Source: Acidimicrobiia bacterium
GTDB lineage: Bacteria; Actinomycetota; Acidimicrobiia; Spongiisociales; JAHEDJ01
Assembly (NCBI GenBank): GCA_035471805.1
Contig: DATIPS010000002.1
Coordinates: 1 to 60,883 of the forward strand
Length of the DNA stretch: 60,883 nt
Direction of reading: 5' to 3'
The notes beneath the pieces are model-generated. The model was not told the DNA's origin. It was given only the letters and a program-made list of their open reading frames with translations, and made no database searches. How positions within the stretch are numbered: position 1 is the first letter of the stretch; every line of letters starts with the position of its first letter. Of the stretch, positions 1-60,883 are shown one piece after another. Made by a program: the position numbers and the translations under genes.

Positions 1-1097
1 GAGACCTCACCCGACCGGCTCCAAAGGGCCTGGAAGTCGAAGTCGCTTCGCATCCGGCTACCGATCTGTTGTTGACGCTCATGGCCTTCGATTGGGATGA
101 CCTGACGGATTACGACCTGGGCCAGGCCTGGTTCGATGAACTCAAGGCGATGGTCACCGAGGACACCCGGCAAGCGCTCGAGGCGACCACGCTCAAGAAC
201 TCCAAGCTCTGGTCGGGCTTCATCAGCCTCGTGGCCGCCGGACCCGATGGCGAGACGATCCCCGAGTTTCTCCTGCGACTCGATGGAACCGGAGCAGTGG
301 AGATTCGCAAGACGCTGCTCGAGCACCTGGTCGATCGTGACCGGGTCGATGCGGCGACGATCGACGCAGCAGCCGAAGGTGATGAGCAGGCGATTGATTC
401 GTGCGTGGAATGCTGTTCTGAGCTGATCGGCCTCTCCGACGATTTGCGAATCGTATTCCGGAGAGACCCCGAAGAAGGCAAGCGAGACCTGCTCAAGGGC
501 CTCAGCGGCTTCTATCGGGAGGCCTTTGCTCCGATCGAGGATCAGTTCACCGGCGCCATCGAGCGAGACGCGAGAGCCAAGCAAGCCATGTTGGCAACGA
601 TGTCGGCCGAACGGGTCATCGAGGAAGCAACCAACGGAATCACGATCGAACCGGGGTCCGGTGTGCGGTCGGTGCTACTGGTTCCGACTGCCGTACTCCG
701 TCCGTGGGTCTTGATTCTCGAGCATCGCGAGACCCGCATCTTCGTGTACCCGGTCGCCGATGAGCACATGACCACCGACCCCGATGCGCCCTCCCCGTGG
801 ATCCTCAAGACCTACAAGGCCCTGTCGGACGAAAAGCGTATCCGGGTGTTGCGCCGGCTCGCAGCGGGTCCGGCGAGCTTCCAGGACCTGGTGGATTATC
901 TCGACTCGGCGAAGTCGACAGTCCACCATCACCTCCGGGTCCTCCGTTCTGCTCGCCTCGTGCGGGTCAGCCTCGGAGCCGACAAGGAGTACAGCCTTCG
1001 CCGCGGCGTGATCGGCGAGGCAGCAAAAGCACTAGCAGAGTTTGTCGAGGCGGGAGCCTCGCAGGACAAGGAGAACACTGATGTATTCGATGAATGA
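1..1097 (+). CDS. ArsR-type winged-helix transcriptional regulator (5' partial)
   Basis: The reading frame is open from the first bases of the window and ends at 1097, so the true start probably lies upstream. A TTG at 69 and an ATG further in are possible but unconvincing starts, because the upstream codons read as sensible protein. The C-terminal ~85 residues (KTYKALSDEKRIRVLRRL onward, with STVHHHLRVL as recognition helix) are an ArsR/SmtB-type winged helix. The preceding ~240 residues are an acidic helical region without a recognised domain. No metal-binding Cys cluster of the classical ArsR type is visible in the helix. It probably acts as a cytoplasmic DNA-binding repressor with a large N-terminal sensory part. 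The stop overlaps the next small gene, so the two are likely co-translated. Confidence 0.8.
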   Translation, partial: DLTRPAPKGLEVEVASHPATDLLLTLMAFDWDDLTDYDLGQAWFDELKAMVTEDTRQALEATTLKNSKLWSGFISLVAAGPDGETIPEFLLRLDGTGAVEIRKTLLEHLVDRDRVDAATIDAAAEGDEQAIDSCVECCSELIGLSDDLRIVFRRDPEEGKRDLLKGLSGFYREAFAPIEDQFTGAIERDARAKQAMLATMSAERVIEEATNGITIEPGSGVRSVLLVPTAVLRPWVLILEHRETRIFVYPVADEHMTTDPDAPSPWILKTYKALSDEKRIRVLRRLAAGPASFQDLVDYLDSAKSTVHHHLRVLRSARLVRVSLGADKEYSLRRGVIGEAAKALAEFVEAGASQDKENTDVFDE

Positions 1098-1260
1098 AGA
1101 CTTTGGACGGGCTCGCATGGAGCAGTTCGGGCAAATGATCGCCAACGCCCCTCCGCGGGGACGCGGCCGTCCCCACAGGGTGCGCACCGCCCTCGGCCGA
1201 GCACTCGTCCACTCTGGTTCGAGGTTGCTGTCGCAGGACAGGCGAGCACAGTTGGCCTGA
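1081..1260 (+). CDS. Small hypothetical protein coupled to the ArsR-type regulator
   Basis: This 59-residue ORF starts at an ATG 17 bases before the end of the regulator and is followed by a strong hairpin at 1307-1340. The protein begins MYSMNEDFGRARMEQFG and is Arg-rich, with a possible amphipathic helix near the C-terminus (GRALVHSGSRLL). There is no signal peptide and no recognised family. The overlap with the upstream gene and the terminator just after it support a real gene. It could be a small partner of the regulator, but nothing in the sequence proves that. Confidence 0.5.
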   Translation: MYSMNEDFGRARMEQFGQMIANAPPRGRGRPHRVRTALGRALVHSGSRLLSQDRRAQLA

Positions 1261-1306
1261 CCGACTATCTGCGGGTCTTTGGTCCTCCACACAGAACACC
1301 CGCTCT

Positions 1307-1340
1307 GCGAGGGGCCGGCGCCGAGGCGCCGGCCCCTCGC
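1307..1340. terminator. Bidirectional hairpin terminator between convergent genes
   Basis: A perfect 16-bp GC-rich stem (1307-1322 pairing with 1325-1340) has a 2-base centre and is followed by a short T-rich run on the plus strand. It lies between the converging small ORF and the SRAP gene, so it can serve both. Confidence 0.8.
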
Positions 1341-1356
1341 ATTTCGCTAAAGGGTC

Positions 1357-2019
1357 CTAGTCGACGGGTATCACGCAATCGGGGGAGTTGTTCCCGACGC
1401 TGTTCACCAGTTTCGAGACGCGGTGAAACTCCAGATCGGGGTCCGATCGGAGTAGGTGGGTCACTTCGTCCGGGTCGCGCAGGTCTCGATCCAGCCATGC
1501 GTCCCAGAGTTCGCCCGGAAGAATCACGGGCATCCGGTCGTGCAGCGACGAGACCGGCCCACGAGAACCGGTGGTGATTATCGCCGCGGACGTGAGCACC
1601 TCTTTGGTCTCTGGGTCGGTCCACCTTGACCAGATTCCGGCCAGCGCCAGCATCGCACCATCCGTTGCGTGGATGAAGTAGGGCTGTTTCCCTTCGGGAA
1701 GGGACTCCCATTCATAGAAGCCGTCCGCCGGGATCAGACAGCGCTTCTGAGAAAAGGCATCTCGAAACGCAGGTCTTGTGGCGACGGATTCGGCCCGCGC
1801 GTTGATGTGGAGCGGGCCCCTGTCCTTCGACCACCAGGGTATCAACCCCCACCGAAAACTCCCGAGAAGCCGCCGGCCGTGGTGTTCCGCAATGCCGTAG
1901 ATGGAGTCGGTTGGAGCGACGTTGTAGCTGGCCCCCAGATCGTCGGTCACGATGTCGTCGACACCGAAGAAGCCGGCGATGGTCTCTGGATTCGGGGTGA
2001 CAACGAAGCGGCCGCACAT
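1357..2019 (-). CDS. SRAP-family protein (YedK/HMCES-like abasic-site shield)
   Basis: The 220-residue product forms a thiazolidine crosslink with abasic sites in single-stranded DNA and so protects them (family knowledge: YedK/HMCES). The start is fixed at 2019 because the family needs Cys2 exposed after Met removal, and the protein begins MCGRF. The other active-site residues are present: Asn73 in HINAR, Glu103 in GFYEW and His160 in SLHDRMP. Length matches the bacterial family. The reading frame stays open upstream, but that part is antisense to the TetR gene's leader and is not expected to be translated. It is divergent from the TetR gene with about 124 bp between starts. Confidence 0.92.
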   Translation of the reverse strand: MCGRFVVTPNPETIAGFFGVDDIVTDDLGASYNVAPTDSIYGIAEHHGRRLLGSFRWGLIPWWSKDRGPLHINARAESVATRPAFRDAFSQKRCLIPADGFYEWESLPEGKQPYFIHATDGAMLALAGIWSRWTDPETKEVLTSAAIITTGSRGPVSSLHDRMPVILPGELWDAWLDRDLRDPDEVTHLLRSDPDLEFHRVSKLVNSVGNNSPDCVIPVD

Positions 2020-2143
2020 GATCGAACCATACCGCCATTCCCGACGAGCAGTTAGAGTGTCCCAATCGCAGGGGGCGACCAAATCGCGGGCAGTGTGCCC
2101 GTTGGTCCCTCCGCTGCGCTGCAAGGCGAGAAGGAGGACAACG

Positions 2144-2686
2144 TTGGCCTCGATGCCCACAACGATCTCGACCAGGGAGCGGATTCTCACGGCGGCCGCC
2201 GAGTTGTTCGCCCGTCGGGGTTTTGCGAGCGCCTCACTCCAGGATGTCGCCGATCAACTCGGGATCACCAAAGCGGCGTTGTACTACCACTTCGAGTCGA
2301 AGGACGAAATCCTCCTGACCGTCTTGCGCCCGTATTTCGATGCTGCCGAGGAGTTCCTCAACCGACACTCAGCCGACCAGGATCCGCACCTTCTATTGAC
2401 CGAATACCTGGATCTGCTGTTGGAGTTCCGCACCGCACTCGATGTGATCGCTTTCGACCGTAGCGTCCTGAACCACCCTGAGGTGGGAGAGATATCGCAC
2501 GGTCAAACGGTTCGGCTGCGCCGCCTGCTCATCGGAAACGCGCCCACGATGGAACGGGAGATTGCAGCTTCCGCAGCGCTCGGTGCCGTCAGGGCGGCGA
2601 CTGCGCTGGCCAGAAACTCAAACGAACCGGACGTGCGAAACTCGGTACTCCGGGCTGCATTCGCCGCGCTCGACACCGGCCTCTGA
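2144..2686 (+). CDS. TetR/AcrR-family transcriptional regulator
   Basis: This 180-residue protein has an N-terminal TetR helix-turn-helix (RERILTAAAELFARRGF, then the recognition segment ITKAALYYHFESK at about residues 40-55) and a helical C-terminal ligand domain. A TTG at 2144 is chosen as start because AAGGAGG (2131-2137) sits six bases upstream. The ATG at 2153 is the alternative. The formate-THF ligase gene follows 108 bp downstream with no terminator seen, but a link to folate metabolism is only positional. The target and ligand cannot be told. Confidence 0.87.
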   Translation: MASMPTTISTRERILTAAAELFARRGFASASLQDVADQLGITKAALYYHFESKDEILLTVLRPYFDAAEEFLNRHSADQDPHLLLTEYLDLLLEFRTALDVIAFDRSVLNHPEVGEISHGQTVRLRRLLIGNAPTMEREIAASAALGAVRAATALARNSNEPDVRNSVLRAAFAALDTGL

Positions 2687-2793
2687 CGCGTGAGAGGCCC
2701 GGGCAACGGGGCTCTCCGGGAGGGGAAGGTATACCCCATGATTGAGCAGGAGGACTCTGGCAGGCTCGGTGCGGTGAGGCTAGTTTCGTTGGC

Positions 2794-4491
2794 ATGAGCA
2801 ACTTCCCGACAGATATCGAGATTGCACGTTCAGCCGAGTTCAGGCCGATCGACGACGTCGCGGCAGAGATGGGGATCCCTTCTTCCGAAGTGGAACACTG
2901 GGGCCGCAATGTTGCCAAGATCTCACTGGATGCGGCCGACAAGATGGGCCCACCCAAAGCCAAATATGTGCTGGTCACTGCAACGACCCCGACACCGCTC
3001 GGAGAGGGCAAGACGACTGTTGCAGTCGGTCTGGCAGAAGGTTTCAAACACATCCATCGCAAGAGCGTCGTAACGCTGCGCCAGCCTTCCCAGGGTCCGA
3101 CCTTCGGCATCAAAGGCGGAGCGGCGGGCGGAGGCTACTCCCAGATCATCCCGATGGAGTCGCTCAACCTGCACCTGACCGGCGACTTTCACGCCGTCAC
3201 CGCCGCCAACAATCTGCTCTCCGCGATGGCCGACAACCATCTTCATCACGGCAATGAGTTGGGAATCGAGATCCACAACCTGACCTGGCGGCGAGTGCTC
3301 GACGTCAACGACCGGGCGCTGCGCAACGTCATTGTGGGGTTGGGTACGACCGCCGACGGGGTCCCGAGACAGGCCGGCTTCGACATCACATCGGCGAGCG
3401 AACTGATGGCCGTGCTCGGCCTGTCGTCCGACCTCAAGGATCTGCGCGCCCGCGTCGGACGCCTGGTCGTCGGGTTCGATCGGCATCGCAAGGCAGTCAC
3501 GGCCGAGGATTTGAACGCGGCGGGCGCAATGGCCGTGCTGCTGAAGGACGCCCTGAATCCCAACCTGCTTCAGACACTCGAAGGCACTCCGGCGATGATC
3601 CACACCGGACCTTTCGCCAACATCGCACACGGAAACTCCTCGATTGCCGCCGATCGTATCGCCATTCGCGGCGGTGACTTCGTCATCACGGAGGCGGGTT
3701 TCGGTGCAGACATCGGGGCCGAGAAGTTCTTCAACATCAAGTGCCGTGTTTCCGGGATGAAACCGGATGCCGCCGTCGTCGTCACAACGGTGAAGGCGCT
3801 CAAGGTCCAGACCGGCAACTATTCCATAACACTCGGTCACGATCTGCCATCGAGCCTGTTCGAAGAGAACCCGGCGGAGGTCACGGCGGGAGCAGTGAAC
3901 CTCCGGCATCACATCAGCATCATGCGCAAGCACGGTGTGACCCCGGTGGTGGCCATCAACGTCTTCCCGACGGATCACCCCTCGGAGCACGAGGCGGTCG
4001 CAAGGGTCTGCGATGAGGAGGGTGTTCGCTGGGCGATCGCGCGACCTTATTCCGATGGCGGGGAGGGCATGGTCGACCTGGCCCGCCAGGTCGAGGACGC
4101 TTGCGAAGAGGGCTCCGATTTCCGGTTCCTGTATCCCGACGATGCCTCTCTCGAGGCGAAGATCGAGGCCATCGCCACCGAGGTCTACGGTGCCGACGGA
4201 GTCATCTTCGATCTGGCGGCCCGCCGTCAGATCAAACGTGCGGAGGACCAGGGATGGGGAACGATGCCCGTCTGCATGGCGAAGACCCACCTCTCGTTGA
4301 GCCACAACTCCAAGTTGATGGGAGCTCCCAAGGGCTGGAAACTCCCCATCCGGGAGGTTCGTGCATCAGTGGGTGCCGGTTTCATACTCCCGCTGGCCGG
4401 CGATATCCGCACCATGCCCGGTCTCGGTGTCCGGCCGGCCGCACACGGCATTGATCTGGACGACGACGGGAATATCGTTGGCCTGAGCTAG
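2794..4491 (+). CDS. fhs: Formate-tetrahydrofolate ligase
   Basis: This enzyme joins formate to tetrahydrofolate at the cost of ATP to give 10-formyl-THF, feeding one-carbon metabolism in the cytosol. The 565-residue length is normal for the family. The N-terminal P-loop variant TPLGEGKTT (about residues 67-75) and the following SQGPTFGIKGGAAGGGYSQ region are family signatures, as are EAGFGADIGAEKF and the C-terminal PGLGVRPAAHGID. It is a single gene with no other Wood-Ljungdahl genes nearby, so a general folate role is more likely than acetogenesis. Confidence 0.97.
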   Translation: MSNFPTDIEIARSAEFRPIDDVAAEMGIPSSEVEHWGRNVAKISLDAADKMGPPKAKYVLVTATTPTPLGEGKTTVAVGLAEGFKHIHRKSVVTLRQPSQGPTFGIKGGAAGGGYSQIIPMESLNLHLTGDFHAVTAANNLLSAMADNHLHHGNELGIEIHNLTWRRVLDVNDRALRNVIVGLGTTADGVPRQAGFDITSASELMAVLGLSSDLKDLRARVGRLVVGFDRHRKAVTAEDLNAAGAMAVLLKDALNPNLLQTLEGTPAMIHTGPFANIAHGNSSIAADRIAIRGGDFVITEAGFGADIGAEKFFNIKCRVSGMKPDAAVVVTTVKALKVQTGNYSITLGHDLPSSLFEENPAEVTAGAVNLRHHISIMRKHGVTPVVAINVFPTDHPSEHEAVARVCDEEGVRWAIARPYSDGGEGMVDLARQVEDACEEGSDFRFLYPDDASLEAKIEAIATEVYGADGVIFDLAARRQIKRAEDQGWGTMPVCMAKTHLSLSHNSKLMGAPKGWKLPIREVRASVGAGFILPLAGDIRTMPGLGVRPAAHGIDLDDDGNIVGLS

Positions 4492-4508
4492 GCCCGGGGT
4501 CCGGACCA

Positions 4509-4559
4509 TTTTCTCAGCAATGCAGGTGTGCTGGGAGATGAACAGTATTGCTGAGAAAA
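4509..4559. repeat. REP-like palindromic element, copy 1
   Basis: A 51-bp element has perfect 13-bp inverted ends: TTTTCTCAGCAAT at 4509-4521 and its complement at 4547-4559. The same ends recur in two tandem copies at 49654-49763. Here it lies between the convergent fhs and rnpB genes and could fold as a terminator for fhs. Confidence 0.7.
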
Positions 4560-4582
4560 CGACTGATCAGATGTTGAAAGGT

Positions 4583-4608
4583 GTGGAGGCCCCCGAGGGG
4601 GCCTCCAC
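4583..4608 (-). terminator. Terminator of RNase P RNA
   Basis: A perfect 12-bp stem (4583-4594 with 4597-4608) lies just past the 3' end of the RNase P RNA on the minus strand and is followed there by a short T/A-rich stretch. It also could stop transcription coming from fhs. Confidence 0.75.
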
Positions 4609-4611
4609 CTG

Positions 4612-5020
4612 TCGTGAGTCTGCCTATAAGCCGGATTCTGTGCCTCTGCGGTGTTGCCGAAGAGGCGGCGATCATCCATCTGGGGCCGGCGTTGCCGCGC
4701 GACCTCGGTGCGGCCTACCTGGGACCTGGCTACTCGCCGAGGCGAGAGCCGGGCGGGCTACCCGCAGTCCCTGCTTGGCCTTGCTCCGGGTGGGGTTTGC
4801 CTAGCCGTCCCGGTCTCCCGGGATGCTGGTGGTCTCTTACACCACCGTTTCACCCTTGCCGGCTGGTGTGAACACCAACGTAGGCGGTCTGTTCTCTGTG
4901 GCACTTTCCGTCGGCTCGCGCCGCCTGGGCGTTACCCAGCACCCTGCCCTGTGGAGTCCGGACTTTCCTCCGTCTGGTTCCAGAAATGAAACAGGCGGCG
5001 ATCACCCGGCAGGCTCACTC
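4612..5020 (-). ncRNA. rnpB: RNase P RNA, type A-like
   Basis: This is the catalytic RNA that removes 5' leaders from pre-tRNAs. Read on the minus strand, the 5' part has the universal GAGGAAAGTCCGGACTCC block (about 4953-4970) and the 3' part has ACAGAATCCGGCTTATAGG (about 4623-4641), which together form the core pseudoknot P4. The outer ends pair as helix P1 (5010-5018 with 4614-4622, one mismatch), which sets the ends at roughly 5020 and 4612. Several short ORFs across this stretch are chance. A terminator hairpin follows. Confidence 0.95.
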
Positions 5021-5062
5021 TCAGAAGAGTACAACGAATCCGGCCGGGACGTTCTTCCCGAT

Positions 5063-5485
5063 TCAGCGGCGACCTGCGATTCCGCCGCCGAAACGCCCGA
5101 GAACTGCTGAGAGGATCACGAGTGTGACGATGGTCGGCGGGGGAGCAGGGCTTCCCGAGACAATGCTGACGGCACCGACGATGAAAGCCATCAGAACGCC
5201 GGCCAGTGTGCCGTGAGTGGCCGAGGGCCTGGTCAACCGACCTCCGGCGTATCCGGCGCCAATGAAACCCACGATGACGCCCGTCATCAGTGCAGGGTCG
5301 GTGGGGTTGTCGATATCCGGAATCAGGAGAACACCCCAGATGGTCAGGCTGACCAGCCCGGCGACCAGTACACCGCCTACCGCTCCGAGAATGATGGCTC
5401 CAACACTGAGGTAGCGCACTGGTAGTCCTCCGTCGACCGGAATGACTCTAGAGAATGCCGGATTGCCTCCGGACTCATCCGGCAA
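5063..5485 (-). CDS. Small integral membrane protein, unknown function
   Basis: This 140-residue protein has about four predicted hydrophobic segments (YLSVGAIILGAVGGVLVAGL, a second around LTIWGVLLI, ALMTGVIVGFIGAGYAGG, and TLAGVLMAFIVGAV through TIVTLVILSAVLG) and ends in Gly/Arg-rich GRFGGGIAGRR. The pattern resembles small TIGR04086/DUF-type membrane proteins, but I do not recognise the family securely. It lies 42 bp upstream of the RNase P RNA in the same direction. Confidence 0.6.
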   Translation of the reverse strand: MPDESGGNPAFSRVIPVDGGLPVRYLSVGAIILGAVGGVLVAGLVSLTIWGVLLIPDIDNPTDPALMTGVIVGFIGAGYAGGRLTRPSATHGTLAGVLMAFIVGAVSIVSGSPAPPPTIVTLVILSAVLGRFGGGIAGRR

Positions 5486-5527
5486 TCGGCGTCGCCACTG
5501 CGGGATGTTGCGCCTCTCGGCCTGCGA

Positions 5528-5986
5528 TCAGAACAGCGGGTCTTCCACGTATTCTTCCAGGCCGGCGACCCATCCCGTCGGCAAGCCCCAATGTCTGCCG
5601 CCTTTGACGATGAGGCGCATGTACTCCCGTGACGGAACTCGATCGTGTGCGACCTCGTCCACATGGGCGTGAGTGACCACCGGATGACGGCGGCCTTCCC
5701 GGTCGACGGCTCGGAAAGCCTGAGTCGGAGCCCGGCCCTCGCCGGCCTCGGTCTCGTCGATGGCTTCCAGGGCGCCGTTGCTCAGAGCGAACACAGCTCC
5801 CCAGACGGTGTTTCCGGCCTCTGCTCTAACCGACGGAAGCGAGCCTTCCCATTTCCCGTTGGCGAGCGGAAAGACCAGCTTCGTTTCGGGGAGATGAGCG
5901 ATGAACTGGAATTCGGCGTCCGCCGTGACGGACTCCAGGCGCTCCGGCGATATGAGCGCCGTATACGCAAAGTACAGGGTGCTCAG
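5528..5986 (-). CDS. Gamma-glutamylcyclotransferase-like protein, probable CTG start
   Basis: About 152 residues beginning LSTLYFAYTALISPERL. The YFAY near the N-terminus, the VWGAVFALSNGALEAID segment and the acidic residues after it resemble the gamma-glutamylcyclotransferase (GGCT/AIG2) fold, whose members release pyroglutamate from gamma-glutamyl compounds. The substrate is unknown. No ATG, GTG or TTG fits: the nearest in-frame ATG (6025) lacks a Shine-Dalgarno sequence, while AGGAGG (5994-5999) sits seven bases before a CTG at 5986, exactly where the family's conserved N-terminus begins. I therefore propose CTG initiation. It is divergent from the DUF3179 gene. Confidence 0.72.
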   Translation of the reverse strand: MSTLYFAYTALISPERLESVTADAEFQFIAHLPETKLVFPLANGKWEGSLPSVRAEAGNTVWGAVFALSNGALEAIDETEAGEGRAPTQAFRAVDREGRRHPVVTHAHVDEVAHDRVPSREYMRLIVKGGRHWGLPTGWVAGLEEYVEDPLF

Positions 5987-6085
5987 GGCTCGACCTCCTC
6001 GTCTGACTCTCTTCGGACGGAGCATTGTAGTGATTCCGGCCGGGTTCTCGTCCATCGGGAACATACCATCGTGCGGACGACGTTG

Positions 6086-7354
6086 ATGATATGCATGAGA
6101 TCGAATATCCGGCATGCTGCCTCCTTCGTCGCTCTCGGTTTGACGCTGGCAGCTTGCAGCCCCGGAAGCGGACCGGGAGCCGGCCGGTTGCCGGCGCCGA
6201 CCCTCACGGGAGGCACGGAAACCGGGACGTCGGTTGCATCCACCGATCCGGAAACCTCGTCGATTCCTCCATCTTCGGTTCCATTCCCGGACGGACCGTC
6301 CGCTCTCGACGCCGCGCCGGATGGGCTCTCGGGTGAAGGCTTTCCGGCGCCGCTGATCGATACCAAACGTCTTCTCCAGGGACAGGTTCCCGACGGGATA
6401 CCCTCGATCGACGTCCCGAGATTCGTCGAGGTCGATGAGGCAGACGTATGGCTGACCGATGATGAGGCGCTGGTAGTGCTGGAGATCGACGGTGAGGCCC
6501 GTGCCTATCCCGTCCAGATCCTGATATGGCATGAGATCGTGAACGACGTCGTCGGTGGTGTGCCCGTAGCCATCACCTATTGCCCTCTCTGTAACTCGGC
6601 GGTCACCTACGAGAGGCGAATCGATGGACGTTTGACGACCTTCGGAACGTCGGGGTTCCTCTTCAACTCGGCGCTGGTCATGTACGACAGAGAGACCGAA
6701 TCTCTCTGGACACACTTCGACGGCCGCGCCATCGCGGGCGCCAGGACCGGGTCCCGGCTGGATCCGGTTTCGTCACCACTTCTGGCGTGGGCAGACTTCA
6801 AGGCTGCCTATCCGGCCGGGATGGTTCTCGATGTCGAGCGAACCGGTTTCAGCCGTCCCTACGGATCCAACCCGTATGTCGGCTACGACGATGCCGGGAG
6901 TTTCCCGTTCTTGTTCGACGGCCAGGTCGATGATCGAGCGGCGGCCAAGCAGCGGGTCGTCGGGGTCAACTTGGACGGTGTTTCGATGGCATGGGCTCTC
7001 GAGGTGATCAGCGGAGACGGCCCTGTCGCGACGGATGTTTCTGTTGCGGGAGCATCTCTCGTCATCTTCTGGAAACCGGGTCAATCCAGCGCGTTGGAGG
7101 GTTCCGGAGTCGAGGCGGGACGCGATGTCGGCAGCGTCGGCGTCTTCCGGCCGGAGGTCGGAAGCCGGCGGTTGACGTTCGAGGCGACTCCGGAGGGATT
7201 CGAAGACCTCGAGACGGGCAGTACCTGGAACGTCCTCGGCGAGGCAGTCTTCGGTCCGATGACTGGGGAGAGGCTGGCCCCCGTTGCGCACCTCGACACC
7301 TTCTGGTTCGCGTGGCTGGCGTACAACCCCGCCACCGGATTCTCCGGAACCTGA
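6086..7354 (+). CDS. DUF3179 domain lipoprotein
   Basis: A 422-residue exported protein. The N-terminus has a signal peptide ending in lipobox LAAC, followed by a Gly/Thr/Ser-rich linker of about 80 residues, so it should be anchored outside the membrane. The body matches DUF3179: EARAYPVQILIWHEIVND, then AITYCPLCNSAVTYER with its CPLC pair, TSGFLFNSALVMYDRE, and SLWTHFDGRAIAG. The family's function is not established; the two Cys could bind a metal or form a disulfide. ATG at 6086 or 6095 could be the start, and neither has a strong ribosome site. The ~100-bp divergent gap to the cyclotransferase-like gene must hold both promoters. Confidence 0.85.
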   Translation: MICMRSNIRHAASFVALGLTLAACSPGSGPGAGRLPAPTLTGGTETGTSVASTDPETSSIPPSSVPFPDGPSALDAAPDGLSGEGFPAPLIDTKRLLQGQVPDGIPSIDVPRFVEVDEADVWLTDDEALVVLEIDGEARAYPVQILIWHEIVNDVVGGVPVAITYCPLCNSAVTYERRIDGRLTTFGTSGFLFNSALVMYDRETESLWTHFDGRAIAGARTGSRLDPVSSPLLAWADFKAAYPAGMVLDVERTGFSRPYGSNPYVGYDDAGSFPFLFDGQVDDRAAAKQRVVGVNLDGVSMAWALEVISGDGPVATDVSVAGASLVIFWKPGQSSALEGSGVEAGRDVGSVGVFRPEVGSRRLTFEATPEGFEDLETGSTWNVLGEAVFGPMTGERLAPVAHLDTFWFAWLAYNPATGFSGT

Positions 7355-7423
7355 GTTGACGCCGACGGTGCCGCACTGGCGCGGTAGCCTCAGGTGGACA
7401 ACCCGCGTTACCAGAGGTGACCA

Positions 7424-8611
7424 ATGAAGCAATCAACGCCGCCCGCTCCCGATCCCCGCGATTTCCTCGCCCTCGATTCCCTCCTGTCCGATGAGGAGAT
7501 CCTGCTGCGCGACACGGTGCGCCGCTTCGTTGGTGATCAGATTCTCCCCGACGTCGCGGACTGGTTCGAAGCAGGGACTTTCCCGTCTCGCCGCCTCGCC
7601 AAGGAGATGGGGTCACTTGGTTTGCTCGGCATGCACCTCGAGGGATACGGATGCGCCGGAACGTCCGCCACCGCCTACGGGCTGGCCTGTATCGAACTGG
7701 AGGCCGGTGACAGCGGGGCGCGGAGTTTCGTCTCCGTGCAAGGTTCGCTGGCGATGTTTCCGATCTGGGCATACGGATCCGAAGAGCAGAAACAGGAGTG
7801 GCTGCCCAGGATGGCGGCCGGTGAGGTGATCGGATGTTTCGGCTTGACCGAATCCGACGCGGGCAGTGATCCGGGCTCGATGAGGACCCGTGCCCGGCGT
7901 GACGGGGACGACTGGGTGATCAACGGAACGAAGATGTGGATCACGAACGGTGGTGTTGCCGACGTCGCGGTGGTGTGGGCGCAGACCGATGACGGGGTGC
8001 GTGGATTCATTGTTCCCACCAACAGAGCGGGTTTCTCGACACGCGATATTCACAAGAAGCTGTCTTTGCGGGCTTCGATCACTTCCGAGTTGATCCTCGA
8101 GGACGTGCGGTTACCCGCCGATGCGGTTCTGCCCGGCATCGTCGGGATGAAAGGACCTTTGTCCTGTCTCAACGAGGCCCGGTTCGGGATTCTGTTCGGG
8201 GCCATGGGAGCCGCACGAGCCTGCTACGAAGCCGCGCTCGATTACTCGCTCGAACGCACCCAGTTCGACGCGCCGATCGCCTCTTTTCAGCTGACTCAGA
8301 AGAAGCTGGCGGAGATGGCCGTTGCGGTCAACCGAGGGACCCTGCTGGCAATCCATCTCGGCCGGATGAAGGATGCCGGAGCTCTCCGCCACGAGCACGT
8401 CAGCTTCGGGAAGTTCGACAATGTGCGAATGGCGCTGGATGTTGCCAGGACGGCCCGCGGGATACTCGGAGCCAACGGCATCACGTTGGAGTATCCGGTC
8501 ATCCGGCACATGAACAACCTCGAATCGGTGTTCACCTATGAGGGAACCAACGAGATCCATACGCTCATCCTCGGCAATGCCTTGACCGGGATCCAGGCCT
8601 TCCGGTCGTAG
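7424..8611 (+). CDS. Acyl-CoA dehydrogenase, glutaryl-CoA dehydrogenase-like
   Basis: This 395-residue flavoenzyme would oxidise an acyl-CoA at the alpha-beta bond in the cytosol. Glutaryl-CoA, with decarboxylation to crotonyl-CoA, is the most likely substrate. The pattern SVQGSLAMFPIWAYGSEEQ, the FAD-binding CFGLTESDAGSDPGSM and the C-terminal TYEGTNEIH with the catalytic base at Glu373 match the glutaryl-CoA dehydrogenase subgroup rather than short-chain enzymes. No lysine-degradation genes flank it. The start at 7424 follows a GAGGTG-containing leader. Confidence 0.87.
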   Translation: MKQSTPPAPDPRDFLALDSLLSDEEILLRDTVRRFVGDQILPDVADWFEAGTFPSRRLAKEMGSLGLLGMHLEGYGCAGTSATAYGLACIELEAGDSGARSFVSVQGSLAMFPIWAYGSEEQKQEWLPRMAAGEVIGCFGLTESDAGSDPGSMRTRARRDGDDWVINGTKMWITNGGVADVAVVWAQTDDGVRGFIVPTNRAGFSTRDIHKKLSLRASITSELILEDVRLPADAVLPGIVGMKGPLSCLNEARFGILFGAMGAARACYEAALDYSLERTQFDAPIASFQLTQKKLAEMAVAVNRGTLLAIHLGRMKDAGALRHEHVSFGKFDNVRMALDVARTARGILGANGITLEYPVIRHMNNLESVFTYEGTNEIHTLILGNALTGIQAFRS

Positions 8612-8700
8612 GTCCGGTCGGGTGTCGCCGGGGCCCGGGCGCTATCGGAATCGACATGAGAACGTCGGGAGAGGATTGAGTCGCCCTACACTCCCGGGCC

Positions 8701-9738
8701 ATGACTGAATCATTCTCCTGGCCGGACACTCTCGGCCGACTGGCCGGCGGCGAAGACATCTCCAGGGTTGCCGCCCATGCGGCGATGTCCGAAGTGATGC
8801 ACGGCCGTGCGACCGAGGCGCAGATCAGCGCCCTCATCGTTTCGATGCGGATCAAGGGCGAGTCCATCGAAGAGATGACGGGATTCGTCGAGGCGATGCG
8901 GGAGGTGGCCGTCTCGGTGGATGTCGGTGTGCCTGTTGTCGACACCGTCGGAACCGGCGGAGATCAGTCCGGGACCTTCAACATCTCGACGACCTCGGCC
9001 TTCATCGCGGCCGGTGCCGGCGTCACCGTCGCCAAACACGGGAATCGTTCGGCATCATCGAAGTGCGGGTCGGCCGATGTGCTGGAGGCGCTGGGTGTCG
9101 TCATCGACCTCGACCCGGAGGCAACCGCCACGCTCGTCCGTGAGGAGCGTTTCGGATTCTTCTTCGCCCCTCTCTATCACCCCTCGATGCACCATGCAGG
9201 CCCGGTCCGAAAGGAACTGGGGATTCCCACCGTGTTCAATTTCCTCGGCCCGCTCGCCAACCCGGCCGGTGCGACCAAACAAGCCGTGGGGGTCTCCGAT
9301 CCGAGCATGGCCGAGAAGATGATCGGTGTGCTCCGCAATCTGGGCTCTGAGTACGCGTTCGTGTTCTACGGCGAGGACGGCTTGGACGAGCTGACCACGA
9401 CGGGACCTTCCTACATCTATCGCTTGCGGGCCGGTGAGATAACCCACGCCGAGTTCACTCCGGAAGATTTCGGCGTCGCCCGCGCCCGACGCGAGGACCT
9501 GCTCGGCGGGGACGCCACCACCAATGCGGCGATCACCCGGAGCATTCTCGACGGCAAGGCGGGACCACCCCGCGACATTGCCCTGGTCAATGCCGCCCCG
9601 GCGATCGTTGTCGCCGGCCTGGCCGGCGGATTCGAGGAAGCGGTGGCGGCCGCAGCCGATGCCGTCGACTCGGGTGCTGCTGCCGCGGTCCTCGACCGGG
9701 TGGTGGAGCGAAGCAATGAAATGAGGACCCGGGGTTAG
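8701..9738 (+). CDS. trpD: Anthranilate phosphoribosyltransferase
   Basis: Transfers phosphoribose from PRPP to anthranilate in tryptophan synthesis. The 345-residue length is typical. Signatures are the phosphate loop VGTGGDQSGTFNIST (83-97) and KHGNRSASSKCGSADVLEALG (112 onward), with HHAGPVRKELGIPTVFNFLGPL lining the anthranilate tunnel. No other trp genes are in the window, so this is a detached trp gene. The next gene, a Fur-family regulator, starts nine bases after the stop and may be in the same transcript. Confidence 0.95.
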   Translation: MTESFSWPDTLGRLAGGEDISRVAAHAAMSEVMHGRATEAQISALIVSMRIKGESIEEMTGFVEAMREVAVSVDVGVPVVDTVGTGGDQSGTFNISTTSAFIAAGAGVTVAKHGNRSASSKCGSADVLEALGVVIDLDPEATATLVREERFGFFFAPLYHPSMHHAGPVRKELGIPTVFNFLGPLANPAGATKQAVGVSDPSMAEKMIGVLRNLGSEYAFVFYGEDGLDELTTTGPSYIYRLRAGEITHAEFTPEDFGVARARREDLLGGDATTNAAITRSILDGKAGPPRDIALVNAAPAIVVAGLAGGFEEAVAAAADAVDSGAAAAVLDRVVERSNEMRTRG

Positions 9739-9747
9739 AGGAACCCG

Positions 9748-10179
9748 ATGCACCTGTCCACCGACGATCTGACGGCTGCGCTCAGGGAAGAGGGCTTCCG
9801 GCTCACTCCTGCCCGGCGGGCAATCTGTGCTGTGCTGGCCGAGAGCCATGAGGAGCACCTGTCGGCGGTGGATGTTCGGGCGCGGGCGGTGGATCGAGCG
9901 GGTATCCGGATCGACCAGTCGACCGTTTACCGCACCCTGGATGTCTTCGAGCGTCTCGGATGGCTTCATCATGTCCATCTGGGGCACGGTCCGGGCATCG
10001 TTCATTTCAGTGAAGAGACCGATCATCATCACCTCGTCTGTGAGGCGTGTGGCCTGCTGGTCGACGTGCCGGTCGAGGAACTTGACGGTGTTTTCGGGCA
10101 ACTCTCCGAGCGCCACGGCTTTGCGCCGACCTCGATGCACTTCGCGCTGATCGGTACGTGCAAGAGCTGCGCCGACTAA
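9748..10179 (+). CDS. Fur-family metalloregulator, candidate nickel regulator Nur
   Basis: This 143-residue protein has the Fur winged helix (TPARRAICAVL, then DQSTVYRTLDVFERLGWLHH as recognition region) and the C-terminal metal/dimer domain. The His-rich TDHHHLVCEACG (92-102) and a second pair CKSC (138-141) give two CxxC motifs, which in many Fur proteins hold a structural zinc. Sequence alone does not separate Fur, Zur and Nur. The match of the nearby 10894-10910 site to the Nur box, in front of a nickel-type transporter, makes Nur the best guess. It represses when loaded with metal if it follows the family. Confidence 0.82.
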   Translation: MHLSTDDLTAALREEGFRLTPARRAICAVLAESHEEHLSAVDVRARAVDRAGIRIDQSTVYRTLDVFERLGWLHHVHLGHGPGIVHFSEETDHHHLVCEACGLLVDVPVEELDGVFGQLSERHGFAPTSMHFALIGTCKSCAD

Positions 10180-10205
10180 CTGCGCATCGCCTCTAGGATT
10201 TCCGA

Positions 10206-10847
10206 ATGCGCCGGTTTGTCCTCTTGGTGATTTCTGTGGCCCTCACGCTCGCCGCCTGTGGAGGTTCGAGCACTCCCGCCACCTCTGATGACTCCGGCGT
10301 CCCCGAAACACTCTCCACCACAGCAGGCACGGTCGAAGCGGCAGATGTGCAGTCCGGCAGCACCGAGGTGGCCGCCGACACGACAGAAGGTGGCACTGCG
10401 CCTCCCGCCGGCCCGGTGCCCACCGACTTCGATGGACCGATCGCCGCCGATTTCACGATAAAGCTCAACAAGACGGGAACCTTCACGCTGAGCGAGGAAA
10501 CCCGCCCCGTTTACCTGGTGTTCTGGGCCGAATGGTGAGCGACCTGTCGACGGGAGTTGCCCGTCGTCGATGAGATCGCCGGGGAGTACGGAGACGCGAT
10601 AGCCTTCGTGGCTCTGGCCTGGAAAGGCACCTACAACGACACCGCAGCACAGGCGGCCGCCCTGCTGCAGTCCGGCAAGGTCGACTGGGCTCTCGACGAC
10701 GAGGCAGAGATCTTCAGTCTCTACGGTGTGCCCTATCAGCCGGTCTCGTTTCTGATCACCGGCGACGACAAGGTCTTCGACACCTGGCCGGGAGTGCGGG
10801 ATGATGCGGCCATTCGGGAAGCGCTGGACTCACTGCTCGATCTCTAG
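10206..10847 (+). CDS. TlpA/thioredoxin-like lipoprotein with in-frame UGA, probable selenoprotein
   Basis: The frame runs 213 residues if the single UGA at 10536-10538 is read through. The first part has a signal peptide with lipobox LAAC (Cys18) and a Thr/Ser/Ala linker. The second is a thioredoxin fold. Around the UGA the protein reads FWAEW-UGA-ATCRRELPVVDEIA, so UGA replaces the first, nucleophilic Cys of a WCxxC motif and Cys114 remains. Downstream residues are normal TlpA-like sequence, including the GVPYQP cis-Pro loop. A 7-bp hairpin with a GU-containing loop starts ten bases after the UGA (candidate SECIS). Selenocysteine insertion at codon 111 is the most economical reading. A recent nonsense mutation or a sequencing error is the alternative. 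No selABD genes or tRNA-Sec are in the window. Confidence 0.8.
10548..10566 (+). promoter_or_regulatory. Candidate bacterial SECIS hairpin
   Basis: CGACGGG (10548-10554) pairs perfectly with CCCGTCG (10560-10566) around a 5-base loop AGTTG. The stem begins ten bases after the UGA. Bacterial SECIS elements lie inside the coding sequence just after the UGA and carry a GU in the apical loop, as here. Sequence-specific SelB recognition cannot be judged by eye. Confidence 0.55.
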
Positions 10848-10888
10848 AGAGAGTAGGCGACGAGGACGACCTCCAGGCTCCGGGTTCC

Positions 10889-10911
10889 TATACTTGCAAT
10901 TGAGTTGCAAT
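10889..10911 (+). promoter_or_regulatory. Nur box overlapping a -10 element before nikMN
   Basis: TTGCAA (10894-10899), five bases, TTGCAA (10905-10910) equals the published Streptomyces Nur consensus tTGCaa-N5-ttGCAA. It abuts a good -10 hexamer, TATACT (10889-10894), upstream of the transporter gene at 10929. Binding here would block transcription, as expected for nickel-dependent repression of nickel uptake. No clear -35 is visible. Confidence 0.7.
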
Positions 10912-10928
10912 AAGGACTTTCCCAGCGC

Positions 10929-11915
10929 ATGCATATTCCCGACGGGTTCATCAACGGCGCAACTTCACTGGGTGCCGGCGTGGTGGCAGCTTCCAGCCTG
11001 GCAGCCGGTCTGCGCAGAGCGGGCAAGGTTTTGCAGGATCGTCAGATACCGCTTGCCGGCCTCCTCGCCGCGTTTGTGTTCGTGTTGCAAATGCTCAACT
11101 TCCCGGTGGTCGGTGGCATGAGTGGCCACCTTCTCGGGGGAGCTCTTGCGGCACTTCTCGTCGGTCCCTGGATCGGACTCGTGGTCATGACCGTCGTTGT
11201 TGGGGTCCAAGCGCTGCTGTTCGCGGATGGTGGACTCTCGGCACTCGGATTGAACGTCATAAACATGGGCCTGCTCACCGTCGCCACCGGGTGGTTGGCT
11301 TTCCGGGTTGTGATGATCGTGCTTCCCAAGAACTCGACCTCGGTCCTCACCGCAGGGGCCTTCGGGGCGTGGTTGTCGGTGGTGGTTTCCTCTCTCGGGT
11401 TCGTCGGGGAATATTCCATCGGGGGAGTCGGGAACGCTTCGCTGAGCACCGTCCTGGCGGCAATGGCGGGGACCCATGCACTGATCGGCATCGGCGAGGG
11501 CCTGATAACCGCCGGCGTGCTCGGCGCGGTGCTGGCCGTGCGTCCGGATCTGGTTCATGGAGCGCGGATCTTCGGGATCAGTCGCGCTGATACCACATTG
11601 CTCGGCCGGCGCCGGGTCGCCTTGTTCGTGGCCGGCGGAGTGGCAGTGGCAGCTCTGCTGGTCACCGTGGTCGCTCCACTGGCCTCCGATGATCCGGATG
11701 GTCTGGAACGTGTCGCCATCGACCAGGGGTTTGCCGATGAGGCGCGTGACCATTCGCTCGGCGACTCTCCTTTGGCCGGATACGGAGTCGAGGGTCTCGA
11801 GGGCGATCGGATGGGCACCGTCGTTGCCGGTTTGATCGGGCTGGGAGCGACGTTCGCGGCCGGAGTGGCCTTCATGTTCGTCGTCCGTGGTAGGCGAGCC
11901 CGGTCCAACCACTGA
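10929..11915 (+). CDS. nikMN: ECF nickel transporter S component, NikM-NikN fusion (CbiM family)
   Basis: This 328-residue membrane protein is the substrate-binding unit of an energy-coupling-factor importer for Ni2+ or Co2+. The N-terminus MHIPDGF is invariant, since Met1 and His2 form part of the metal site. Seven or so membrane segments follow (for example MSGHLLGGALAALLVGPWIG, and the second metal-loop GTHALIGIGEGLITA). The C-terminal ~90 residues carry the DPDGLERVA signature of the NikN/CbiN (PDGLE) domain plus a last membrane helix, so M and N are fused. The Nur box upstream argues for nickel over cobalt, and no cobalamin genes are near. Confidence 0.9.
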   Translation: MHIPDGFINGATSLGAGVVAASSLAAGLRRAGKVLQDRQIPLAGLLAAFVFVLQMLNFPVVGGMSGHLLGGALAALLVGPWIGLVVMTVVVGVQALLFADGGLSALGLNVINMGLLTVATGWLAFRVVMIVLPKNSTSVLTAGAFGAWLSVVVSSLGFVGEYSIGGVGNASLSTVLAAMAGTHALIGIGEGLITAGVLGAVLAVRPDLVHGARIFGISRADTTLLGRRRVALFVAGGVAVAALLVTVVAPLASDDPDGLERVAIDQGFADEARDHSLGDSPLAGYGVEGLEGDRMGTVVAGLIGLGATFAAGVAFMFVVRGRRARSNH

Positions 11916-12676
11916 TGGCGGGCACCCACACACATGCTCTCTTCGTCCATGGGGACAGCGAACTGCACCGGCTCCCCGCCTCGCCGAAGCTGGGCGCGCT
12001 GGGTCTGTTCGTGCTGGCGGTGGTGTTGACACCGAGGGAGGCGATCGGGGCCTTCGGTGTGCATGCCGGTCTCGTTCTCGTCGGTGCCTGGGTCGCCGGG
12101 TTGAAACCGATGTTCATGGCGAGACGGTTGCTGATCGAGATTCCGTTCGTCCTGTTTGCGGTGCTACTTCCTTTCTTCGGTGGTGGAGAGCGGATCGAGG
12201 TAGTCGGCCTGTCGCTGTCGGTTGAAGGCTTGTGGGGAGGTTGGAACATCGTCGCCAAGGCCACGCTCGGGCTGGCGGCATCCGTCGTGCTGACCGCAAC
12301 GACCACCGTGCCCGACATCCTTTCTGGACTCGATCGGCTCCGCGTTCCCCGTTTGATCACGTCGATAGCGGGGTTCATGGTCCGGTACCTCGACGTCATC
12401 GCAGGCGAGATGCACCGGATGCGGATGGCGATGCTGTCGCGCGGTCACAACCCGCGCTGGATCTGGCAGCTGAAGGCCTACACGGCGTCTGCCGGAGCAC
12501 TCTTCATCAGGTCCTACGAGCGGGGCGAACGCGTCTACTACGCGATGACGGCACGCGGATTCACCGGTCGTGTTCCGACATTCGATGGGAAAGTCCGGCC
12601 CGCAGATTGGGCACGTGCGTTGAGTGTGCCCGCTATCGCCTGGCTGGCCGCCGGTTGGGGAGTGGTGGCGCGATGA
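11915..12676 (+). CDS. nikQ: ECF transporter T component (NikQ/CbiQ family)
   Basis: This 253-residue membrane protein couples ATP hydrolysis by NikO to substrate movement in NikMN. Hydrophobic segments are spread over the first 150 residues. The two short coupling motifs of T components are visible as MLSRGHNP and MTARGFTG. It overlaps the upstream stop by one base and the downstream start by four, so the three genes form one operon. Confidence 0.9.
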   Translation: MAGTHTHALFVHGDSELHRLPASPKLGALGLFVLAVVLTPREAIGAFGVHAGLVLVGAWVAGLKPMFMARRLLIEIPFVLFAVLLPFFGGGERIEVVGLSLSVEGLWGGWNIVAKATLGLAASVVLTATTTVPDILSGLDRLRVPRLITSIAGFMVRYLDVIAGEMHRMRMAMLSRGHNPRWIWQLKAYTASAGALFIRSYERGERVYYAMTARGFTGRVPTFDGKVRPADWARALSVPAIAWLAAGWGVVAR

Positions 12677-13416
12677 CCATTCCCGCCCTGGAGGTTGTGG
12701 GCCTCAACTATCACTACCCGGACGGAACCGAGGTCCTGCGCGATGCCGGTTTCCACATCCACCCCGGCGAGCGGGTGGCTCTCCTCGGCCCGAACGGGGC
12801 CGGCAAGACCACGCTGGTGTTCCACCTGAACGGGATCTTCCGGCCGGAGAGTGGGTCGGTGACCGTGGCCGGGTTGCCGGTCGAGGACGCCAACCTCATG
12901 GAGATCCGGCGACGGGTCGGAATCGTCTTTCAGGACCCGGATGATCAGTTGTTCATGCCGACCGTCCGCCAAGACGTCGCTTTCGGTCCGGCCAACTACG
13001 GACTGGAAGGTGACGAGTTGGATGAGCGCGTGACCGAAGCCCTCTCTGCCGTCGGGATGCTCGGTGTCGCGGACCGGCCACCCCACCATCTCAGCCTCGG
13101 CCAGCGCCGTCGAGTGGCGGTGGCAACCGTCCTGGCGATGCGTCCTGAGATCGTTGTGCTCGATGAGCCTTCTTCGAACCTGGACCCTGCGTCGCGTCGT
13201 GAACTCGCCGCCATCCTGACCTCGCTGGAGATCACGATGCTGATGGTGACGCACGATCTGCCGTACGCCCTCGAGCTCTGCCCGCGGGCACTGGTGATGA
13301 ATGAGGGAAGGATCATCGCGGACGGTCCTACGAAGCAGATCCTCTCCGATCGCGACCTGATGAAGGCCAACCGGCTCGAACTCCCGATGGGTTTCGATCC
13401 GAATATCGCGAACTGA
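12673..13416 (+). CDS. nikO: ECF transporter ATPase (NikO/CbiO family)
   Basis: The 247-residue ATP-binding subunit of the nickel ECF importer. Walker A is GPNGAGKTT (39-47), the Q-loop is VFQDPDDQLF (typical of the ECF group), the signature is LSLGQRRR and Walker B is IVVLDEPSS. The start at 12673 overlaps the T-component stop (ATGA). A single ATPase gene implies a homodimer. Confidence 0.92.
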   Translation: MTIPALEVVGLNYHYPDGTEVLRDAGFHIHPGERVALLGPNGAGKTTLVFHLNGIFRPESGSVTVAGLPVEDANLMEIRRRVGIVFQDPDDQLFMPTVRQDVAFGPANYGLEGDELDERVTEALSAVGMLGVADRPPHHLSLGQRRRVAVATVLAMRPEIVVLDEPSSNLDPASRRELAAILTSLEITMLMVTHDLPYALELCPRALVMNEGRIIADGPTKQILSDRDLMKANRLELPMGFDPNIAN

Positions 13417-13597
13417 CGGCATCCTCGCGACTCGACTTTGTCGCCGGTTATCGGCACGCGGGTGTCTCGAGTCGGCACATGTGACGTTTTGCCCTACCGG
13501 GCTCCCGCCGTCTCGACATACCCTGCGAATTGGCCGGTGAGGCGTTCGGTCAGAGCTTCCCGATCCGTTGGCCCGCTCGAGGGTGACCGAGTTTCCG

Positions 13598-13617
13598 GTG
13601 CCCGGTGAGCCGGGCAC
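13598..13617. other. GC hairpin in the gap after nikO
   Basis: GTGCCCGG pairs with CCGGGCAC around TGAG, ending about nine bases before the Shine-Dalgarno of the GerW-like gene. It may end nik transcription or fold in the leader of the next gene; there is no U-tract. Nothing else is seen in the 218-bp gap. Confidence 0.4.
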
Positions 13618-13634
13618 GTGTTCGAGGAGGAGGA

Positions 13635-13988
13635 ATGATGAAGCTCGATGAGCTGATGGCGGAGGCGGGCGACACCATCACCGTGCGCCGTGTGTTCGGT
13701 GAGCCCTACGAAAGGGACGGCCTGACCCTCATAACTGCTGCTTCCGTGCGGGGCGGAGGCGGCGCCGGTCAGGGCGAGGGCGGAGGTGCCAAACCTGCGG
13801 GTGCGGGTGGTGGTTTCGGCGTGACGGCTCGCCCGGTTGGGGCCTACGTAATCCGTGGTGACGTCGTCTCCTGGGTGCCCGCTGCCGACACCACCCGGGT
13901 GATCATCGTCGGCGAGGCAGTTGGGATCTTTGCACTGTTCGTCGTCCGGTCGATTCTGCGGGCACGGCGGAAACGGGCCGGTGCCTAG
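13635..13988 (+). CDS. GerW/YtfJ family protein
   Basis: A 117-residue protein with start ATG 13635 (or 13638) behind a strong GAGGAGGAGG. The N-terminus TITVRRVFGEPYERDGLTLI, a Gly/Ala-rich loop (SVRGGGGAGQGEGGG), and GAYVIRGDVVSWVPAAD match the GerW (YtfJ) family, named for a Bacillus spore-germination protein but widespread in non-sporulating bacteria. A C-terminal hydrophobic segment followed by RARRKR suggests a membrane tail. Its stop overlaps the next ABC ATPase start by one base, so it may function with that exporter, though this is inference. Confidence 0.82.
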   Translation: MMKLDELMAEAGDTITVRRVFGEPYERDGLTLITAASVRGGGGAGQGEGGGAKPAGAGGGFGVTARPVGAYVIRGDVVSWVPAADTTRVIIVGEAVGIFALFVVRSILRARRKRAGA

Positions 13989-14890
13989 TGCCGGCGGTCG
14001 TCGAGGTAGCGCATCTCGCCAAGAGCTACGGCAGTTTCACGGCGGTGGAGGATGTGACCTTCACCGTCGAGGAAGGCGAGATCTTCGGGATTCTCGGTCC
14101 CAACGGCGCCGGCAAGACGACAACGGTCGAATGTCTGCAAGGACTTCGCAAGGCCGACGGCGGCGAGGCACGCGTGCTGGGACACAACCCCCGTCATGAA
14201 GCGGCACAACTGCGAAGGAAGATCGGATCCCAGCTGCAAGAGTCGGCCCTGCCCGATCGCCTGAAGGTTTGGGAAGCACTCGGATTGTTTTCGTCGCTGG
14301 TACCTGGGGGGCCTTCGTGGGAGTCCGTACTGGACCAGTGGGGCCTATCTCAGAAACGCAACGCCAAGTTCGGAAGTCTCTCAGGAGGCCAGCAGCAGCG
14401 TCTGTTCATAGCGCTGGCCGTGGTCAATGCCCCCGAACTGGTCTTTCTCGACGAGATGACAACCGGCCTCGATCCGATGTCGAGACGGGCAACCTGGGAT
14501 CTCATCAAGCAGATCCGCGACAACGGTTCGACTGTCATACTCGTCACTCACTTCATGGACGAGGCCGAGAACCTCTGTGATCGAATCGCGGTGATAGACG
14601 ACAAGCGAGTCGTGGCGCTCGACACCCCGGAAGGGCTCATCCAGAGATACGCGGGGGAGGCTGAGGTCACTTTCTCAGCCGAAGTCGATGACCTGAGCTT
14701 CCTGCTGCAGTTGGACGAGGTCCACCGGGTGGATCGGCAAGGTCGGCGGGCAAAGGTGACCGGGACGGGGCCGCTGCTGGCGCGAGTTGCCGCCGAGATC
14801 GTGCGGAACGGAATCGTGCCCGTGGATCTCGAGGTCAAGCGGGCGACCCTGGAGGACGTCTTCCTCGCAATCACGGAAGAGGCTCGCTGA
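13988..14890 (+). CDS. ABC-2 type exporter ATP-binding protein
   Basis: This 300-residue ATPase has Walker A GPNGAGKTT (37-45), signature LSGGQQQRLF and Walker B ELVFLDEMTTGLD, followed by the regulatory C-terminal domain typical of the DrrA/CcmA drug and natural-product exporter group (ends LEDVFLAITEEAR). GTG at 13988 overlaps the upstream stop. The Glu-Met after the Walker B Asp replaces the usual EP pair, a tolerated variant. It works with the permease that follows one base after the stop. Confidence 0.9.
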   Translation: MPAVVEVAHLAKSYGSFTAVEDVTFTVEEGEIFGILGPNGAGKTTTVECLQGLRKADGGEARVLGHNPRHEAAQLRRKIGSQLQESALPDRLKVWEALGLFSSLVPGGPSWESVLDQWGLSQKRNAKFGSLSGGQQQRLFIALAVVNAPELVFLDEMTTGLDPMSRRATWDLIKQIRDNGSTVILVTHFMDEAENLCDRIAVIDDKRVVALDTPEGLIQRYAGEAEVTFSAEVDDLSFLLQLDEVHRVDRQGRRAKVTGTGPLLARVAAEIVRNGIVPVDLEVKRATLEDVFLAITEEAR

Positions 14891-14891
14891 C

Positions 14892-15641
14892 ATGCAGACA
14901 CTGGTGAAGTTGTCGTGGGTCGAGCTCAAGTTGTTCATGCGTGAACCATTGACCGTGATGTTCTCTCTTGCGTTGCCGCTGATCATGCTCTTTGTACTCG
15001 GCGGTGTCTTCGGCAACGAGCCGTCGCAGCCGGGGGAGCAGCTGGTATATCGAGGGGTCGGGCCGATGACCTACTACGTGCCGGCCTATCTGGCGCTCGT
15101 CGTTGCATCGGTGTGCGTCATCAGCATTCCTACTCACCTGGCGGGGAACCGGGAGCGCGGAGTCCTGAAACGTTTTCACGCATCGTCGGTCGGAGCCAGC
15201 GCCGTCGCCGGCGCAGAGTTGGCGGTAGCGCTGGTTGTTTCGGCGGTCAGCGGAGTGTTGCTGCTTATCGCGGCGCGAATCGCCTACGACTTCGATCCGG
15301 CCGGGTCGATACCGGCGGTCGTCGGCGTGTTCGGCCTGCTGATCATCGGGTTTGCAGCCTTCGGCATCTTCTTGGGTGCGGTCCTCCCGACTGCTCGAGC
15401 CGCCCAGGCCGTAGGAATGCTGATCTGGTTCGTGATGCTGTTCCTCGGTGGCGCCGGGCCGCCGCCGGAGGTGCTCACCGACGTGATGCGGACGGTGTCC
15501 GATTACACGCCGCTCTGGCACGCCGTTCGAATGATGCAGGACGCATGGCTGGGCCTCGACGCCGGATCATCCTGGGCCATCTTCGGGGCGATCGCCGTGG
15601 TGAGCGCCGGTTTCGGCCTGAGGTTCTTCCGCTGGGAGTAG
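14892..15641 (+). CDS. ABC-2 type exporter permease
   Basis: 249 residues with about six membrane helices: a cytosolic N-terminus MQTLVKLSWVELKLFMREP, a first helix VMFSLALPLIMLFVLGGVFG, and the core region ending GMLIWFVMLFLGGAGPPPEVL. The LGGAGPP segment before the last helices is typical of DrrB-like ABC-2 permeases. It pairs with the preceding ATPase. Substrate unknown; a lipid or drug is usual for this class. Confidence 0.88.
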   Translation: MQTLVKLSWVELKLFMREPLTVMFSLALPLIMLFVLGGVFGNEPSQPGEQLVYRGVGPMTYYVPAYLALVVASVCVISIPTHLAGNRERGVLKRFHASSVGASAVAGAELAVALVVSAVSGVLLLIAARIAYDFDPAGSIPAVVGVFGLLIIGFAAFGIFLGAVLPTARAAQAVGMLIWFVMLFLGGAGPPPEVLTDVMRTVSDYTPLWHAVRMMQDAWLGLDAGSSWAIFGAIAVVSAGFGLRFFRWE

Positions 15642-15670
15642 CAGCAGCGGCGCCCTCCACCACGACGGGT

Positions 15671-16963
15671 CTACGGTGGTCGGCCGCTGGTGGTGAAGGT
15701 GTGGCCGAGCTTGGTGGTCCATTGGTGGTCGCCTTGGGCGAGGGGTTGGTGGGTCCAGCTGTGCTGGTGGCGGATGCGATGGTCGTGCCGGCAGAGTGGC
15801 GCGAGGTTCTCGACCTCGGTTGGTCCGCCCCGGGACCATGGGTTGCGGTGGTCTAGGTCACAGGATACGGCCGGCATGCGACATCCTGGAAAAACGCAGA
15901 CCGGGTTGTGGACCTCGACGTGACGTTGCTGGGTTGCGGTGGGTCTCCGTCGTGTTGTTCCGTGGGATACAGGCAATCCGCTGCGAGTGTCGGTGACCAC
16001 GAAGCGCCATTGCCCGTCTTGTTGCCGGCCGGCGGTCTGGCGGGCGATGTCAGCAATGACCGGCCCATATCCGGCAAGTTCGCCCGGGTTCTCGGAGAGT
16101 TCCGTCAGGGTGGTGAGATCGACCCGAATCTCCACTCCTGCTGGTTTCTGGCTGGTGCCGCTGTTGATACCTCGAAGGAGGTCGAGGTACACGTCGGCCC
16201 GCAACTGGTCCATCGTGCGCGCCTCGCCGTCTTGTTTGAGGCTTTGGGCGAGACGGTTGATATGGGCTGATGCGGCTGCTACCTGGTCGGGTGGCAGGTC
16301 CATTCCGAATAGGTGGCCCGTGCCTTGCTCGGACATTTCGGTCACGACCCGCCGCTCCTCGGCGGCCCGCTCAAACCGGGTTTTGGCTTGCTCGGGATCG
16401 ACTTCTATGCAGAGTCGAGCCAGCGCAGATTTCAACTGTCCTGTGGTCAGATGGGAGGCCTGTTCGAGGATCTGGTCGACTACCCGCCGGGACGTTAGGT
16501 CATCGAGGTGACCGGTGCCATACACGATGGTCCGGACCCGGCGAAGGTCGAGGTCGCCCGTCACGAATGCGTCGAACAAGTGAGGCAGTCGTTGCCGCAG
16601 ATCCAGGGCCATGGCCAGTTCTGCATCTGCCGTACGCCGGGTCAACCGCAACGCCACCCTGATCTCGGCCGCCGCACCTTCTGCCACCATCTCGGGGTTC
16701 TCCGACCCGTCCAGCTCTTCGACTGCTTCGGCTATCGCGGCCATGTCTGCATACAGCATGGCCTGATAGTGCGATGCCATCCTCTGTCGAGCCCGCAGCA
16801 CCGTCACCCGGTCGAAACCGGACAGGCGTGACACATCCGTATGGGCCAGGATGGCGTCCAGAAACGGGCCCGGTTCCATTTCGTCTAGCTCTCGTGGAAT
16901 CACCTCGAGCTCATCCACAGAAATCGTTCCTACGTCGAACATACGTTCGATCATACCAACCAT
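15671..16963 (-). CDS. DUF222 / HNH endonuclease (13E12 repeat family)
   Basis: 430 residues. The first ~300 form the helical DUF222 region common in actinobacterial 13E12-type proteins, and the C-terminus is an HNH nuclease: CVFPGCRMPAVSCDLDHR, then WSRGGPTEVENLAPLCRHDHR, with the Cys pairs and His of the motif intact. Such genes occur in several copies per actinobacterial genome, sometimes within mobile elements, and their role is unknown. It converges with the ABC-2 operon with only 29 bp between stops. No flanking transposase or target repeat is seen. Confidence 0.92.
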   Translation of the reverse strand: MVGMIERMFDVGTISVDELEVIPRELDEMEPGPFLDAILAHTDVSRLSGFDRVTVLRARQRMASHYQAMLYADMAAIAEAVEELDGSENPEMVAEGAAAEIRVALRLTRRTADAELAMALDLRQRLPHLFDAFVTGDLDLRRVRTIVYGTGHLDDLTSRRVVDQILEQASHLTTGQLKSALARLCIEVDPEQAKTRFERAAEERRVVTEMSEQGTGHLFGMDLPPDQVAAASAHINRLAQSLKQDGEARTMDQLRADVYLDLLRGINSGTSQKPAGVEIRVDLTTLTELSENPGELAGYGPVIADIARQTAGRQQDGQWRFVVTDTRSGLPVSHGTTRRRPTATQQRHVEVHNPVCVFPGCRMPAVSCDLDHRNPWSRGGPTEVENLAPLCRHDHRIRHQHSWTHQPLAQGDHQWTTKLGHTFTTSGRPP

Positions 16964-17011
16964 CCGGGACAGAAACCAGACCCTCGATGGAAGCCCTACC
17001 AGTCGGCCGGG

Positions 17012-17983
17012 CTAGAGCGTGATGGCGACTTTCCCTCGAGCGTGTCCCTCGCCGACCCGGCTCATGGCATCAGAGGTTTCGCTCAGCGGGAACGTGCTGC
17101 CGATGACCGGTGTGACCTTTCCGGCTTCGATCAACTCCGTCAGATCAAGCAGGTCTCTCTTCCTCACCGGTGCGTAGAACGGGGGCCGTTGTTTGCGCAC
17201 GAACGGTGAAAGCAGGGCCGCGGCGGCCATCCGGCCCAGCGGCCCGACCCAACGACTGCCCGAGGTTCCGTTGTTGGTGAGGAGAATCCCGTCCGGGTTG
17301 AGCGCCCGCCTGCATTCCGCCAGCGAATGGTTGGCCACATTGTCGAGGATGACGTCGTAACGTTCGCCGCCCTGCGTGAAGTTCTCCTGGGTGTAATCGA
17401 TGACGTGATCGGCGCCGATGGACCCGACCATCTCGACGTTCCTCGTGCTGCAAACGCCGGTCACCTCGGCCCCCATCGCTTTGGCGATCTGCACGGCGAA
17501 AGTCCCGATTCCGCCCGATGCTCCGTTGATCAACACGTGCCGGCCCGGCTTCAACTTCCCGGCGTCCCGCAACCCGCGGAGGGCGGTGACTCCGGAAACC
17601 GCCACCACCGCTGCTTGCTCCAATGTGAGGTTCGCCGGCTTCAGCGCCACCGTCTCCTCAGAAACCGACACGTACTCCGCGCAACTGCCGTCTTCGGCGT
17701 TGCCGAAGACCTCATCACCCGGCTGGAACTCCTTGGCGTCCTTGCCGGTGCTCTCCACGGTTCCTGCGAAATCGAATCCAGGAATCCGCTTTCGTGGTCT
17801 GCGGAGCCCGAACACCGGGCGGAACAAATATGGTTGGCCCATCATCAGCAGCCAATCACCCGGATGAATCGAGGCGGCGTGGACTCTCACCAACACTCCA
17901 TTGTCTGCCGCGACGGCGTCGTCGACCTCCTGGAGCTTCAGGACATCAGACGAGCCGTACTCATCTTGGACTATCGCTTTCAT
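17012..17983 (-). CDS. NAD(P)-dependent MDR-family oxidoreductase (quinone reductase-like)
   Basis: 323 residues of the medium-chain dehydrogenase/reductase type. The N-terminal GroES-like domain starts MKAIVQDEYG and has VLVRVHAASIHPGDWLLM, without the zinc ligands of alcohol dehydrogenases. The coenzyme domain carries INGASGGIGTFAVQIAKAMGAEVTGV. The closest class is quinone oxidoreductase/zeta-crystallin-like; the natural substrate is unknown. The gene is divergent from the acetyltransferase, and the ~200-bp gap contains an 8-bp hairpin (18023-18047). Confidence 0.88.
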   Translation of the reverse strand: MKAIVQDEYGSSDVLKLQEVDDAVAADNGVLVRVHAASIHPGDWLLMMGQPYLFRPVFGLRRPRKRIPGFDFAGTVESTGKDAKEFQPGDEVFGNAEDGSCAEYVSVSEETVALKPANLTLEQAAVVAVSGVTALRGLRDAGKLKPGRHVLINGASGGIGTFAVQIAKAMGAEVTGVCSTRNVEMVGSIGADHVIDYTQENFTQGGERYDVILDNVANHSLAECRRALNPDGILLTNNGTSGSRWVGPLGRMAAAALLSPFVRKQRPPFYAPVRKRDLLDLTELIEAGKVTPVIGSTFPLSETSDAMSRVGEGHARGKVAITL

Positions 17984-18189
17984 GGGGCCCTCCTTGTGAG
18001 TTCACTTTCACGGTGACGATCGCCCGACCGACCATCTTCCGGTCGGGGATTCTCGAGGCGGTGCCTGCCGTAGGCGCAGTCTCCACGGTATTTGGCCGAC
18101 CACATACTCGGTAGGGTCGAATGACTCCGGCTCACCCATTATTTGCCGATTTGCCGGGGATTGGCTTCAGGCCCGGGCAAACTGTGTTC

Positions 18190-18723
18190 ATGATTACCGT
18201 TGCTCGGTTCACGACACGTGATGCCTCGATCGAGTGCCTCGTCCAGATCCGGGATTTGTTTTTCACGGCCTTCGATGAGACTTTCACGGAACAGGATTGG
18301 GAGCACGTTCTCGGTGGCTGGCATGTCGTGGTCGGCGACGGCGATGCGGTCGTCGCGCACGCGGCCGTTGTTGAGCGGGTGCTGGAAGTGGCCGGCCGGC
18401 CCTTCCGCACCGGGTATGTAGAGGGAGTGGCCACCCATCCGGCCAGACAGCGTGAAGGTCTTGGCTCACAGACGATGGGCGAAGTTGGTCAACTGCTCCT
18501 GAGTGAGTTCGAGATGGGTGCTCTGGCTACCAGCGTTGAGGGTTTCTACGAGGGTCTTGGGTGGGTGCGGTGGCTGGGCCCCACCTACGTTCGGTACGGT
18601 TCGGATCTGGTGCGAACAGAAGAAGAGGACGGCGGAGTCATGGTCCTTCCGTTCGGGCCCAGCGAGGGTATCGATCTCTCTTCGCCGCTTTCGTGTCCGA
18701 GTCGATCGGGCGACGACTGGTAG
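18190..18723 (+). CDS. GNAT acetyltransferase, aminoglycoside 2'-N-acetyltransferase AAC(2')-I family
   Basis: The 177-residue product fits the AAC(2')-I family of chromosomal acetyltransferases known from mycobacteria and Providencia. Diagnostic stretches are FTEQDWEHVLGG, AHAAVVERVL, GYVEGVATHPARQREGLG (acetyl-CoA loop), YEGLGWVRWLGPTYV, EEEDGGVMVLP and the end CPSRSGDDW. In that family the native role may be acetylation of cell-wall sugars or other amines, with drug acetylation secondary. The start is ATG 18190, since upstream codons do not match the family. It converges with the nickel-protein gene. Confidence 0.87.
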   Translation: MITVARFTTRDASIECLVQIRDLFFTAFDETFTEQDWEHVLGGWHVVVGDGDAVVAHAAVVERVLEVAGRPFRTGYVEGVATHPARQREGLGSQTMGEVGQLLLSEFEMGALATSVEGFYEGLGWVRWLGPTYVRYGSDLVRTEEEDGGVMVLPFGPSEGIDLSSPLSCPSRSGDDW

Positions 18724-18766
18724 AGGGACTCCAGGACCTCAGTTCACATGTTTGAGTTGGCCGTCT

Positions 18767-19018
18767 TTACGAGCCTTCAGAAACCTCGTAGATCTCATCG
18801 GCTACGAGACCATGCGCCTCACGATGCACAGTCGCCGCTGTCTCCGCGTCGGGAGCATCAACAAGACAGAAGATCTTTCCGGCAGCCTCATCAACCCAGT
18901 AGTGCTTGTAGTTCACTCCATACTTGGCTTGGGTCGCCAGGTCGGCCTGATGGGCTCCTGCAACATCGGCTGCCGAAACACCACCGTCCACATTGTGAAC
19001 GTCCATAAACGTCGGCAT
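18767..19018 (-). CDS. SCO4226-like nickel-binding protein (DUF4242)
   Basis: This 83-residue single-domain protein begins MPTFMDVHNVDGGVSAADVAGAH and has the family patterns KHYWVDEAAGKIFCLVDAPDAETA and HREAHGLVADEIYEV. The DUF4242 member SCO4226 of Streptomyces coelicolor binds nickel, and its His/Asp/Cys-type ligands have counterparts here. Its role is unknown, perhaps nickel storage or delivery. It stands alone, about 6 kb from the nickel transporter. No Nur box was noticed in the gap up to 19246, which holds nothing else I can identify. Confidence 0.85.
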   Translation of the reverse strand: MPTFMDVHNVDGGVSAADVAGAHQADLATQAKYGVNYKHYWVDEAAGKIFCLVDAPDAETAATVHREAHGLVADEIYEVSEGS

Positions 19019-19246
19019 ATGTATGCGTCTCCCCCTCGTAGCTTGTATTGCCAGCGGAATCTAGCAACAACCCGCGGGCTAAGTCGCCGAAACCTCAGCT
19101 CGATCTTCCCGACAGCGGCGTGCATGGTCATCCTGATCGGGTGATCTCGGGAATCCGGGGCGACTGCAGAATCCCAGACGCAACGAGCACAGCATCGGTT
19201 TCGTACATCGCTGGTCGCCGCGGCACTCCGCGCGGCAAGCGACCCA

Positions 19247-20431
19247 TCAGCCGGTACGGACTGCCTCGGCAGGTTCGATGCGAGCGGCGCGAATCGCGGG
19301 GTATAGACCGGCGATACCGCCGACGGCAAGAGCCGCGCCGATGCTGCCGAGCACACCGCCGATCGGCATTGCCAGGGTGAGGTCTCTGTTGATGGCGAAA
19401 GCGACCGTAATGCCGGAACCCATGAGCACCCCGACTATTCCACCGGCCGATGCAAGAAGGGTCGATTCGAAGAGGAACTGGGCTCGAATGTGGCCGCGAG
19501 TGGCGCCGAGAGCCCTACGAACCCCTATCTCCATACGTCTTTCGAGCACCGACATCACCATGATGTTGGCGATGGCGACTCCCCCGACCAGAAGCGCCAC
19601 CGCGCCCAGGCCGACCAGGAGGCCGGTGAGAGCCTCCTCAGCTGCACGCCGGGCAGCCAGGGCATCTGAGGGTCGGGCGATCTCTACCTGATCGGGATTC
19701 TCGGGGCTGATGGTGGCCGGCAACACGTCGACCACCTCTTCGATCGACTCCAAATCGACCCGCAGATAGATGGAGGTAGGGGCCCTCGGCGTGTCAAACA
19801 GATCGTTGGCTATCGTCGCGCCGATGAACGCTCCCCGTTCCAGATCAGGATGCAACGGGAGCTCCCCGGCGATTCCAACGACCGTGAACCAGGTTCCACC
19901 GACGTAGACCCGCGGTCGCGGTTCGAGGCTTCGGATGCCGAGTCTCTCGGCGGCTACGTTGCCGAGCACGACTACGGGAAGCCGGTCGGCGGCTTCGTCC
20001 AGAAAGCGACCCTCACGCATCGCTCCACCGACAACCTCCAACAGGTTTTCCCGGGCGGAGAACAGGCCTATTCCACTCGTCTGCAGTTCAGGCACCATGT
20101 CGGAGCGCCGGACGGTTCCATCGACCAGGGTTGCGGCCGAGTACTGCCGTACCGGCCCTATACGGCCGGCCATTTCCGCGGCCCCATTCGGGAATCCGCT
20201 CGATTGACCAAGGATGCCCGGCCCCTCGGTGACCCGCAGCAGGTTGGTCCCGAGGCTGTCGAGAGCGGCAAGCAGGTCGCTGCGTCCCGACGCCGAGATA
20301 CCGAGAACCGCCACGATGGCTGCGATGCCTATGGCGATACCGGCGGCCGTCAACACCGAGCGGGCCCTCCTCTTGAGGATGCCCTGGTAGCCGAGGCCGA
20401 TGATGTCGCGGATGCGCAGCTTGCTCTTCAC
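19247..20431 (-). CDS. MacB/FtsX-type ABC exporter permease
   Basis: 394 residues. One membrane helix near the N-terminus (RRARSVLTAAGIAIGIAAIVAVLG) is followed by a large external MacB-type domain and three C-terminal helices (LLVGLGAVALLVGGVAIANIMVMSV, then RRALGATRGHIRAQFLFES, and the last pair). This is the architecture of mechanotransmission ABC proteins that drive export from outside the membrane rather than carry substrate through it. It is the last gene of a four-gene operon with ATPase, adaptor and lipoprotein. Confidence 0.9.
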   Translation of the reverse strand: MKSKLRIRDIIGLGYQGILKRRARSVLTAAGIAIGIAAIVAVLGISASGRSDLLAALDSLGTNLLRVTEGPGILGQSSGFPNGAAEMAGRIGPVRQYSAATLVDGTVRRSDMVPELQTSGIGLFSARENLLEVVGGAMREGRFLDEAADRLPVVVLGNVAAERLGIRSLEPRPRVYVGGTWFTVVGIAGELPLHPDLERGAFIGATIANDLFDTPRAPTSIYLRVDLESIEEVVDVLPATISPENPDQVEIARPSDALAARRAAEEALTGLLVGLGAVALLVGGVAIANIMVMSVLERRMEIGVRRALGATRGHIRAQFLFESTLLASAGGIVGVLMGSGITVAFAINRDLTLAMPIGGVLGSIGAALAVGGIAGLYPAIRAARIEPAEAVRTG

Positions 20432-21105
20432 GATTCCCGCTCCGCGGTGATGCGCCCATCCAGAATCGAGACCTCCCGGCCGAACCGTCCGGCGACCTCA
20501 CGATCATGGGTAATCACCACGACCGTTGTTCCGGCTCTATTCAGATCCAACAGCACGTCGACAATGCCGGCGCCCGTCTTGGAATCGAGGTTGCCGGTGG
20601 GTTCATCGGCGAAAACCACCGCCGGATTACCAAGGATGGCGCGCGCGATGGCCACCCGCTGCCGCTCACCCCCCGAGAGTTGCGTCGGAAGGTGGTCTAT
20701 TCGCCCTTCCAGTCCGACCCTGGCGAGCGCTTCCGCGGCGCGTTCTCGCCGCTCCCTTGAACCGACTCCCCTGTACAGCAAGCCCTGCGCAACGTTGTCG
20801 AGTGCGGTGGTGCCCGACAGGAGGAAGAAATCTTGGAACACGAAGCCAATCAGGTTCGCTCGAAGGCCCGATAGCTGCCGGTCTGACATTTCAGAGACGT
20901 CGTTGCCGTCCAGACGGACCGAACCCTCCGACGGCCGGTCGAGGGCACCCATGATGTGCAGAAGAGTCGATTTTCCGGACCCTGACGGGCCTACAACCGC
21001 AACCGAGTCACCGGCGGCGGCCGAGAAGTCGACATCGACGAGGGCGTCAACGCGCGGCGGACCGGGGTAGGACTTCGAGACTCGCTCGAGCTCTATGAGG
21101 CTCAT
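20428..21105 (-). CDS. MacB/LolD-type ABC exporter ATPase
   Basis: 225 residues. Walker A is GPSGSGKST, signature LSGGERQRVAIARA, Walker B VVFADEPTGNLD with the TGNLDS extension typical of the LolD/MacB group. Overlaps the downstream permease by four bases and the upstream adaptor by four. Powers the FtsX-like permease. Confidence 0.93.
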   Translation of the reverse strand: MSLIELERVSKSYPGPPRVDALVDVDFSAAAGDSVAVVGPSGSGKSTLLHIMGALDRPSEGSVRLDGNDVSEMSDRQLSGLRANLIGFVFQDFFLLSGTTALDNVAQGLLYRGVGSRERRERAAEALARVGLEGRIDHLPTQLSGGERQRVAIARAILGNPAVVFADEPTGNLDSKTGAGIVDVLLDLNRAGTTVVVITHDREVAGRFGREVSILDGRITAERES

Positions 21106-22169
21106 CGCGGGACGGCGACGAGATCGCCTTCCCGGATCTCGCCGCTGACCGCCACCAGGCCGTCTGCGAACTTGCCGAGTTCGACGGCGACCAACCTGGT
21201 GGTGTCGCCCTCAACGACTTCAACGGCATAGCCGCCTTCCGCGAGCGCCAGGACCGCCTCGACCGGTGCGAGCAGCGCATCCAGCACCTCTTCTGAGACA
21301 ACTTCGACATCCACGGCCGCTTGCTCGAATGTGGCTCCCGCCTCCGGGTCGTCGAAGGCGATCGTCATCTCGATGGTTTGCCGGCCGGTCTGTGGATCTA
21401 CCACCACCACATTCGAGATAGAAGTGATAGTGCCCGGGGTTTCTGTGTCGTCGGGCAGCACGATGGTTGCTGCTCCGCCTTCGGAAACCAGCTCCTGTCG
21501 ATCCAGATCCAGAGCGACCACGATTTCTCGTTCCGTGCCCGAGATCTCGAAGAGGGGAGATCCCGGCCCGACTGTTGCACCGGCTTCTGTCAGAAGCCGC
21601 CCTACCCGTACCTCTCCGCGCTCGAACATGACCCTGCCGAGTTCTACTACGCCGTCTTCGGGTATGCCGAGGTCGGCCTGCCAGTCTTCGACGCTGTTCG
21701 CCGTCGCCTCGGTGTACTCCGCATCCACCACCAGGCTGTTGCCCGCCGTGAAACCGAGCGCTTCGAGGTTCTGTTCCAGCTGCTCGACGTCGGGACCCGC
21801 TTCGATTCCTTCCAAGAGCGCGCGCCAGGCAGGCCGTTCACCGAACATCAGGACCACGGGGGCACCATTGAGCTCGAAGAGTTTCTCGCCTCTGGCGATC
21901 TTCGCCCCTTGCTCGGGGAGCCAGGTGACAACTCCGCCGGATGCTGCGTATACCAGGGACTGATCCCGGTATCTGAGCTGCCCATCGAATGTCTCAACGT
22001 CGACGAGGTCGCCCCGCTCGAGCGCCACTGCCACCAGCTCTGGCTTCACCACTGCCTCCGGCTCGTCTTGCTCATCAACCAGCCGGTTGATTCCGTAGAA
22101 GCCACCGGCACCGACCGCGCCGAGCAGGGCAATCGCCGCCACCCATCCGAGCGCTCGCTTCACGATCAA
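21102..22169 (-). CDS. Membrane-fusion (MacA/HlyD-like) adaptor with peptidoglycan-binding domain
   Basis: About 355 residues with one N-terminal membrane helix (ALGWVAAIALLGAVGAGGFYG). A peptidoglycan-binding-1 motif (LEQNLEALGFTAG ... VEDWQADLGIPEDGVV) lies in the middle, where Gram-negative adaptors have their hairpin, followed by a beta-barrel and C-terminal region. I place the start at TTG 22169, which overlaps the upstream stop (TTGA) and has AGGAG seven bases before it. An ATG at 22205 would extend it but overlaps the lipoprotein gene by 40 bases. The adaptor probably anchors the exporter to the cell wall. Confidence 0.88.
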   Translation of the reverse strand: MIVKRALGWVAAIALLGAVGAGGFYGINRLVDEQDEPEAVVKPELVAVALERGDLVDVETFDGQLRYRDQSLVYAASGGVVTWLPEQGAKIARGEKLFELNGAPVVLMFGERPAWRALLEGIEAGPDVEQLEQNLEALGFTAGNSLVVDAEYTEATANSVEDWQADLGIPEDGVVELGRVMFERGEVRVGRLLTEAGATVGPGSPLFEISGTEREIVVALDLDRQELVSEGGAATIVLPDDTETPGTITSISNVVVVDPQTGRQTIEMTIAFDDPEAGATFEQAAVDVEVVSEEVLDALLAPVEAVLALAEGGYAVEVVEGDTTRLVAVELGKFADGLVAVSGEIREGDLVAVPR

Positions 22170-22756
22170 CCACCGACTCCTGGGAATGCGGCCAGGGCCT
22201 GACATGCTTCCATCGCATCCGGGAAATCGGTGTCGGAAAACGCCGCCGCCATCTCAGCCATCGGGAAGGGAATCTCGCTTCCGGTGAACGTAGGCAGAGG
22301 GTCCGGCCACAACTCGACGCCGTTGTCACGCATGCAAACCGAGAACTCGTTCAGCTGATCGGTGACCGAGGCGATCAGCTCAGGATCCAGCTGCAACTCG
22401 ACGCCTTCTCCGGCCTCGGCCAGGATCGGGCGACAGGCGGCCAGGGCAGTCTGAAACCCCGGGTCAAAGAAATCGAGCCCATCGGTTACTGCAGCGCCGA
22501 TCACCGGTTGTCCGTCGGCATCGAAAGTGATGTCCGGCATATCGATTCCGCTGTCGCGCATGCACTCGGTGAAATCGAGCGTGACTTCCTCGAGCGATGG
22601 TGCCTCCGTGGTAGTCGTCGTACTCGCCACAGTCGTAGTTGCCGTCGTCTCGAGCGTTGCGATCGTATCGACCGGTCCCTCGTCGGAATCGGAACTGCAG
22701 GCCCCCAACACCGCGAGAGACACAATGGCGACCGGCACTATGGATCGTATCCTCAA
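22166..22756 (-). CDS. Secreted lipoprotein of the MacAB-like operon
   Basis: 196 residues with a signal peptide and lipobox LGAC, a Thr-rich linker and a mature domain with two copies of an ECMRDSG / VCMRDNG motif plus further Cys (AACRP, EACQAL). The paired Cys-Met-Arg-Asp motifs suggest a repeated disulfide-linked fold. I know no named family, although similar lipoproteins travel with peptidoglycan-binding adaptors in actinobacteria. First gene of the operon and possibly the substrate or cofactor of the exporter. Confidence 0.75.
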   Translation of the reverse strand: MRIRSIVPVAIVSLAVLGACSSDSDEGPVDTIATLETTATTTVASTTTTTEAPSLEEVTLDFTECMRDSGIDMPDITFDADGQPVIGAAVTDGLDFFDPGFQTALAACRPILAEAGEGVELQLDPELIASVTDQLNEFSVCMRDNGVELWPDPLPTFTGSEIPFPMAEMAAAFSDTDFPDAMEACQALAAFPGVGG

Positions 22757-22904
22757 TCGCTCCTACTTCCATCGATGGGAGCAGAATAGCCAGCGCCGTG
22801 AGACTGCATACCCACCGGGAGTGGCGCGGCAATCAAAGGCAAAGCGGGTTGCCCGCCTGAATGCCACCCAGAGTAAGGTGCGGATCCAGCAAGGGAGAAA
22901 CTCG

Positions 22905-23597
22905 ATGAGCGTCTGGATCGCGGGCGTCGCGGTAATCGTCGGATATCTGTTCGGGGCGGTGTCATTCACCCGGATCCTCGGCCGCTGGGTGCTCCCCGGC
23001 GATGATCTCAGCGGGCTCGAGGTCAAGCTGGGGGAAGGCACGCTCCGGTTCAATCGCACCAGCGCTTCTCTGATCTCGATGAAACGCGGGCCTGCGTACG
23101 GGTGTCTGACGGGGTTGCTCGACATGGCCAAGGCGGCCGTACCCGTCCTCGTTTTCAAGATGGTGTTCCGGGACCACGACTATGAGTTCCTTGCTGCCGC
23201 GGCGGCCGTGGTTGGACACAACTACCCGGTGTTCCACCGATTCCACGGTGGAGCCGGCATGTCGCCGTACCTGGGGGGATTAGCCGTCCTGGATTGGGTG
23301 GCGGTTCCGGTGGTAACCCTGCTGGGAACGCTGACCGGCGTGCTCATGCGCAACGTGGTCCTTGCCTATGCCTCGGGTGTGATCTGGCTGATTCCGTGGT
23401 TCTGGTGGCGTGATGCCGGCTGGCCTGCCTTCGCCTACGCCCTGGTCGTCAATTTCGCAGTTTGGGTCGCCCTCTGGCCGGTGATAACAGATCTAACCCG
23501 GATGCAGCGATCCGGCGAGATCGACCGCAAAGAGGCCATGCGGATCTTGCGCAGCGGACACCCGTCGCTCGATCGGGACAAATACCAGTCGGAATAG
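22905..23597 (+). CDS. PlsY-like glycerol-3-phosphate acyltransferase
   Basis: 230 residues with five or more membrane helices. The first helix GVAVIVGYLFGAVSFTRILG and the loop GHNYPVFHRFHGGAGMSPYLGG correspond to PlsY motifs, which transfer acyl groups from acyl-phosphate to glycerol 3-phosphate. The usual GGKGVAT phosphate loop is changed to GGAGMSP, so activity may differ. Start ATG 22905 has AAGGGAG eight bases upstream. Confidence 0.78.
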   Translation: MSVWIAGVAVIVGYLFGAVSFTRILGRWVLPGDDLSGLEVKLGEGTLRFNRTSASLISMKRGPAYGCLTGLLDMAKAAVPVLVFKMVFRDHDYEFLAAAAAVVGHNYPVFHRFHGGAGMSPYLGGLAVLDWVAVPVVTLLGTLTGVLMRNVVLAYASGVIWLIPWFWWRDAGWPAFAYALVVNFAVWVALWPVITDLTRMQRSGEIDRKEAMRILRSGHPSLDRDKYQSE

Positions 23598-23614
23598 AGC
23601 ATTCGCAGTCCGGC

Positions 23615-25927
23615 TCAATCAGGGTCGCCCGGCACCTCATTGGCCTCCTCGACGGTAACCGTGCCCGTATAGCCGTCTACGACAACTGTTGCCCCGTCGG
23701 GGAGTCGGGTAGCACCGGGCACCGATACGACACACGGGATCCGGTATTCGCGGGCCACGATGCTGCTGTGTGAAAGCATGCCGCCCGCTTCTGCGATCAC
23801 TGCTCCAGCCCGTGCGAACAATGGTGTCCATCCGACATCGGAGAAGGGGATGGCGATGACGTCTCCTGCCTCGACCCTGGGGGAGTCCTCGATCCCTTTG
23901 ACGACCCGCAGAGTTCCCCGGTGCCGACCCCGTGAAGTGGCTACGCCGGTGAGATGCCCGGCTTGCAGTGGCCCCGGTCGAGCAGGGAAGAAGTCGTCTC
24001 CGAAGATGGTCTCCGGCATGTCGACATCGGTGAGGTCGGCCATCTCGGCCTTGCGGAGATTCACGAGTTCGGCAGGAGCGGTTGTCGAAGCACTATCCAG
24101 GAGTCCTTGTCGAACCTCATCGAGCTTGAGGTACATGATTTCCTCCGGGTTTCCAATCAGTCCTCGTTCGACCAGCCTCCGCCCCGCTTCCAGGAAGGTG
24201 GGCCGGAACAACCCGTAGCCGTAGGTGTAGACAAAGCTGACCTGCTCGCGATGATCCACGAACTCGCTCGCCTTTCGCTGCAGAAAGCGAAGCCTCCATC
24301 TCGATAGGCCCTTCACCTCTGCAGTCGCCTCCCGCCAGGGTCGGGGTCGATGCTTCCCGGTCACTTCGGCATGATCAACTGCCAGGTTCACGACTGCGTC
24401 CGGTTGCTCCGACCAGGGCGGTACGGAGAAGTCGTTTCCGCTGTCCGACAGGTGGCCGAAGCGGTCGAGAAACCCGGTGAGTTCCGCGTCGAGCTCGGCC
24501 GGGAGTGCCTCGCGCCCGTGCTTCCTCACGGCTGCGACGGTTTCCTCTCCGCGCCCGGCGATCCGACTTCCCAGCCGGTCGAGGGCCGGGTTGGGATTGT
24601 ACGGGTTGGAGGGGTCGCCCAGCTCCAGATCAACGGCATCGGCGTCCATGCCGACCTTGGCAACGGCCCGGCGCAGCATTGCCACATAGGCATTGGCAAG
24701 CAGCGGAGTGACGATATTGGCATAGGCGGCAGTGGTTGTAACTGCGGAAAGGTCGGCGATATGTGAGATCAATCCCGTGTCGCTCAAGTTCTCGAGTTCG
24801 GTTGCCGCCAGATGGTCGTAGCGCGCCTGGAACTCGGCGACCTCGATCTGCACGCGCCGCCCGTAGCGGGCTTTCCCGGCGATCGTGGCGAGCATCCGGG
24901 GGACGTGTCGCATCGTGGAAAACGATGGGCGAAAGCTCGGCTTGGTGTCGGACGGGAGGCCCAGCAACATTTCGAGACCATCGCGCGGCATGCCGAGCAG
25001 TTCGAAGATCTCGCCGATGGACCCCATGTTGAAGTAGGACCGATAGGCGAACTGCTTCGCCAGTTGCTCGGGTCGGAGGTCGTTCGGACCGATCAGCTCT
25101 CCAAACAGATCGATCCAGGCCTGATTCACGATGGGAACATTGACCGACCACACGAGCGGTTTGATCATGCCCGGCATCACTTCGCGAGAAATCCGGTTGG
25201 AGTAGACGGTGACGTCGCCGAGTCCGGTGATCGGGCGAAGCTGGACCCACCACACTTCGGTTCCATCCCACACCCACTCGAGATCGACGGGCGACCCGAA
25301 CTCCCCGGCGATCCGGATCGTTTCAGCAGCGATCGTCCCGGCCACCGGTCCCGGGAGGGTGCTCTCTCCCGACGGTCGCTCGGTCCATCCTCCCCACCGT
25401 TCGATCCAGCGCTCGGGCGTCACTCCTTCTCCGACGAGGGCGTCCCCCCGCCCCCGAACGGCCTCGATCACGACTTCGTTCAAACCCGTCATCGGGTTGC
25501 GGGAGAAAGCGACTCCCGACACAACCGGGGTGACCATCTCCTGCACCATCACGGCCATGGCGACCGGTTCGCCGTCACCCTTTCGCTTCCGATAGGTACC
25601 TACGATCGGGCTGTGAGCCGATGCCTGGACTTCGCGAATCGCCTCTGCCACCGCGTCGTGCCCGGAAACATCGAGGAAGGTGGCGAACTGGCCGGCGTAC
25701 GATGACTCCAAGCCGTCCTCAACCGCGGCCGACGAGCGCACCGCCCACGGCCCGTCGTGCGGCAGCCAGGCGAGTAACCCGGAATGGCCGTGCTCGTCGG
25801 AGTTGGCCGGAAGTACCCAGGTGGTGGGAACCCGCCTCCCATGGTCGAGCAGCCATCGAATGTGTTGAGCTTTCGCACCGACAGGCGCGTCGGGATCGGA
25901 GAACCCAGTCAGTAGAACTGCTTCCAT
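23615..25927 (-). CDS. Rifampicin phosphotransferase-like PEP-utilizing enzyme
   Basis: About 770 residues. An N-terminal ATP-grasp domain (WAVRSSAAVEDGLESSYAGQF, SGVAFSRNPMTG, EWVWDGTEVWWVQLRPITG) is followed by a large helical middle and a C-terminal swivelling domain with the phosphocarrier His in AEAGGMLSHSSIVARE. This order, with the His domain last and no PEP-binding TIM barrel, is that of rifampicin phosphotransferase, not of PEP synthase (ATP, His, TIM barrel). The natural substrate may be another small molecule. I use ATG 25927; an ATG at 25960 adds 11 residues. Divergent from the ferrochelatase-like gene. Confidence 0.82.
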   Translation of the reverse strand: MEAVLLTGFSDPDAPVGAKAQHIRWLLDHGRRVPTTWVLPANSDEHGHSGLLAWLPHDGPWAVRSSAAVEDGLESSYAGQFATFLDVSGHDAVAEAIREVQASAHSPIVGTYRKRKGDGEPVAMAVMVQEMVTPVVSGVAFSRNPMTGLNEVVIEAVRGRGDALVGEGVTPERWIERWGGWTERPSGESTLPGPVAGTIAAETIRIAGEFGSPVDLEWVWDGTEVWWVQLRPITGLGDVTVYSNRISREVMPGMIKPLVWSVNVPIVNQAWIDLFGELIGPNDLRPEQLAKQFAYRSYFNMGSIGEIFELLGMPRDGLEMLLGLPSDTKPSFRPSFSTMRHVPRMLATIAGKARYGRRVQIEVAEFQARYDHLAATELENLSDTGLISHIADLSAVTTTAAYANIVTPLLANAYVAMLRRAVAKVGMDADAVDLELGDPSNPYNPNPALDRLGSRIAGRGEETVAAVRKHGREALPAELDAELTGFLDRFGHLSDSGNDFSVPPWSEQPDAVVNLAVDHAEVTGKHRPRPWREATAEVKGLSRWRLRFLQRKASEFVDHREQVSFVYTYGYGLFRPTFLEAGRRLVERGLIGNPEEIMYLKLDEVRQGLLDSASTTAPAELVNLRKAEMADLTDVDMPETIFGDDFFPARPGPLQAGHLTGVATSRGRHRGTLRVVKGIEDSPRVEAGDVIAIPFSDVGWTPLFARAGAVIAEAGGMLSHSSIVAREYRIPCVVSVPGATRLPDGATVVVDGYTGTVTVEEANEVPGDPD

Positions 25928-26007
25928 ATGGATGCCGGCCCCTTTATGCTCATCCACCACGCTAAGTGGTTCCGTACATCGTACGGTACGGCGGCAAGGA
26001 ATGGATG

Positions 26008-26991
26008 ATGACGAACAAAGTTGCTGTTCTGCTCTGCGGATACGGTGAAGTCGAGGATTACGACGAGTTTGCCGAATACAACGAGAGGTCTTTCCGGCTG
26101 CTCGTTTCGAAGTCGATCAAGTTTCCGGACTTTTCGATTCCCTGGCTGTCCCGCCGTCTCGAACGCCAGCAGCGCAAGGAGTGGCACGCCGCCAATCATT
26201 ACCACTCACCGCACAACGACATATTCGAACGTCAGCGGGAGGGAATCGAGCAGCGTCTCAAGGAGACCTACGGCGACGACGTGTCCGTGTTCAAGGCATA
26301 CAACTTCGTCGAACCGTTCATGCCCCATCAGGTGCTGGCCGATATCAGGGAGCAGGGTTTCGACCGGGTGGTTGTGTATCCGTGGCTCGTGGTCGACTCA
26401 GTCTTCACCAGCGGCCTCGCCCTCGAGCAGATCAACGAGGCGTTGAATCCCGACGGCGCCTGGCTCAAAGACATTCGATATCTCCCTTCATTCTGGGAGC
26501 GTTCCGATTTTCAGGAACTCCTGGTCAGCCACATCGAAGGTGGCGTTGCCCCCCTTCTAGAACGATACGGGCCGTCCCAGGTCGGTATTGTGCTGTGCCT
26601 GCACGGTTGCCCCCTCGAGACCAAGGGTATGGAAACGGGTGTCAGGGAGAGCACTGCTCTGTATTACGCCGTGCAGGGACGACTCAACCGCCGCTTCCCT
26701 CTGGTCAGCCCTGGTTGGATGAACCACCCGGTTCCGGGTAAGTGGACCACACCGGACGTTGACCAGGCTGCAAAGAATCTGATCGGCCTCGGAGCGAAGG
26801 CGCTCGTGTTCATGCCGATCGGTTTCGTTACGGAGAACCACGAAACTCAGTTGGACATCGGCTACACGATCGACAAAGTCAGAGATCAGGTCGAAACCCT
26901 GCACCTCGCGACGCTCAACGAGCATCCGGAGCTGCTGGGCATGGGTGCTCGCTGGATTCATCCTTTGATCGACGAGCTCCGCGCCATCTGA
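26008..26991 (+). CDS. Ferrochelatase-family protein
   Basis: 327 residues. VAVLLCGYGEVEDYDEF at the start, HGCP (equivalent of the catalytic His) and VFMPIGFVTENHETQLDIGY (with the conserved Glu) follow the HemH class II chelatase pattern, which inserts Fe2+ into coproporphyrin or protoporphyrin. No other haem gene is adjacent. The AAGGA at 25996-26000 fits ATG 26008 (seven bases) better than 26005. An alternative tetrapyrrole or metal cannot be excluded. Confidence 0.82.
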   Translation: MTNKVAVLLCGYGEVEDYDEFAEYNERSFRLLVSKSIKFPDFSIPWLSRRLERQQRKEWHAANHYHSPHNDIFERQREGIEQRLKETYGDDVSVFKAYNFVEPFMPHQVLADIREQGFDRVVVYPWLVVDSVFTSGLALEQINEALNPDGAWLKDIRYLPSFWERSDFQELLVSHIEGGVAPLLERYGPSQVGIVLCLHGCPLETKGMETGVRESTALYYAVQGRLNRRFPLVSPGWMNHPVPGKWTTPDVDQAAKNLIGLGAKALVFMPIGFVTENHETQLDIGYTIDKVRDQVETLHLATLNEHPELLGMGARWIHPLIDELRAI

Positions 26992-27036
26992 CCGAACGCA
27001 CTGCTTGACGGCGCCTCCACCCTCGAGCTCTTTTCC

Positions 27037-28209
27037 TCATTCGATGTCCGGTGGCCGTTGAGTCGAGCTCAGTCGAGCCGACCCGGTCTTCAGCAGCTCG
27101 GAGAGAATCTCCTCTGTGTGCTCGCCGAGAGCCGGTGCCGGTCGTGGGGGCGATCCTGAGCGAAGCGGACCCTGGACGACCCGATAGCTTCCCTCGGGTG
27201 TTTCGACCTCTGCGACCATCCCGGTCTCCGTCGCATACGGCATGGCGACCGCCTGCAGCACCGTATTCAGCGGAGCGTGTGGAACTCCGGCTGCGCTCAA
27301 CCGCTGCAGGGCTTCCATCGTCGACAGGCGGGCAATTGCTCCCTCGATCGCCGCATCCACCTCGGCGCGGGCTTCGGTGCGTTGATGATTGGTCCGAAAG
27401 CGCGCATCGCCGGCCATTGAGTCGAGGCCGATTGCCGCACAAAACAGGGGCCAGAACTTGTCGCCGATCACCGCGATCACGACCCAGCCGTCCGCCGTGG
27501 CAAAAGCCCGGTAGGGAACGATGTTGTGATGGCCGGAGCCCACCGGAGCCGGGTCGACACCCGTTCCCATTGCCGACGTAGCCATGTAGACCAGGAGGGA
27601 CATGGCCGAATCGAGCAGCGGCACTTCGACATGCCGGCCCCGTCCGTCGCGCAGGCGGCCGGCGTAGGCGGCTACGCCTCCGAGCGCCGCCCATAGACCG
27701 GCGGCCAGGTCGCTGATCGCCACGCCGGCGCGAACCGGGGCACCCTCCTCCTCGCCGGTTATGGACATGATCCCGCTCTCGGCCTGGGCTATGAGATCGA
27801 ACGAACCGTCTGCCGCACGCGCGCTGTTCCTGGCGTAGCCGGAGACCGTGACGACCACGAGCCGTGGATGGCGGGCGAGCAGATCGTCCGGTTCCAGGCT
27901 GAGTTTCCTGACCGCGGCCGGCCGGTAATTCTCTATGACGATGTCTGCGGTCTCGAGTAGTGCATCGAGAAAGGCGGAGCCATCCTCGGTGGTCAGGTCG
28001 AGGACTATCCCCCTCTTGCCGGTGTTGAGGGAAGAGAAGTAGAGAGACCTGCCGTCGATGAACGGTCCGATGCCGCGGGCCATGTCACCTTCGGGCGGTT
28101 CGACCTTGATCACGTCGGCGCCCATCTCGGCCAGAACCTGTCCCGCATACGGACCGGCAAGGACCCTGGACAGGTCGATCACCCGCACACCGTCCAGCAA
28201 TCCGCTCAT
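27037..28209 (-). CDS. Family III CoA-transferase (CaiB/BaiF), itaconate/mesaconate type candidate
   Basis: 390 residues. The start MSGLLDGVRVIDLSRVLAGPYAGQ and EMGADVIKVEPPEGD are family III signatures. A catalytic Asp is expected near RAGVAISDLAAGLWAALGG. The enzyme moves CoA between a donor acyl-CoA and a carboxylate. It is the third gene of a unit with a small protein and a CitE-type lyase, and a MaoC/HTD2-type hydratase is divergent. The same three enzyme classes (transferase, hydratase, lyase) degrade itaconate in Pseudomonas and handle mesaconyl-C4-CoA in the 3-hydroxypropionate bicycle, so a C5-dicarboxylate is the likely substrate. Confidence 0.9.
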   Translation of the reverse strand: MSGLLDGVRVIDLSRVLAGPYAGQVLAEMGADVIKVEPPEGDMARGIGPFIDGRSLYFSSLNTGKRGIVLDLTTEDGSAFLDALLETADIVIENYRPAAVRKLSLEPDDLLARHPRLVVVTVSGYARNSARAADGSFDLIAQAESGIMSITGEEEGAPVRAGVAISDLAAGLWAALGGVAAYAGRLRDGRGRHVEVPLLDSAMSLLVYMATSAMGTGVDPAPVGSGHHNIVPYRAFATADGWVVIAVIGDKFWPLFCAAIGLDSMAGDARFRTNHQRTEARAEVDAAIEGAIARLSTMEALQRLSAAGVPHAPLNTVLQAVAMPYATETGMVAEVETPEGSYRVVQGPLRSGSPPRPAPALGEHTEEILSELLKTGSARLSSTQRPPDIE

Positions 28210-28490
28210 CCGGCGACCACCTGCTGAAGTACGTGAGCCCCGCAGAGACGGTCACCCGACAACGACCGGACCCCGTGGTCGAATTGGTCGATCCCCGGGG
28301 CATCCGGCCGCCCATCGATCCGTGCCCAGATGGATCTCAGCAGGTCGGAGAGCGCGTCCTGCTGCCGGTCGAGGAGTCCGGTCGATGTCCGGCCTTCGTT
28401 CGGGAAAGCAGGAGCAGGTTGGGCAGTGGCCGAGTCGAGGGCAGACTGCATCCGATCGACGGCCCGCCGGGCGTCCGCTCGCCACGTCAT
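28206..28490 (-). CDS. Small hypothetical protein in the CoA-transferase operon
   Basis: 94 residues, overlapping the lyase gene before it and the CoA-transferase gene after it by four bases each (ATGA at both ends). The sequence (MTWRADARRAVDRMQSALDSA...) is helical and Arg/Ala-rich with two Cys-free halves and ends GAHVLQQVVAG. No family is recognised. Tight overlaps on both sides are strong evidence for translation. Confidence 0.65.
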   Translation of the reverse strand: MTWRADARRAVDRMQSALDSATAQPAPAFPNEGRTSTGLLDRQQDALSDLLRSIWARIDGRPDAPGIDQFDHGVRSLSGDRLCGAHVLQQVVAG

Positions 28491-29353
28491 TCGAAGTCCC
28501 GCCGGGATTTCTCCAATAGTCGACGCGCCGCTCGCACCACGGCTTCGTCCACCATGTGTCCCTCGTCATCGGTGACCGCTCCGCGTCCCTCACTCAGAGC
28601 GGCTTCGTAGAGGTCGACCAGCTTCCGGGCCCGGGCCACGGCGTCGGGCGAAGGGGAGAAGACCTCGTTGTAGACGGGGACCTGGGCGGGATGTATGGCC
28701 GGCCGGCTGCCGAAACCGAGCGAGGCGAGCTCTTCCGTCTCCCTTCGCAGCACTTCGAGGTCCCTGAAGTTCGGTGACACCGGACCGAGCGGCTGCTCCA
28801 AACCGAGCGCCGCCGATGCCACGACGACCTGCATCCGCAGCGGCACCAGGGCGGTCACGTTCTTGGGGTCGATGCCCAGCTCGGCACTCAGGTCGAGTTC
28901 ACCGATCATGAGCTGGGTGACACGCCGGCAGGCGCCGAGCTCCGCGATCTCGAGCATTGCCGGGGCCGTTTCGACGATCGGCAGGAGCCGGATCGAATTG
29001 CCGGGCATCCGGTTGGCAATCTCGACGTCGTCGAGGAGGCCGGCCGCCCGTTCGAGCTCTGCCGGCGTCGAAACCTTGGGGATCATGAGGCCGGCGGGCC
29101 GGCAAGCGCCGGCGGCCCAGACGTCGGGCTCGAACAGGTCACCGGGCCGGTTGACGCGAATCCAGAGGTCCGCCGGGGAGTCGACGAGCGCCGCGCCCCA
29201 CGAGGCGAGGGTTGCGCGCGCCTCTTGTTTCGCAGAAGGTGCGACGGCATCCTCGAGGTCGACGATGATTGCGTCGGCTCCGCGAGAAGCGGCCCTGGCG
29301 ATCATGTCGGCCCGGTCGCCCGGGACGAACAGGAAGCTCCGTGCTGGTGCCAT
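28487..29353 (-). CDS. CitE-family CoA lyase (citramalyl/malyl-CoA lyase-like)
   Basis: 288 residues. MAPARSFLFVPGDRADMI is the typical start, so ATG 29353 is chosen and upstream codons are discarded. Motifs: DAIIVDLEDAVAPSAK, WIRVNRPG, LMIPKVSTPAEL and SRPAIHPAQVPVYNEVFSP. These fit HpcH/HpaI-CitE proteins that cleave citramalyl-CoA or related 3-hydroxyacyl-CoA with Mg2+ and release acetyl-CoA plus a keto acid (pyruvate for citramalyl-CoA). Its operon partners support citramalyl-CoA, but the substrate is inferred. Confidence 0.88.
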   Translation of the reverse strand: MAPARSFLFVPGDRADMIARAASRGADAIIVDLEDAVAPSAKQEARATLASWGAALVDSPADLWIRVNRPGDLFEPDVWAAGACRPAGLMIPKVSTPAELERAAGLLDDVEIANRMPGNSIRLLPIVETAPAMLEIAELGACRRVTQLMIGELDLSAELGIDPKNVTALVPLRMQVVVASAALGLEQPLGPVSPNFRDLEVLRRETEELASLGFGSRPAIHPAQVPVYNEVFSPSPDAVARARKLVDLYEAALSEGRGAVTDDEGHMVDEAVVRAARRLLEKSRRDFE

Positions 29354-29465
29354 GCCGCTTTCCTCTCCCTCGGACCCTCCCGGACGCCCCTCTTTGTAGC
29401 ACTTCGGCAGGAGCCCGGTCGGGTTCGGTCGGTACAATCCCTCGCAGTCGGGGAGAGGAGCGTCG

Positions 29466-29639
29466 ATGACCTCCGGCCTGCCGAGCGGGATGAGAGTCGC
29501 GGAAGGGGCCGCCCTCGTCGTGGGGAATACTCGGTCCGACGCAGGGACCGACGGGATCTCGAGCGAGGTCATCGACCTGAGCGCGGCGGAGGCCCGGAGA
29601 CCTCACGACAGAAAGGTGGTGGCCGGTGCCGTTCGATGA
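29466..29639 (+). CDS. Small ORF translationally coupled to the MaoC-like hydratase
   Basis: 57 residues from ATG 29466, with AGGAG (29456-29460) five bases upstream and a possible -10 TACAAT at 29433-29438. Its stop (29637-29639) overlaps the hydratase start (GTG 29626) in another frame. The sequence begins MTSGLPSGMRVAEGAALVVG and matches nothing I know. It may be a leader peptide or small partner. Support is positional only. Confidence 0.45.
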   Translation: MTSGLPSGMRVAEGAALVVGNTRSDAGTDGISSEVIDLSAAEARRPHDRKVVAGAVR

Positions 29640-30459
29640 GTGGATAGGCCGAAGTGAGGTGGTGGAAGACCTGATCACGTCTTGGCCGGTGGCGGCCCTG
29701 CAAGCAGTGTTCGACCTCGATCGGCCGATTCCGCGCCCGGGAGATCCGATACCTCCCATGTGGCACTGGCTGTTCTTCCTCTCGACCACGCGCCGGTCGC
29801 AGCTCGGACCGGACGGCCATGCGGTGCGCGGCGGGTTCCTTCCCCCCGTCGACTTGCCCCGGCGGATGTTCGCCGGCGGCCGGACCGAGTTCCTGGCTCC
29901 CGTGCGGGTCGGGCAAACCGCTCGACGCACGGGGACCGTGGTGAGAATCGAGGAGAAAGAGGGTCGCCGCGGCCCGCTGGTGTTCGTCACCGCACGGTTC
30001 GAAGTGTCGACCGAAGACGGCGTGGCGATCGTGGAGGAGCAGGATCTCGTCTACCGCGAGGCGGCGGCGGGCAGTCAACAGCCCCCGCCCGGTTCGGACC
30101 CCGTTCCGGAGGCGATGTGGGCGGAGACGATCACACCGGATCCGGTGATGCTCTTCAGGTTCTCCGCCCTCACCTTCAACAGCCATCGAATCCACTACGA
30201 CTACCCGTATGTGACGGAAACCGAGGGATACCCAGGCCTGATCGTGCATGGTCCGATGACCGCCATGTGGCTGATCGGTCTCTGCACCGCCAACGATCCG
30301 CGACCCGTCTCTCGCTTCTCGTTCAGAGGCAGATCGCCCCTGTTTTGTGACGGTCCGGTCGGTCTGCGCGGCGGGATCGGCGACGGCGGATCCGCCGGCT
30401 TGTCTGCCTGGTCCCACGATCTTCGTCTGGCGATGACCGCTGAGGTGGAGGTCGGGTAG
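29626..30459 (+). CDS. MaoC/HTD2-type acyl-CoA hydratase, itaconyl/mesaconyl-CoA hydratase candidate
   Basis: 277 residues. Double hot-dog architecture with SALTFNSHRIHYDYPY and GYPGLIVHGPMTAMWL, the hydratase-2-like active region (HTD2 group). Relatives include mesaconyl-C4-CoA hydratase and itaconyl-CoA hydratase, which hydrate C5 acyl-CoAs to citramalyl-CoA. GTG 29626 is the start, inside the preceding small ORF. Divergent from the lyase operon; the 270-bp region between carries both promoters and the small ORF. Confidence 0.87.
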   Translation: MPFDEWIGRSEVVEDLITSWPVAALQAVFDLDRPIPRPGDPIPPMWHWLFFLSTTRRSQLGPDGHAVRGGFLPPVDLPRRMFAGGRTEFLAPVRVGQTARRTGTVVRIEEKEGRRGPLVFVTARFEVSTEDGVAIVEEQDLVYREAAAGSQQPPPGSDPVPEAMWAETITPDPVMLFRFSALTFNSHRIHYDYPYVTETEGYPGLIVHGPMTAMWLIGLCTANDPRPVSRFSFRGRSPLFCDGPVGLRGGIGDGGSAGLSAWSHDLRLAMTAEVEVG

Positions 30460-30473
30460 CTGCTGACCGTGAA

Positions 30474-30536
30474 GGTTCTAGGTTCTAGGTTCTAGGTTCT
30501 GAGTTCTAGGTTCTAGGTTCTAGGTTTTAGGTTCCA
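30474..30536. repeat. Heptanucleotide tandem repeat (GGTTCTA)n
   Basis: Nine 7-bp units GGTTCTA (some with one change) run in tandem from 30474 to 30536, just after the hydratase stop. This is a microsatellite-like tract in a GC-rich genome and is likely unstable in copy number. Confidence 0.85.
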
Positions 30537-30569
30537 GGTGCCGGAAGATTTCGACCCGGAGCATCGGGA

Positions 30570-30593
30570 GGCAATTGCCAATTGCCAATCGCC
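30570..30593. repeat. CAATTG-type short repeat, copy 1
   Basis: An iterated GCCAATT-type motif (GGCAATTGCCAATTGCC then AATCGCC) lies shortly upstream of the membrane hydrolase gene. A closely similar stretch occurs at 45953-45975, before the ABC exporter. Origin or function is not clear. Confidence 0.6.
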
Positions 30594-30611
30594 TTTTCCT
30601 AGAGTCCGCTG

Positions 30612-32009
30612 GTGCGTTCTCTCGAAATAGTCCTTGCGTTTCTCGCTCTCGCTACCGCCGTACTGCCGCGACGCTGGACGGGCGCACGCATCGCCGCCGC
30701 GCTGGCGCTGCTGCCGGTCGGGGTAGTTCACGCCACCACCGAAGGTTGGCGCTGGCAGATGGTGCCCCTGTACCTGGTCGGATCGATCCTGTTCGCGGTG
30801 GCAGCCTGGGAGATGTTGAGCCCTGCCCCCGATTCACAGCCCTCGTCGGTCCTCGGCCGCTCACTCGGAGTGCTCGGTCTGGCGGCAGTCGTGCTGATTC
30901 CGGCTGCGGTACCGGTCTGGGAGCTGCCGGAGCCGACCGGCCCCTTCGGTATCGGAACGGTGAACACGGTCATGACGGACGGCGACCGGGTGGACCCGTA
31001 CGACCCGTCCGGCCGGGATCGGCGGCTCGTCGTCCAATTCTGGTACCCGGCCGTACCCGACGACGACGCGCTTGCAGAACCGTGGCTGTCACAGCTGGAT
31101 GTGGTCGGGCCCTCGATCGCAAGTGCCTTCGGCTTTCCGTCGTTCGCGCTCGGTCACGCCGATTTGATCAAATCACACAGCTACTCCCAGGCTGCCGTCG
31201 CCGGTGTGGAGTCCTTCCCGGTGGTCCTGTACTCGCACGGTTGGACGGGTCTGCGGACCAACGGTCTCGATCAGATCGAAGCACTCGTCAGCCACGGCTT
31301 CATCGTCGTGGCGGCGGATCACACATACGGTGCAGCCGCGACGGCTTTTCCGGACGGTGAGCTGGTGGTCTACGAGCCGACCGCGTTGCCCGAGTTCGGA
31401 ACGGTCCCCGACGAGGAATACGACGAAGCGGCCGTGTTGCTGGTGGCAACCTATGCGGCGGACCTTCACTTCATCCTGGACGAACTCCAGCGTCTCAACG
31501 GTGATCCCGGCTGGCTGCTGTCCGGACGCCTCGATCTCGATCGCATAGGCGTGTTCGGGCACTCGACGGGCGGTGGGGCAGCCGTCTCCGCCTGCGCGAC
31601 AGACGGTAGGTGTGATGCCGTCGCCGGACTGGACCCCTGGGTCGAGCCGGTGCCACAGGAGATTCTCGACGGCGGCATCGATATTCCGTTTCTGGCGATC
31701 AGAAGCGCGGAATGGTTCGAGTACGACAACGACCCGGTCCTCCAAGCGTTCGCCGGTCGTTCGTTGCGGACCGATCTCCTCGGTCTGATCGGAGGCGGCC
31801 ATCAGGACTTCACGGTTCTTCCCCGGTTCAGCGCCGTGTCGGCGCTGCTCGACGTGAAGGGGTCGATCGGGTCGGATCGGGCATCCGAGATCGTGAACAC
31901 GTATCTGGTCCGGTTCTTCGATGCACAACTGAACGGAGGGCCGGACTTGTCGTCCGACCCTCTGTTCGAGGAAGTGTGTGTCGGGCTCTGTGAGATCCCC
32001 GACGGGTAA
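30612..32009 (+). CDS. Membrane-anchored alpha/beta hydrolase, PAF-acetylhydrolase-like
   Basis: 465 residues. Three to four N-terminal membrane helices (LALATAVLPRRW, IAAALALLPVGVVHA, VPLYLVGSILFAVAAWEML, LGVLGLAAVVLIPAAVPVW) anchor an external catalytic domain. This domain has VLYSHGWTGLRTNG (oxyanion hole), the nucleophile elbow GVFGHSTGGGAAV, the acid in AGLDPWVEPV and the His in GGGHQDFTVLP. The pattern is that of platelet-activating-factor acetylhydrolase-like esterases. Start is GTG 30612. Substrate unknown; short acyl chains of lipids are typical. Confidence 0.85.
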   Translation: MRSLEIVLAFLALATAVLPRRWTGARIAAALALLPVGVVHATTEGWRWQMVPLYLVGSILFAVAAWEMLSPAPDSQPSSVLGRSLGVLGLAAVVLIPAAVPVWELPEPTGPFGIGTVNTVMTDGDRVDPYDPSGRDRRLVVQFWYPAVPDDDALAEPWLSQLDVVGPSIASAFGFPSFALGHADLIKSHSYSQAAVAGVESFPVVLYSHGWTGLRTNGLDQIEALVSHGFIVVAADHTYGAAATAFPDGELVVYEPTALPEFGTVPDEEYDEAAVLLVATYAADLHFILDELQRLNGDPGWLLSGRLDLDRIGVFGHSTGGGAAVSACATDGRCDAVAGLDPWVEPVPQEILDGGIDIPFLAIRSAEWFEYDNDPVLQAFAGRSLRTDLLGLIGGGHQDFTVLPRFSAVSALLDVKGSIGSDRASEIVNTYLVRFFDAQLNGGPDLSSDPLFEEVCVGLCEIPDG

Positions 32010-32040
32010 GTTCCGTAGTCCCCCTCTGCCTCGAGGACTC

Positions 32041-32160
32041 GGCATCTCCCCCGCTCCGCGGGGGAGAAACGGGTGGTACGGGCGCTGTCGCGTCTTCTCG
32101 TAGGAGGTGGGGGAGTCCCGAAGGGAGCGAAGCGACCGAAGGGGAGGGAGCGGCCACCAC
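32041..32160. repeat. GC-rich dispersed intergenic repeat
   Basis: The 261-bp gap between the hydrolase and the next gene contains hairpin-rich sequence: CCCCGCTCCGCGGGG (about 32048) and GGTGGGGGAGTCCCGAAGG with an AGCGAAGCGACCGAAGGGGAG tail. The second part has the same layout as the elements at 52714-52788 and 58389-58546. No gene is seen in the gap. Confidence 0.6.
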
Positions 32161-32270
32161 CGGTCACTCTCTGTTTCGCGTTTGTTTCTCTCCCGTTGGC
32201 GGTCACGAAAGCTTGGCACCGCACACTTCTCTTCATGCCCGGATAGACCGGGCGGAGAGAGAGGCGAATC

Positions 32271-32588
32271 ATGAAGAAGCGGATTAGCAGCCTGGCGGTG
32301 GTGACCGTGCTCGCCATCGGCGGTGTGATGGGAACGGCGGCGGTTGCGTCGGCCTCCGAGACGGCATTCCTGTGCCCGGTTGTCGGTGACGGGGTACTCA
32401 ACGCCGATGCTCACAACGGCGACCATGGCGTCTCGGCGATCAACCCGCCTGTCGGCACCTCCTTCCTTCCTGGCAAGAACCAGGCCGGAGTGCATGCGAA
32501 TGACAACGCCCACAACACTCAGAACCCCGACAGTGAGACGGCAGGTCCAGGCCACAACCCAGACTTTTCGCCGATCTGGCCCGGCTAG
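32271..32588 (+). CDS. Small secreted protein, unknown function
   Basis: 105 residues with a classical signal peptide (MKKRISSLAVVTVLAIGGVMG, cleavage after ASA). The mature part is about 75 residues, acidic and His/Asn-rich (NADAHNGDHGVSAINPP, HANDNAHNTQNPDSE), ending GPGHNPDFSPIWPG. The many His, Asn and Asp could bind a metal, but this is speculative. AGAGAGGCG before the ATG serves as ribosome site. A terminator follows. Confidence 0.75.
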   Translation: MKKRISSLAVVTVLAIGGVMGTAAVASASETAFLCPVVGDGVLNADAHNGDHGVSAINPPVGTSFLPGKNQAGVHANDNAHNTQNPDSETAGPGHNPDFSPIWPG

Positions 32589-32611
32589 TTCGGACGCTCA
32601 GACGCAGAATT

Positions 32612-32637
32612 GGCCCGGGAGGTTCTCCTCCCGGGCC
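32612..32637 (+). terminator. Terminator after the small secreted protein
   Basis: A perfect 11-bp GC stem (32612-32622 with 32627-32637) with loop TTCT lies 23 bases after the stop and is followed by GATCGTTTCC. It sits only 23 bases before the response-regulator start, which therefore needs its own promoter very close by. Confidence 0.75.
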
Positions 32638-32660
32638 GATCGTTTCCTACCATGATCACG

Positions 32661-33350
32661 ATGTCTGACCGAAACGTGACCGTCCTGGTCGTTGATGACG
32701 AACCCATGGTGCGCGAGGTGGTGACTCGCTATCTGGAACACGACGGGTTCCTGGTTACGGCCGTCGAAGACGGAAGAGCCGCGCTCAAGGCGGTCAAGGC
32801 ATCAGCTCCCGACCTGATCATCCTCGACATCATGCTGCCCGAGGTCGACGGCCTCGATGTGCTCACGCAGCTGCGGCTGTCGGGCGACGTTCCGGTCATT
32901 CTCCTGACCGCACGGACCGCAGAGGCCGACCGCATCCTCGGGCTCGAAATGGGCGCCGACGACTATGTTCTCAAGCCGTTTTCGCCCAGGGAGCTGACCG
33001 CCCGTGTCAGGTCGGTTCTCCGGCGCAGCTCCAGGGAGCCTGCAGGCAAGCGCCTGGAGTTCGAGGGACTGGCGATCGATCCGGGCACCCGAGAGGTCCG
33101 GGTGGACGGCGAGCTGGTCGAGTTGACCGCACGCGAGTTCGATCTGCTCGCCTTCTTGGCCGCTTCGCCCCGGCAGGTCTTCTCGAGGGCGCAGCTTCTC
33201 TCCCAGGTTTGGGAGTCTTCTCCCGAATGGCAGGACCCGGCCACGGTCACCGTGCATGTGCGCAGGGTCCGGCAGAAGATCGAACCGGATCCGGACAATC
33301 CCAGGCGTCTGCTGACGGTGCGCGGGGTCGGCTACCGGTTTGAACCATGA
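32661..33350 (+). CDS. OmpR/PhoB-family response regulator
   Basis: About 229 residues. Receiver domain with acidic pair DDEP, phospho-acceptor Asp56 in IILDIMLP, Thr/Lys switch residues (LLTART, VLKPFSPREL), then a winged-helix DNA-binding domain (ELTAREFDLLAFLAASPRQVFSRAQLL). ATG 32661 or 32652 may start it; neither has a Shine-Dalgarno, so leaderless initiation is possible. Overlaps the kinase gene by four bases. Confidence 0.93.
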   Translation: MSDRNVTVLVVDDEPMVREVVTRYLEHDGFLVTAVEDGRAALKAVKASAPDLIILDIMLPEVDGLDVLTQLRLSGDVPVILLTARTAEADRILGLEMGADDYVLKPFSPRELTARVRSVLRRSSREPAGKRLEFEGLAIDPGTREVRVDGELVELTAREFDLLAFLAASPRQVFSRAQLLSQVWESSPEWQDPATVTVHVRRVRQKIEPDPDNPRRLLTVRGVGYRFEP

Positions 33351-34558
33351 GACTCCTGATACCGCTGTCGGCCCTGCTGGTCGCACTCGTTCTGCTGATC
33401 ACCGAGGCCACCATGCAGCCCAGCCCGGCCGACCGGGCTCTCCTCTACGGCATCTTCGCCGGCGCCGCCGTCCTGACCCTGCTGGTCGGGTGGCGGCTCC
33501 CTGCTCTTACCCGGAAGTTCCAGACGTTGCGCACCACGCTTCAGATCGTCGGCCTGGCTGCGGTCGTCATCGCCGCGGCTGCCGTGTCCGTGTCCGCCGT
33601 CACGATGTTCCTGTCGACCCACGATCTCCGTCTGGTACTGGTTGCTCTGTTGTTGGGGGTCGGTTTGGGAGTTGCTCTGGCGGTGACGGTCACGCGGCCC
33701 CTGGCAGCCGATCTGGCGGATCTGGCGGCCACGGCTGCGCGAGTCGGGGCGGGGGATCTCTCCTCCCGTCCGATGATCGACAGGGCCGACGAGGTAGGCG
33801 ACGTTGCCAGAGCAATGGACGCCATGATCGACCAGCTGGAAGCGGCGAGGGGCTTTCGTGAGAAGTCGGAGGCAGACAGGCGGGAGTTTCTGGCCGCGGT
33901 CGGCCACGACTTGCGAACCCCGCTGACGTCGATGCGCGCCGCCGTGGAGGCGATTCAGGACGGGCTTGCCTCCGATCCCGACCGCTACCTGCAGTCGGTG
34001 GCGAAGGATCTGGACACCATGTCTGTGCTCATCGACGATCTTTTCGAACTGGCCAGGCTCGAGGCGGGCGAGGAGCCGGCCGACAGAATCGAGGTCGACC
34101 TGGCGATGGTCGCCGCCGATGTCGCGACGGCAATAGCACCGCTTACGGAACCTCGTTCGATCTCGATTCAAACCTCAGGTTCTGCTGTTGTGGTGGCGAG
34201 CGAGTTGGGAATGACCCGTGTGTTCCGCAATCTCCTCGACAACGCGGTCAGGCACTCGCCGGCCGGAGGCGCCGTCGGGGTCGAAATCATCGAAGACGGC
34301 GTGTCGGCGACCGTCACCGTCTCCGATGAGGGTTCCGGGTTTCCCCGGGACTTCCGGGCATCGGCGTTCGACAGTTTCACGAGAGCCGACCCCGCCCGAC
34401 GGCGGGGAGGCTCCGGTCTCGGACTCGCTATAGCCAGAGCGGTGGTTGAAGCCCACGGCGGAAGCATTTGGATTCTCGACGGGGACGGCGGGCGGATCGC
34501 CTTTCGACTTCCGGTTTTCGGCCTCGACACCGCCCAGGATGCTACAACGAGCAGTTAA
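33347..34558 (+). CDS. Membrane sensor histidine kinase
   Basis: 403 residues. Several N-terminal helices with almost no external loop (IPLSALLVALVLLITEAT, LLYGIFAGAAVLTLLVGW, IVGLAAVVIAAAAV, LVLVALLLGVGLGVALAVTV), then HAMP, a HisKA domain with His187 in AAVGHDLRTPL, and HATPase (NLLDNAVRHSPAGG, DEGSGF, GSGLGLAIARAVVEAHGG). The lack of a sensor loop suggests sensing within the membrane. Partner of the preceding regulator. The peptide ABC operon follows but has a separate leader. Confidence 0.92.
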   Translation: MRLLIPLSALLVALVLLITEATMQPSPADRALLYGIFAGAAVLTLLVGWRLPALTRKFQTLRTTLQIVGLAAVVIAAAAVSVSAVTMFLSTHDLRLVLVALLLGVGLGVALAVTVTRPLAADLADLAATAARVGAGDLSSRPMIDRADEVGDVARAMDAMIDQLEAARGFREKSEADRREFLAAVGHDLRTPLTSMRAAVEAIQDGLASDPDRYLQSVAKDLDTMSVLIDDLFELARLEAGEEPADRIEVDLAMVAADVATAIAPLTEPRSISIQTSGSAVVVASELGMTRVFRNLLDNAVRHSPAGGAVGVEIIEDGVSATVTVSDEGSGFPRDFRASAFDSFTRADPARRRGGSGLGLAIARAVVEAHGGSIWILDGDGGRIAFRLPVFGLDTAQDATTSS

Positions 34559-34622
34559 TGACGCTAACTTGTGGCATCTACGGGGTGATGAGAACCATCC
34601 CGCGAACCGAGGAAGGGTTTCT

Positions 34623-36344
34623 ATGAGGCAATCAATGAGAATTGTTGTCCTCTTCCTGGTGTTTGCGATGATCGCGGCAGCCTGCGGCGACAGCACATCG
34701 GACACCACGGAAGCAGACACTCAAGATACGACTGCTCCGACAACTGCTACCACCGCGGCGCCGACCACCACGACCGAACCGGCCGAACCGGACCCCGAGT
34801 TCGAGGGGTACGTACTCGATGCAGGCGGTTGTGACTACGGCGGCCGTGTGGAGAAGATCACGGCGATCGACGAGTTCACGGTCGAGTTCGACCTTTGTGG
34901 GCCTCACCCGGCGTTCCTTGCACAGATAGCGTTCGACGTTTTCGGCATTCAGCCGGAAGAGCATCTCGAGGAAACCGGCGGCGCGCCGCTGGACAACCCC
35001 GTCGGAACCGGTCCGTACATGCTCGAACAGTGGGTACGCGGTGACTCCGTCGTATTCACCCGCTTCGACGACTACTACGGTGAGAAGCCCGCCCACACGA
35101 CGGCAGTGCTTCGCTGGGCAACAGAGAGTGCCGGGCGTCTGCTCGAACTCCAGTCGGGCAACGTGGACGGTATTACGTTCCCGGGCACGGAGGACCTGGA
35201 GACGATCGAAGCCGATCCGAATCTCACGTTGATCCAGAAGCTCGAGCCGAACATCTTCTACGTCGGATTCACGAACATCTTCCCGCCGTTCGACAACGTC
35301 GATGTGCGCAAGGCGATAGCTCTCGGGATCGACCGTCAGCGGCTCGTCGACACGTTCTACGCACCCGGATCTGTAACGGCATCCCATTTCACCCCGTGCT
35401 CGGTGGAGAATGGTTGTGAAGGGGAAGACTGGTACGACTTCGATCCCGAAGCGGCGAAAGCCCTTTTGGCTGATGCCGGCTTCCCGAACGGGTTCTCGAC
35501 GTCGATCTACTACCGCGATGTCACCCGCGGCTATCTGCCGACACCGGGCGACGTTGCCGCCGACATTCAGGCACAGCTCAAGGACAACTTGAACATCGAT
35601 GCTGAGATCGTCCAGATGGAGTCCGCCGAGTTCATTCAGGCCTGTTCGACGGCCGGTACCTGTGATGGTCTCCACCTGCTCGGATGGACGGGCGACTATC
35701 CGCACGTCACGAACTTCCTGGACTATCACTTCGCCGAGAGCAATGCGCAGTTCGGAACTCCGCACCCGGAGATCTACGAACCGCTGCTCGAAGCGTCGGA
35801 GACACCGGACCCGGTCGCGGCAGCTCCTTTGTATGAGGCAGCCAACAACGCCATCAAGGCTCTGGTGCCGATGGTGCCGATTGCCCATGCGGGTGCCTAC
35901 TTCGCGGCGAGCGCGTCGGTCGACGGTGCGTATGCTCCGCCGTGGGGCCAGGTGAAGTTCAAGTTCTGGGACAACGGCAATGACACGTTGGTGTTCATGC
36001 AGGGCAATGAGCCCATCTCGTTGTACTGCTCCGACGAGTCAGACGGTGAATCGCTGCGTGCCTGTTCGCAGGTCGTGGAGGCGCTGTATTCCTACGATCA
36101 GGAAGGCAATGCGCAGCCGCAGCTGGCTACCGAATGTGTGCCGAACGATGATCTGAGCGTGTGGACCTGTTCGCTGCGCAGCGGCGTGACGTTCCACGAC
36201 GGGTCGACGTTCGATGCCAACGATGTCGTCGCCTCGTTCACTGCAGGTCTCGACGCAGCAAGCCCGCTCCACGTCGGTAACACCGGCGTGTTCGAGTACT
36301 ACTGCTACCTGTGGAACAAGTGCATCAACGAACCCGAGAGCTAG
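34623..36344 (+). CDS. Peptide/oligopeptide ABC transporter substrate-binding protein, circularly permuted
   Basis: 573 residues, lipoprotein signal (AAACGDS) plus Thr-rich linker. Family 5 binding proteins normally start with the strand/helix set leading to TFHLRKGVKFHDG, then the VDDYTVRF segment and the rest. Here the mature protein begins at that later segment (GRVEKITAIDEFTVEFDL, NPVGTGPYMLEQW, VRKAIALGIDRQRLVDTFY, LHLLGWTGDYP, MVPIAHAG), and the canonical N-terminal part (FMQGNEPISLYC..., LRSGVTFHDGSTFDANDVV) follows at the C-terminus, residues 455-573. The order is a circular permutation cut between NEPES and FEGYV. A strong terminator follows, before the permease genes. Confidence 0.85.
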   Translation: MRQSMRIVVLFLVFAMIAAACGDSTSDTTEADTQDTTAPTTATTAAPTTTTEPAEPDPEFEGYVLDAGGCDYGGRVEKITAIDEFTVEFDLCGPHPAFLAQIAFDVFGIQPEEHLEETGGAPLDNPVGTGPYMLEQWVRGDSVVFTRFDDYYGEKPAHTTAVLRWATESAGRLLELQSGNVDGITFPGTEDLETIEADPNLTLIQKLEPNIFYVGFTNIFPPFDNVDVRKAIALGIDRQRLVDTFYAPGSVTASHFTPCSVENGCEGEDWYDFDPEAAKALLADAGFPNGFSTSIYYRDVTRGYLPTPGDVAADIQAQLKDNLNIDAEIVQMESAEFIQACSTAGTCDGLHLLGWTGDYPHVTNFLDYHFAESNAQFGTPHPEIYEPLLEASETPDPVAAAPLYEAANNAIKALVPMVPIAHAGAYFAASASVDGAYAPPWGQVKFKFWDNGNDTLVFMQGNEPISLYCSDESDGESLRACSQVVEALYSYDQEGNAQPQLATECVPNDDLSVWTCSLRSGVTFHDGSTFDANDVVASFTAGLDAASPLHVGNTGVFEYYCYLWNKCINEPES

Positions 36345-36368
36345 ACCGTATAGCTCCGTAATGACACG

Positions 36369-36401
36369 AAAGGGGAGGCGCTCCGGCGCCTCCCCTTTTT
36401 T
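36369..36401 (+). terminator. Intrinsic terminator after the binding-protein gene
   Basis: A 13-bp stem (36369-36381 with 36386-36398) with loop TCCG and a run of T is a classical rho-independent terminator. It lies between the binding-protein gene and the permeases, which often gives higher binding-protein expression when partly read through. Confidence 0.9.
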
Positions 36402-36451
36402 CCGGGTCAGAACCCCGGCGACTGATTGCGAACCTCTAACATCCCTCCACA

Positions 36452-37531
36452 GTGCTCAGATTCATAACCCGACGTCTACTGCTCGCCATCCCGGTTCTGA
36501 TCGGGATCGTCGTTGTCGTCTTCTTCCTCATCAGAGCTATCCCCGGTGACCCATGTACGTCGATGCTGGGCGAGCGAGCAACGGTCGAGGCGTGTGAGAG
36601 GTTCAATGAGGCCAAGGGCCTGAACGAGCCGATCTGGGTGCAACTCGGCATCTATATGAAGGACATCGTCTTGTTCGACCTGGGTGACTCGGTGCGCTTC
36701 TCCAGGCCCGTGAATCAACTCTTGATCGAGCGGCTTCCCTTGACGACGGAGCTGGCGGTCAGCGCGCTCGCTCTGGCAGTGGCGGTCGGGGTTCCGCTCG
36801 GCGTCGTGGCGGCCCGCAGACACAACACTGTGGTCGACACGGGAACGATGGCCCTCGCCAACGTCGGAGTCTCGATGCCCGTGTTCTGGCTGGGCTTGAT
36901 GCTTGCCTACGTGTTCGCTCTGCTGCTGCGAGACACGGCGTTCGCGCTTCCGCCATCGGGACGCCTGGCCGCCGGTGTGTTCTCGGTCCCGTACTACGAG
37001 GTATGGGGGTGGCAACTGGAGGAAGGTTCAGGATGGGCCACCTTCCACGAGTACATCTCCAATCACTACATCTTCAACAACCTCATTACCGGCAACTGGG
37101 AAGTGTTCCGTGATGCGGTCAAGCACATGATCCTCCCGGCCGTCGCGCTGGCAACGATTCCGCTGTCGATCATCGCCCGCATCACGCGCAGTTCGCTTCT
37201 CGAAGTGATGGGCAAGGACTACATTCGCACGGCTCGTGCAAAGGGCGTGAAGGAGCGGACCGTTGTCCGCGGTCATGCGTTCCGCAATGCGATGCTGCCG
37301 GTAGTGACGATCATCGGCCTGCAATTGGGAGCTCTGCTGGGTGGGGCGGTCCTCACCGAGACGGTGTTCAACCTCGGTGGTGTCGGCCGGGCGCTCTTCG
37401 ATGCGATCACCGGCCGCGATTACGCGATCGTGCAGGGCTTCACCGTGGTCGTGGCAGCCGGTTACGTGATCGTGAACCTGCTGGTGGACCTTTCGTATGC
37501 GTATCTCGACCCAAGGATCAGGCTCGAATGA
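36452..37531 (+). CDS. Dipeptide/oligopeptide ABC permease, DppB-type
   Basis: 359 residues, start GTG 36452. N-terminal RFITRRLLLAIPVLIGIVVVVFFLIRAIPGDP is diagnostic. The EAA loop is near IIARITRSSLLEVMGKDYIRTARAKG. Six membrane helices. A loop of extra length lies between helices 3 and 4 (residues about 165-210). First gene of the permease-ATPase set, linked by four-base overlaps. Confidence 0.93.
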   Translation: MLRFITRRLLLAIPVLIGIVVVVFFLIRAIPGDPCTSMLGERATVEACERFNEAKGLNEPIWVQLGIYMKDIVLFDLGDSVRFSRPVNQLLIERLPLTTELAVSALALAVAVGVPLGVVAARRHNTVVDTGTMALANVGVSMPVFWLGLMLAYVFALLLRDTAFALPPSGRLAAGVFSVPYYEVWGWQLEEGSGWATFHEYISNHYIFNNLITGNWEVFRDAVKHMILPAVALATIPLSIIARITRSSLLEVMGKDYIRTARAKGVKERTVVRGHAFRNAMLPVVTIIGLQLGALLGGAVLTETVFNLGGVGRALFDAITGRDYAIVQGFTVVVAAGYVIVNLLVDLSYAYLDPRIRLE

Positions 37532-38490
37532 CGATGCTCAGCCGCCGTGAGGCCCTCGACAAACTGCTTGCAGAGATGAGCGATGTCGATCGCCTCTTCG
37601 AGAAGCCCCTGAGTCAGTGGCGGTTGGCCCTGCGCCGATTCCGGGGCCGCAAGTCGGGGATGATCGGACTCGGCATAGTCAGCACGTTGATCCTGATCGC
37701 CGTCCTCGCTCCGTTGATCGCTCCGTACGGTCCGACCGACATCTTGATCGGCAAGGAAGACGTGGGGCGATACGACTCGCCGTGTGTGCACCTGCTCGGA
37801 TGTGACGAAGAGATCCCCCAGCACATACTGGGAATCGACGGAAACGTCAGGGACGAGTTCTCGCGCATCATCTTCGGCTCGCGGGTCAGCCTGACGCTCG
37901 GGTTCTTCACCGTGACGCTGGCGCTGGTGGTCGGCGCGGCCATCGGAGCACTGGCCGGTTTTCGGGGCGGGTGGTTCGACAACATCGTCATGCGTTTCAT
38001 GGACGTGATACTCGGCTTTCCGTCGCTGTTGCTGGCGATTGCGATCGTGGCGGTTCTCGGACCGGGACTCCGAAACGCTCTGATAGCAATCGCGATAGTC
38101 ACCATGCCGGGCTATGCCAGGGTGATGCGCGCCCAGGTGCTGGCCATCAAGGAGAGCGACTTCGTCTCTGCATCCCGGGCACTGGGTGCGTCCTCGATGC
38201 AGACACTCATCCGGCGGGTCATTCCCAACGCACTGACCCCGCTGGTCGTGCTCGCCACCCTCGGTGTGGCCACTGCCATCCTCGAAGCAGCCGGCCTGTC
38301 GTTTCTCGGTTTGGGAGCACAGCCTCCCATGGCCGAATGGGGCTCGATGCTCGCTTCGGAACGCAACCAGGTCTTCACTGCGCCCCATCTCGTCTTCTTT
38401 CCCGGTCTGGCGATCATGATCACCGTGCTCGGTTTCAATCTCATGGGTGACGGTCTGCGCGACGCCCTCGACCCGACTTTGAACCGATGA
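37528..38490 (+). CDS. Dipeptide/oligopeptide ABC permease, DppC-type
   Basis: 320 residues. Cytosolic N-terminus with SQWRLALRRFRGRKSGMIGLG, then six helices, including GFFTVTLALVVGAAIGALAGFRGGWFDN and the EAA loop RVMRAQVLAIKESDFVSASRALGASSMQTLIRRVIPN. Pairs with the DppB-type subunit. Confidence 0.93.
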   Translation: MTMLSRREALDKLLAEMSDVDRLFEKPLSQWRLALRRFRGRKSGMIGLGIVSTLILIAVLAPLIAPYGPTDILIGKEDVGRYDSPCVHLLGCDEEIPQHILGIDGNVRDEFSRIIFGSRVSLTLGFFTVTLALVVGAAIGALAGFRGGWFDNIVMRFMDVILGFPSLLLAIAIVAVLGPGLRNALIAIAIVTMPGYARVMRAQVLAIKESDFVSASRALGASSMQTLIRRVIPNALTPLVVLATLGVATAILEAAGLSFLGLGAQPPMAEWGSMLASERNQVFTAPHLVFFPGLAIMITVLGFNLMGDGLRDALDPTLNR

Positions 38491-39539
38491 CTGCTGCACC
38501 GACCCCAGACAAGGTGAGCGTCGATGTCCGTCGTGCGGGTGAGGTCGGTGAGCGACTGCTCGAGATCCGCGGGCTGAAGACCCACTTCGATACGCGCGAC
38601 GGTGTCGTAAAGGCGGTCGACGCAGTCGACCTGCACGTGGATCGAGGCGAAGTGCTGGGCATCGTGGGCGAGTCGGGTTGCGGCAAGTCGGTGACCTCGC
38701 TGTCGGTGATGGGTCTGATTGCCCATCCCGGGTCGATCGTCGCCGGGGACGTCATCTTCAACGGCAAGAACGTGACCGATATGAAGAAATCCGAAGTTCG
38801 GAGCTTGCGCGGCGAACACATTTCGATGATCTTCCAGCAGCCTGCCAGCGCGCTGAATCCCGTCTACCGCGCCGGGGCGCAGATCAAGGAGGTCTTCGAA
38901 CTCCACCGCGATTGGTCGAAGGACATCGAGGATCAGAAGGTTATCGAGATGCTCGCCAAGGTCGGCATACCCGATCCAGAGACGCGGGCGAGGGCCTATC
39001 CACACGAGCTATCCGGTGGAATGGCCCAGCGCGTGATGATCGCAATGGCGCTTGCCTGCGAGCCGGAGCTGCTGATTGCCGATGAGCCGACCACCGCGCT
39101 GGATGTCACCATCCAGGCACAGATTCTCGACCTGATCCGCGATCTACAGAAGTCTTCGAACACGGCCGTCCTGCTGATCACCCACGACCTTGGTGTCGTC
39201 GCCGAGATGGCCCATCGGGTGGCAGTCATGTATGCAGGCGAAATCGTCGAGGAGTCCGACGTACGGACCATCTTCAAGAACCCGATGCACCCCTACACCC
39301 AGGGGCTGGTCGGATCGATCCCTGTGCTCGGAAAACTGAAGAATGTGCTCGACACGATTCCGGGTGTGGTGCCCTCGCTGATCGATCTTCCGCTCGGCTG
39401 CCGGTTCGCCTCCCGGTGCGTCGATCGTGTGCAGAACGACCTGGAGATCTGCATGTCCAGGAAACCCGAACTCCTCGATGTCGCCCCCGGGCACAAGGTG
39501 CGATGCTGGCTCTACCAGGATGGTTCCTCCGATGGCTGA
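38487..39539 (+). CDS. Oligopeptide ABC transporter ATPase, DppD-type
   Basis: 350 residues. Walker [11 protein letters not shown]-loop [17 protein letters not shown], signature [15 protein letters not shown], Walker [15 protein letters not shown], and the C-terminal oligopeptide extension with [24 protein letters not shown], which in DppD proteins binds an iron-sulphur cluster by several Cys. Overlaps the upstream and downstream genes by four and eight bases. Confidence 0.93.
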
Positions 39540-40542
39540 GAATCTCGTAGAGATACGCAACCTCGTCAAGCAGTTCCCGGTGAAGGGTGGACTGTTTCAG
39601 CGTCAGATAGCCACGGTCAATGCAGTAGCCGACGTCGATCTCGACATTCGCAAAGGTGAGACGGTCGGTCTGGTGGGGGAGTCGGGGTGCGGCAAGACGA
39701 CGCTCGGGCGGATGCTCGTCCGCCTTCTCGAGCCGACCAGCGGCACGATCAGCTTCGACGGCGAAGACATCACGCATGTGCACGGTCAGGAGCTCAAACG
39801 ATTCCGTCGTCGTATGCAGTTCATCTTCCAGGATCCCTATGGGTCTTTGGATCCGCGTACGCAGGTCGGCGACTCGATCGCCGAAGGGTTGCGTTTGCAC
39901 GGGGTCGGCGACAAGGACGAACGCCACCAGCGGGTGACGGACATGCTCGAGCTGGTCGGTCTGCAGGGTGCGCACGCCGGCCGCTATCCCCATGAGTTCT
40001 CCGGCGGTCAGCGCCAGCGGATCGGGATCGCCCGGGCTCTGGTGCTGAAGCCGGACCTGGTTGTGGCCGACGAGCCGGTGTCCGCCCTGGATGTCTCGGT
40101 GCAGGCCCAGGTGTTGAACCTGTTGAAGGAGCTTCAGTCGGAGCTGAACCTGACGCTGCTGTTCGTTGCACACAACCTGGCGGTGGTCGAGCACATCTCC
40201 GACAAGGTGGCGGTGATGTATCTGGGTCGGATCGTGGAGATGACGGATCGAGACACGCTCTACCGGCAGCCGCTGCACCCATACACCGAGGCGTTGTTGT
40301 CGGCGATCCCGATTCCTGATCCGGACCGTCCGAAGAACCGGCAGATCCTCAGCGGGGAAATCCCGTCACCGTTGAATCCGCCCGTGGGTTGTCATTTCCA
40401 TCCTCGTTGCCCGATCGCCGTCAAAGGCGTCTGCAACGTCGAGGTGCCGCAGTTGCGCGGCTCAGAGGGCAATGTGGAGCACTTCGCGTCGTGCCACCTC
40501 CGCACCGGCGATCACCAGAGCCTGAACCCCCAACGCACCTGA
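39532..40542 (+). CDS. Oligopeptide ABC transporter ATPase, DppF-type
   Basis: 336 residues from ATG 39532. Walker [11 protein letters not shown]-loop [13 protein letters not shown], signature [15 protein letters not shown], Walker [15 protein letters not shown], and the C-terminal [21 protein letters not shown] Cys motif of the DppF class. Last gene of the transporter, followed by a long inverted repeat. Confidence 0.93.
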
Positions 40543-40546
40543 AGAT

Positions 40547-40604
40547 CCCCGTTTTCGCGCGACATTCCGACCCTATCGGTACCGAATGTCGCGCGAAAAC
40601 GGGG
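40547..40604. terminator. 21-bp perfect inverted repeat between convergent genes
   Basis: The arms 40547-40567 and 40584-40604 match over 21 bp (CCCCGTTTTCGCGCGACATTC and complement) around a 16-base loop. It sits between dppF-type and the minus-strand UPF0316 gene, ending right at the latter's stop, and likely terminates both. The arm is unusually long for a simple terminator and may be a mobile palindromic element. Confidence 0.75.
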
Positions 40605-41135
40605 TTATTTGCGGATGAGACGCCGCTGTTCCTTGATGAGTTCCAGGTTGGGTGTCGAAATCTGCTCGTAGGTGACGTAGGCGGCCGGGTTGACGGACTT
40701 GATGATCCGCATGACCTCCTGAGCCCGCTTCCTCGGGATGACGGTGAAGGTTATTCGAACTGCACCGTCCATCCCCTCCGCGTTGACGACCGTTGCTCCA
40801 AAGCCGGCCTCCCGGAGAGCGTGAGCCGCCGGCGGGCTCTCGACGGGAGCAACGATCTGGAGGAGGCTGTCACCGAGGGCCAGCCAGCGTTCGACGGTCC
40901 CACCGAGCATCGTTCCGGCCGCGAACCCTCCGGCAAAAGCGACGATCTTCAGCGGTGAGTCGAGGTTGCTGAGGACCTGGCCCGCGGCCAGAACCCACAC
41001 CAGCGACTCGAAGAATCCGAGCGTGCCGGCGAGGAGCCGCCGCCCGCGGACCAGCATGACGATGCGCAGCGTGCCGAGAGTCTGGTCGGTCACGCGCATC
41101 AAGAAGATCAAGAGTGCGGAGAGGAAGAGAGCCAT
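40605..41135 (-). CDS. UPF0316 membrane protein (DUF5698-DUF2179)
   Basis: 176 residues with three N-terminal helices (FLSALLIFLMRVTDQTLG, LAGTLGFFESLVWVLAAGQVL, KIVAFAGGFAAGTMLGG), then a ferredoxin-like DUF2179 domain (VRITFTVIPRKRAQEVMRIIKSVNPAAYVTYE). Widespread family of unknown function; the DUF2179 domain suggests ligand sensing. Confidence 0.88.
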   Translation of the reverse strand: MALFLSALLIFLMRVTDQTLGTLRIVMLVRGRRLLAGTLGFFESLVWVLAAGQVLSNLDSPLKIVAFAGGFAAGTMLGGTVERWLALGDSLLQIVAPVESPPAAHALREAGFGATVVNAEGMDGAVRITFTVIPRKRAQEVMRIIKSVNPAAYVTYEQISTPNLELIKEQRRLIRK

Positions 41136-41198
41136 AGGTCGCAGAGTGTAGGTGTGCTGAGGGCTTCTCCGTTCCTCCGGCGGGCGGCCCCTCTTGCG

Positions 41199-41897
41199 CT
41201 AGCCCTCGTTGCGGCCGTCCGGGGCCCGCCGGAACAACGCCATCCCGGCCAGCGTGATCCCCAGCACGATCGCCGAGGTGTACCACCAGACGGGTCCGGA
41301 ACCGAGTGACGGGCGCATCGGCTCGGTGATCAGCCGGATCAGTCCTGCCGCGGCCAGGGCCAGCCCGGCCGGCAACCCGCCACGGCCAATCCGGCGGATC
41401 ACGAGGAGCAACCCGCCGGCGGCCAGCAGGACCAGCAGTGCTGCGTAGAGCTCCGTCGGATGCCGGGTGAGATCCGATCCGGGCTGGGCAACCGCCCACG
41501 GCAGGTCGCTGCGGGTGCCGAGGCAGGTACCCCTGAAAACGCATCCGCCGTGCCAACCTGCAAGGCCGGCGAGTATCGCAGGCGACATCAGATCGAGTGT
41601 GGCGGGGAGCGAGCGGCGGGTTGCCCAGGCGAGGAACCCCAAAGCGCCGAGCGACGCGAAGCCCGTGTCGACTCCTCCCCTGATCAGGATGATGTCCGCC
41701 GGGTGAGTCACAGGGTTGGTGCCGGTCAGGAGCATCGCGGCGATGCGTCCGGCCACCAACCCGAACACCGTTGCCCCCAGAACGGTGTCGAATGACCGTT
41801 CGTCCGGACCGAGGCCGAGGCGCCGTTCGAACCAGAGCATCAGCCAGATTGCGCCTACCGCCAGAAGGGCCGCCCAGAGCAGAGTGAACTCCATCAA
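41199..41897 (-). CDS. Lgt-like prolipoprotein diacylglyceryl transferase homologue
   Basis: 232 residues, about seven helices. RHPTELYAALLVLLAAGG and LIRLITEPMRPSLGS match Lgt motifs. The usual GRxGNFxNxExxG is GCVFRGTCLG here, so a key Asn/Glu motif is missing and the enzyme may have a changed role. Lies next to a TlpA-like lipoprotein. Activity as Lgt is uncertain, since a canonical lgt could be elsewhere. Confidence 0.68.
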   Translation of the reverse strand: MMEFTLLWAALLAVGAIWLMLWFERRLGLGPDERSFDTVLGATVFGLVAGRIAAMLLTGTNPVTHPADIILIRGGVDTGFASLGALGFLAWATRRSLPATLDLMSPAILAGLAGWHGGCVFRGTCLGTRSDLPWAVAQPGSDLTRHPTELYAALLVLLAAGGLLLVIRRIGRGGLPAGLALAAAGLIRLITEPMRPSLGSGPVWWYTSAIVLGITLAGMALFRRAPDGRNEG

Positions 41898-41939
41898 GCG
41901 CTCCTGGAGGATGGTTCTAGTACCTGCAACGTCGGACTC

Positions 41940-42410
41940 TCATCGGTTCAGGATCTCGTCTATCTGGAGCGACAGGGTGCGCTCGTCGATCACACCATTG
42001 TGCCGGTGGATCAGTTCGCCGCTGGCGGTGAAGAAGTAGGTGATCGGCACTCCGACTCCCCCCAGGGCGGAACGCACGGCACCGGAACGATCGAAGTAGT
42101 TGTCGAACTCCAGTCCGTATTCGGCGATGAACGCCCGCGCCGCATTCTGAGTGTCCTCGATGTCGATCCCGATGAAAGTCACCTCGTCGCCGAAGGCCTC
42201 GTGAGCGGCAGACAGCAACGGGGCCTCAGACCTGCACGGGATGCACCATGAGGCCCATACATTGAGCACGAGGGGATCGCCGGAGCTCAGCAGATCACTG
42301 AGGATGGCGTCGTCGATCGCAGGCAACTCCGGCACGTCTGCCGGTGCGGCAGTTCCGCAGGCGGCCAGCACCAGAGCGAGACCGAGGCCCGCCAGCATTC
42401 GGCGAATCAC
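41940..42410 (-). CDS. TlpA-like thioredoxin-fold lipoprotein
   Basis: 156 residues. Lipobox LAAC (Cys18), then a thioredoxin fold with active site VWASWCIPCRSEAP (Cys56, Cys59), and the cis-Pro loop GVGVPITYFF. A reducing disulfide oxidoreductase outside the membrane. This is the ordinary CxxC counterpart of the UGA-containing protein at 10206. Overlaps the kinase gene upstream by four bases. Confidence 0.92.
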   Translation of the reverse strand: MIRRMLAGLGLALVLAACGTAAPADVPELPAIDDAILSDLLSSGDPLVLNVWASWCIPCRSEAPLLSAAHEAFGDEVTFIGIDIEDTQNAARAFIAEYGLEFDNYFDRSGAVRSALGGVGVPITYFFTASGELIHRHNGVIDERTLSLQIDEILNR

Positions 42411-43897
42411 GGGTTCGCCCGAGGAACCCGAACGGTGAAGGTCGAACCCCGGCCGGGTCCGGCCGAATCCACCGACAGTTCACCGCCATGCGATCGGATG
42501 ATGGTCCTGGAGATAGTCAGGCCGATTCCCGAACCGGTGAAGGCGACTCCCCGGCCTTCGACCCGGTGGAATCGTTCGAATATCTGCTCGAGCTCATTAG
42601 CGGGTATCCCTTCGCCTGTGTCGTGAACCGAAACCGCACACGTAGAGGCGTCGGCGGTGGCATTCAACCAGACTCTGCCCCCTGCCGGAGTGTGAATCAG
42701 CGCATTGCCGACCAGGTTGGTGAAGGCCTGTGCAAGGCGGTCGGGGTCTCCGCGCACCGGCAGGTCCGGCATCGGTCCGAGAGATAGCACGACGTCCTGG
42801 TCGTGGAACTGCGGCCGCAGCCTCTCCGCGGCGCGGCAGGCTACCCGACCCAGATCGACGGTGTGCAGGTCGAGGATCAGCGCGCCCTCTTCTGCACGGG
42901 ACAGCAGCGCCAGATCTGCGGTGAGCCTCTTCAGCCGGGTGGCTTCGTCTGCAACCTCCGTGAAGACCTCCGGTGTGGGTTCGAATACCCCGTCGATCAA
43001 ACCCTCCATGTAACCCTGGATGGTCGTCAACGGCGTCCGCAGTTCATGGGCGAGATCCGACATCAGCCTGCTTCTCTGCTGTTCGGTCCGTTCGAGCGTC
43101 TCACCCAGTGCGTTGACGTCGGCTGCCAGTTCGGCGAGTTCGATCTCATTCGGGATCGGGACGCGCTCCCCGTAGCGACCTTCGGCCAGCCGTCGTGTCG
43201 CCAGCTGCACGTTTCGCAAGGGCTTCAGGACCCTTCGCGAAGTGACTGCGGCGAGGATGGTCGCCAGTACGAAGCTGACAACAAACGCCACCCAGAGACC
43301 TGCATCGAGGGCCTTGTCCAGTGCGGCTTCGAGGTCAACCACGACGGTGGTGGTATCACTGCTGCCTGCCGGACCCCGGGGGCCCTGCTGGGCTGCCTCG
43401 ATGGGGTTCGTCAAAGCCGCTCCCGATCCGGGAGTCCGAGCGCTCCCGACGGATCCGCCTGTCGTGCCGGACTCGCCCGTTCCACCCGTGGTGCCCGGTC
43501 CGCTGGTGGTGCCCGGTCCACCCGTGGTGCCCGGTCCACCCGTGGTGCCCGGTCCGCCGGTGGTGCCCGGTCCGCTGGTGGTGCCCGGTCCGCCGGGAGC
43601 CGACCCGGGAGTGGTCGTCGACGCGGAGTCGCCGTCGCCCGGTGTCGATGAGCCGACCGTCGATGAAGGTGGCATGGTTGGTGTATCGGGATCATCTACC
43701 GATCCGGGCTGCTCGGCAACGGAGTTGGGGACGGTTTCTCGACTCAATCCGTGTTGCTGCCCGATCCTCTCCACCTCAGCCTCGAACTCGGAAGGAACGA
43801 GCACCTGGAGGGCAACTGCCATCACGGCCAAGGTCACCACCGTCACCGCGAGATAGGACAGAAGCAGCCGGACCTCGAGACGGCGCAGGAGCTTCAT
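42407..43897 (-). CDS. Sensor histidine kinase with repetitive extracytoplasmic region
   Basis: 496 residues. A helix at 14-34, an external domain with a Gly-Pro-Thr tract of near-identical PGTTGG/PGTTSG units at residues 102-147, a second helix near 200-219, HAMP, HisKA with His284 in LMSDLAHELRTPLTT, and HATPase (NLVGNALIHTPAGG, GSGIGLTISRTIIRSHGG). The tract looks like a flexible stalk through the wall and may be length-variable. Operon: response regulator upstream (overlap four bases), TlpA-like gene downstream. Confidence 0.92.
   Translation of the reverse strand: MKLLRRLEVRLLLSYLAVTVVTLAVMAVALQVLVPSEFEAEVERIGQQHGLSRETVPNSVAEQPGSVDDPDTPTMPPSSTVGSSTPGDGDSASTTTPGSAPGGPGTTSGPGTTGGPGTTGGPGTTGGPGTTSGPGTTGGTGESGTTGGSVGSARTPGSGAALTNPIEAAQQGPRGPAGSSDTTTVVVDLEAALDKALDAGLWVAFVVSFVLATILAAVTSRRVLKPLRNVQLATRRLAEGRYGERVPIPNEIELAELAADVNALGETLERTEQQRSRLMSDLAHELRTPLTTIQGYMEGLIDGVFEPTPEVFTEVADEATRLKRLTADLALLSRAEEGALILDLHTVDLGRVACRAAERLRPQFHDQDVVLSLGPMPDLPVRGDPDRLAQAFTNLVGNALIHTPAGGRVWLNATADASTCAVSVHDTGEGIPANELEQIFERFHRVEGRGVAFTGSGIGLTISRTIIRSHGGELSVDSAGPGRGSTFTVRVPRANP
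43457..43594 (-). repeat. Coding tandem repeat in the kinase stalk
   Basis: 18-bp-type units (about GGTGGACCGGGCACCACC) repeat some seven times inside the kinase gene and encode PGTTGG or PGTTSG. Nucleotide identity is high between units, so replication slippage is likely to change the length. Confidence 0.8.
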
Positions 43898-44586
43898 GGC
43901 TCGAGGAGGAACTTGTAGCCCACACCGCGCGCCGTCCCGACGATGGCAGGTTGAGAAGCATCATCGGCGAGCGCCCTACGCAGATTCCGGATGTGAACGT
44001 CCACCACCCGTTCATCGCCGAAGAAATCCCAGCCCCAGACTCGTTCGAGGAGCTGCCGCCGGCTGAAGACACGCCCGGGTTCAGAAGCCAGGGCGGCCAG
44101 GAGATCGAACTCCAGAGCCGTGAGATCGACGATCCTGCCGCCCTTCGTGACCTCGCGGCGGTCCTGGTCGATACGCAGGTCGCCGAAGTCCATCCGGGTC
44201 GCGTCGGGCTTGCCACCGCCCCGATCGCGGCGCAGAACCGCCTTCACCCTGGCGAGCAGCTCGCGGGGGCTGAACGGCTTGGTCAGGTAATCATCAGCGC
44301 CGACGGAGAGTCCGATCAGCTTGTCGACTTCTTCGGCCCTTGCGGTGAGCATCACCACGTACACATCGGAGAAGGTCCGGATCTCGCGGAGCGCCTCGAT
44401 GCCGTCGAGGCCCGGAAGCATGATGTCGAGGACGACGAGATCGGGTTGATGAACACGCACACTCTCGATTGCTTCCCGGCCGGTGGCGGCTTCGAGGACG
44501 GAGAAGCCATCCTTCTCGAGATAAGCGCGTACCAGTTGCCGGATCTTTCGCTCGTCATCAACGACCAGAATCGTTCGATCACTCAC
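43894..44586 (-). CDS. OmpR-family response regulator
   Basis: 230 residues. DD pair at 10-11, phospho-Asp54 in VVLDIMLPGLDG, TARAEE and LTKPFSPREL, then winged helix (DLTALEFDLLAALASEPGRVFSRRQLLERVWGWDF). First gene of the three-gene unit with kinase and TlpA-like protein, so it may control envelope redox stress. This is inference. Confidence 0.93.
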   Translation of the reverse strand: MSDRTILVVDDERKIRQLVRAYLEKDGFSVLEAATGREAIESVRVHQPDLVVLDIMLPGLDGIEALREIRTFSDVYVVMLTARAEEVDKLIGLSVGADDYLTKPFSPRELLARVKAVLRRDRGGGKPDATRMDFGDLRIDQDRREVTKGGRIVDLTALEFDLLAALASEPGRVFSRRQLLERVWGWDFFGDERVVDVHIRNLRRALADDASQPAIVGTARGVGYKFLLEP

Positions 44587-44688
44587 ATGTTCATCCTACG
44601 CAGCCGTCCCGCGCTCTTTGCTCGGGCACGGTGAATGGGAGGCGTGGGGTTCCGGCGAAGGAGGCTTCGACTCGGCTAGGTTCAGGCC

Positions 44689-45921
44689 ATGGCACGCAGG
44701 CCGCATACAATCGCGATGGTTCTGGCAGGGGGAGAGGGCAACCGCCTGTTCCCGCTCACCAGATCGAGGGCCAAACCGGCCGTCCCGTTCGGCGGCCACT
44801 ACCGGTTGGTCGACTTCGTGCTCTCGAATCTGGTCAACGCCAACTACCGGCGCATTGCGGTGCTCACCCAGTACAAGAGCCACAGTCTCGACGTGCATCT
44901 CTCGCAGACATGGAGATTGTCGCCCATTCTCGGCAGCTACGTCACGCCGGTACCGGCGCAGATGCGGCGCGGCCCGCACTGGTACGAGGGCAGTGCCGAC
45001 GCGATCGCCCAGAACCTGAACATTCTCAGCGATGAGAACCCCGACTACGTGATTGTGTTTGGTGCCGATCACATCTATCGCATGGATCCGGCGCAGATGG
45101 TTCGGCAGCACATCGACTCCGGGACAGGGGTCACGGTGGCTGCCATCCCTATTCCGATCGAAGGAGCCTCCCAGTTCGGGATCATCGACGCAGCTCCCGA
45201 CGGCACTATCAGACACTTCCTCGAGAAACCGGCCGATCCCCCTTCCATGCCGGGCAGGCCCGACATGGCCTACGCCTCGATGGGCAACTACGTGTTCGAC
45301 GCAGCCGTTCTCCGTGAGATCGTCCTGGCCGACGCCGAGGACGAGGATTCGCGACACGACATCGGCGGCAATCTGATGCCGATGATGACCGAGATGGGTC
45401 GGGCCCGTGTCTACGACTTCCACGACAACGAGGTACCGGGCCAGGAAGAGCCGGAACGCGGCTACTGGCGCGACGTCGGAACACTCGATGCGTATTACGA
45501 GGCCTCCATGGACCTGATTGCCACTTCTCCGATATTCAATCTCTACAACGAGGAATGGCCGATCTTCACCTGGCATTTCCCGTGGCCGCCCGCCAAGTTC
45601 GTGCACGATGAAGACCAGCGGCGCGGCACGGCGATCAACTCGATCGTGTCCAACGGGGCGATCATTTCCGGGGGTTCGGTCCGCGGGTCGATCATCTCAC
45701 CCGAGGTGAGGGTCAACTCCTACGCCTCGGTCGAAGACTCGGTCTTGATGGACGGGACGGTCATAGGGCGCGGCGCAGTCGTCCGGCGGGCGATCATCGA
45801 CAAAGATGTGACCGTTCCAGACGGTTTCCAAATCGGCGTGGACCTGGAGGCGGACCGGGAACGTTTCACGGTCTCCGAGAACGGAATCGTGGTCGTGGGC
45901 AAGAACCATCTGATCGAGTAG
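44689..45921 (+). CDS. glgC: Glucose-1-phosphate adenylyltransferase
   Basis: 410 residues. The start [24 protein letters not shown] holds the nucleotide loop, followed by [21 protein letters not shown]. Further motifs: [29 protein letters not shown], and the C-terminal left-handed helix ([18 protein letters not shown]). Makes ADP-glucose for glycogen. No other glg genes are adjacent. Confidence 0.95.
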
Positions 45922-45952
45922 ATCACCCGGGCCGCTGGCCTGCTGGCGCCAC

Positions 45953-45975
45953 GGCCAATTGCCAATTGCCCTCTT
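45953..45975. repeat. CAATTG-type short repeat, copy 2
   Basis: GGCCAATTGCCAATTGCCC lies in the 75-bp gap before the ABC exporter and resembles the stretch at 30570-30593. Self-complementary CAATTG cores make it a possible binding site or a remnant of a dispersed repeat. Confidence 0.55.
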
Positions 45976-45996
45976 GCATGTCGTAGCCTTGCTCCG

Positions 45997-47838
45997 ATGT
46001 CTTCACCACCGGTCACCGACCCGCCTTCGCTCGACGTTGCCCTGCTGGGCCGCGGTCGCGATCTGATCGCCAGGCAGCTTCGAAGGGCTCCGAAGCAGTT
46101 CGCTCTGGGTGGTGCCGGGACCGTCCTCTTCGCGGTGATGACGATCGTTTCGTCCTATGTGATCGGCTGGATCACCGACGACATCCTGCTGCCCGCCATC
46201 GACGCCGGAGAGGTCGGGGCCGCCACGCTGGCCGGCGGTGCGGCGGCGGTGATCGGGGTCGCGCTGGCCAGGGCCCTCGGGATAACTCTGCGCCGCTACG
46301 GAGCGTACGCCGCGCAGTACCGGTTGCAGGCGCGCGACCGCACCGAGGTGACCGACCGCTACCTCCAGCTTCCGATCGAATGGCATCGCCGCCACCCGAC
46401 CGGGCAGTTGCTCGCCAACGTCAACGAGGACGTCGAAGCGGCCTCCTTCATAGCTGCGCCGTTGCCGATGGCGTTCGGGGTCATAGTGATGCTCGTGATC
46501 ACCGCAACCCTGCTCGTGCTGACCGACCCGTTTCTGGCGATCGTCGGCTTCGCGGTCGGACCGGCCATCCTGATCGTCAACTTCTTCTATCAGAGGCGAA
46601 TGAGGGCGGTCGCTGCCAGAGCCCAGCGGCTCCGGGCCGAAGTAGCCGAGATTGCTCACGAGTCGTTCGACGCCGCTCTGGTGGTCAAGACGCTCGGTCG
46701 GGAGGATCAGGAGGTCGGCAGGTTCGGCGAACGGTCCGATGCTCTACGTGATCGGATGGTCGAGGTCGGTTCGTTGCGGGCGATATTCGATCCGCTCATG
46801 GAGGCGCTGCCGAGCATCGGCATTCTGGCGGTGCTGGCGGTGGGGGCGTGGCGGGTCGAGCAAGGAGCCGTAACGGCCGGGACGATGGTGACCTTCGCCT
46901 ACCTCTTCCGTCTGGTCGCCCTTCCGATGCGCGTGTTCGGGTGGCTGCTCGGGGAAATGCCGCGCTCGGTCGTGGGCATGGACCGGATAGACGGAGTGCT
47001 CCAGGAACAGGGCACCGTGGTGTACGGAGTGCAGGAGAGCGGTCGCGGCGGCGGTGCGGCGGCGAGTGTCGATTCCGTCGGGTTTCAGTACCCCGAGACC
47101 CGCACCGACGATCTCTCCGGGTTCGGTGATACGGGTGCTTCCACGTACACGGACGACCGGCGCGGTGTGGAATCGGTGACGCTCAGCGTTGCGCCGGGTC
47201 GAACGGTGGCACTGGTCGGCCCAACGGGATCCGGCAAATCGACTCTTGCCCATCTGATGGTGCGGCTGTTCGATCCGGACCGTGGAGAGATCTGTCTCGA
47301 CGGTCACGGTCTCGCCGACCTTCAGCGAACGGAACTCTCGGATGCGGTCAGTCTGGTCTTCCAGGAAGTGTTCCTGTTCGACGACACCGTCTACAACAAC
47401 ATCTCGCTCGGCGGCGACTACAGCTACGAACAGGTGCTGGCCGCCGCCGAGCTCGCCCACGCCGATGGGTTCATCTCCGACCTGCCCGAAGGGTTCGACA
47501 CTCTGGTCGGCGAGCGGGGCGCCTCGCTTTCGGGCGGGCAGCGTCAACGGATCGCCCTGGCCAGGGCGCTGATCCGGCACCCGCGCCTGCTGGTGCTGGA
47601 CGACGCCACATCCGCCGTCGACCCCTCAATCGAACAGGACATACTCTCCGGTCTGGCGGAACTCGACACGACGGTGGTGATCGTCGCCTACCGGCGTTCC
47701 TCGATAGTCCTCGCCGACGAGGTCATCTACATCGAGGACGGCAGGGTCATCGGTCGCGGACCTCATGACGAGCTGTACCGGAGTCTGGCGCCCTACCGGG
47801 GACTCATCGACGCCTACGAACAAGAGGAATCCCGATGA
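45997..47838 (+). CDS. Heterodimeric ABC exporter, subunit with degenerate ATPase site
   Basis: 613 residues, six-helix exporter domain plus nucleotide-binding domain. Walker A GPTGSGKST and signature [15 protein letters not shown] are normal, but the residue after the Walker B Asp is Asp instead of Glu (LVLDDATSAVD) and the H-loop His is Tyr (VIVAYRRSS). Both changes mark the degenerate site of heterodimeric exporters such as BmrCD-like pairs. Overlaps the partner gene by four bases. Confidence 0.92.
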   Translation: MSSPPVTDPPSLDVALLGRGRDLIARQLRRAPKQFALGGAGTVLFAVMTIVSSYVIGWITDDILLPAIDAGEVGAATLAGGAAAVIGVALARALGITLRRYGAYAAQYRLQARDRTEVTDRYLQLPIEWHRRHPTGQLLANVNEDVEAASFIAAPLPMAFGVIVMLVITATLLVLTDPFLAIVGFAVGPAILIVNFFYQRRMRAVAARAQRLRAEVAEIAHESFDAALVVKTLGREDQEVGRFGERSDALRDRMVEVGSLRAIFDPLMEALPSIGILAVLAVGAWRVEQGAVTAGTMVTFAYLFRLVALPMRVFGWLLGEMPRSVVGMDRIDGVLQEQGTVVYGVQESGRGGGAAASVDSVGFQYPETRTDDLSGFGDTGASTYTDDRRGVESVTLSVAPGRTVALVGPTGSGKSTLAHLMVRLFDPDRGEICLDGHGLADLQRTELSDAVSLVFQEVFLFDDTVYNNISLGGDYSYEQVLAAAELAHADGFISDLPEGFDTLVGERGASLSGGQRQRIALARALIRHPRLLVLDDATSAVDPSIEQDILSGLAELDTTVVIVAYRRSSIVLADEVIYIEDGRVIGRGPHDELYRSLAPYRGLIDAYEQEESR

Positions 47839-49640
47839 CCATCGCCGCCCAGCAAGCCGAACGGCGCGGTGCGACGGCAACGATACGGCGAGGGCTGAGC
47901 CTGTCGCCGGAGTTGCGTCGCGGGCTGCCGGGGACGCTGCTGCTCGCCCTGATCGCGACGGCCGGGCGGGTCATCGTCCCGGTGGCGGTACAGCAGATCA
48001 TCGATGGCGGCTTCGCCGCCGGCGGCGTCGACATGGGGTTCGTAGCGCAGATGACCGGATGGGCGTTCCTGGCGGTCGTCGTTACGGCAGGTTCCACCGG
48101 GGGCATGCACCTGCGTCTGGCCCGCGTTTCGGAGACGGCGTTGTCGCGTCTGCGGGTGCGGGCATTCCGTCATATCCACGATCTGTCGATGCTTCATCAG
48201 GCGTCCGAGCAGCGTGGTGTTCTGGTGGCCCGCGTCACCTCCGACGTCGATCAGATCAGCAGGTTCATGCAGTGGGGCGGACTGATGTTGATCATCAACG
48301 GCGGCCAGGCGCTCCTGTCCCTGGTCGTCATGTTCGTCTACTCGCCGCGGCTGGCTCTGGTCGTGGTGCTGCTGGTGCCGTTGATCGTGTTGACGATCAA
48401 GTGGTTCCAATCGCGTTTGGAAGTTGCCTATCTGACCGTGCGGGAACGGGTGGGCCGGATGCTGGCCGTTCTGGCCGAGGTGGTGGTGGGCGCTCCGGTG
48501 ATCCGTGCATACGGAATCGAAGATCGAATCCGGAACCGTCTCGGCGACGCCATCGAGAACCACCGCAGGTCGGGAGTACGGGCCGGGGCGCTGTCGTCGT
48601 CCTTCTCCGGGGCGGGTGAGTTGCTCTCGGCGGTGATCGTTGCCGCCGTGCTGGTGGTGGGCACGATCCTGGCGGTCGGTGGCTCGATCTCGGTGGGAAC
48701 GGTCGTGGCGTTCCTGTTCCTGGTGCAGTTGTTCGTGCAACCGGTGCAGATGCTCGGTGAGGCGGTGAACGAGGCGCAGACGGCGGTCGCAGGCTGGCGG
48801 CGAGTGCTCGACGTGCTGGACATAGCGCCCGATGTCGCCGACCCGGGCTCGGGCGGAGTGGACCTGCCACACGAACCGCTCGGTGTCGCGTTCGACGGAG
48901 TTTCGTTCCGCTATCCGCGCCCCGGCGAGGTGGCCCGGGAGGCCAGCGGAACGGCGGCGTTGCTGGAGGTGTCGCTGGAGATCGAACCCCGCAGCCGGGT
49001 GGCAGTGGTCGGTGAGACCGGATCCGGTAAGACGACTTTCGCCAAGCTCCTGACCCGGTTGATGGACCCCACCTCGGGAAGGGTGCTGATGGGTGGGGCC
49101 GACCTCCGGACCGTCCGGTTCGAGTCGCTGCGCGACCGGGTAGTCATGGTCCCGCAGGAGGGCATGTTGTTCAGCGGCACGATCGCCGACAACGTACGGA
49201 TGGGCCGGCCGGAAGCGTCGGACGACGAGTTGACCTCAGCGTTCGACCGGCTCGGGTTGCGCGACTGGCTGGGGGAGCTGACCGCCGGGCTGGCGACCCA
49301 GGTGGGGGAGCGTGGCAATGCTCTCTCGGTGGGGGAGCGGCAGCTGGTCACGTTGGTGCGGGCGGCCATCGCCGACCCTGATCTGCTGGTGCTCGACGAG
49401 GCAACGTCGGCGGTCGATCCGGCGACCGAAGTGCGTATCAGCCGGGCCTTGACCGGCCTGACCACCGGGCGCACGGTTGTGACGATCGCCCACCGCATGT
49501 CGACCGCCGAGTCCGCCGACCGTGTCATCGTGTTCGATCGGGGCCGGATCGTCCAGGACGGTTCCCACTCGCAACTGGTCGCGGAAGGCGGTATCTACGG
49601 CCGCCTCTACGAGAGCTGGCAGCGCGGAACGAGCGTCTAG
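47835..49640 (+). CDS. Heterodimeric ABC exporter, partner subunit
   Basis: 601 residues. Walker A GETGSGKTT, Walker B LLVLDEATSAVD and H-loop VTIAHRMST are intact, but the signature is LSVGERQL rather than LSGGQ. Thus the intact catalytic residues here face the normal signature of the first subunit, while the degenerate site pairs with this altered signature. One competent ATPase site per dimer is predicted. Substrate unknown; drugs or lipids are usual. Confidence 0.93.
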   Translation: MTIAAQQAERRGATATIRRGLSLSPELRRGLPGTLLLALIATAGRVIVPVAVQQIIDGGFAAGGVDMGFVAQMTGWAFLAVVVTAGSTGGMHLRLARVSETALSRLRVRAFRHIHDLSMLHQASEQRGVLVARVTSDVDQISRFMQWGGLMLIINGGQALLSLVVMFVYSPRLALVVVLLVPLIVLTIKWFQSRLEVAYLTVRERVGRMLAVLAEVVVGAPVIRAYGIEDRIRNRLGDAIENHRRSGVRAGALSSSFSGAGELLSAVIVAAVLVVGTILAVGGSISVGTVVAFLFLVQLFVQPVQMLGEAVNEAQTAVAGWRRVLDVLDIAPDVADPGSGGVDLPHEPLGVAFDGVSFRYPRPGEVAREASGTAALLEVSLEIEPRSRVAVVGETGSGKTTFAKLLTRLMDPTSGRVLMGGADLRTVRFESLRDRVVMVPQEGMLFSGTIADNVRMGRPEASDDELTSAFDRLGLRDWLGELTAGLATQVGERGNALSVGERQLVTLVRAAIADPDLLVLDEATSAVDPATEVRISRALTGLTTGRTVVTIAHRMSTAESADRVIVFDRGRIVQDGSHSQLVAEGGIYGRLYESWQRGTSV

Positions 49641-49653
49641 CGGTTCCGCTCTG

Positions 49654-49763
49654 ATTCTCAGCAATACTGTTGTTCCCCACGCGCACCAGCATTGCCGAGA
49701 AAACCTCTCTCCGATTCTCAGCAATACTGATGTTCCCCACGCGCACCAGCATTGCTGAGAAAA
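49654..49763. repeat. REP-like palindromic element, tandem copies 2 and 3
   Basis: Two near-identical ~50-bp elements, 60 bp apart (ATTCTCAGCAAT at 49654 and 49714; ATTGCYGAGAAAA ending 49703 and 49763). Each is an imperfect palindrome with inverted ends like the copy at 4509-4559 and a middle GTTCCCCACGCGCACCAGC. They lie between convergent genes, so they may act as terminators. Confidence 0.8.
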
Positions 49764-49764
49764 G

Positions 49765-51816
49765 TCAGATCGTGGCCTTCGCTACCTCTACCAACGTGTC
49801 CGAGTAGGCGACTCCGCCGCCCCAGTCGGTCGGCGTGTCGCTGGTCAGCGAGTTGGCGGTGGCGGGCTGACCGTGGTCGGCTCCTTGCCATCCGAACGGG
49901 ACGGCCACGACTCCGGGCCGCAGGCGGTCGCTTATCCGGGCGGTCAGCGTGAGCCGGGCCCGGTCGTTCCACACGTGCGCCTCGTCGCCGTCCGACAACC
50001 CCCGCCGGGCGGCATCGACGGGATCCATCTCAACGAACGGGCCGCCCTCACGTGGACCGTGTTTGGGCAGGTGGCTGTAGGAGCTGTTCAGGAATCTCGT
50101 GTGGTGCTTGGGTGTGAGCAGGGCCAGCGGATAGCGGTCGGCGAGCTCGGAGGCCCCGCCCGGGCTCTCCCCCGGGGTGCGGTAGGTCGGGAGCGGGTCG
50201 AGGCCTTGTCGCTCCAGGTCTGCTGAGAAGAGCTCGGCCTTGCCGCTGGCGGTCTTGAACCCCCCCTCCGCATAGGGGAGGAGTTTCTCGGGCGCGTCGA
50301 CCCGCACGAATCCGTCCTGTTGCAGCCGGTCCAGGTCGATGCCCGTTATCGCCGACTCGATCAGGCTGCGGTCGGATTCGGTGAACCCGTCTCCCTCGAA
50401 CCCCATGGCGGCCGCCAGGCGCCGCCACAGCTCCGTGTTGGGCACTGCTTCACCGAGCGGGGCGATCGCAGGTTCGTTCCAGCCCATGTAGAGGTGTCCC
50501 CAGGCGGTGACGACGTCGAGTTGCTCGAGCTGAGTCGTCGCCGGGAAGATCACATCGGCATAGCGGGCCGTGTCGGTCATGAACTGTTCGCTCACCACGG
50601 TGAAGAGATCGTCACGTTCGAGGCCCTGCCGGATCAGCGCGGCGTTGGGGACCGTCACGGCCGGGTTCCCGTTCCAGACGAACAGGGCCTGCACCGGCGG
50701 GTCCATCGACGGATCGGTGAGGGCGCGGCCGAGGTGGTTCATGTTGATTTCCCGGCGGGCCCGCCCGGTGTCGGCGCCGTCGAAGACGCGGTCGTCGACA
50801 TTGGCCTCCGACCACGAATGGGTGCTCTTCGACAGGCCGCCGCCGAGATGGCGCCAGGAGCCGGTCAGCACCGGGAGGCAGGCGAGGGCCCGGAAGAACA
50901 TCGCGCCGTTCTCGTGGTGCTCTGCACCGATGAGGGTGCGGATGTGAGCTGTTCTGGTCTTCCCGTAGGAGCGGGCGAGGTCCTCGATCACGCCTGCGTC
51001 GATGCCGCATTCGACCGCGGCCCGCCCGGGCGTCCACTCAGACACGTGGTCCCGGAGCGCCTCGAACCCCGTTGAGTGTCTCTCGATGTAGTCGTGGTCG
51101 AGTAGATCATCTCGGATCAGGACGTGCATCATGGCGAGCATCAGCGCGACGTCCGTTCCGGGCCGCGGCTGGATGTGGCGGTCGGATGCTGCGGCCGTGG
51201 CGGTCCGGAGCGGGTCGATGGTGACGACCTCGGCGCCCTTCTGCCGTGCTTCTTCGATGAACGGCCAGAGGTGGCGGTTGGTGAGCTTGGTGTTCGTTCC
51301 CCACAAGAGGACCAACCCGGAATGGCGAACGTCGAGAGGGTCGGCGGCGTGGGATGTCCCGTAGGTGGCGGAAGTTCCGGCGCTGGCGGTTCCGCCGCAC
51401 AGCGAACCGCTCTGCCGGGAAGAGCCGAGCCGGGCGAAGAATCGACGGTCGAGGGAGCTCATCTGGATCAGGCCCTGGGTGCCGGCGTCCCACCAAGGGA
51501 GGATCGCTTCCCCGCCCCAGCGGTCGACGACGGTCTGCAACCGTCCGGCGACGATGCTCAACGCCTCGGCCCAGGACGCCCTCCGGTATCGACCGTCACC
51601 CTTGGAGCCGGTCCTGACCAGCGGATACAGGAGACGGTCCGGGCTGTAGACCCGGTCGATGAAGTGGTTGACCTTCGGGCACAGCTCGCCCTTCGAGTAA
51701 GGATGATCGGGATTGCCGCGCAGCTGCACGGCCACACCGTCCTCGACCGTTGCGATCCACCCGCAGGTGTCCGGGCAGTCGTGATGGCAGGTTCCGAGGA
51801 CGGTCCTTGTGGTCAT
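49765..51816 (-). CDS. Molybdopterin-dependent oxidoreductase with [4Fe-4S] cluster
   Basis: 683 residues from ATG 51816. An N-terminal cluster motif C10xxxC14xxxC18 (CHHDCPDTC) with Cys46 (GELCPK) binds [4Fe-4S]. Motifs LVLLWGTNTKLTN and VTIDPLRTATAAASD and the C-terminal MoCo-binding domain (LALLTPKHHTRFLNSSYSH) fit the BisC-like family. A Cys in SGSLCGGTASAG is the likely molybdenum ligand. No Tat signal, so cytoplasmic. No partner subunits nearby; substrate unknown. Confidence 0.9.
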   Translation of the reverse strand: MTTRTVLGTCHHDCPDTCGWIATVEDGVAVQLRGNPDHPYSKGELCPKVNHFIDRVYSPDRLLYPLVRTGSKGDGRYRRASWAEALSIVAGRLQTVVDRWGGEAILPWWDAGTQGLIQMSSLDRRFFARLGSSRQSGSLCGGTASAGTSATYGTSHAADPLDVRHSGLVLLWGTNTKLTNRHLWPFIEEARQKGAEVVTIDPLRTATAAASDRHIQPRPGTDVALMLAMMHVLIRDDLLDHDYIERHSTGFEALRDHVSEWTPGRAAVECGIDAGVIEDLARSYGKTRTAHIRTLIGAEHHENGAMFFRALACLPVLTGSWRHLGGGLSKSTHSWSEANVDDRVFDGADTGRARREINMNHLGRALTDPSMDPPVQALFVWNGNPAVTVPNAALIRQGLERDDLFTVVSEQFMTDTARYADVIFPATTQLEQLDVVTAWGHLYMGWNEPAIAPLGEAVPNTELWRRLAAAMGFEGDGFTESDRSLIESAITGIDLDRLQQDGFVRVDAPEKLLPYAEGGFKTASGKAELFSADLERQGLDPLPTYRTPGESPGGASELADRYPLALLTPKHHTRFLNSSYSHLPKHGPREGGPFVEMDPVDAARRGLSDGDEAHVWNDRARLTLTARISDRLRPGVVAVPFGWQGADHGQPATANSLTSDTPTDWGGGVAYSDTLVEVAKATI

Positions 51817-51941
51817 GGCAGGATTGTAAGGCTTCGGTGCTACTGAGAGCGTTCCTCGCATACGTGGAGCGCCGGCAAGCCGGATCTATCGGCTGATAGT
51901 CCTCTTTCGGATGACTCTCAGAGATCGTCGTGGGGGTTTGT

Positions 51942-52003
51942 GCCCCCTCCGCCTTCGCCTGCCGGCGAAGCCACCTCCCCCGTCTGGCGACGGGAGAGGA
52001 ACG
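51942..52003. repeat. GC-rich dispersed repeat, copy downstream of hisIE
   Basis: 62 bp (GCCCCCTCCGCC start) about 85 percent identical to 52322-52383, which lies inside hisIE. Two internal hairpins (TTCGCCTGCCGGCGAA and CCCCCGTCTGGCGACGGG) are visible. Falls in the ~200-bp gap between the oxidoreductase start and the hisIE stop. Confidence 0.75.
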
Positions 52004-52021
52004 CGGTTGGGTCTGCAGGTC

Positions 52022-52711
52022 CTACCTCGCCCGTTCCTCTAACACTTCCGTCACCTCTCGCAGCGAGATCCCGCGCTCGGCCAGGAGGACCAGAAGGTGA
52101 TAGAGCAGATCGCCTGCCTCTTCGGCGACTCGCCGATCGTCCGCCGCTCCGTTGGTGTGATCCTTGGCGGCCATCAGCACCTCGCCGGCTTCCTCGAGCA
52201 CCTTGCGTCCGACGAGATCGATCCCACCATCGATCAACGTCACGGTGTAGGAACCTTCCGGGCGCTCGGCCCTGCGCTTCAGGATGGTTTGCCAGAGCGG
52301 TGAGAGATCAAAGCGAGGTTCGCCCCCTCCGCCCTCGCCTGACGGCGAGGCCACCTCCCCCGTCCGGTGCCGGGGGAGGAATGCTTCTTCTTCCCCTCCC
52401 GCCGAAGGCCGGGGGAGGGGTGCCACCTGGCGGCCGTCGAAACAGCTCACCGTGCCGGTGTGACAGGTGGGCCCGTCCGGCATCGCCCGGATCAACAGTG
52501 CATCGCCGTCGCAGTCTTCAGCCATGTCGACGAATCGAAGGGTGTTGCCGCTGGTCTCGCCCTTCTTCCACAGTTCCTGCCGCGCGCGGCTCCAGAAGTG
52601 AACGAAGCCGGTCTCCCTGGTGAGATCGATGGCCTCCTGGTTCAGGTACCCGAGCATCAGCACCCGCCCGGTGTCCGCATCCTGCACGATGCCTGCAATC
52701 AGGTCGGTCAT
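52022..52711 (-). CDS. hisIE: Bifunctional phosphoribosyl-AMP cyclohydrolase / phosphoribosyl-ATP pyrophosphatase
   Basis: 229 residues; steps 2 and 3 of histidine synthesis. HisI part (1-93): [48 protein letters not shown] and [10 protein letters not shown] with the metal-binding Asp and Cys. HisE part (134-229): [19 protein letters not shown] and [17 protein letters not shown]. The linker 94-133 is Pro/Gly/Glu-rich and is partly encoded by a dispersed repeat (52322-52383), unlike normal short linkers. Last gene of the his operon, after a repeat-filled gap. Confidence 0.94.
52322..52383. repeat. Dispersed repeat embedded in frame in hisIE
   Basis: 62 bp, about 85 percent identical to 51942-52003, encoding residues ~110-130 of HisIE. 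A further hairpin (CCCCTCCCGCCGAAGGCCGGGGGAGGGG region, about 52394-52422) follows and also falls in the linker. Confidence 0.75.
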
Positions 52712-52713
52712 CG

Positions 52714-52788
52714 CGCCCCCTTTCTCCCCCCGCCGTCAGGCGGGGGGAGTGGGTCCGAGCGCAGCGAGGAGTCGAGGGGGGCAGCTTT
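52714..52788. repeat. GC-rich dispersed repeat between hisF and hisIE
   Basis: The 88-bp gap between hisF and hisIE is filled by a repeat with hairpin CCCCCCGCCGTCAGGCGGGGGG then AGTGGGTCCGAGCGCAGCG and a GAGGGGGGC tail, the same plan as 58389-58546. It is the only gap in an operon where genes otherwise overlap. Confidence 0.7.
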
Positions 52789-52799
52789 GCCAGATGGTC

Positions 52800-53564
52800 T
52801 CACGACGCGACCCTCCTCACCGGCACGCCGGCTTCTTCGAGTCCTGCCTTCACCGCGTCTATCCCGATTTCTCTCCGGTGGAAGATCGAGGCGGCCAGCA
52901 CGGCATCGGCCCGTCCGTCGGTGATTGCGGCGACGCAGTGTGCGATGGACCCGGCACCGCCGGAAGCAATGATCGGAACGTCGACGGCTTCGCCTGCGGC
53001 ACGCAGCAACTCGAGGTCGAAGCCGTCTTTCGTCCCGTCACGGTCCATAGAGGTGAGCAGTATCTCGCCGGCTCCGAGGCGGACACCCTCCCGCACCCAG
53101 TCGATCGCATCGAGTCCCGTCGGGGTTCGCCCTCCGTGGGTGTAGACCTCCCAGGAATCGCCCGTCCGCTTGGCGTCGACGGCCAGCACGACACATTGGC
53201 GGCCGAACTGGGCCGCACATTCGGCGATCAGCGCAGGACGTTCCACAGCTGCGGTATTGACCGAGACCTTGTCGGCACCGGCTCTCAGCACGGCCCGCAT
53301 GTCGTCGACCGAACGGACGCCGCCGCCGACGGTGAGAGGGACGAACACCTCCGAGGCGGTCCGGTGGACCACGTCGAGAAAGATGGCCCGGTCGTCCGAC
53401 GAGGCGGTGATGTCGAGGTAGACGATCTCATCGGCGCCCTCGGCGGCATAGCGGGCGGCCAGCTCCACCGGGTCGCCTTCATCGACGAGATCGACGAAGT
53501 TCACGCCCTTCACCACCCGTCCGTTGTCGACGTCGAGGCAGGGGATGATCCGGCTACGCAGCAT
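52800..53564 (-). CDS. hisF: Imidazole glycerol phosphate synthase, cyclase subunit
   Basis: 254 residues, TIM barrel. [23 protein letters not shown] with catalytic Asp11, the mid Asp in [14 protein letters not shown] and C-terminal [12 protein letters not shown]. Works with HisH. Overlaps the hisH stop by 11 bases. Confidence 0.97.
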
Positions 53565-54171
53565 CGGCGGCCTCGCGGCATCCGTTCACGAAGTTGGCGA
53601 GCACTCTCATGCCGTCGGGCCCGCTGCGTTCAGGGTGGAACTGCACTCCGACCCGCAGTCCGTCCCTGGCTGCGGCCACGAATGGTTTTCCGTAGGACGC
53701 CATGGCCACGGCGACCGCCTCGTCGGCCGGGTAGACGGCATACGAGTGAACGAAGTAGAAGGGGGTGCCGGCGCGGATTCCGGCGAAGAGGGGATCGGGG
53801 CGCACGAAGTCCAGGTCGTTCCAGCCGATGTGGGGGAGTTTGGGGGTGTCGAGCAACTGTTCCACCCGGCCGCCCATGAGACCGAGGCAGGCGGTGCCGT
53901 CCTCGTCGCTGGATTCGAAGAACAACTGCAGACCCACGCAGATGCCGAGGAGCGGTCGATCCAGTTCCCGGAGGGGAGAGACGAAGCCGGTTTCCTCGAG
54001 CCTTCGCATGGCGGCACCCGTCGAGCCGACACCGGGCAGTACCACACCGTCGGCGCCGGCCAGGTCTGCCGGTGTTTCGGCCACGACGACTTCTGCCCCG
54101 GTCCGTTGCAGTCCCTGGGCGATGGAGACGAGGTTGCCTGCCCCGTGGTCGATGACGGCGATGCGCGTCAC
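53554..54171 (-). CDS. hisH: Imidazole glycerol phosphate synthase, glutaminase subunit
   Basis: 205 residues, class I glutamine amidotransferase. Nucleophile Cys in [15 protein letters not shown], and the His-Glu pair in [11 protein letters not shown]. Feeds ammonia to HisF. Overlaps hisB by four bases. Confidence 0.97.
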
Positions 54172-54752
54172 AAGGTTCCCTTGGTCGACGGAATGCCCGT
54201 CCTGCGGGGGTCGACGGCCACGGCGGAACGCAGGGCTCTGGCCAGCGCCTTGAAGGCGGCTTCGGCGATGTGGTGGTCGTTGGCGCCGCGGGCACTGAGG
54301 TGCAGGGTCAGCCCGGCGGTGCGGGTGAACGCTTCGAGGGCGTGGGCGATGTTCTGTGTGGTCAGGTTGCCGATCCGTTCGGTCGTGAACGGCAGGTTGA
54401 TGACCGCATAGGGACGGCCGCTCACGTCGAGCACGGCTTCGGCAACGGCTTCGTCCATCGGCACCCGGGCGTCGGCGAAACGGGATATGCCCGAACGATC
54501 GCCGAGCGCCAAGGCCAGCGCCTCTCCGAGAACCAGGGCCGTGTCTTCGACCGTGTGATGGTCGTCTATGTGGAGGTCGCCCTCCGTCTTGACGGTCAGG
54601 TCGATGAGCGAGTGGTGGGAGAGCGACGTGAGCAGGTGGTCGAAGAACCCGACTCCGGTTGAGATTTCACCTTCGCCGGATCCGTCGAGATCGAGCGCCA
54701 CCGATACTCTGGTTTCTCGGGTCGAGCGTTCGACGGCAGCGGTGCGGGTCAT
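54168..54752 (-). CDS. hisB: Imidazoleglycerol-phosphate dehydratase
   Basis: 194 residues from ATG 54752, monofunctional form without the phosphatase domain. Signatures GVGFFDHLLTSLSHHSLIDLTV, DDHHTVEDTALVLGEALA and NDHHIAEAAFKALARAL carry the metal-binding His residues. Overlaps hisC and hisH by four bases each. Confidence 0.96.
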   Translation of the reverse strand: MTRTAAVERSTRETRVSVALDLDGSGEGEISTGVGFFDHLLTSLSHHSLIDLTVKTEGDLHIDDHHTVEDTALVLGEALALALGDRSGISRFADARVPMDEAVAEAVLDVSGRPYAVINLPFTTERIGNLTTQNIAHALEAFTRTAGLTLHLSARGANDHHIAEAAFKALARALRSAVAVDPRRTGIPSTKGTL

Positions 54753-55804
54753 GGCAGCCTCCTGGACAGTGTGGTGATCAGACGATCGTTCTCGGCGGGG
54801 GAGCGGACGGTGAACCTCAAGTAGAGGTTGAGAGTGTGGGTTTCCGGGAAGGAACGTACGACGATTCCGTCTTCCCACATCAGGTTTTCGGCCAGGTCGC
54901 GGGCTCCGGGTCCGACCCGGGCGAGGACGAAGTTGGTGACCGTCGGAGACATCTCGAACCCGAGCCCCGCCAGCCGGGCGGCGAGCGAGTCTCTCTGGGC
55001 GGTGACCGCCTCGACGTTGGCGGTGGCCCAGTCCGGTTCTGCGAGGGCCCGCTCGGCGAGGGCGGCCGACAGGGTTGAGATGCTGCCCGGCGGGCGCCGC
55101 TTGTGGAGTTCCGCGGCCAGGGCGGGTGACGACAGCGAGTATCCGACCCGGGCGCCGGCCAGAGCAAAGGCCTTGGACATGGTTCCGAGGACGACCAGGT
55201 TGGGGTACTCGTCGAGCCAGGTGGACCAGCGGTCTCCGGTGAACTCGGCGTACGCTCCGTCGAGGACCACTACCGCGCCGGTCGATTCGATGATCGCGCG
55301 GATCTCATCGTCCGGATCGCGGTGACCCGTCGGGTTGTTGGGCACGCACAGCCAGACGAGGTTCGCCGTCCGGGCAGCCGACTTGATGGTTTCGACGTCC
55401 AGGCCGAAGTCGGAAGTCCGTCTGGGCACCTCAACGAGTGTGGCGTCGCGCTGGCCGGTGGCGACTGCATAGAGCGTGTAGGTGGGCGGGGCGCTCACCG
55501 CGGTTCCCCCGGCGGGGAGGAAGGCGCCGGCGGTGAGCAGGATCAACTCGTCTGCTCCGGCGCCGGGAACCACCTGATCCGGGTCGGTTCCGGTGTAGGC
55601 GGCGATCGCTTCTCGCAGCGGCCGGTAGTCGGCTCCCGGGTATTCGTTGAGGCCGCTCGCGGCTGCTGCGGCGGCTTCTCCTGCCCAGTCGAAGGTGGCC
55701 GGCGATGTGTTGTGGTCGAAGCGGATGACGTCGCCCGGGTCGATCCCGGCGCGGGCGGCTATCTGGCGGGTGGTCGGCTGCCACTGATAGACGGGAGCGG
55801 TCAC
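54749..55804 (-). CDS. hisC: Histidinol-phosphate aminotransferase
   Basis: 351 residues from GTG 55804, which overlaps the hisD stop (GTGA); earlier in-frame codons lie inside hisD. PLP-dependent fold type I: VWLCVPNNPTGHRDPDDE, VVLDGAYAEF and the PLP Lys in GTMSKAFALAGARVGY. Converts imidazole acetol-phosphate to histidinol-phosphate. Confidence 0.95.
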   Translation of the reverse strand: MTAPVYQWQPTTRQIAARAGIDPGDVIRFDHNTSPATFDWAGEAAAAAASGLNEYPGADYRPLREAIAAYTGTDPDQVVPGAGADELILLTAGAFLPAGGTAVSAPPTYTLYAVATGQRDATLVEVPRRTSDFGLDVETIKSAARTANLVWLCVPNNPTGHRDPDDEIRAIIESTGAVVVLDGAYAEFTGDRWSTWLDEYPNLVVLGTMSKAFALAGARVGYSLSSPALAAELHKRRPPGSISTLSAALAERALAEPDWATANVEAVTAQRDSLAARLAGLGFEMSPTVTNFVLARVGPGARDLAENLMWEDGIVVRSFPETHTLNLYLRFTVRSPAENDRLITTLSRRLP

Positions 55805-57111
55805 GACTCCTCCCCGGCTTCGAAGCGGAGGTCGGCGGCGAGCTTGTGGGCGGTGAGCCCCTCGGCTTCGGCGAGGCAGGTGATGGTCGGTCGCAACCGG
55901 CCGAGTCCTGCGCGGGTGAGGGTCTGCACCTGCCGCCACGAACCGAAATCCTCGATCCCCAGCGGCCCGTAGGCTCTGGCGAGTCCGCCGGTGGGGAGGA
56001 CGTGGTTGGCGCCGGTGGCGTAGTCGCCGGCCGATTCGGGCGACCACCGGCCCACGTAGACCGATCCGGCCCCGCGGATCCGTTTGGCATCAGACCGGGG
56101 GTCGGCCGTGAGGATCGTGGCGTGCTCGGGGGCGTAATCGTCTACGAAGCTGATTGCCTCCTCGTGCGACGGTGCGAGCACCATCAGACCGTGGTCGGCC
56201 AGGGCGACTTCGAGGATGTCGGAACGGGACAACCGGGTCAGCAGTGCTTCCAGTTCCACCTCGACCCGGTCGAACAGGGTGTCGTCGGCGGTGACCAGCA
56301 CCGCCGGCGAGTCGGGACCGTGCTCGGCCTGTGAGAGCAGGTCGACCGCCACCAGGCGGGGGTCGGAGGTCTCGTCGGCCAGGACGCACACTTCGCTGGG
56401 GCCGGCGGGCAGGTCGATGCCGCACTCGCCGAACACATACAGCTTGGCGGCGGTGACCCAGGCGTTGCCGGGTCCGACGATTTTGTCCACCGGACGGATC
56501 GTCTCCGTGCCGTAGGCGAGGGCGGCGATGCCCTGTGCTCCGCCCACGATGTACATCTCGTCGACTTCCAGCAGCGCGGCGGCGGCCAGCAGGGTGTCGG
56601 ACACTTCGCCGTCGGGGCCGGCCGGGCTGACCACGACGACTTCCTCGACCCCGGCGAGGCGGGCAGGTGCGACCGTCATGATCAGGGTCGATGGGTAGGC
56701 CGCCTTGCCGCCGGGCACGTAGGCTCCGACCCTCCGCAGCGGAGACCAGCGGCGGGCGATCTCCACTCCGGGGACGGTTTCGATGATCCGATCCTCCGGC
56801 ATGTGGGAACGCTGGTAGGTGGAGACGTTGGCGATGGCCGCCTCGAGCGCCAGGCGCTCCTCGGGCGGAATGGCGGTGAGTGCTGCGTCCATCTCGGCGC
56901 GGGTGACCTGCATCCGGCCCGGCCGTCCGCCGCCGAAACGTTCGGAAGTGGCCGCCAGCGCTGCATCGCCACCCCTTCGTACCTCCTCGCATATGACCGC
57001 CGCTCCCGCCCGCACGTTCGGGTCGACCACCGCCGAGCGTCTGACGATCCGTTGTCTGGCGGCCGGGGAGAGGTCGCCGAGGACGATTCGCGGCATGATC
57101 GGGTTGCTCAT
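55801..57111 (-). CDS. hisD: Histidinol dehydrogenase
   Basis: 436 residues from ATG 57111, overlapping the hisG stop (ATGA). Family signatures are YVPGGKAAYPSTLIMTVAPA, QGIAALAYGTETIRPVDKIVGPGN, AGPSEVCVLADE and the C-terminal ANHVLPTGGLARAYGPLG. Oxidises histidinol to histidine with NAD+ and uses Zn2+. Confidence 0.97.
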   Translation of the reverse strand: MSNPIMPRIVLGDLSPAARQRIVRRSAVVDPNVRAGAAVICEEVRRGGDAALAATSERFGGGRPGRMQVTRAEMDAALTAIPPEERLALEAAIANVSTYQRSHMPEDRIIETVPGVEIARRWSPLRRVGAYVPGGKAAYPSTLIMTVAPARLAGVEEVVVVSPAGPDGEVSDTLLAAAALLEVDEMYIVGGAQGIAALAYGTETIRPVDKIVGPGNAWVTAAKLYVFGECGIDLPAGPSEVCVLADETSDPRLVAVDLLSQAEHGPDSPAVLVTADDTLFDRVEVELEALLTRLSRSDILEVALADHGLMVLAPSHEEAISFVDDYAPEHATILTADPRSDAKRIRGAGSVYVGRWSPESAGDYATGANHVLPTGGLARAYGPLGIEDFGSWRQVQTLTRAGLGRLRPTITCLAEAEGLTAHKLAADLRFEAGEES

Positions 57112-57968
57112 GCGATCAACTGCTGGATGCGGAGGACGAGGATGTCGCGTCCGCCCAGGGCTTTGAGGTCGGGGAGGACGTTCCACACGTCGTCGGCGTC
57201 CACCACCGAATGGACGGCCACCCAGCCTTCTTCGGCGAGGGGGACGACGGTGGGGGACTCCATGCCGGGGATGATCTCTGCCATCTTGTCGACGGCGCCT
57301 GCCGGCGCGTTGAGGAGCAGGTAGCGCTTGCCGCGGCCGGCCACGACCGCCGAGAGGGCGGTGACCACTTGCTCGACCTCGGCTGAACGCGCGCGGACAG
57401 CAGCGGGATTGGCGGCCAGCACGGCCTGGGATTCGAGGATGGTCCCGACCGGTTGAAGACCGTTCACCATCAGTGTGCTGCCGGTGGAGACGAGATCGAC
57501 CACCGCATCCGCGACGTCGAGTTTGGGAGCCACCTCGACGGAACCTTTGAGCGGAACGATCGTGACGTCGACGCCGCGGCCGGCGAAGAAGTCGGCCGTG
57601 ACCCGGGGGTGCGATGTCGCCACCCGGAATCCGGCGAAGTCCTCTGCCTTGTCGGCTTCGACGTTGCGGGGGACGGCGGCGACCAGGCGGCAGCGGCCGT
57701 AGCCCAGTTCGGCCAGCACGGGCAGTCCGTTGCCGTGCTCGGCCAGCAGATCCTGACCGGTGATCCCGAGTTCGGCGACACCGTCGGCGATCATCTCGGG
57801 AATGTCGTCTGCCCGGACGAAGAGCAGTTCGAGGTCGACGTTGTGGACGACGACCGACAGGGCTCGTTCCGTCTTCTCGAAGACGAGGCCGGCGTCGCGC
57901 AGCAGAGTGGCGGTCGGCTCTTCCAGCCGTCCTTTGTTGGGGACGGCCAGGCGGAGGGTCCGGGTCAT
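57108..57968 (-). CDS. hisG: ATP phosphoribosyltransferase, long form
   Basis: 286 residues from ATG 57968. First committed step of histidine synthesis. LRLAVPNKGRLEEPT at the start, the PRPP loop DAVVDLVSTGSTLMVNGL, and an additional C-terminal HisG_C domain (about 75 residues) for allosteric control by histidine, as in the long form that does not need HisZ. Overlaps yerC by four bases. Confidence 0.96.
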   Translation of the reverse strand: MTRTLRLAVPNKGRLEEPTATLLRDAGLVFEKTERALSVVVHNVDLELLFVRADDIPEMIADGVAELGITGQDLLAEHGNGLPVLAELGYGRCRLVAAVPRNVEADKAEDFAGFRVATSHPRVTADFFAGRGVDVTIVPLKGSVEVAPKLDVADAVVDLVSTGSTLMVNGLQPVGTILESQAVLAANPAAVRARSAEVEQVVTALSAVVAGRGKRYLLLNAPAGAVDKMAEIIPGMESPTVVPLAEEGWVAVHSVVDADDVWNVLPDLKALGGRDILVLRIQQLIA

Positions 57969-58270
57969 TTGGAATCCGCTCCGGCCAGGCGGTCGAGTAC
58001 CAGGCGATAGCCGCTCATCCCGTGCTGGCGCCACTGGTTGACCCTGGTGATGGTGGCCGTCGACACGCCGATCTCGTCGGAGATTTGACGGTAGGGGACG
58101 CCTTCTTCGAGTTTGCGGACGATCGCCCAGCGCTGGCCCAGTTCGGTTAGTTCGTTGAAGGTGAGGAGGTCGCGGAAGAAGCGGGCCACCTCATCGGTGT
58201 CCTCGAGGGTGAGCACTGCTTCGAACAATGCCTCGGTATCGGGGTTGCGCCATTCGTCACGGGGGTCCAT
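57965..58270 (-). CDS. YerC/YecD TrpR-related regulator
   Basis: 101 residues from ATG 58270 (an ATG at 58303 would extend it into the operator-like repeat). The helix-turn-helix LEEGVPYRQISDEIGVSTATITRVNQW is that of the Trp-repressor superfamily. Position as the first gene of the his operon, overlapping hisG, suggests control of histidine synthesis and of itself. No direct evidence for the ligand. Confidence 0.85.
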   Translation of the reverse strand: MDPRDEWRNPDTEALFEAVLTLEDTDEVARFFRDLLTFNELTELGQRWAIVRKLEEGVPYRQISDEIGVSTATITRVNQWRQHGMSGYRLVLDRLAGADSK

Positions 58271-58301
58271 CAGACATCCTGTCGGTAATGTGTTGTAGTA
58301 C

Positions 58302-58323
58302 ATTAGCGTTTTAGCACGCTAAT
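58302..58323. promoter_or_regulatory. Inverted repeat, candidate operator of the his operon
   Basis: ATTAGCGT (58302-58309) and ACGCTAAT (58316-58323) are perfect inverted arms with a 6-base spacer that also holds a TTAGC. It lies 32 bases upstream of the yerC-like start within an AT-rich patch that could carry the promoter (TTGTAT with a weak -10 on the minus strand). A TrpR-like regulator could bind here. Confidence 0.6.
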
Positions 58324-58388
58324 ACAAAACCAAGAATACCAGACCAGATCGAAGAGCAGATGAGAGGCAGGACCCGGCCCCACGCATT

Positions 58389-58546
58389 CTCCCCTCGCCG
58401 GAGGCGGGGGGAGTGGGCCCGCCACAGGGTGGCCGGGGCGAGGGGGGCTAGCTGTGTTCGAGCGGAAGGTCCGGGTCCCGCGTATTCGCCCCTCGCCGGA
58501 GGCGGGGGGAGTGGGCCGGCCACTGGGTGGCCGGGTCGAGGGGGGC
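58389..58546. repeat. Tandem GC-rich repeat pair upstream of the his operon
   Basis: Two ~60-bp copies (58389-58448 and 58487-58546, period 98), nearly identical, each with CTCGCCGGAGGCGGGGGGAG and a GGTGGCCGGG-CGAGGGGGGC part. The same plan appears at 52714-52788 and 32041-32160. The whole 58324-58649 stretch has no gene. Confidence 0.8.
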
Positions 58547-58649
58547 AGGTCTGGCGCTGGGGGTCCGGCCTGAGTTGGAAGGTCCCGGGCGAGCGGGGAG
58601 CACAGTCGTCGGATCACCCGTCTCGGTTGGGTGTGGGATGTGAAGGGCG

Positions 58650-59258
58650 CTACGTAGGGTCGCCGAGCCTGCGCTTCAGCGACAGGCGCTTCCAGGATCT
58701 CACTTCAGCGATGATTCCTTCGACGCTGCGTTCGATATCGGTGCGAGAGGTCTGGGCCCGCAGTTCGACGAACAGTCCGAACAGCTGGGTGGTGAGAAAG
58801 TCGGCTCGCCGGCCGGGCGATCCGGAGTCGATTTCGCCCCTCGTCTCGGCGGTGGCCAGTGCGTCGGAAAACGCGTCTTTGATCATGATTCGGTAGAGGT
58901 CGGCGTCGTCGGCGAAGGACGGGTCCGGTGGCACCAGTTCCGTCATCGTATTGACCATCAGGCACCCGGCCGGCTTGTCGGGCTGATCCGCCGAAACCTG
59001 TTGGAAGAATGCCTCGAGTGCGTCGAGTCCGCCTTCGGAGAGGGGGGCGAGTCGTGTACCGAAATACTCCAGATAGTGGTTGAGGGCCGTGCTGAAGAGT
59101 TCCCGCTTCGACCCGTACTCGGAGTAGAGCGAGGAGCGGGAGAGGCCGGTCGCCTCGGCGAGGTCCTCGATTGACGTTGCCCCGTACCCCTGGGTCCAGA
59201 AGACATTCATCGCTATTCCTGCGATTCTGTCCGGTTCATACTGTTTGGTGCGCGGCAT
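58650..59258 (-). CDS. TetR/AcrR-family transcriptional regulator
   Basis: 202 residues from ATG 59258 (59264 also possible). HTH ATSIEDLAEATGLSRSSLYSEYGSKRELF, then a TetR C-terminal domain with GCLMVNTMTELVPPD, similar to the AcrR group that has the conserved GCL motif. No candidate target gene is directly next to it. Confidence 0.9.
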   Translation of the reverse strand: MPRTKQYEPDRIAGIAMNVFWTQGYGATSIEDLAEATGLSRSSLYSEYGSKRELFSTALNHYLEYFGTRLAPLSEGGLDALEAFFQQVSADQPDKPAGCLMVNTMTELVPPDPSFADDADLYRIMIKDAFSDALATAETRGEIDSGSPGRRADFLTTQLFGLFVELRAQTSRTDIERSVEGIIAEVRSWKRLSLKRRLGDPT

Positions 59259-59264
59259 GGTCAT

Positions 59265-59738
59265 TCTTCCGGTGCGAACTGAAATGGACTGAGTGTTCCA
59301 GAATAGGGGGCGGGGGCCGAACAGTCAATGGGTGTGGGCAACAATCGAGAACTGGAACGGATGGTCTGATTTCGAGGGCAGGCTATGAGATCGAGTGGTC
59401 CAATAAGAATCGTCCATGTTGAGATCCTTTCCGGTGCCCGTCTTGTGGCGCTGCTTGCGCGGATGCTCTCAGACGTCGGGGACGGAGTCTGTCGACTCGG
59501 ACGATCGGCAGTAGTTGATCTTTGCCTCTGCCGGGAGTGGCCGATCCCGGTCGTGTGTCGAGTTGTCCACACCTTGTGGGCATCAGCGGGTGGCCGCGAT
59601 GAGTGGTGTGAGTTCGGCCGGCGCCGGGACTGATGCGGGCCGTGAGCGGACCGGATTCCGGAACTGGGAACTCGAAAACTCGGTCTCGAGAGGCTACGGT
59701 GCAGGGCCTGCGGGGCATGCGAAGTCAGGCGGTTGTAG
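59265..59738. other. Gap between TetR and hisA with nothing recognised
   Basis: 474 bp. Short ORFs here lack family likeness or ribosome sites. The part just before 59739 holds the hisA leader, and the part near 59265-59330 should hold the TetR promoter. I see no hairpin terminator or repeat of note. Confidence 0.5.
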
Positions 59739-60452
59739 GTGCAGGTGATTCCGGCGGTCGATGTGTTGGACGGGTCTGTCGTTCGTCTGCGGCAGGGCCG
59801 TTTCGACGACGTCACGACCTACGCGTCGGACCCCGTGGCGGTCGCCAGATCGTGGGCCGATGAGGGGGCCGATCTGGTCCACATCGTCGATCTGAACGGA
59901 GCCCGCAATGGTGATCCCGATAGGGAACTCTGGATGCGTCTCTCCGCGGCAGGGGTGAGGTTCCAGATCGGCGGAGGGATCCGCACCGTCGCCGTCGCCG
60001 CCGACGCTCTGGACGGGGGCGCCGAGCGAGTGGTGCTCGGAACCGCCGCCGTGTGGGATCCGGACATCCCGGGCGCGTTGGTGGAGAAATACGGATCCGG
60101 CCGGGTCGTGGCAGCCCTCGACGTTCGTGACGGCCGGGCAACTGGATCCGGGTGGGAGGAGCGGGGCAGACCCGTTGCAGAGGTATGCCGGGTCCTTGTC
60201 GATCTCGGCGTCGAGTGGATCCTCGCCACCGGAATCGAGCGAGACGGGATGATGACCGGGCCCGACACCGATTTGCTCGCCCGAATCAGGGAACTGGCTC
60301 CTTCCCTCCAGCTCATTGCGTCGGGCGGTGTGTCGGATTTGGCGGATCTCCTCGGGTTGCGCGACTGCGGCTACGAGGCGGTGGTGATCGGCCGGGCACT
60401 CTATGAAGGCCGCTTCACCCTCGGGGATGCGATTCTGGCGGGCGCCGGGTAG
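59739..60452 (+). CDS. hisA: ProFAR isomerase (HisA)
   Basis: 237 residues from GTG 59739. TIM barrel: VIPAVDVLDGSVVRLRQG with catalytic Asp8, FQIGGGIRTVAVAADALDGGAERVVLGTAA, ATGIERDGMMTGPDTDLL with the second Asp, and LIASGGVSDLADL. It is detached from the his operon and on the opposite strand. PriA function (HisA plus TrpF) is known in actinobacteria and cannot be decided here; no trpF was seen in the window. Confidence 0.94.
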   Translation: MQVIPAVDVLDGSVVRLRQGRFDDVTTYASDPVAVARSWADEGADLVHIVDLNGARNGDPDRELWMRLSAAGVRFQIGGGIRTVAVAADALDGGAERVVLGTAAVWDPDIPGALVEKYGSGRVVAALDVRDGRATGSGWEERGRPVAEVCRVLVDLGVEWILATGIERDGMMTGPDTDLLARIRELAPSLQLIASGGVSDLADLLGLRDCGYEAVVIGRALYEGRFTLGDAILAGAG

Positions 60453-60655
60453 CCGCGCCTCTTCTCTGGGCCCATTCGCGGCACCGGAAGTGACTGGTCA
60501 CAATTGACCTTTTTCGAATAGTCACCCCGCTCCTTCCCTCAGCGCTTCATCTGCCTGAGCATGTTGGTAGCTTCTGAGGGGAAGAGTCATCGATAGGGGA
60601 ACGAAAAGGCCTGCAACCGCGTGCGCTGCGCGGCGTTCGGGCGTTGTATGCCTTC

Positions 60656-60679
60656 CCCGTCACACCCGGGTGTGACGGG
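60656..60679. promoter_or_regulatory. 24-bp perfect palindrome in the leader of the last gene
   Basis: CCCGTCACACCCGGGTGTGACGGG is a perfect palindrome 45 bases before the start at 60725. The leader also holds CCCTCAG/CTGAGGG arms at about 60536-60580. It may be an operator or a structured 5' leader; no riboswitch class could be assigned. Nothing else is seen from 60453 to 60724. Confidence 0.5.
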
Positions 60680-60724
60680 CATGCCTCCTACCTGGTGACA
60701 GGGGCCAACAGAGAGGGAGGCATT

Positions 60725-60883
60725 ATGGCGAAATACAAACCGCGGCACGCCGCGCCGCGAAACCGCAGAACGTTGCTTGTAGTTGGTTTGGTCTCAGCGT
60801 TGGCCTTGTTTGGGATCGGCACCGCGATGGCCAGCCCGACCGGAGTGCTGCAATCCCAGCTCTTTGAGTTGGATCGGAACGCG
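60725..60883 (+). CDS. Exported protein, 3' end outside the window (partial)
   Basis: The first 53 residues are visible: a basic N-terminus MAKYKPRHAAPRNRRT, a hydrophobic helix LLVVGLVSALALFGIGTAMA and a cleavage site after MAS. The Shine-Dalgarno GAGAGGGAGG lies just upstream. The mature part (PTGVLQSQLFELDRNA...) is cut by the window end, so the family cannot be told. Confidence 0.7.
   Translation, partial: MAKYKPRHAAPRNRRTLLVVGLVSALALFGIGTAMASPTGVLQSQLFELDRNA

Follow-up and report, generated by a model that had tools for sequence, protein, structure and literature searches.

The 60,883-nucleotide stretch analysed here (the window) lies on contig C2 of a host genome, G000, of 2.85 Mb and 97% completeness. 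Two open reading frames on its forward strand, 10206-10538 and 10557-10847, share one frame and are joined in translation through a single TGA at 10536-10538. When this TGA is read as U, the frame stays open from 10206 to the TAG at 10845-10847 and yields a product of 213 amino acids. The locus comprises the following features.

8701-9738, forward strand: trpD (Pfam), the most conserved upstream neighbour, found close by in 52 of 74 loci
9748-10179, forward strand: gene for a Fur-family regulator, probably Nur (Pfam FUR), directly upstream and known as a neighbour only
10206-10847, forward strand: full gene of the proposed selenoprotein, 213 residues including the putative Sec111, with the stop TAG
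10206-10259, forward strand: predicted signal peptide, MRRFVLLVISVALTLAAC, with lipobox L-A-A-C and putatively lipidated Cys18 (10257-10259)
10428-10844, forward strand: predicted thioredoxin-fold domain, residues 75-213, with the cis-Pro-like P179
10536-10538, forward strand: UGA codon of the putative Sec111, first residue of UATC
10545-10547, forward strand: resolving Cys114 of UxxC, invariant in the 86-row alignment
10548-10566, forward strand: putative SECIS hairpin, stem 10548-10554/10560-10566, loop AGUUG at 10555-10559, supported by pair counts, codon constraint, recoding and a covariance model
10894-10910, forward strand: Nur-box-like operator TTGCAA-N5-TTGCAA, a perfect match, between the selenoprotein gene and cbiM
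10929-13416, forward strand: cbiM-cbiQ-cbiO, Ni/Co uptake of the ECF type, downstream (Pfam CbiM, PDGLE and CbiQ; cbiO named from its ATPase sequence and from homologues in the same place)

The encoded protein appears to be an exported lipoprotein. Cys18 of the LAAC lipobox is near-invariant among 30 homologues compared, and we infer that it is lipidated and holds the protein on the outer face of the cytoplasmic membrane. A linker rich in Ser, Thr, Asp and Glu leads from the signal peptide to the thioredoxin domain, in which the UGA stands in the context VFWAEW-U-ATC-RRELPVVD, where ATC denotes the amino acids encoded by GCG ACC TGT. The Pfam models AhpC-TSA, Redoxin and Thioredoxin each match above their cut-offs. 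AlphaFold2, run with the 86-row alignment, gives a mean pLDDT of 86 and values above 90 across most of residues 75-213; in the model, a helix at 112-128 directly follows Sec111 and P179 precedes a strand at 180-184. The mature domain is therefore predicted with confidence to be a thioredoxin fold, and its closest structural match is ResA.

The in-frame UGA is conserved far beyond this assembly. Each of the five genomes of the genus has the gene with exactly one in-frame TGA at the identical codon, and pairwise dN 3' of it is 0.02-0.08 vs dS of 0.28-1.10, which indicates purifying selection on the second half. Across the order (Acidimicrobiia), the gene is found in 99 of 138 genomes, 94 with the in-frame TGA and five with the Cys form only; none of 257 genomes from other orders of the class contains it at E 1e-20, and no relative is found among plasmid records at E 1e-15. 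The gene set consists of 81 distinct TGA genes and five true Cys homologues, which together make up the 86-row alignment. At the position of Sec111 the homologues have either TGA or a Cys codon. These results bear out the first-pass annotation, which had joined the two reading frames through one UGA, with coordinates and frame that prove exact, had placed this codon at the nucleophilic Cys of a WCxxC motif followed by a normal thioredoxin-fold domain with cis-Pro, and had considered a random nonsense change at that very codon unlikely.

The hairpin described in the same annotation, a 7-bp stem with an AGTTG loop starting ten bases past the UGA, is likewise confirmed. Published constraints for bacterial SECIS elements are a loop of 3-9 nt with G in one of the first two positions, a stem of 4-16 bp, a distance of 16-37 nt from the UGA and a minimum free energy at or below -7.5 (PMC13188914). 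The present hairpin falls within all four, with a loop of five, G at position 2 (then U), 16 nt from UGA to loop, which is the lower limit, and -11.6 kcal/mol; 78 of the 81 TGA genes also pass. Folding of the 50-nt stretch alone gives no significant stability (z -0.35), and the hairpin has no matching Rfam model. Its significance lies in the comparison of many genes and does not depend on the folding energy of a single one.

Our comparison indicates that the codons 3' of the UGA are fixed beyond the need of the protein, since their frequencies lie far over background, which for Arg is the share of CGG among Arg codons in later parts of these genes: Arg116 is CGG in 81/81 genes (background 30%), Leu118 is TTG or TTA in 78/81 (15%) and Pro119 is CCC in 78/81 (38%). 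In the Cys homologues, these residues are encoded by different codons. Base 2 of codon 4 covaries with base 3 of codon 9 (G-C 54, A-U 21, U-A 1, G-U 4), and a change from Arg to Gln at codon 4 is accompanied by a synonymous change of Val120 from GTC to GTT. In a set of 47 distinct sequences, pairing holds in 90.6% of cells, no sliding of the partner approaches the true register in cells paired, and the covariation score is reached by 0 of 500 shuffles, a test that kinship weakens. A 6-bp register is kept in 78 of the 81 TGA genes, compared with a mean of 3.1 and a maximum of 9 in 300 random synonymous recodings of the same proteins with codon usage preserved, and in none of the five Cys homologues. 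The three genes outside this register are two tandem paralogues with a rebuilt hairpin and L066, in which the hairpin is weakened. A covariance model, trained on this sequence family, scores 60.2 bits at the hairpin; no second copy is detected by it in the genome, and the next hit (L149, 17.8 bits) has no in-frame UGA codon belonging to a gene. Comparison of these sequences thus shows the hairpin to be under selection.

The host genome encodes the complete machinery for selenocysteine. selA and selB are adjacent on contig C49 (431 and 341 bits), selD is on C31 (401 bits) and a tRNA-Sec with the UCA anticodon is found at 75 bits. Two further genes carry an in-frame UGA followed by a hairpin, as in the present gene: selD itself (C31, 62529-63458), with TGA in GSG-U-ACKL, and fdhA (C23, 79093-80961), encoding the formate dehydrogenase alpha subunit, with TGA at NRT-U-HAPSVVGL, a classical Sec site. 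Their hairpins differ in sequence from that of the present gene, the one in fdhA being long and E. coli-like with the loop GGUCU. As far as can be read from these genes, other loci of the host genome use UGA for Sec as well. The machinery also tracks the codon across the order: selA is present in 85 of the 94 TGA genomes (Fisher p 0.0009 vs Cys-only genomes, not corrected for relatedness), and of the nine without it, three have tRNA-Sec and six, each less than 80% complete, have neither. Neither selA nor tRNA-Sec is present in four Cys-only genomes (G035, G047, G135 and G137); the fifth, G136, has both and presumably keeps Sec for other proteins.

Taken with the homologue codons and the hairpin, this machinery supports the earlier proposal of a likely selenoprotein, and we conclude that UGA 10536-10538 almost certainly encodes selenocysteine and that 10206-10847 is one selenoprotein gene. 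That the UGA is translated as sense is shown by the comparison of sequences; the actual insertion of selenium is predicted. In the proposed event, the ribosome would reach the UGA while SelB with Sec-tRNA-Sec is bound to the hairpin at 10548-10566, and selenocysteine would be inserted as residue 111.

Two other explanations of the codon have to be considered. TGA is one base from a Cys codon and Cys homologues exist, such that TGC or TGT might have been mutated, giving a pseudogene, or miscalled in this assembly. We regard this as barely credible, since all five congeners share this TGA, as do 81 distinct genes, with strong purifying selection on the part after it, and an in-frame TGA in more than 90 separate assemblies rules out a base-call error. 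It is also conceivable that the UGA is read through as an ordinary residue, by a near-cognate Cys or Trp tRNA or under a reassigned code, or only partially, giving two products; the inserted residue is predicted from sequence, and some truncated product would be expected in any case. However, three of the five congeners terminate this very gene with TGA, and cbiM, cbiQ and cbiO also end in TGA. UGA therefore also acts as a genuine stop, and there is no reassignment of the code. Ordinary readthrough would moreover leave unexplained the complete Sec machinery with its UCA tRNA-Sec, the loss of the hairpin exactly in the Cys forms, and the lack of selA and tRNA-Sec in most Cys-only genomes, and it is accordingly very improbable.

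With Sec111 as the preferred reading, the family allows Sec and Cys to be compared in a natural experiment, within a single protein in a conserved genomic place, with about 80 Sec forms and at least three Sec/Cys changes accompanied by loss of the hairpin. The number of changes is that of the Sec/Cys label on the tree of 86 domains, i.e. the two residues have, judging from the tree, been interchanged at least three times. One of the changes corresponds to an additional copy of the Cys type in a genome where the Sec form is present too (L128, L086).

Several observations concern the copies themselves. L128 and L086, which belong to the same genome (UBA4744), are paralogues, one of the Sec and one of the Cys type. 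Tandem copies, two or three in number and all with TGA, occur in some genomes (L097, L098, L100, L101); in each of L098, L100 and L101 (about 3000-5100), three selenoprotein paralogues, all with TGA, lie in tandem, and in L098 and L101 the hairpin of the most upstream copy is rebuilt and closed by a C-G pair. A second apparent hit with TGA in the host genome (L030, on C50) turned out to be an ordinary TrxA (WCGPC) and no selenoprotein. The other TlpA-like lipoprotein of the window, at 41940-42410 on the reverse strand, is a Cys protein (WASWCIPC) and no copy of the selenoprotein; this TlpA/DsbE-like gene lies upstream of an Lgt-like gene at 41199-41897, the latter named by eye.

TlpA-like selenoproteins with UxxC (thiol-disulfide isomerase-like, cd02966) are a family predicted from metagenomes, and a 'UGC-containing TlpA' selenoprotein (Table 1) and a redoxin form are also listed (PMC13188914). 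Compared by description, the cd02966 form resembles the present protein in its TlpA-like thioredoxin fold with Sec first in the active-site pair; the UGC-containing form is also TlpA-like with Sec in that position, but its motif differs. Actinomycetota are not named in the text of that review on TlpA-like selenoproteins (PMC13188914), the deep-Sep paper makes no mention of Acidimicrobiia or actinobacterial TlpA selenoproteins, and our literature search found no paper on either. No NCBIfam model claims this lipoprotein subfamily. The protein is best described as a putative new subfamily of the known TlpA-like UxxC selenoproteins. A lipid-anchored selenoprotein of this kind is less unusual than initially supposed, because the Rcas_1661 thioredoxin-like (seleno)lipoprotein (NCBIfam NF041057), which is lipid-anchored and can carry Sec, provides a precedent for the location; with 21.8 bits against a cut-off of 190, it is another family.

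What seems striking is the breadth of the subfamily inside one order, its near-fixed SECIS sequence and the recurrent change between Sec and Cys. For Actinomycetota, it supplies a well-sampled SECIS that covaries within a coding region, and it connects selenium with extracytoplasmic thiol chemistry in a way that can be tested. Since standard gene callers halt at UGA, public genomes probably show this redox protein, which the majority of a widespread order carries, as two separate fragments.

As for function, the best structural match of the predicted domain is Bacillus subtilis ResA (Z 20.8, 1.7 A across 136 residues), with CcmG (17.5), TlpA (16.8), DsbE and DsbF among the solved structures that rank lower. 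ResA and TlpA are extracytoplasmic reductases acting on apocytochrome c and on oxidase subunit II/Sco (PMC3884852, PMC9145763). Like the present protein, ResA is a membrane-held extracytoplasmic enzyme, and its E80 corresponds by position to E117 here, an acidic residue six after the nucleophile. It differs in its CEPC motif, vs UATC here, with about 20% identity, and it serves System II with CcdA, whereas the genes linked here are those of System I, ccmEFGH. Its NCBIfam model (NF002854) gives 46 bits, below the curated cut-off of 170. The protein may work like ResA, though it is not filed as ResA. Bradyrhizobium TlpA and CcmG (DsbE) share the fold and the extracytoplasmic location, and act in oxidase assembly and cytochrome c maturation, but have a Cys nucleophile; DsbE/CcmG TIGR00385 gives 29.3 bits against a curated cut-off of 123.

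A role in disulfide reduction is thus reasonably probable. The Sec111 selenolate and Cys114 of the exported lipoprotein would reduce disulfides in extracytoplasmic substrates, as TlpA, ResA and CcmG do, with electrons supplied by a presumed membrane donor of the CcdA/DsbD type. Apocytochromes c or cytochrome oxidase assembly factors would be the likeliest clients, an assignment that we consider possible but distinctly less secure than the reductase role. The alternative is a selenoprotein with a peroxide or selenium/metal redox role, either peroxiredoxin-like or tied to nickel uptake. AhpC-TSA and Redoxin are indeed the top Pfam matches, and the Fur-family gene and cbiMQO adjoin the gene in this genus and in some other families. 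On the other hand, a UxxC motif whose resolving Cys lies at +3 is the pattern of thioredoxin/TlpA and differs from the TxxC/TxxU of peroxiredoxins, which also rank lower in structure (AhpE, Z 16.5, vs ResA), and most loci have neither fur nor cbiM, whose operon has its own Nur box. We consider such a role unlikely.

The nickel regulon noted at first pass does adjoin the gene here, with the Fur-family gene and cbiMQO on either side, but it is not a feature of the family, fur being near the gene in 14 of 74 loci and cbiM in 10. The operator at 10894-10910 is a perfect match to the Nur-box consensus TTGCAA-N5-TTGCAA (PMC3919588), expected 0.03 times in the window, and perfect copies recur in L068, L070, L072, L080, L082 and L084. 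It suggests that the Fur-family gene is Nur and that cbiMQO is a nickel uptake operon. Because this conserved box lies between the selenoprotein gene and cbiM, the nickel operon is probably under its own control and the selenoprotein a neighbour. We have therefore set the nickel link aside as a general explanation.

Genes for cytochrome c maturation are a more frequent neighbour: a CcmG-like gene is near the selenoprotein gene in 41 of 74 loci, CcmH in 26 and CcmF in 22, many loci being cut short. These genes, related to DsbE, CcmF/NrfE, CcmH/NrfF and CcmE (NCBIfam, Pfam), are downstream and convergent with the selenoprotein gene. Since they form no operon with it and ccmF of the host genome is on another contig, the cytochrome/oxidase step is one that we infer, and the ccm link may stem from inherited gene order and not from function. 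A CcmG of the Cys type is already encoded in the ccm cluster, and the selenoprotein is therefore not simply a missing CcmG. A further reading, which we consider possible but less likely than not, is an order-wide, selenium-dependent assembly of cytochrome c or oxidase, in which a Sec-containing ResA/TlpA-type reductase works with System I (ccmEFGH). If this were true, respiration of these uncultured Acidimicrobiia would depend on selenium, and Cys would have replaced Sec repeatedly upon loss of the Sec system.
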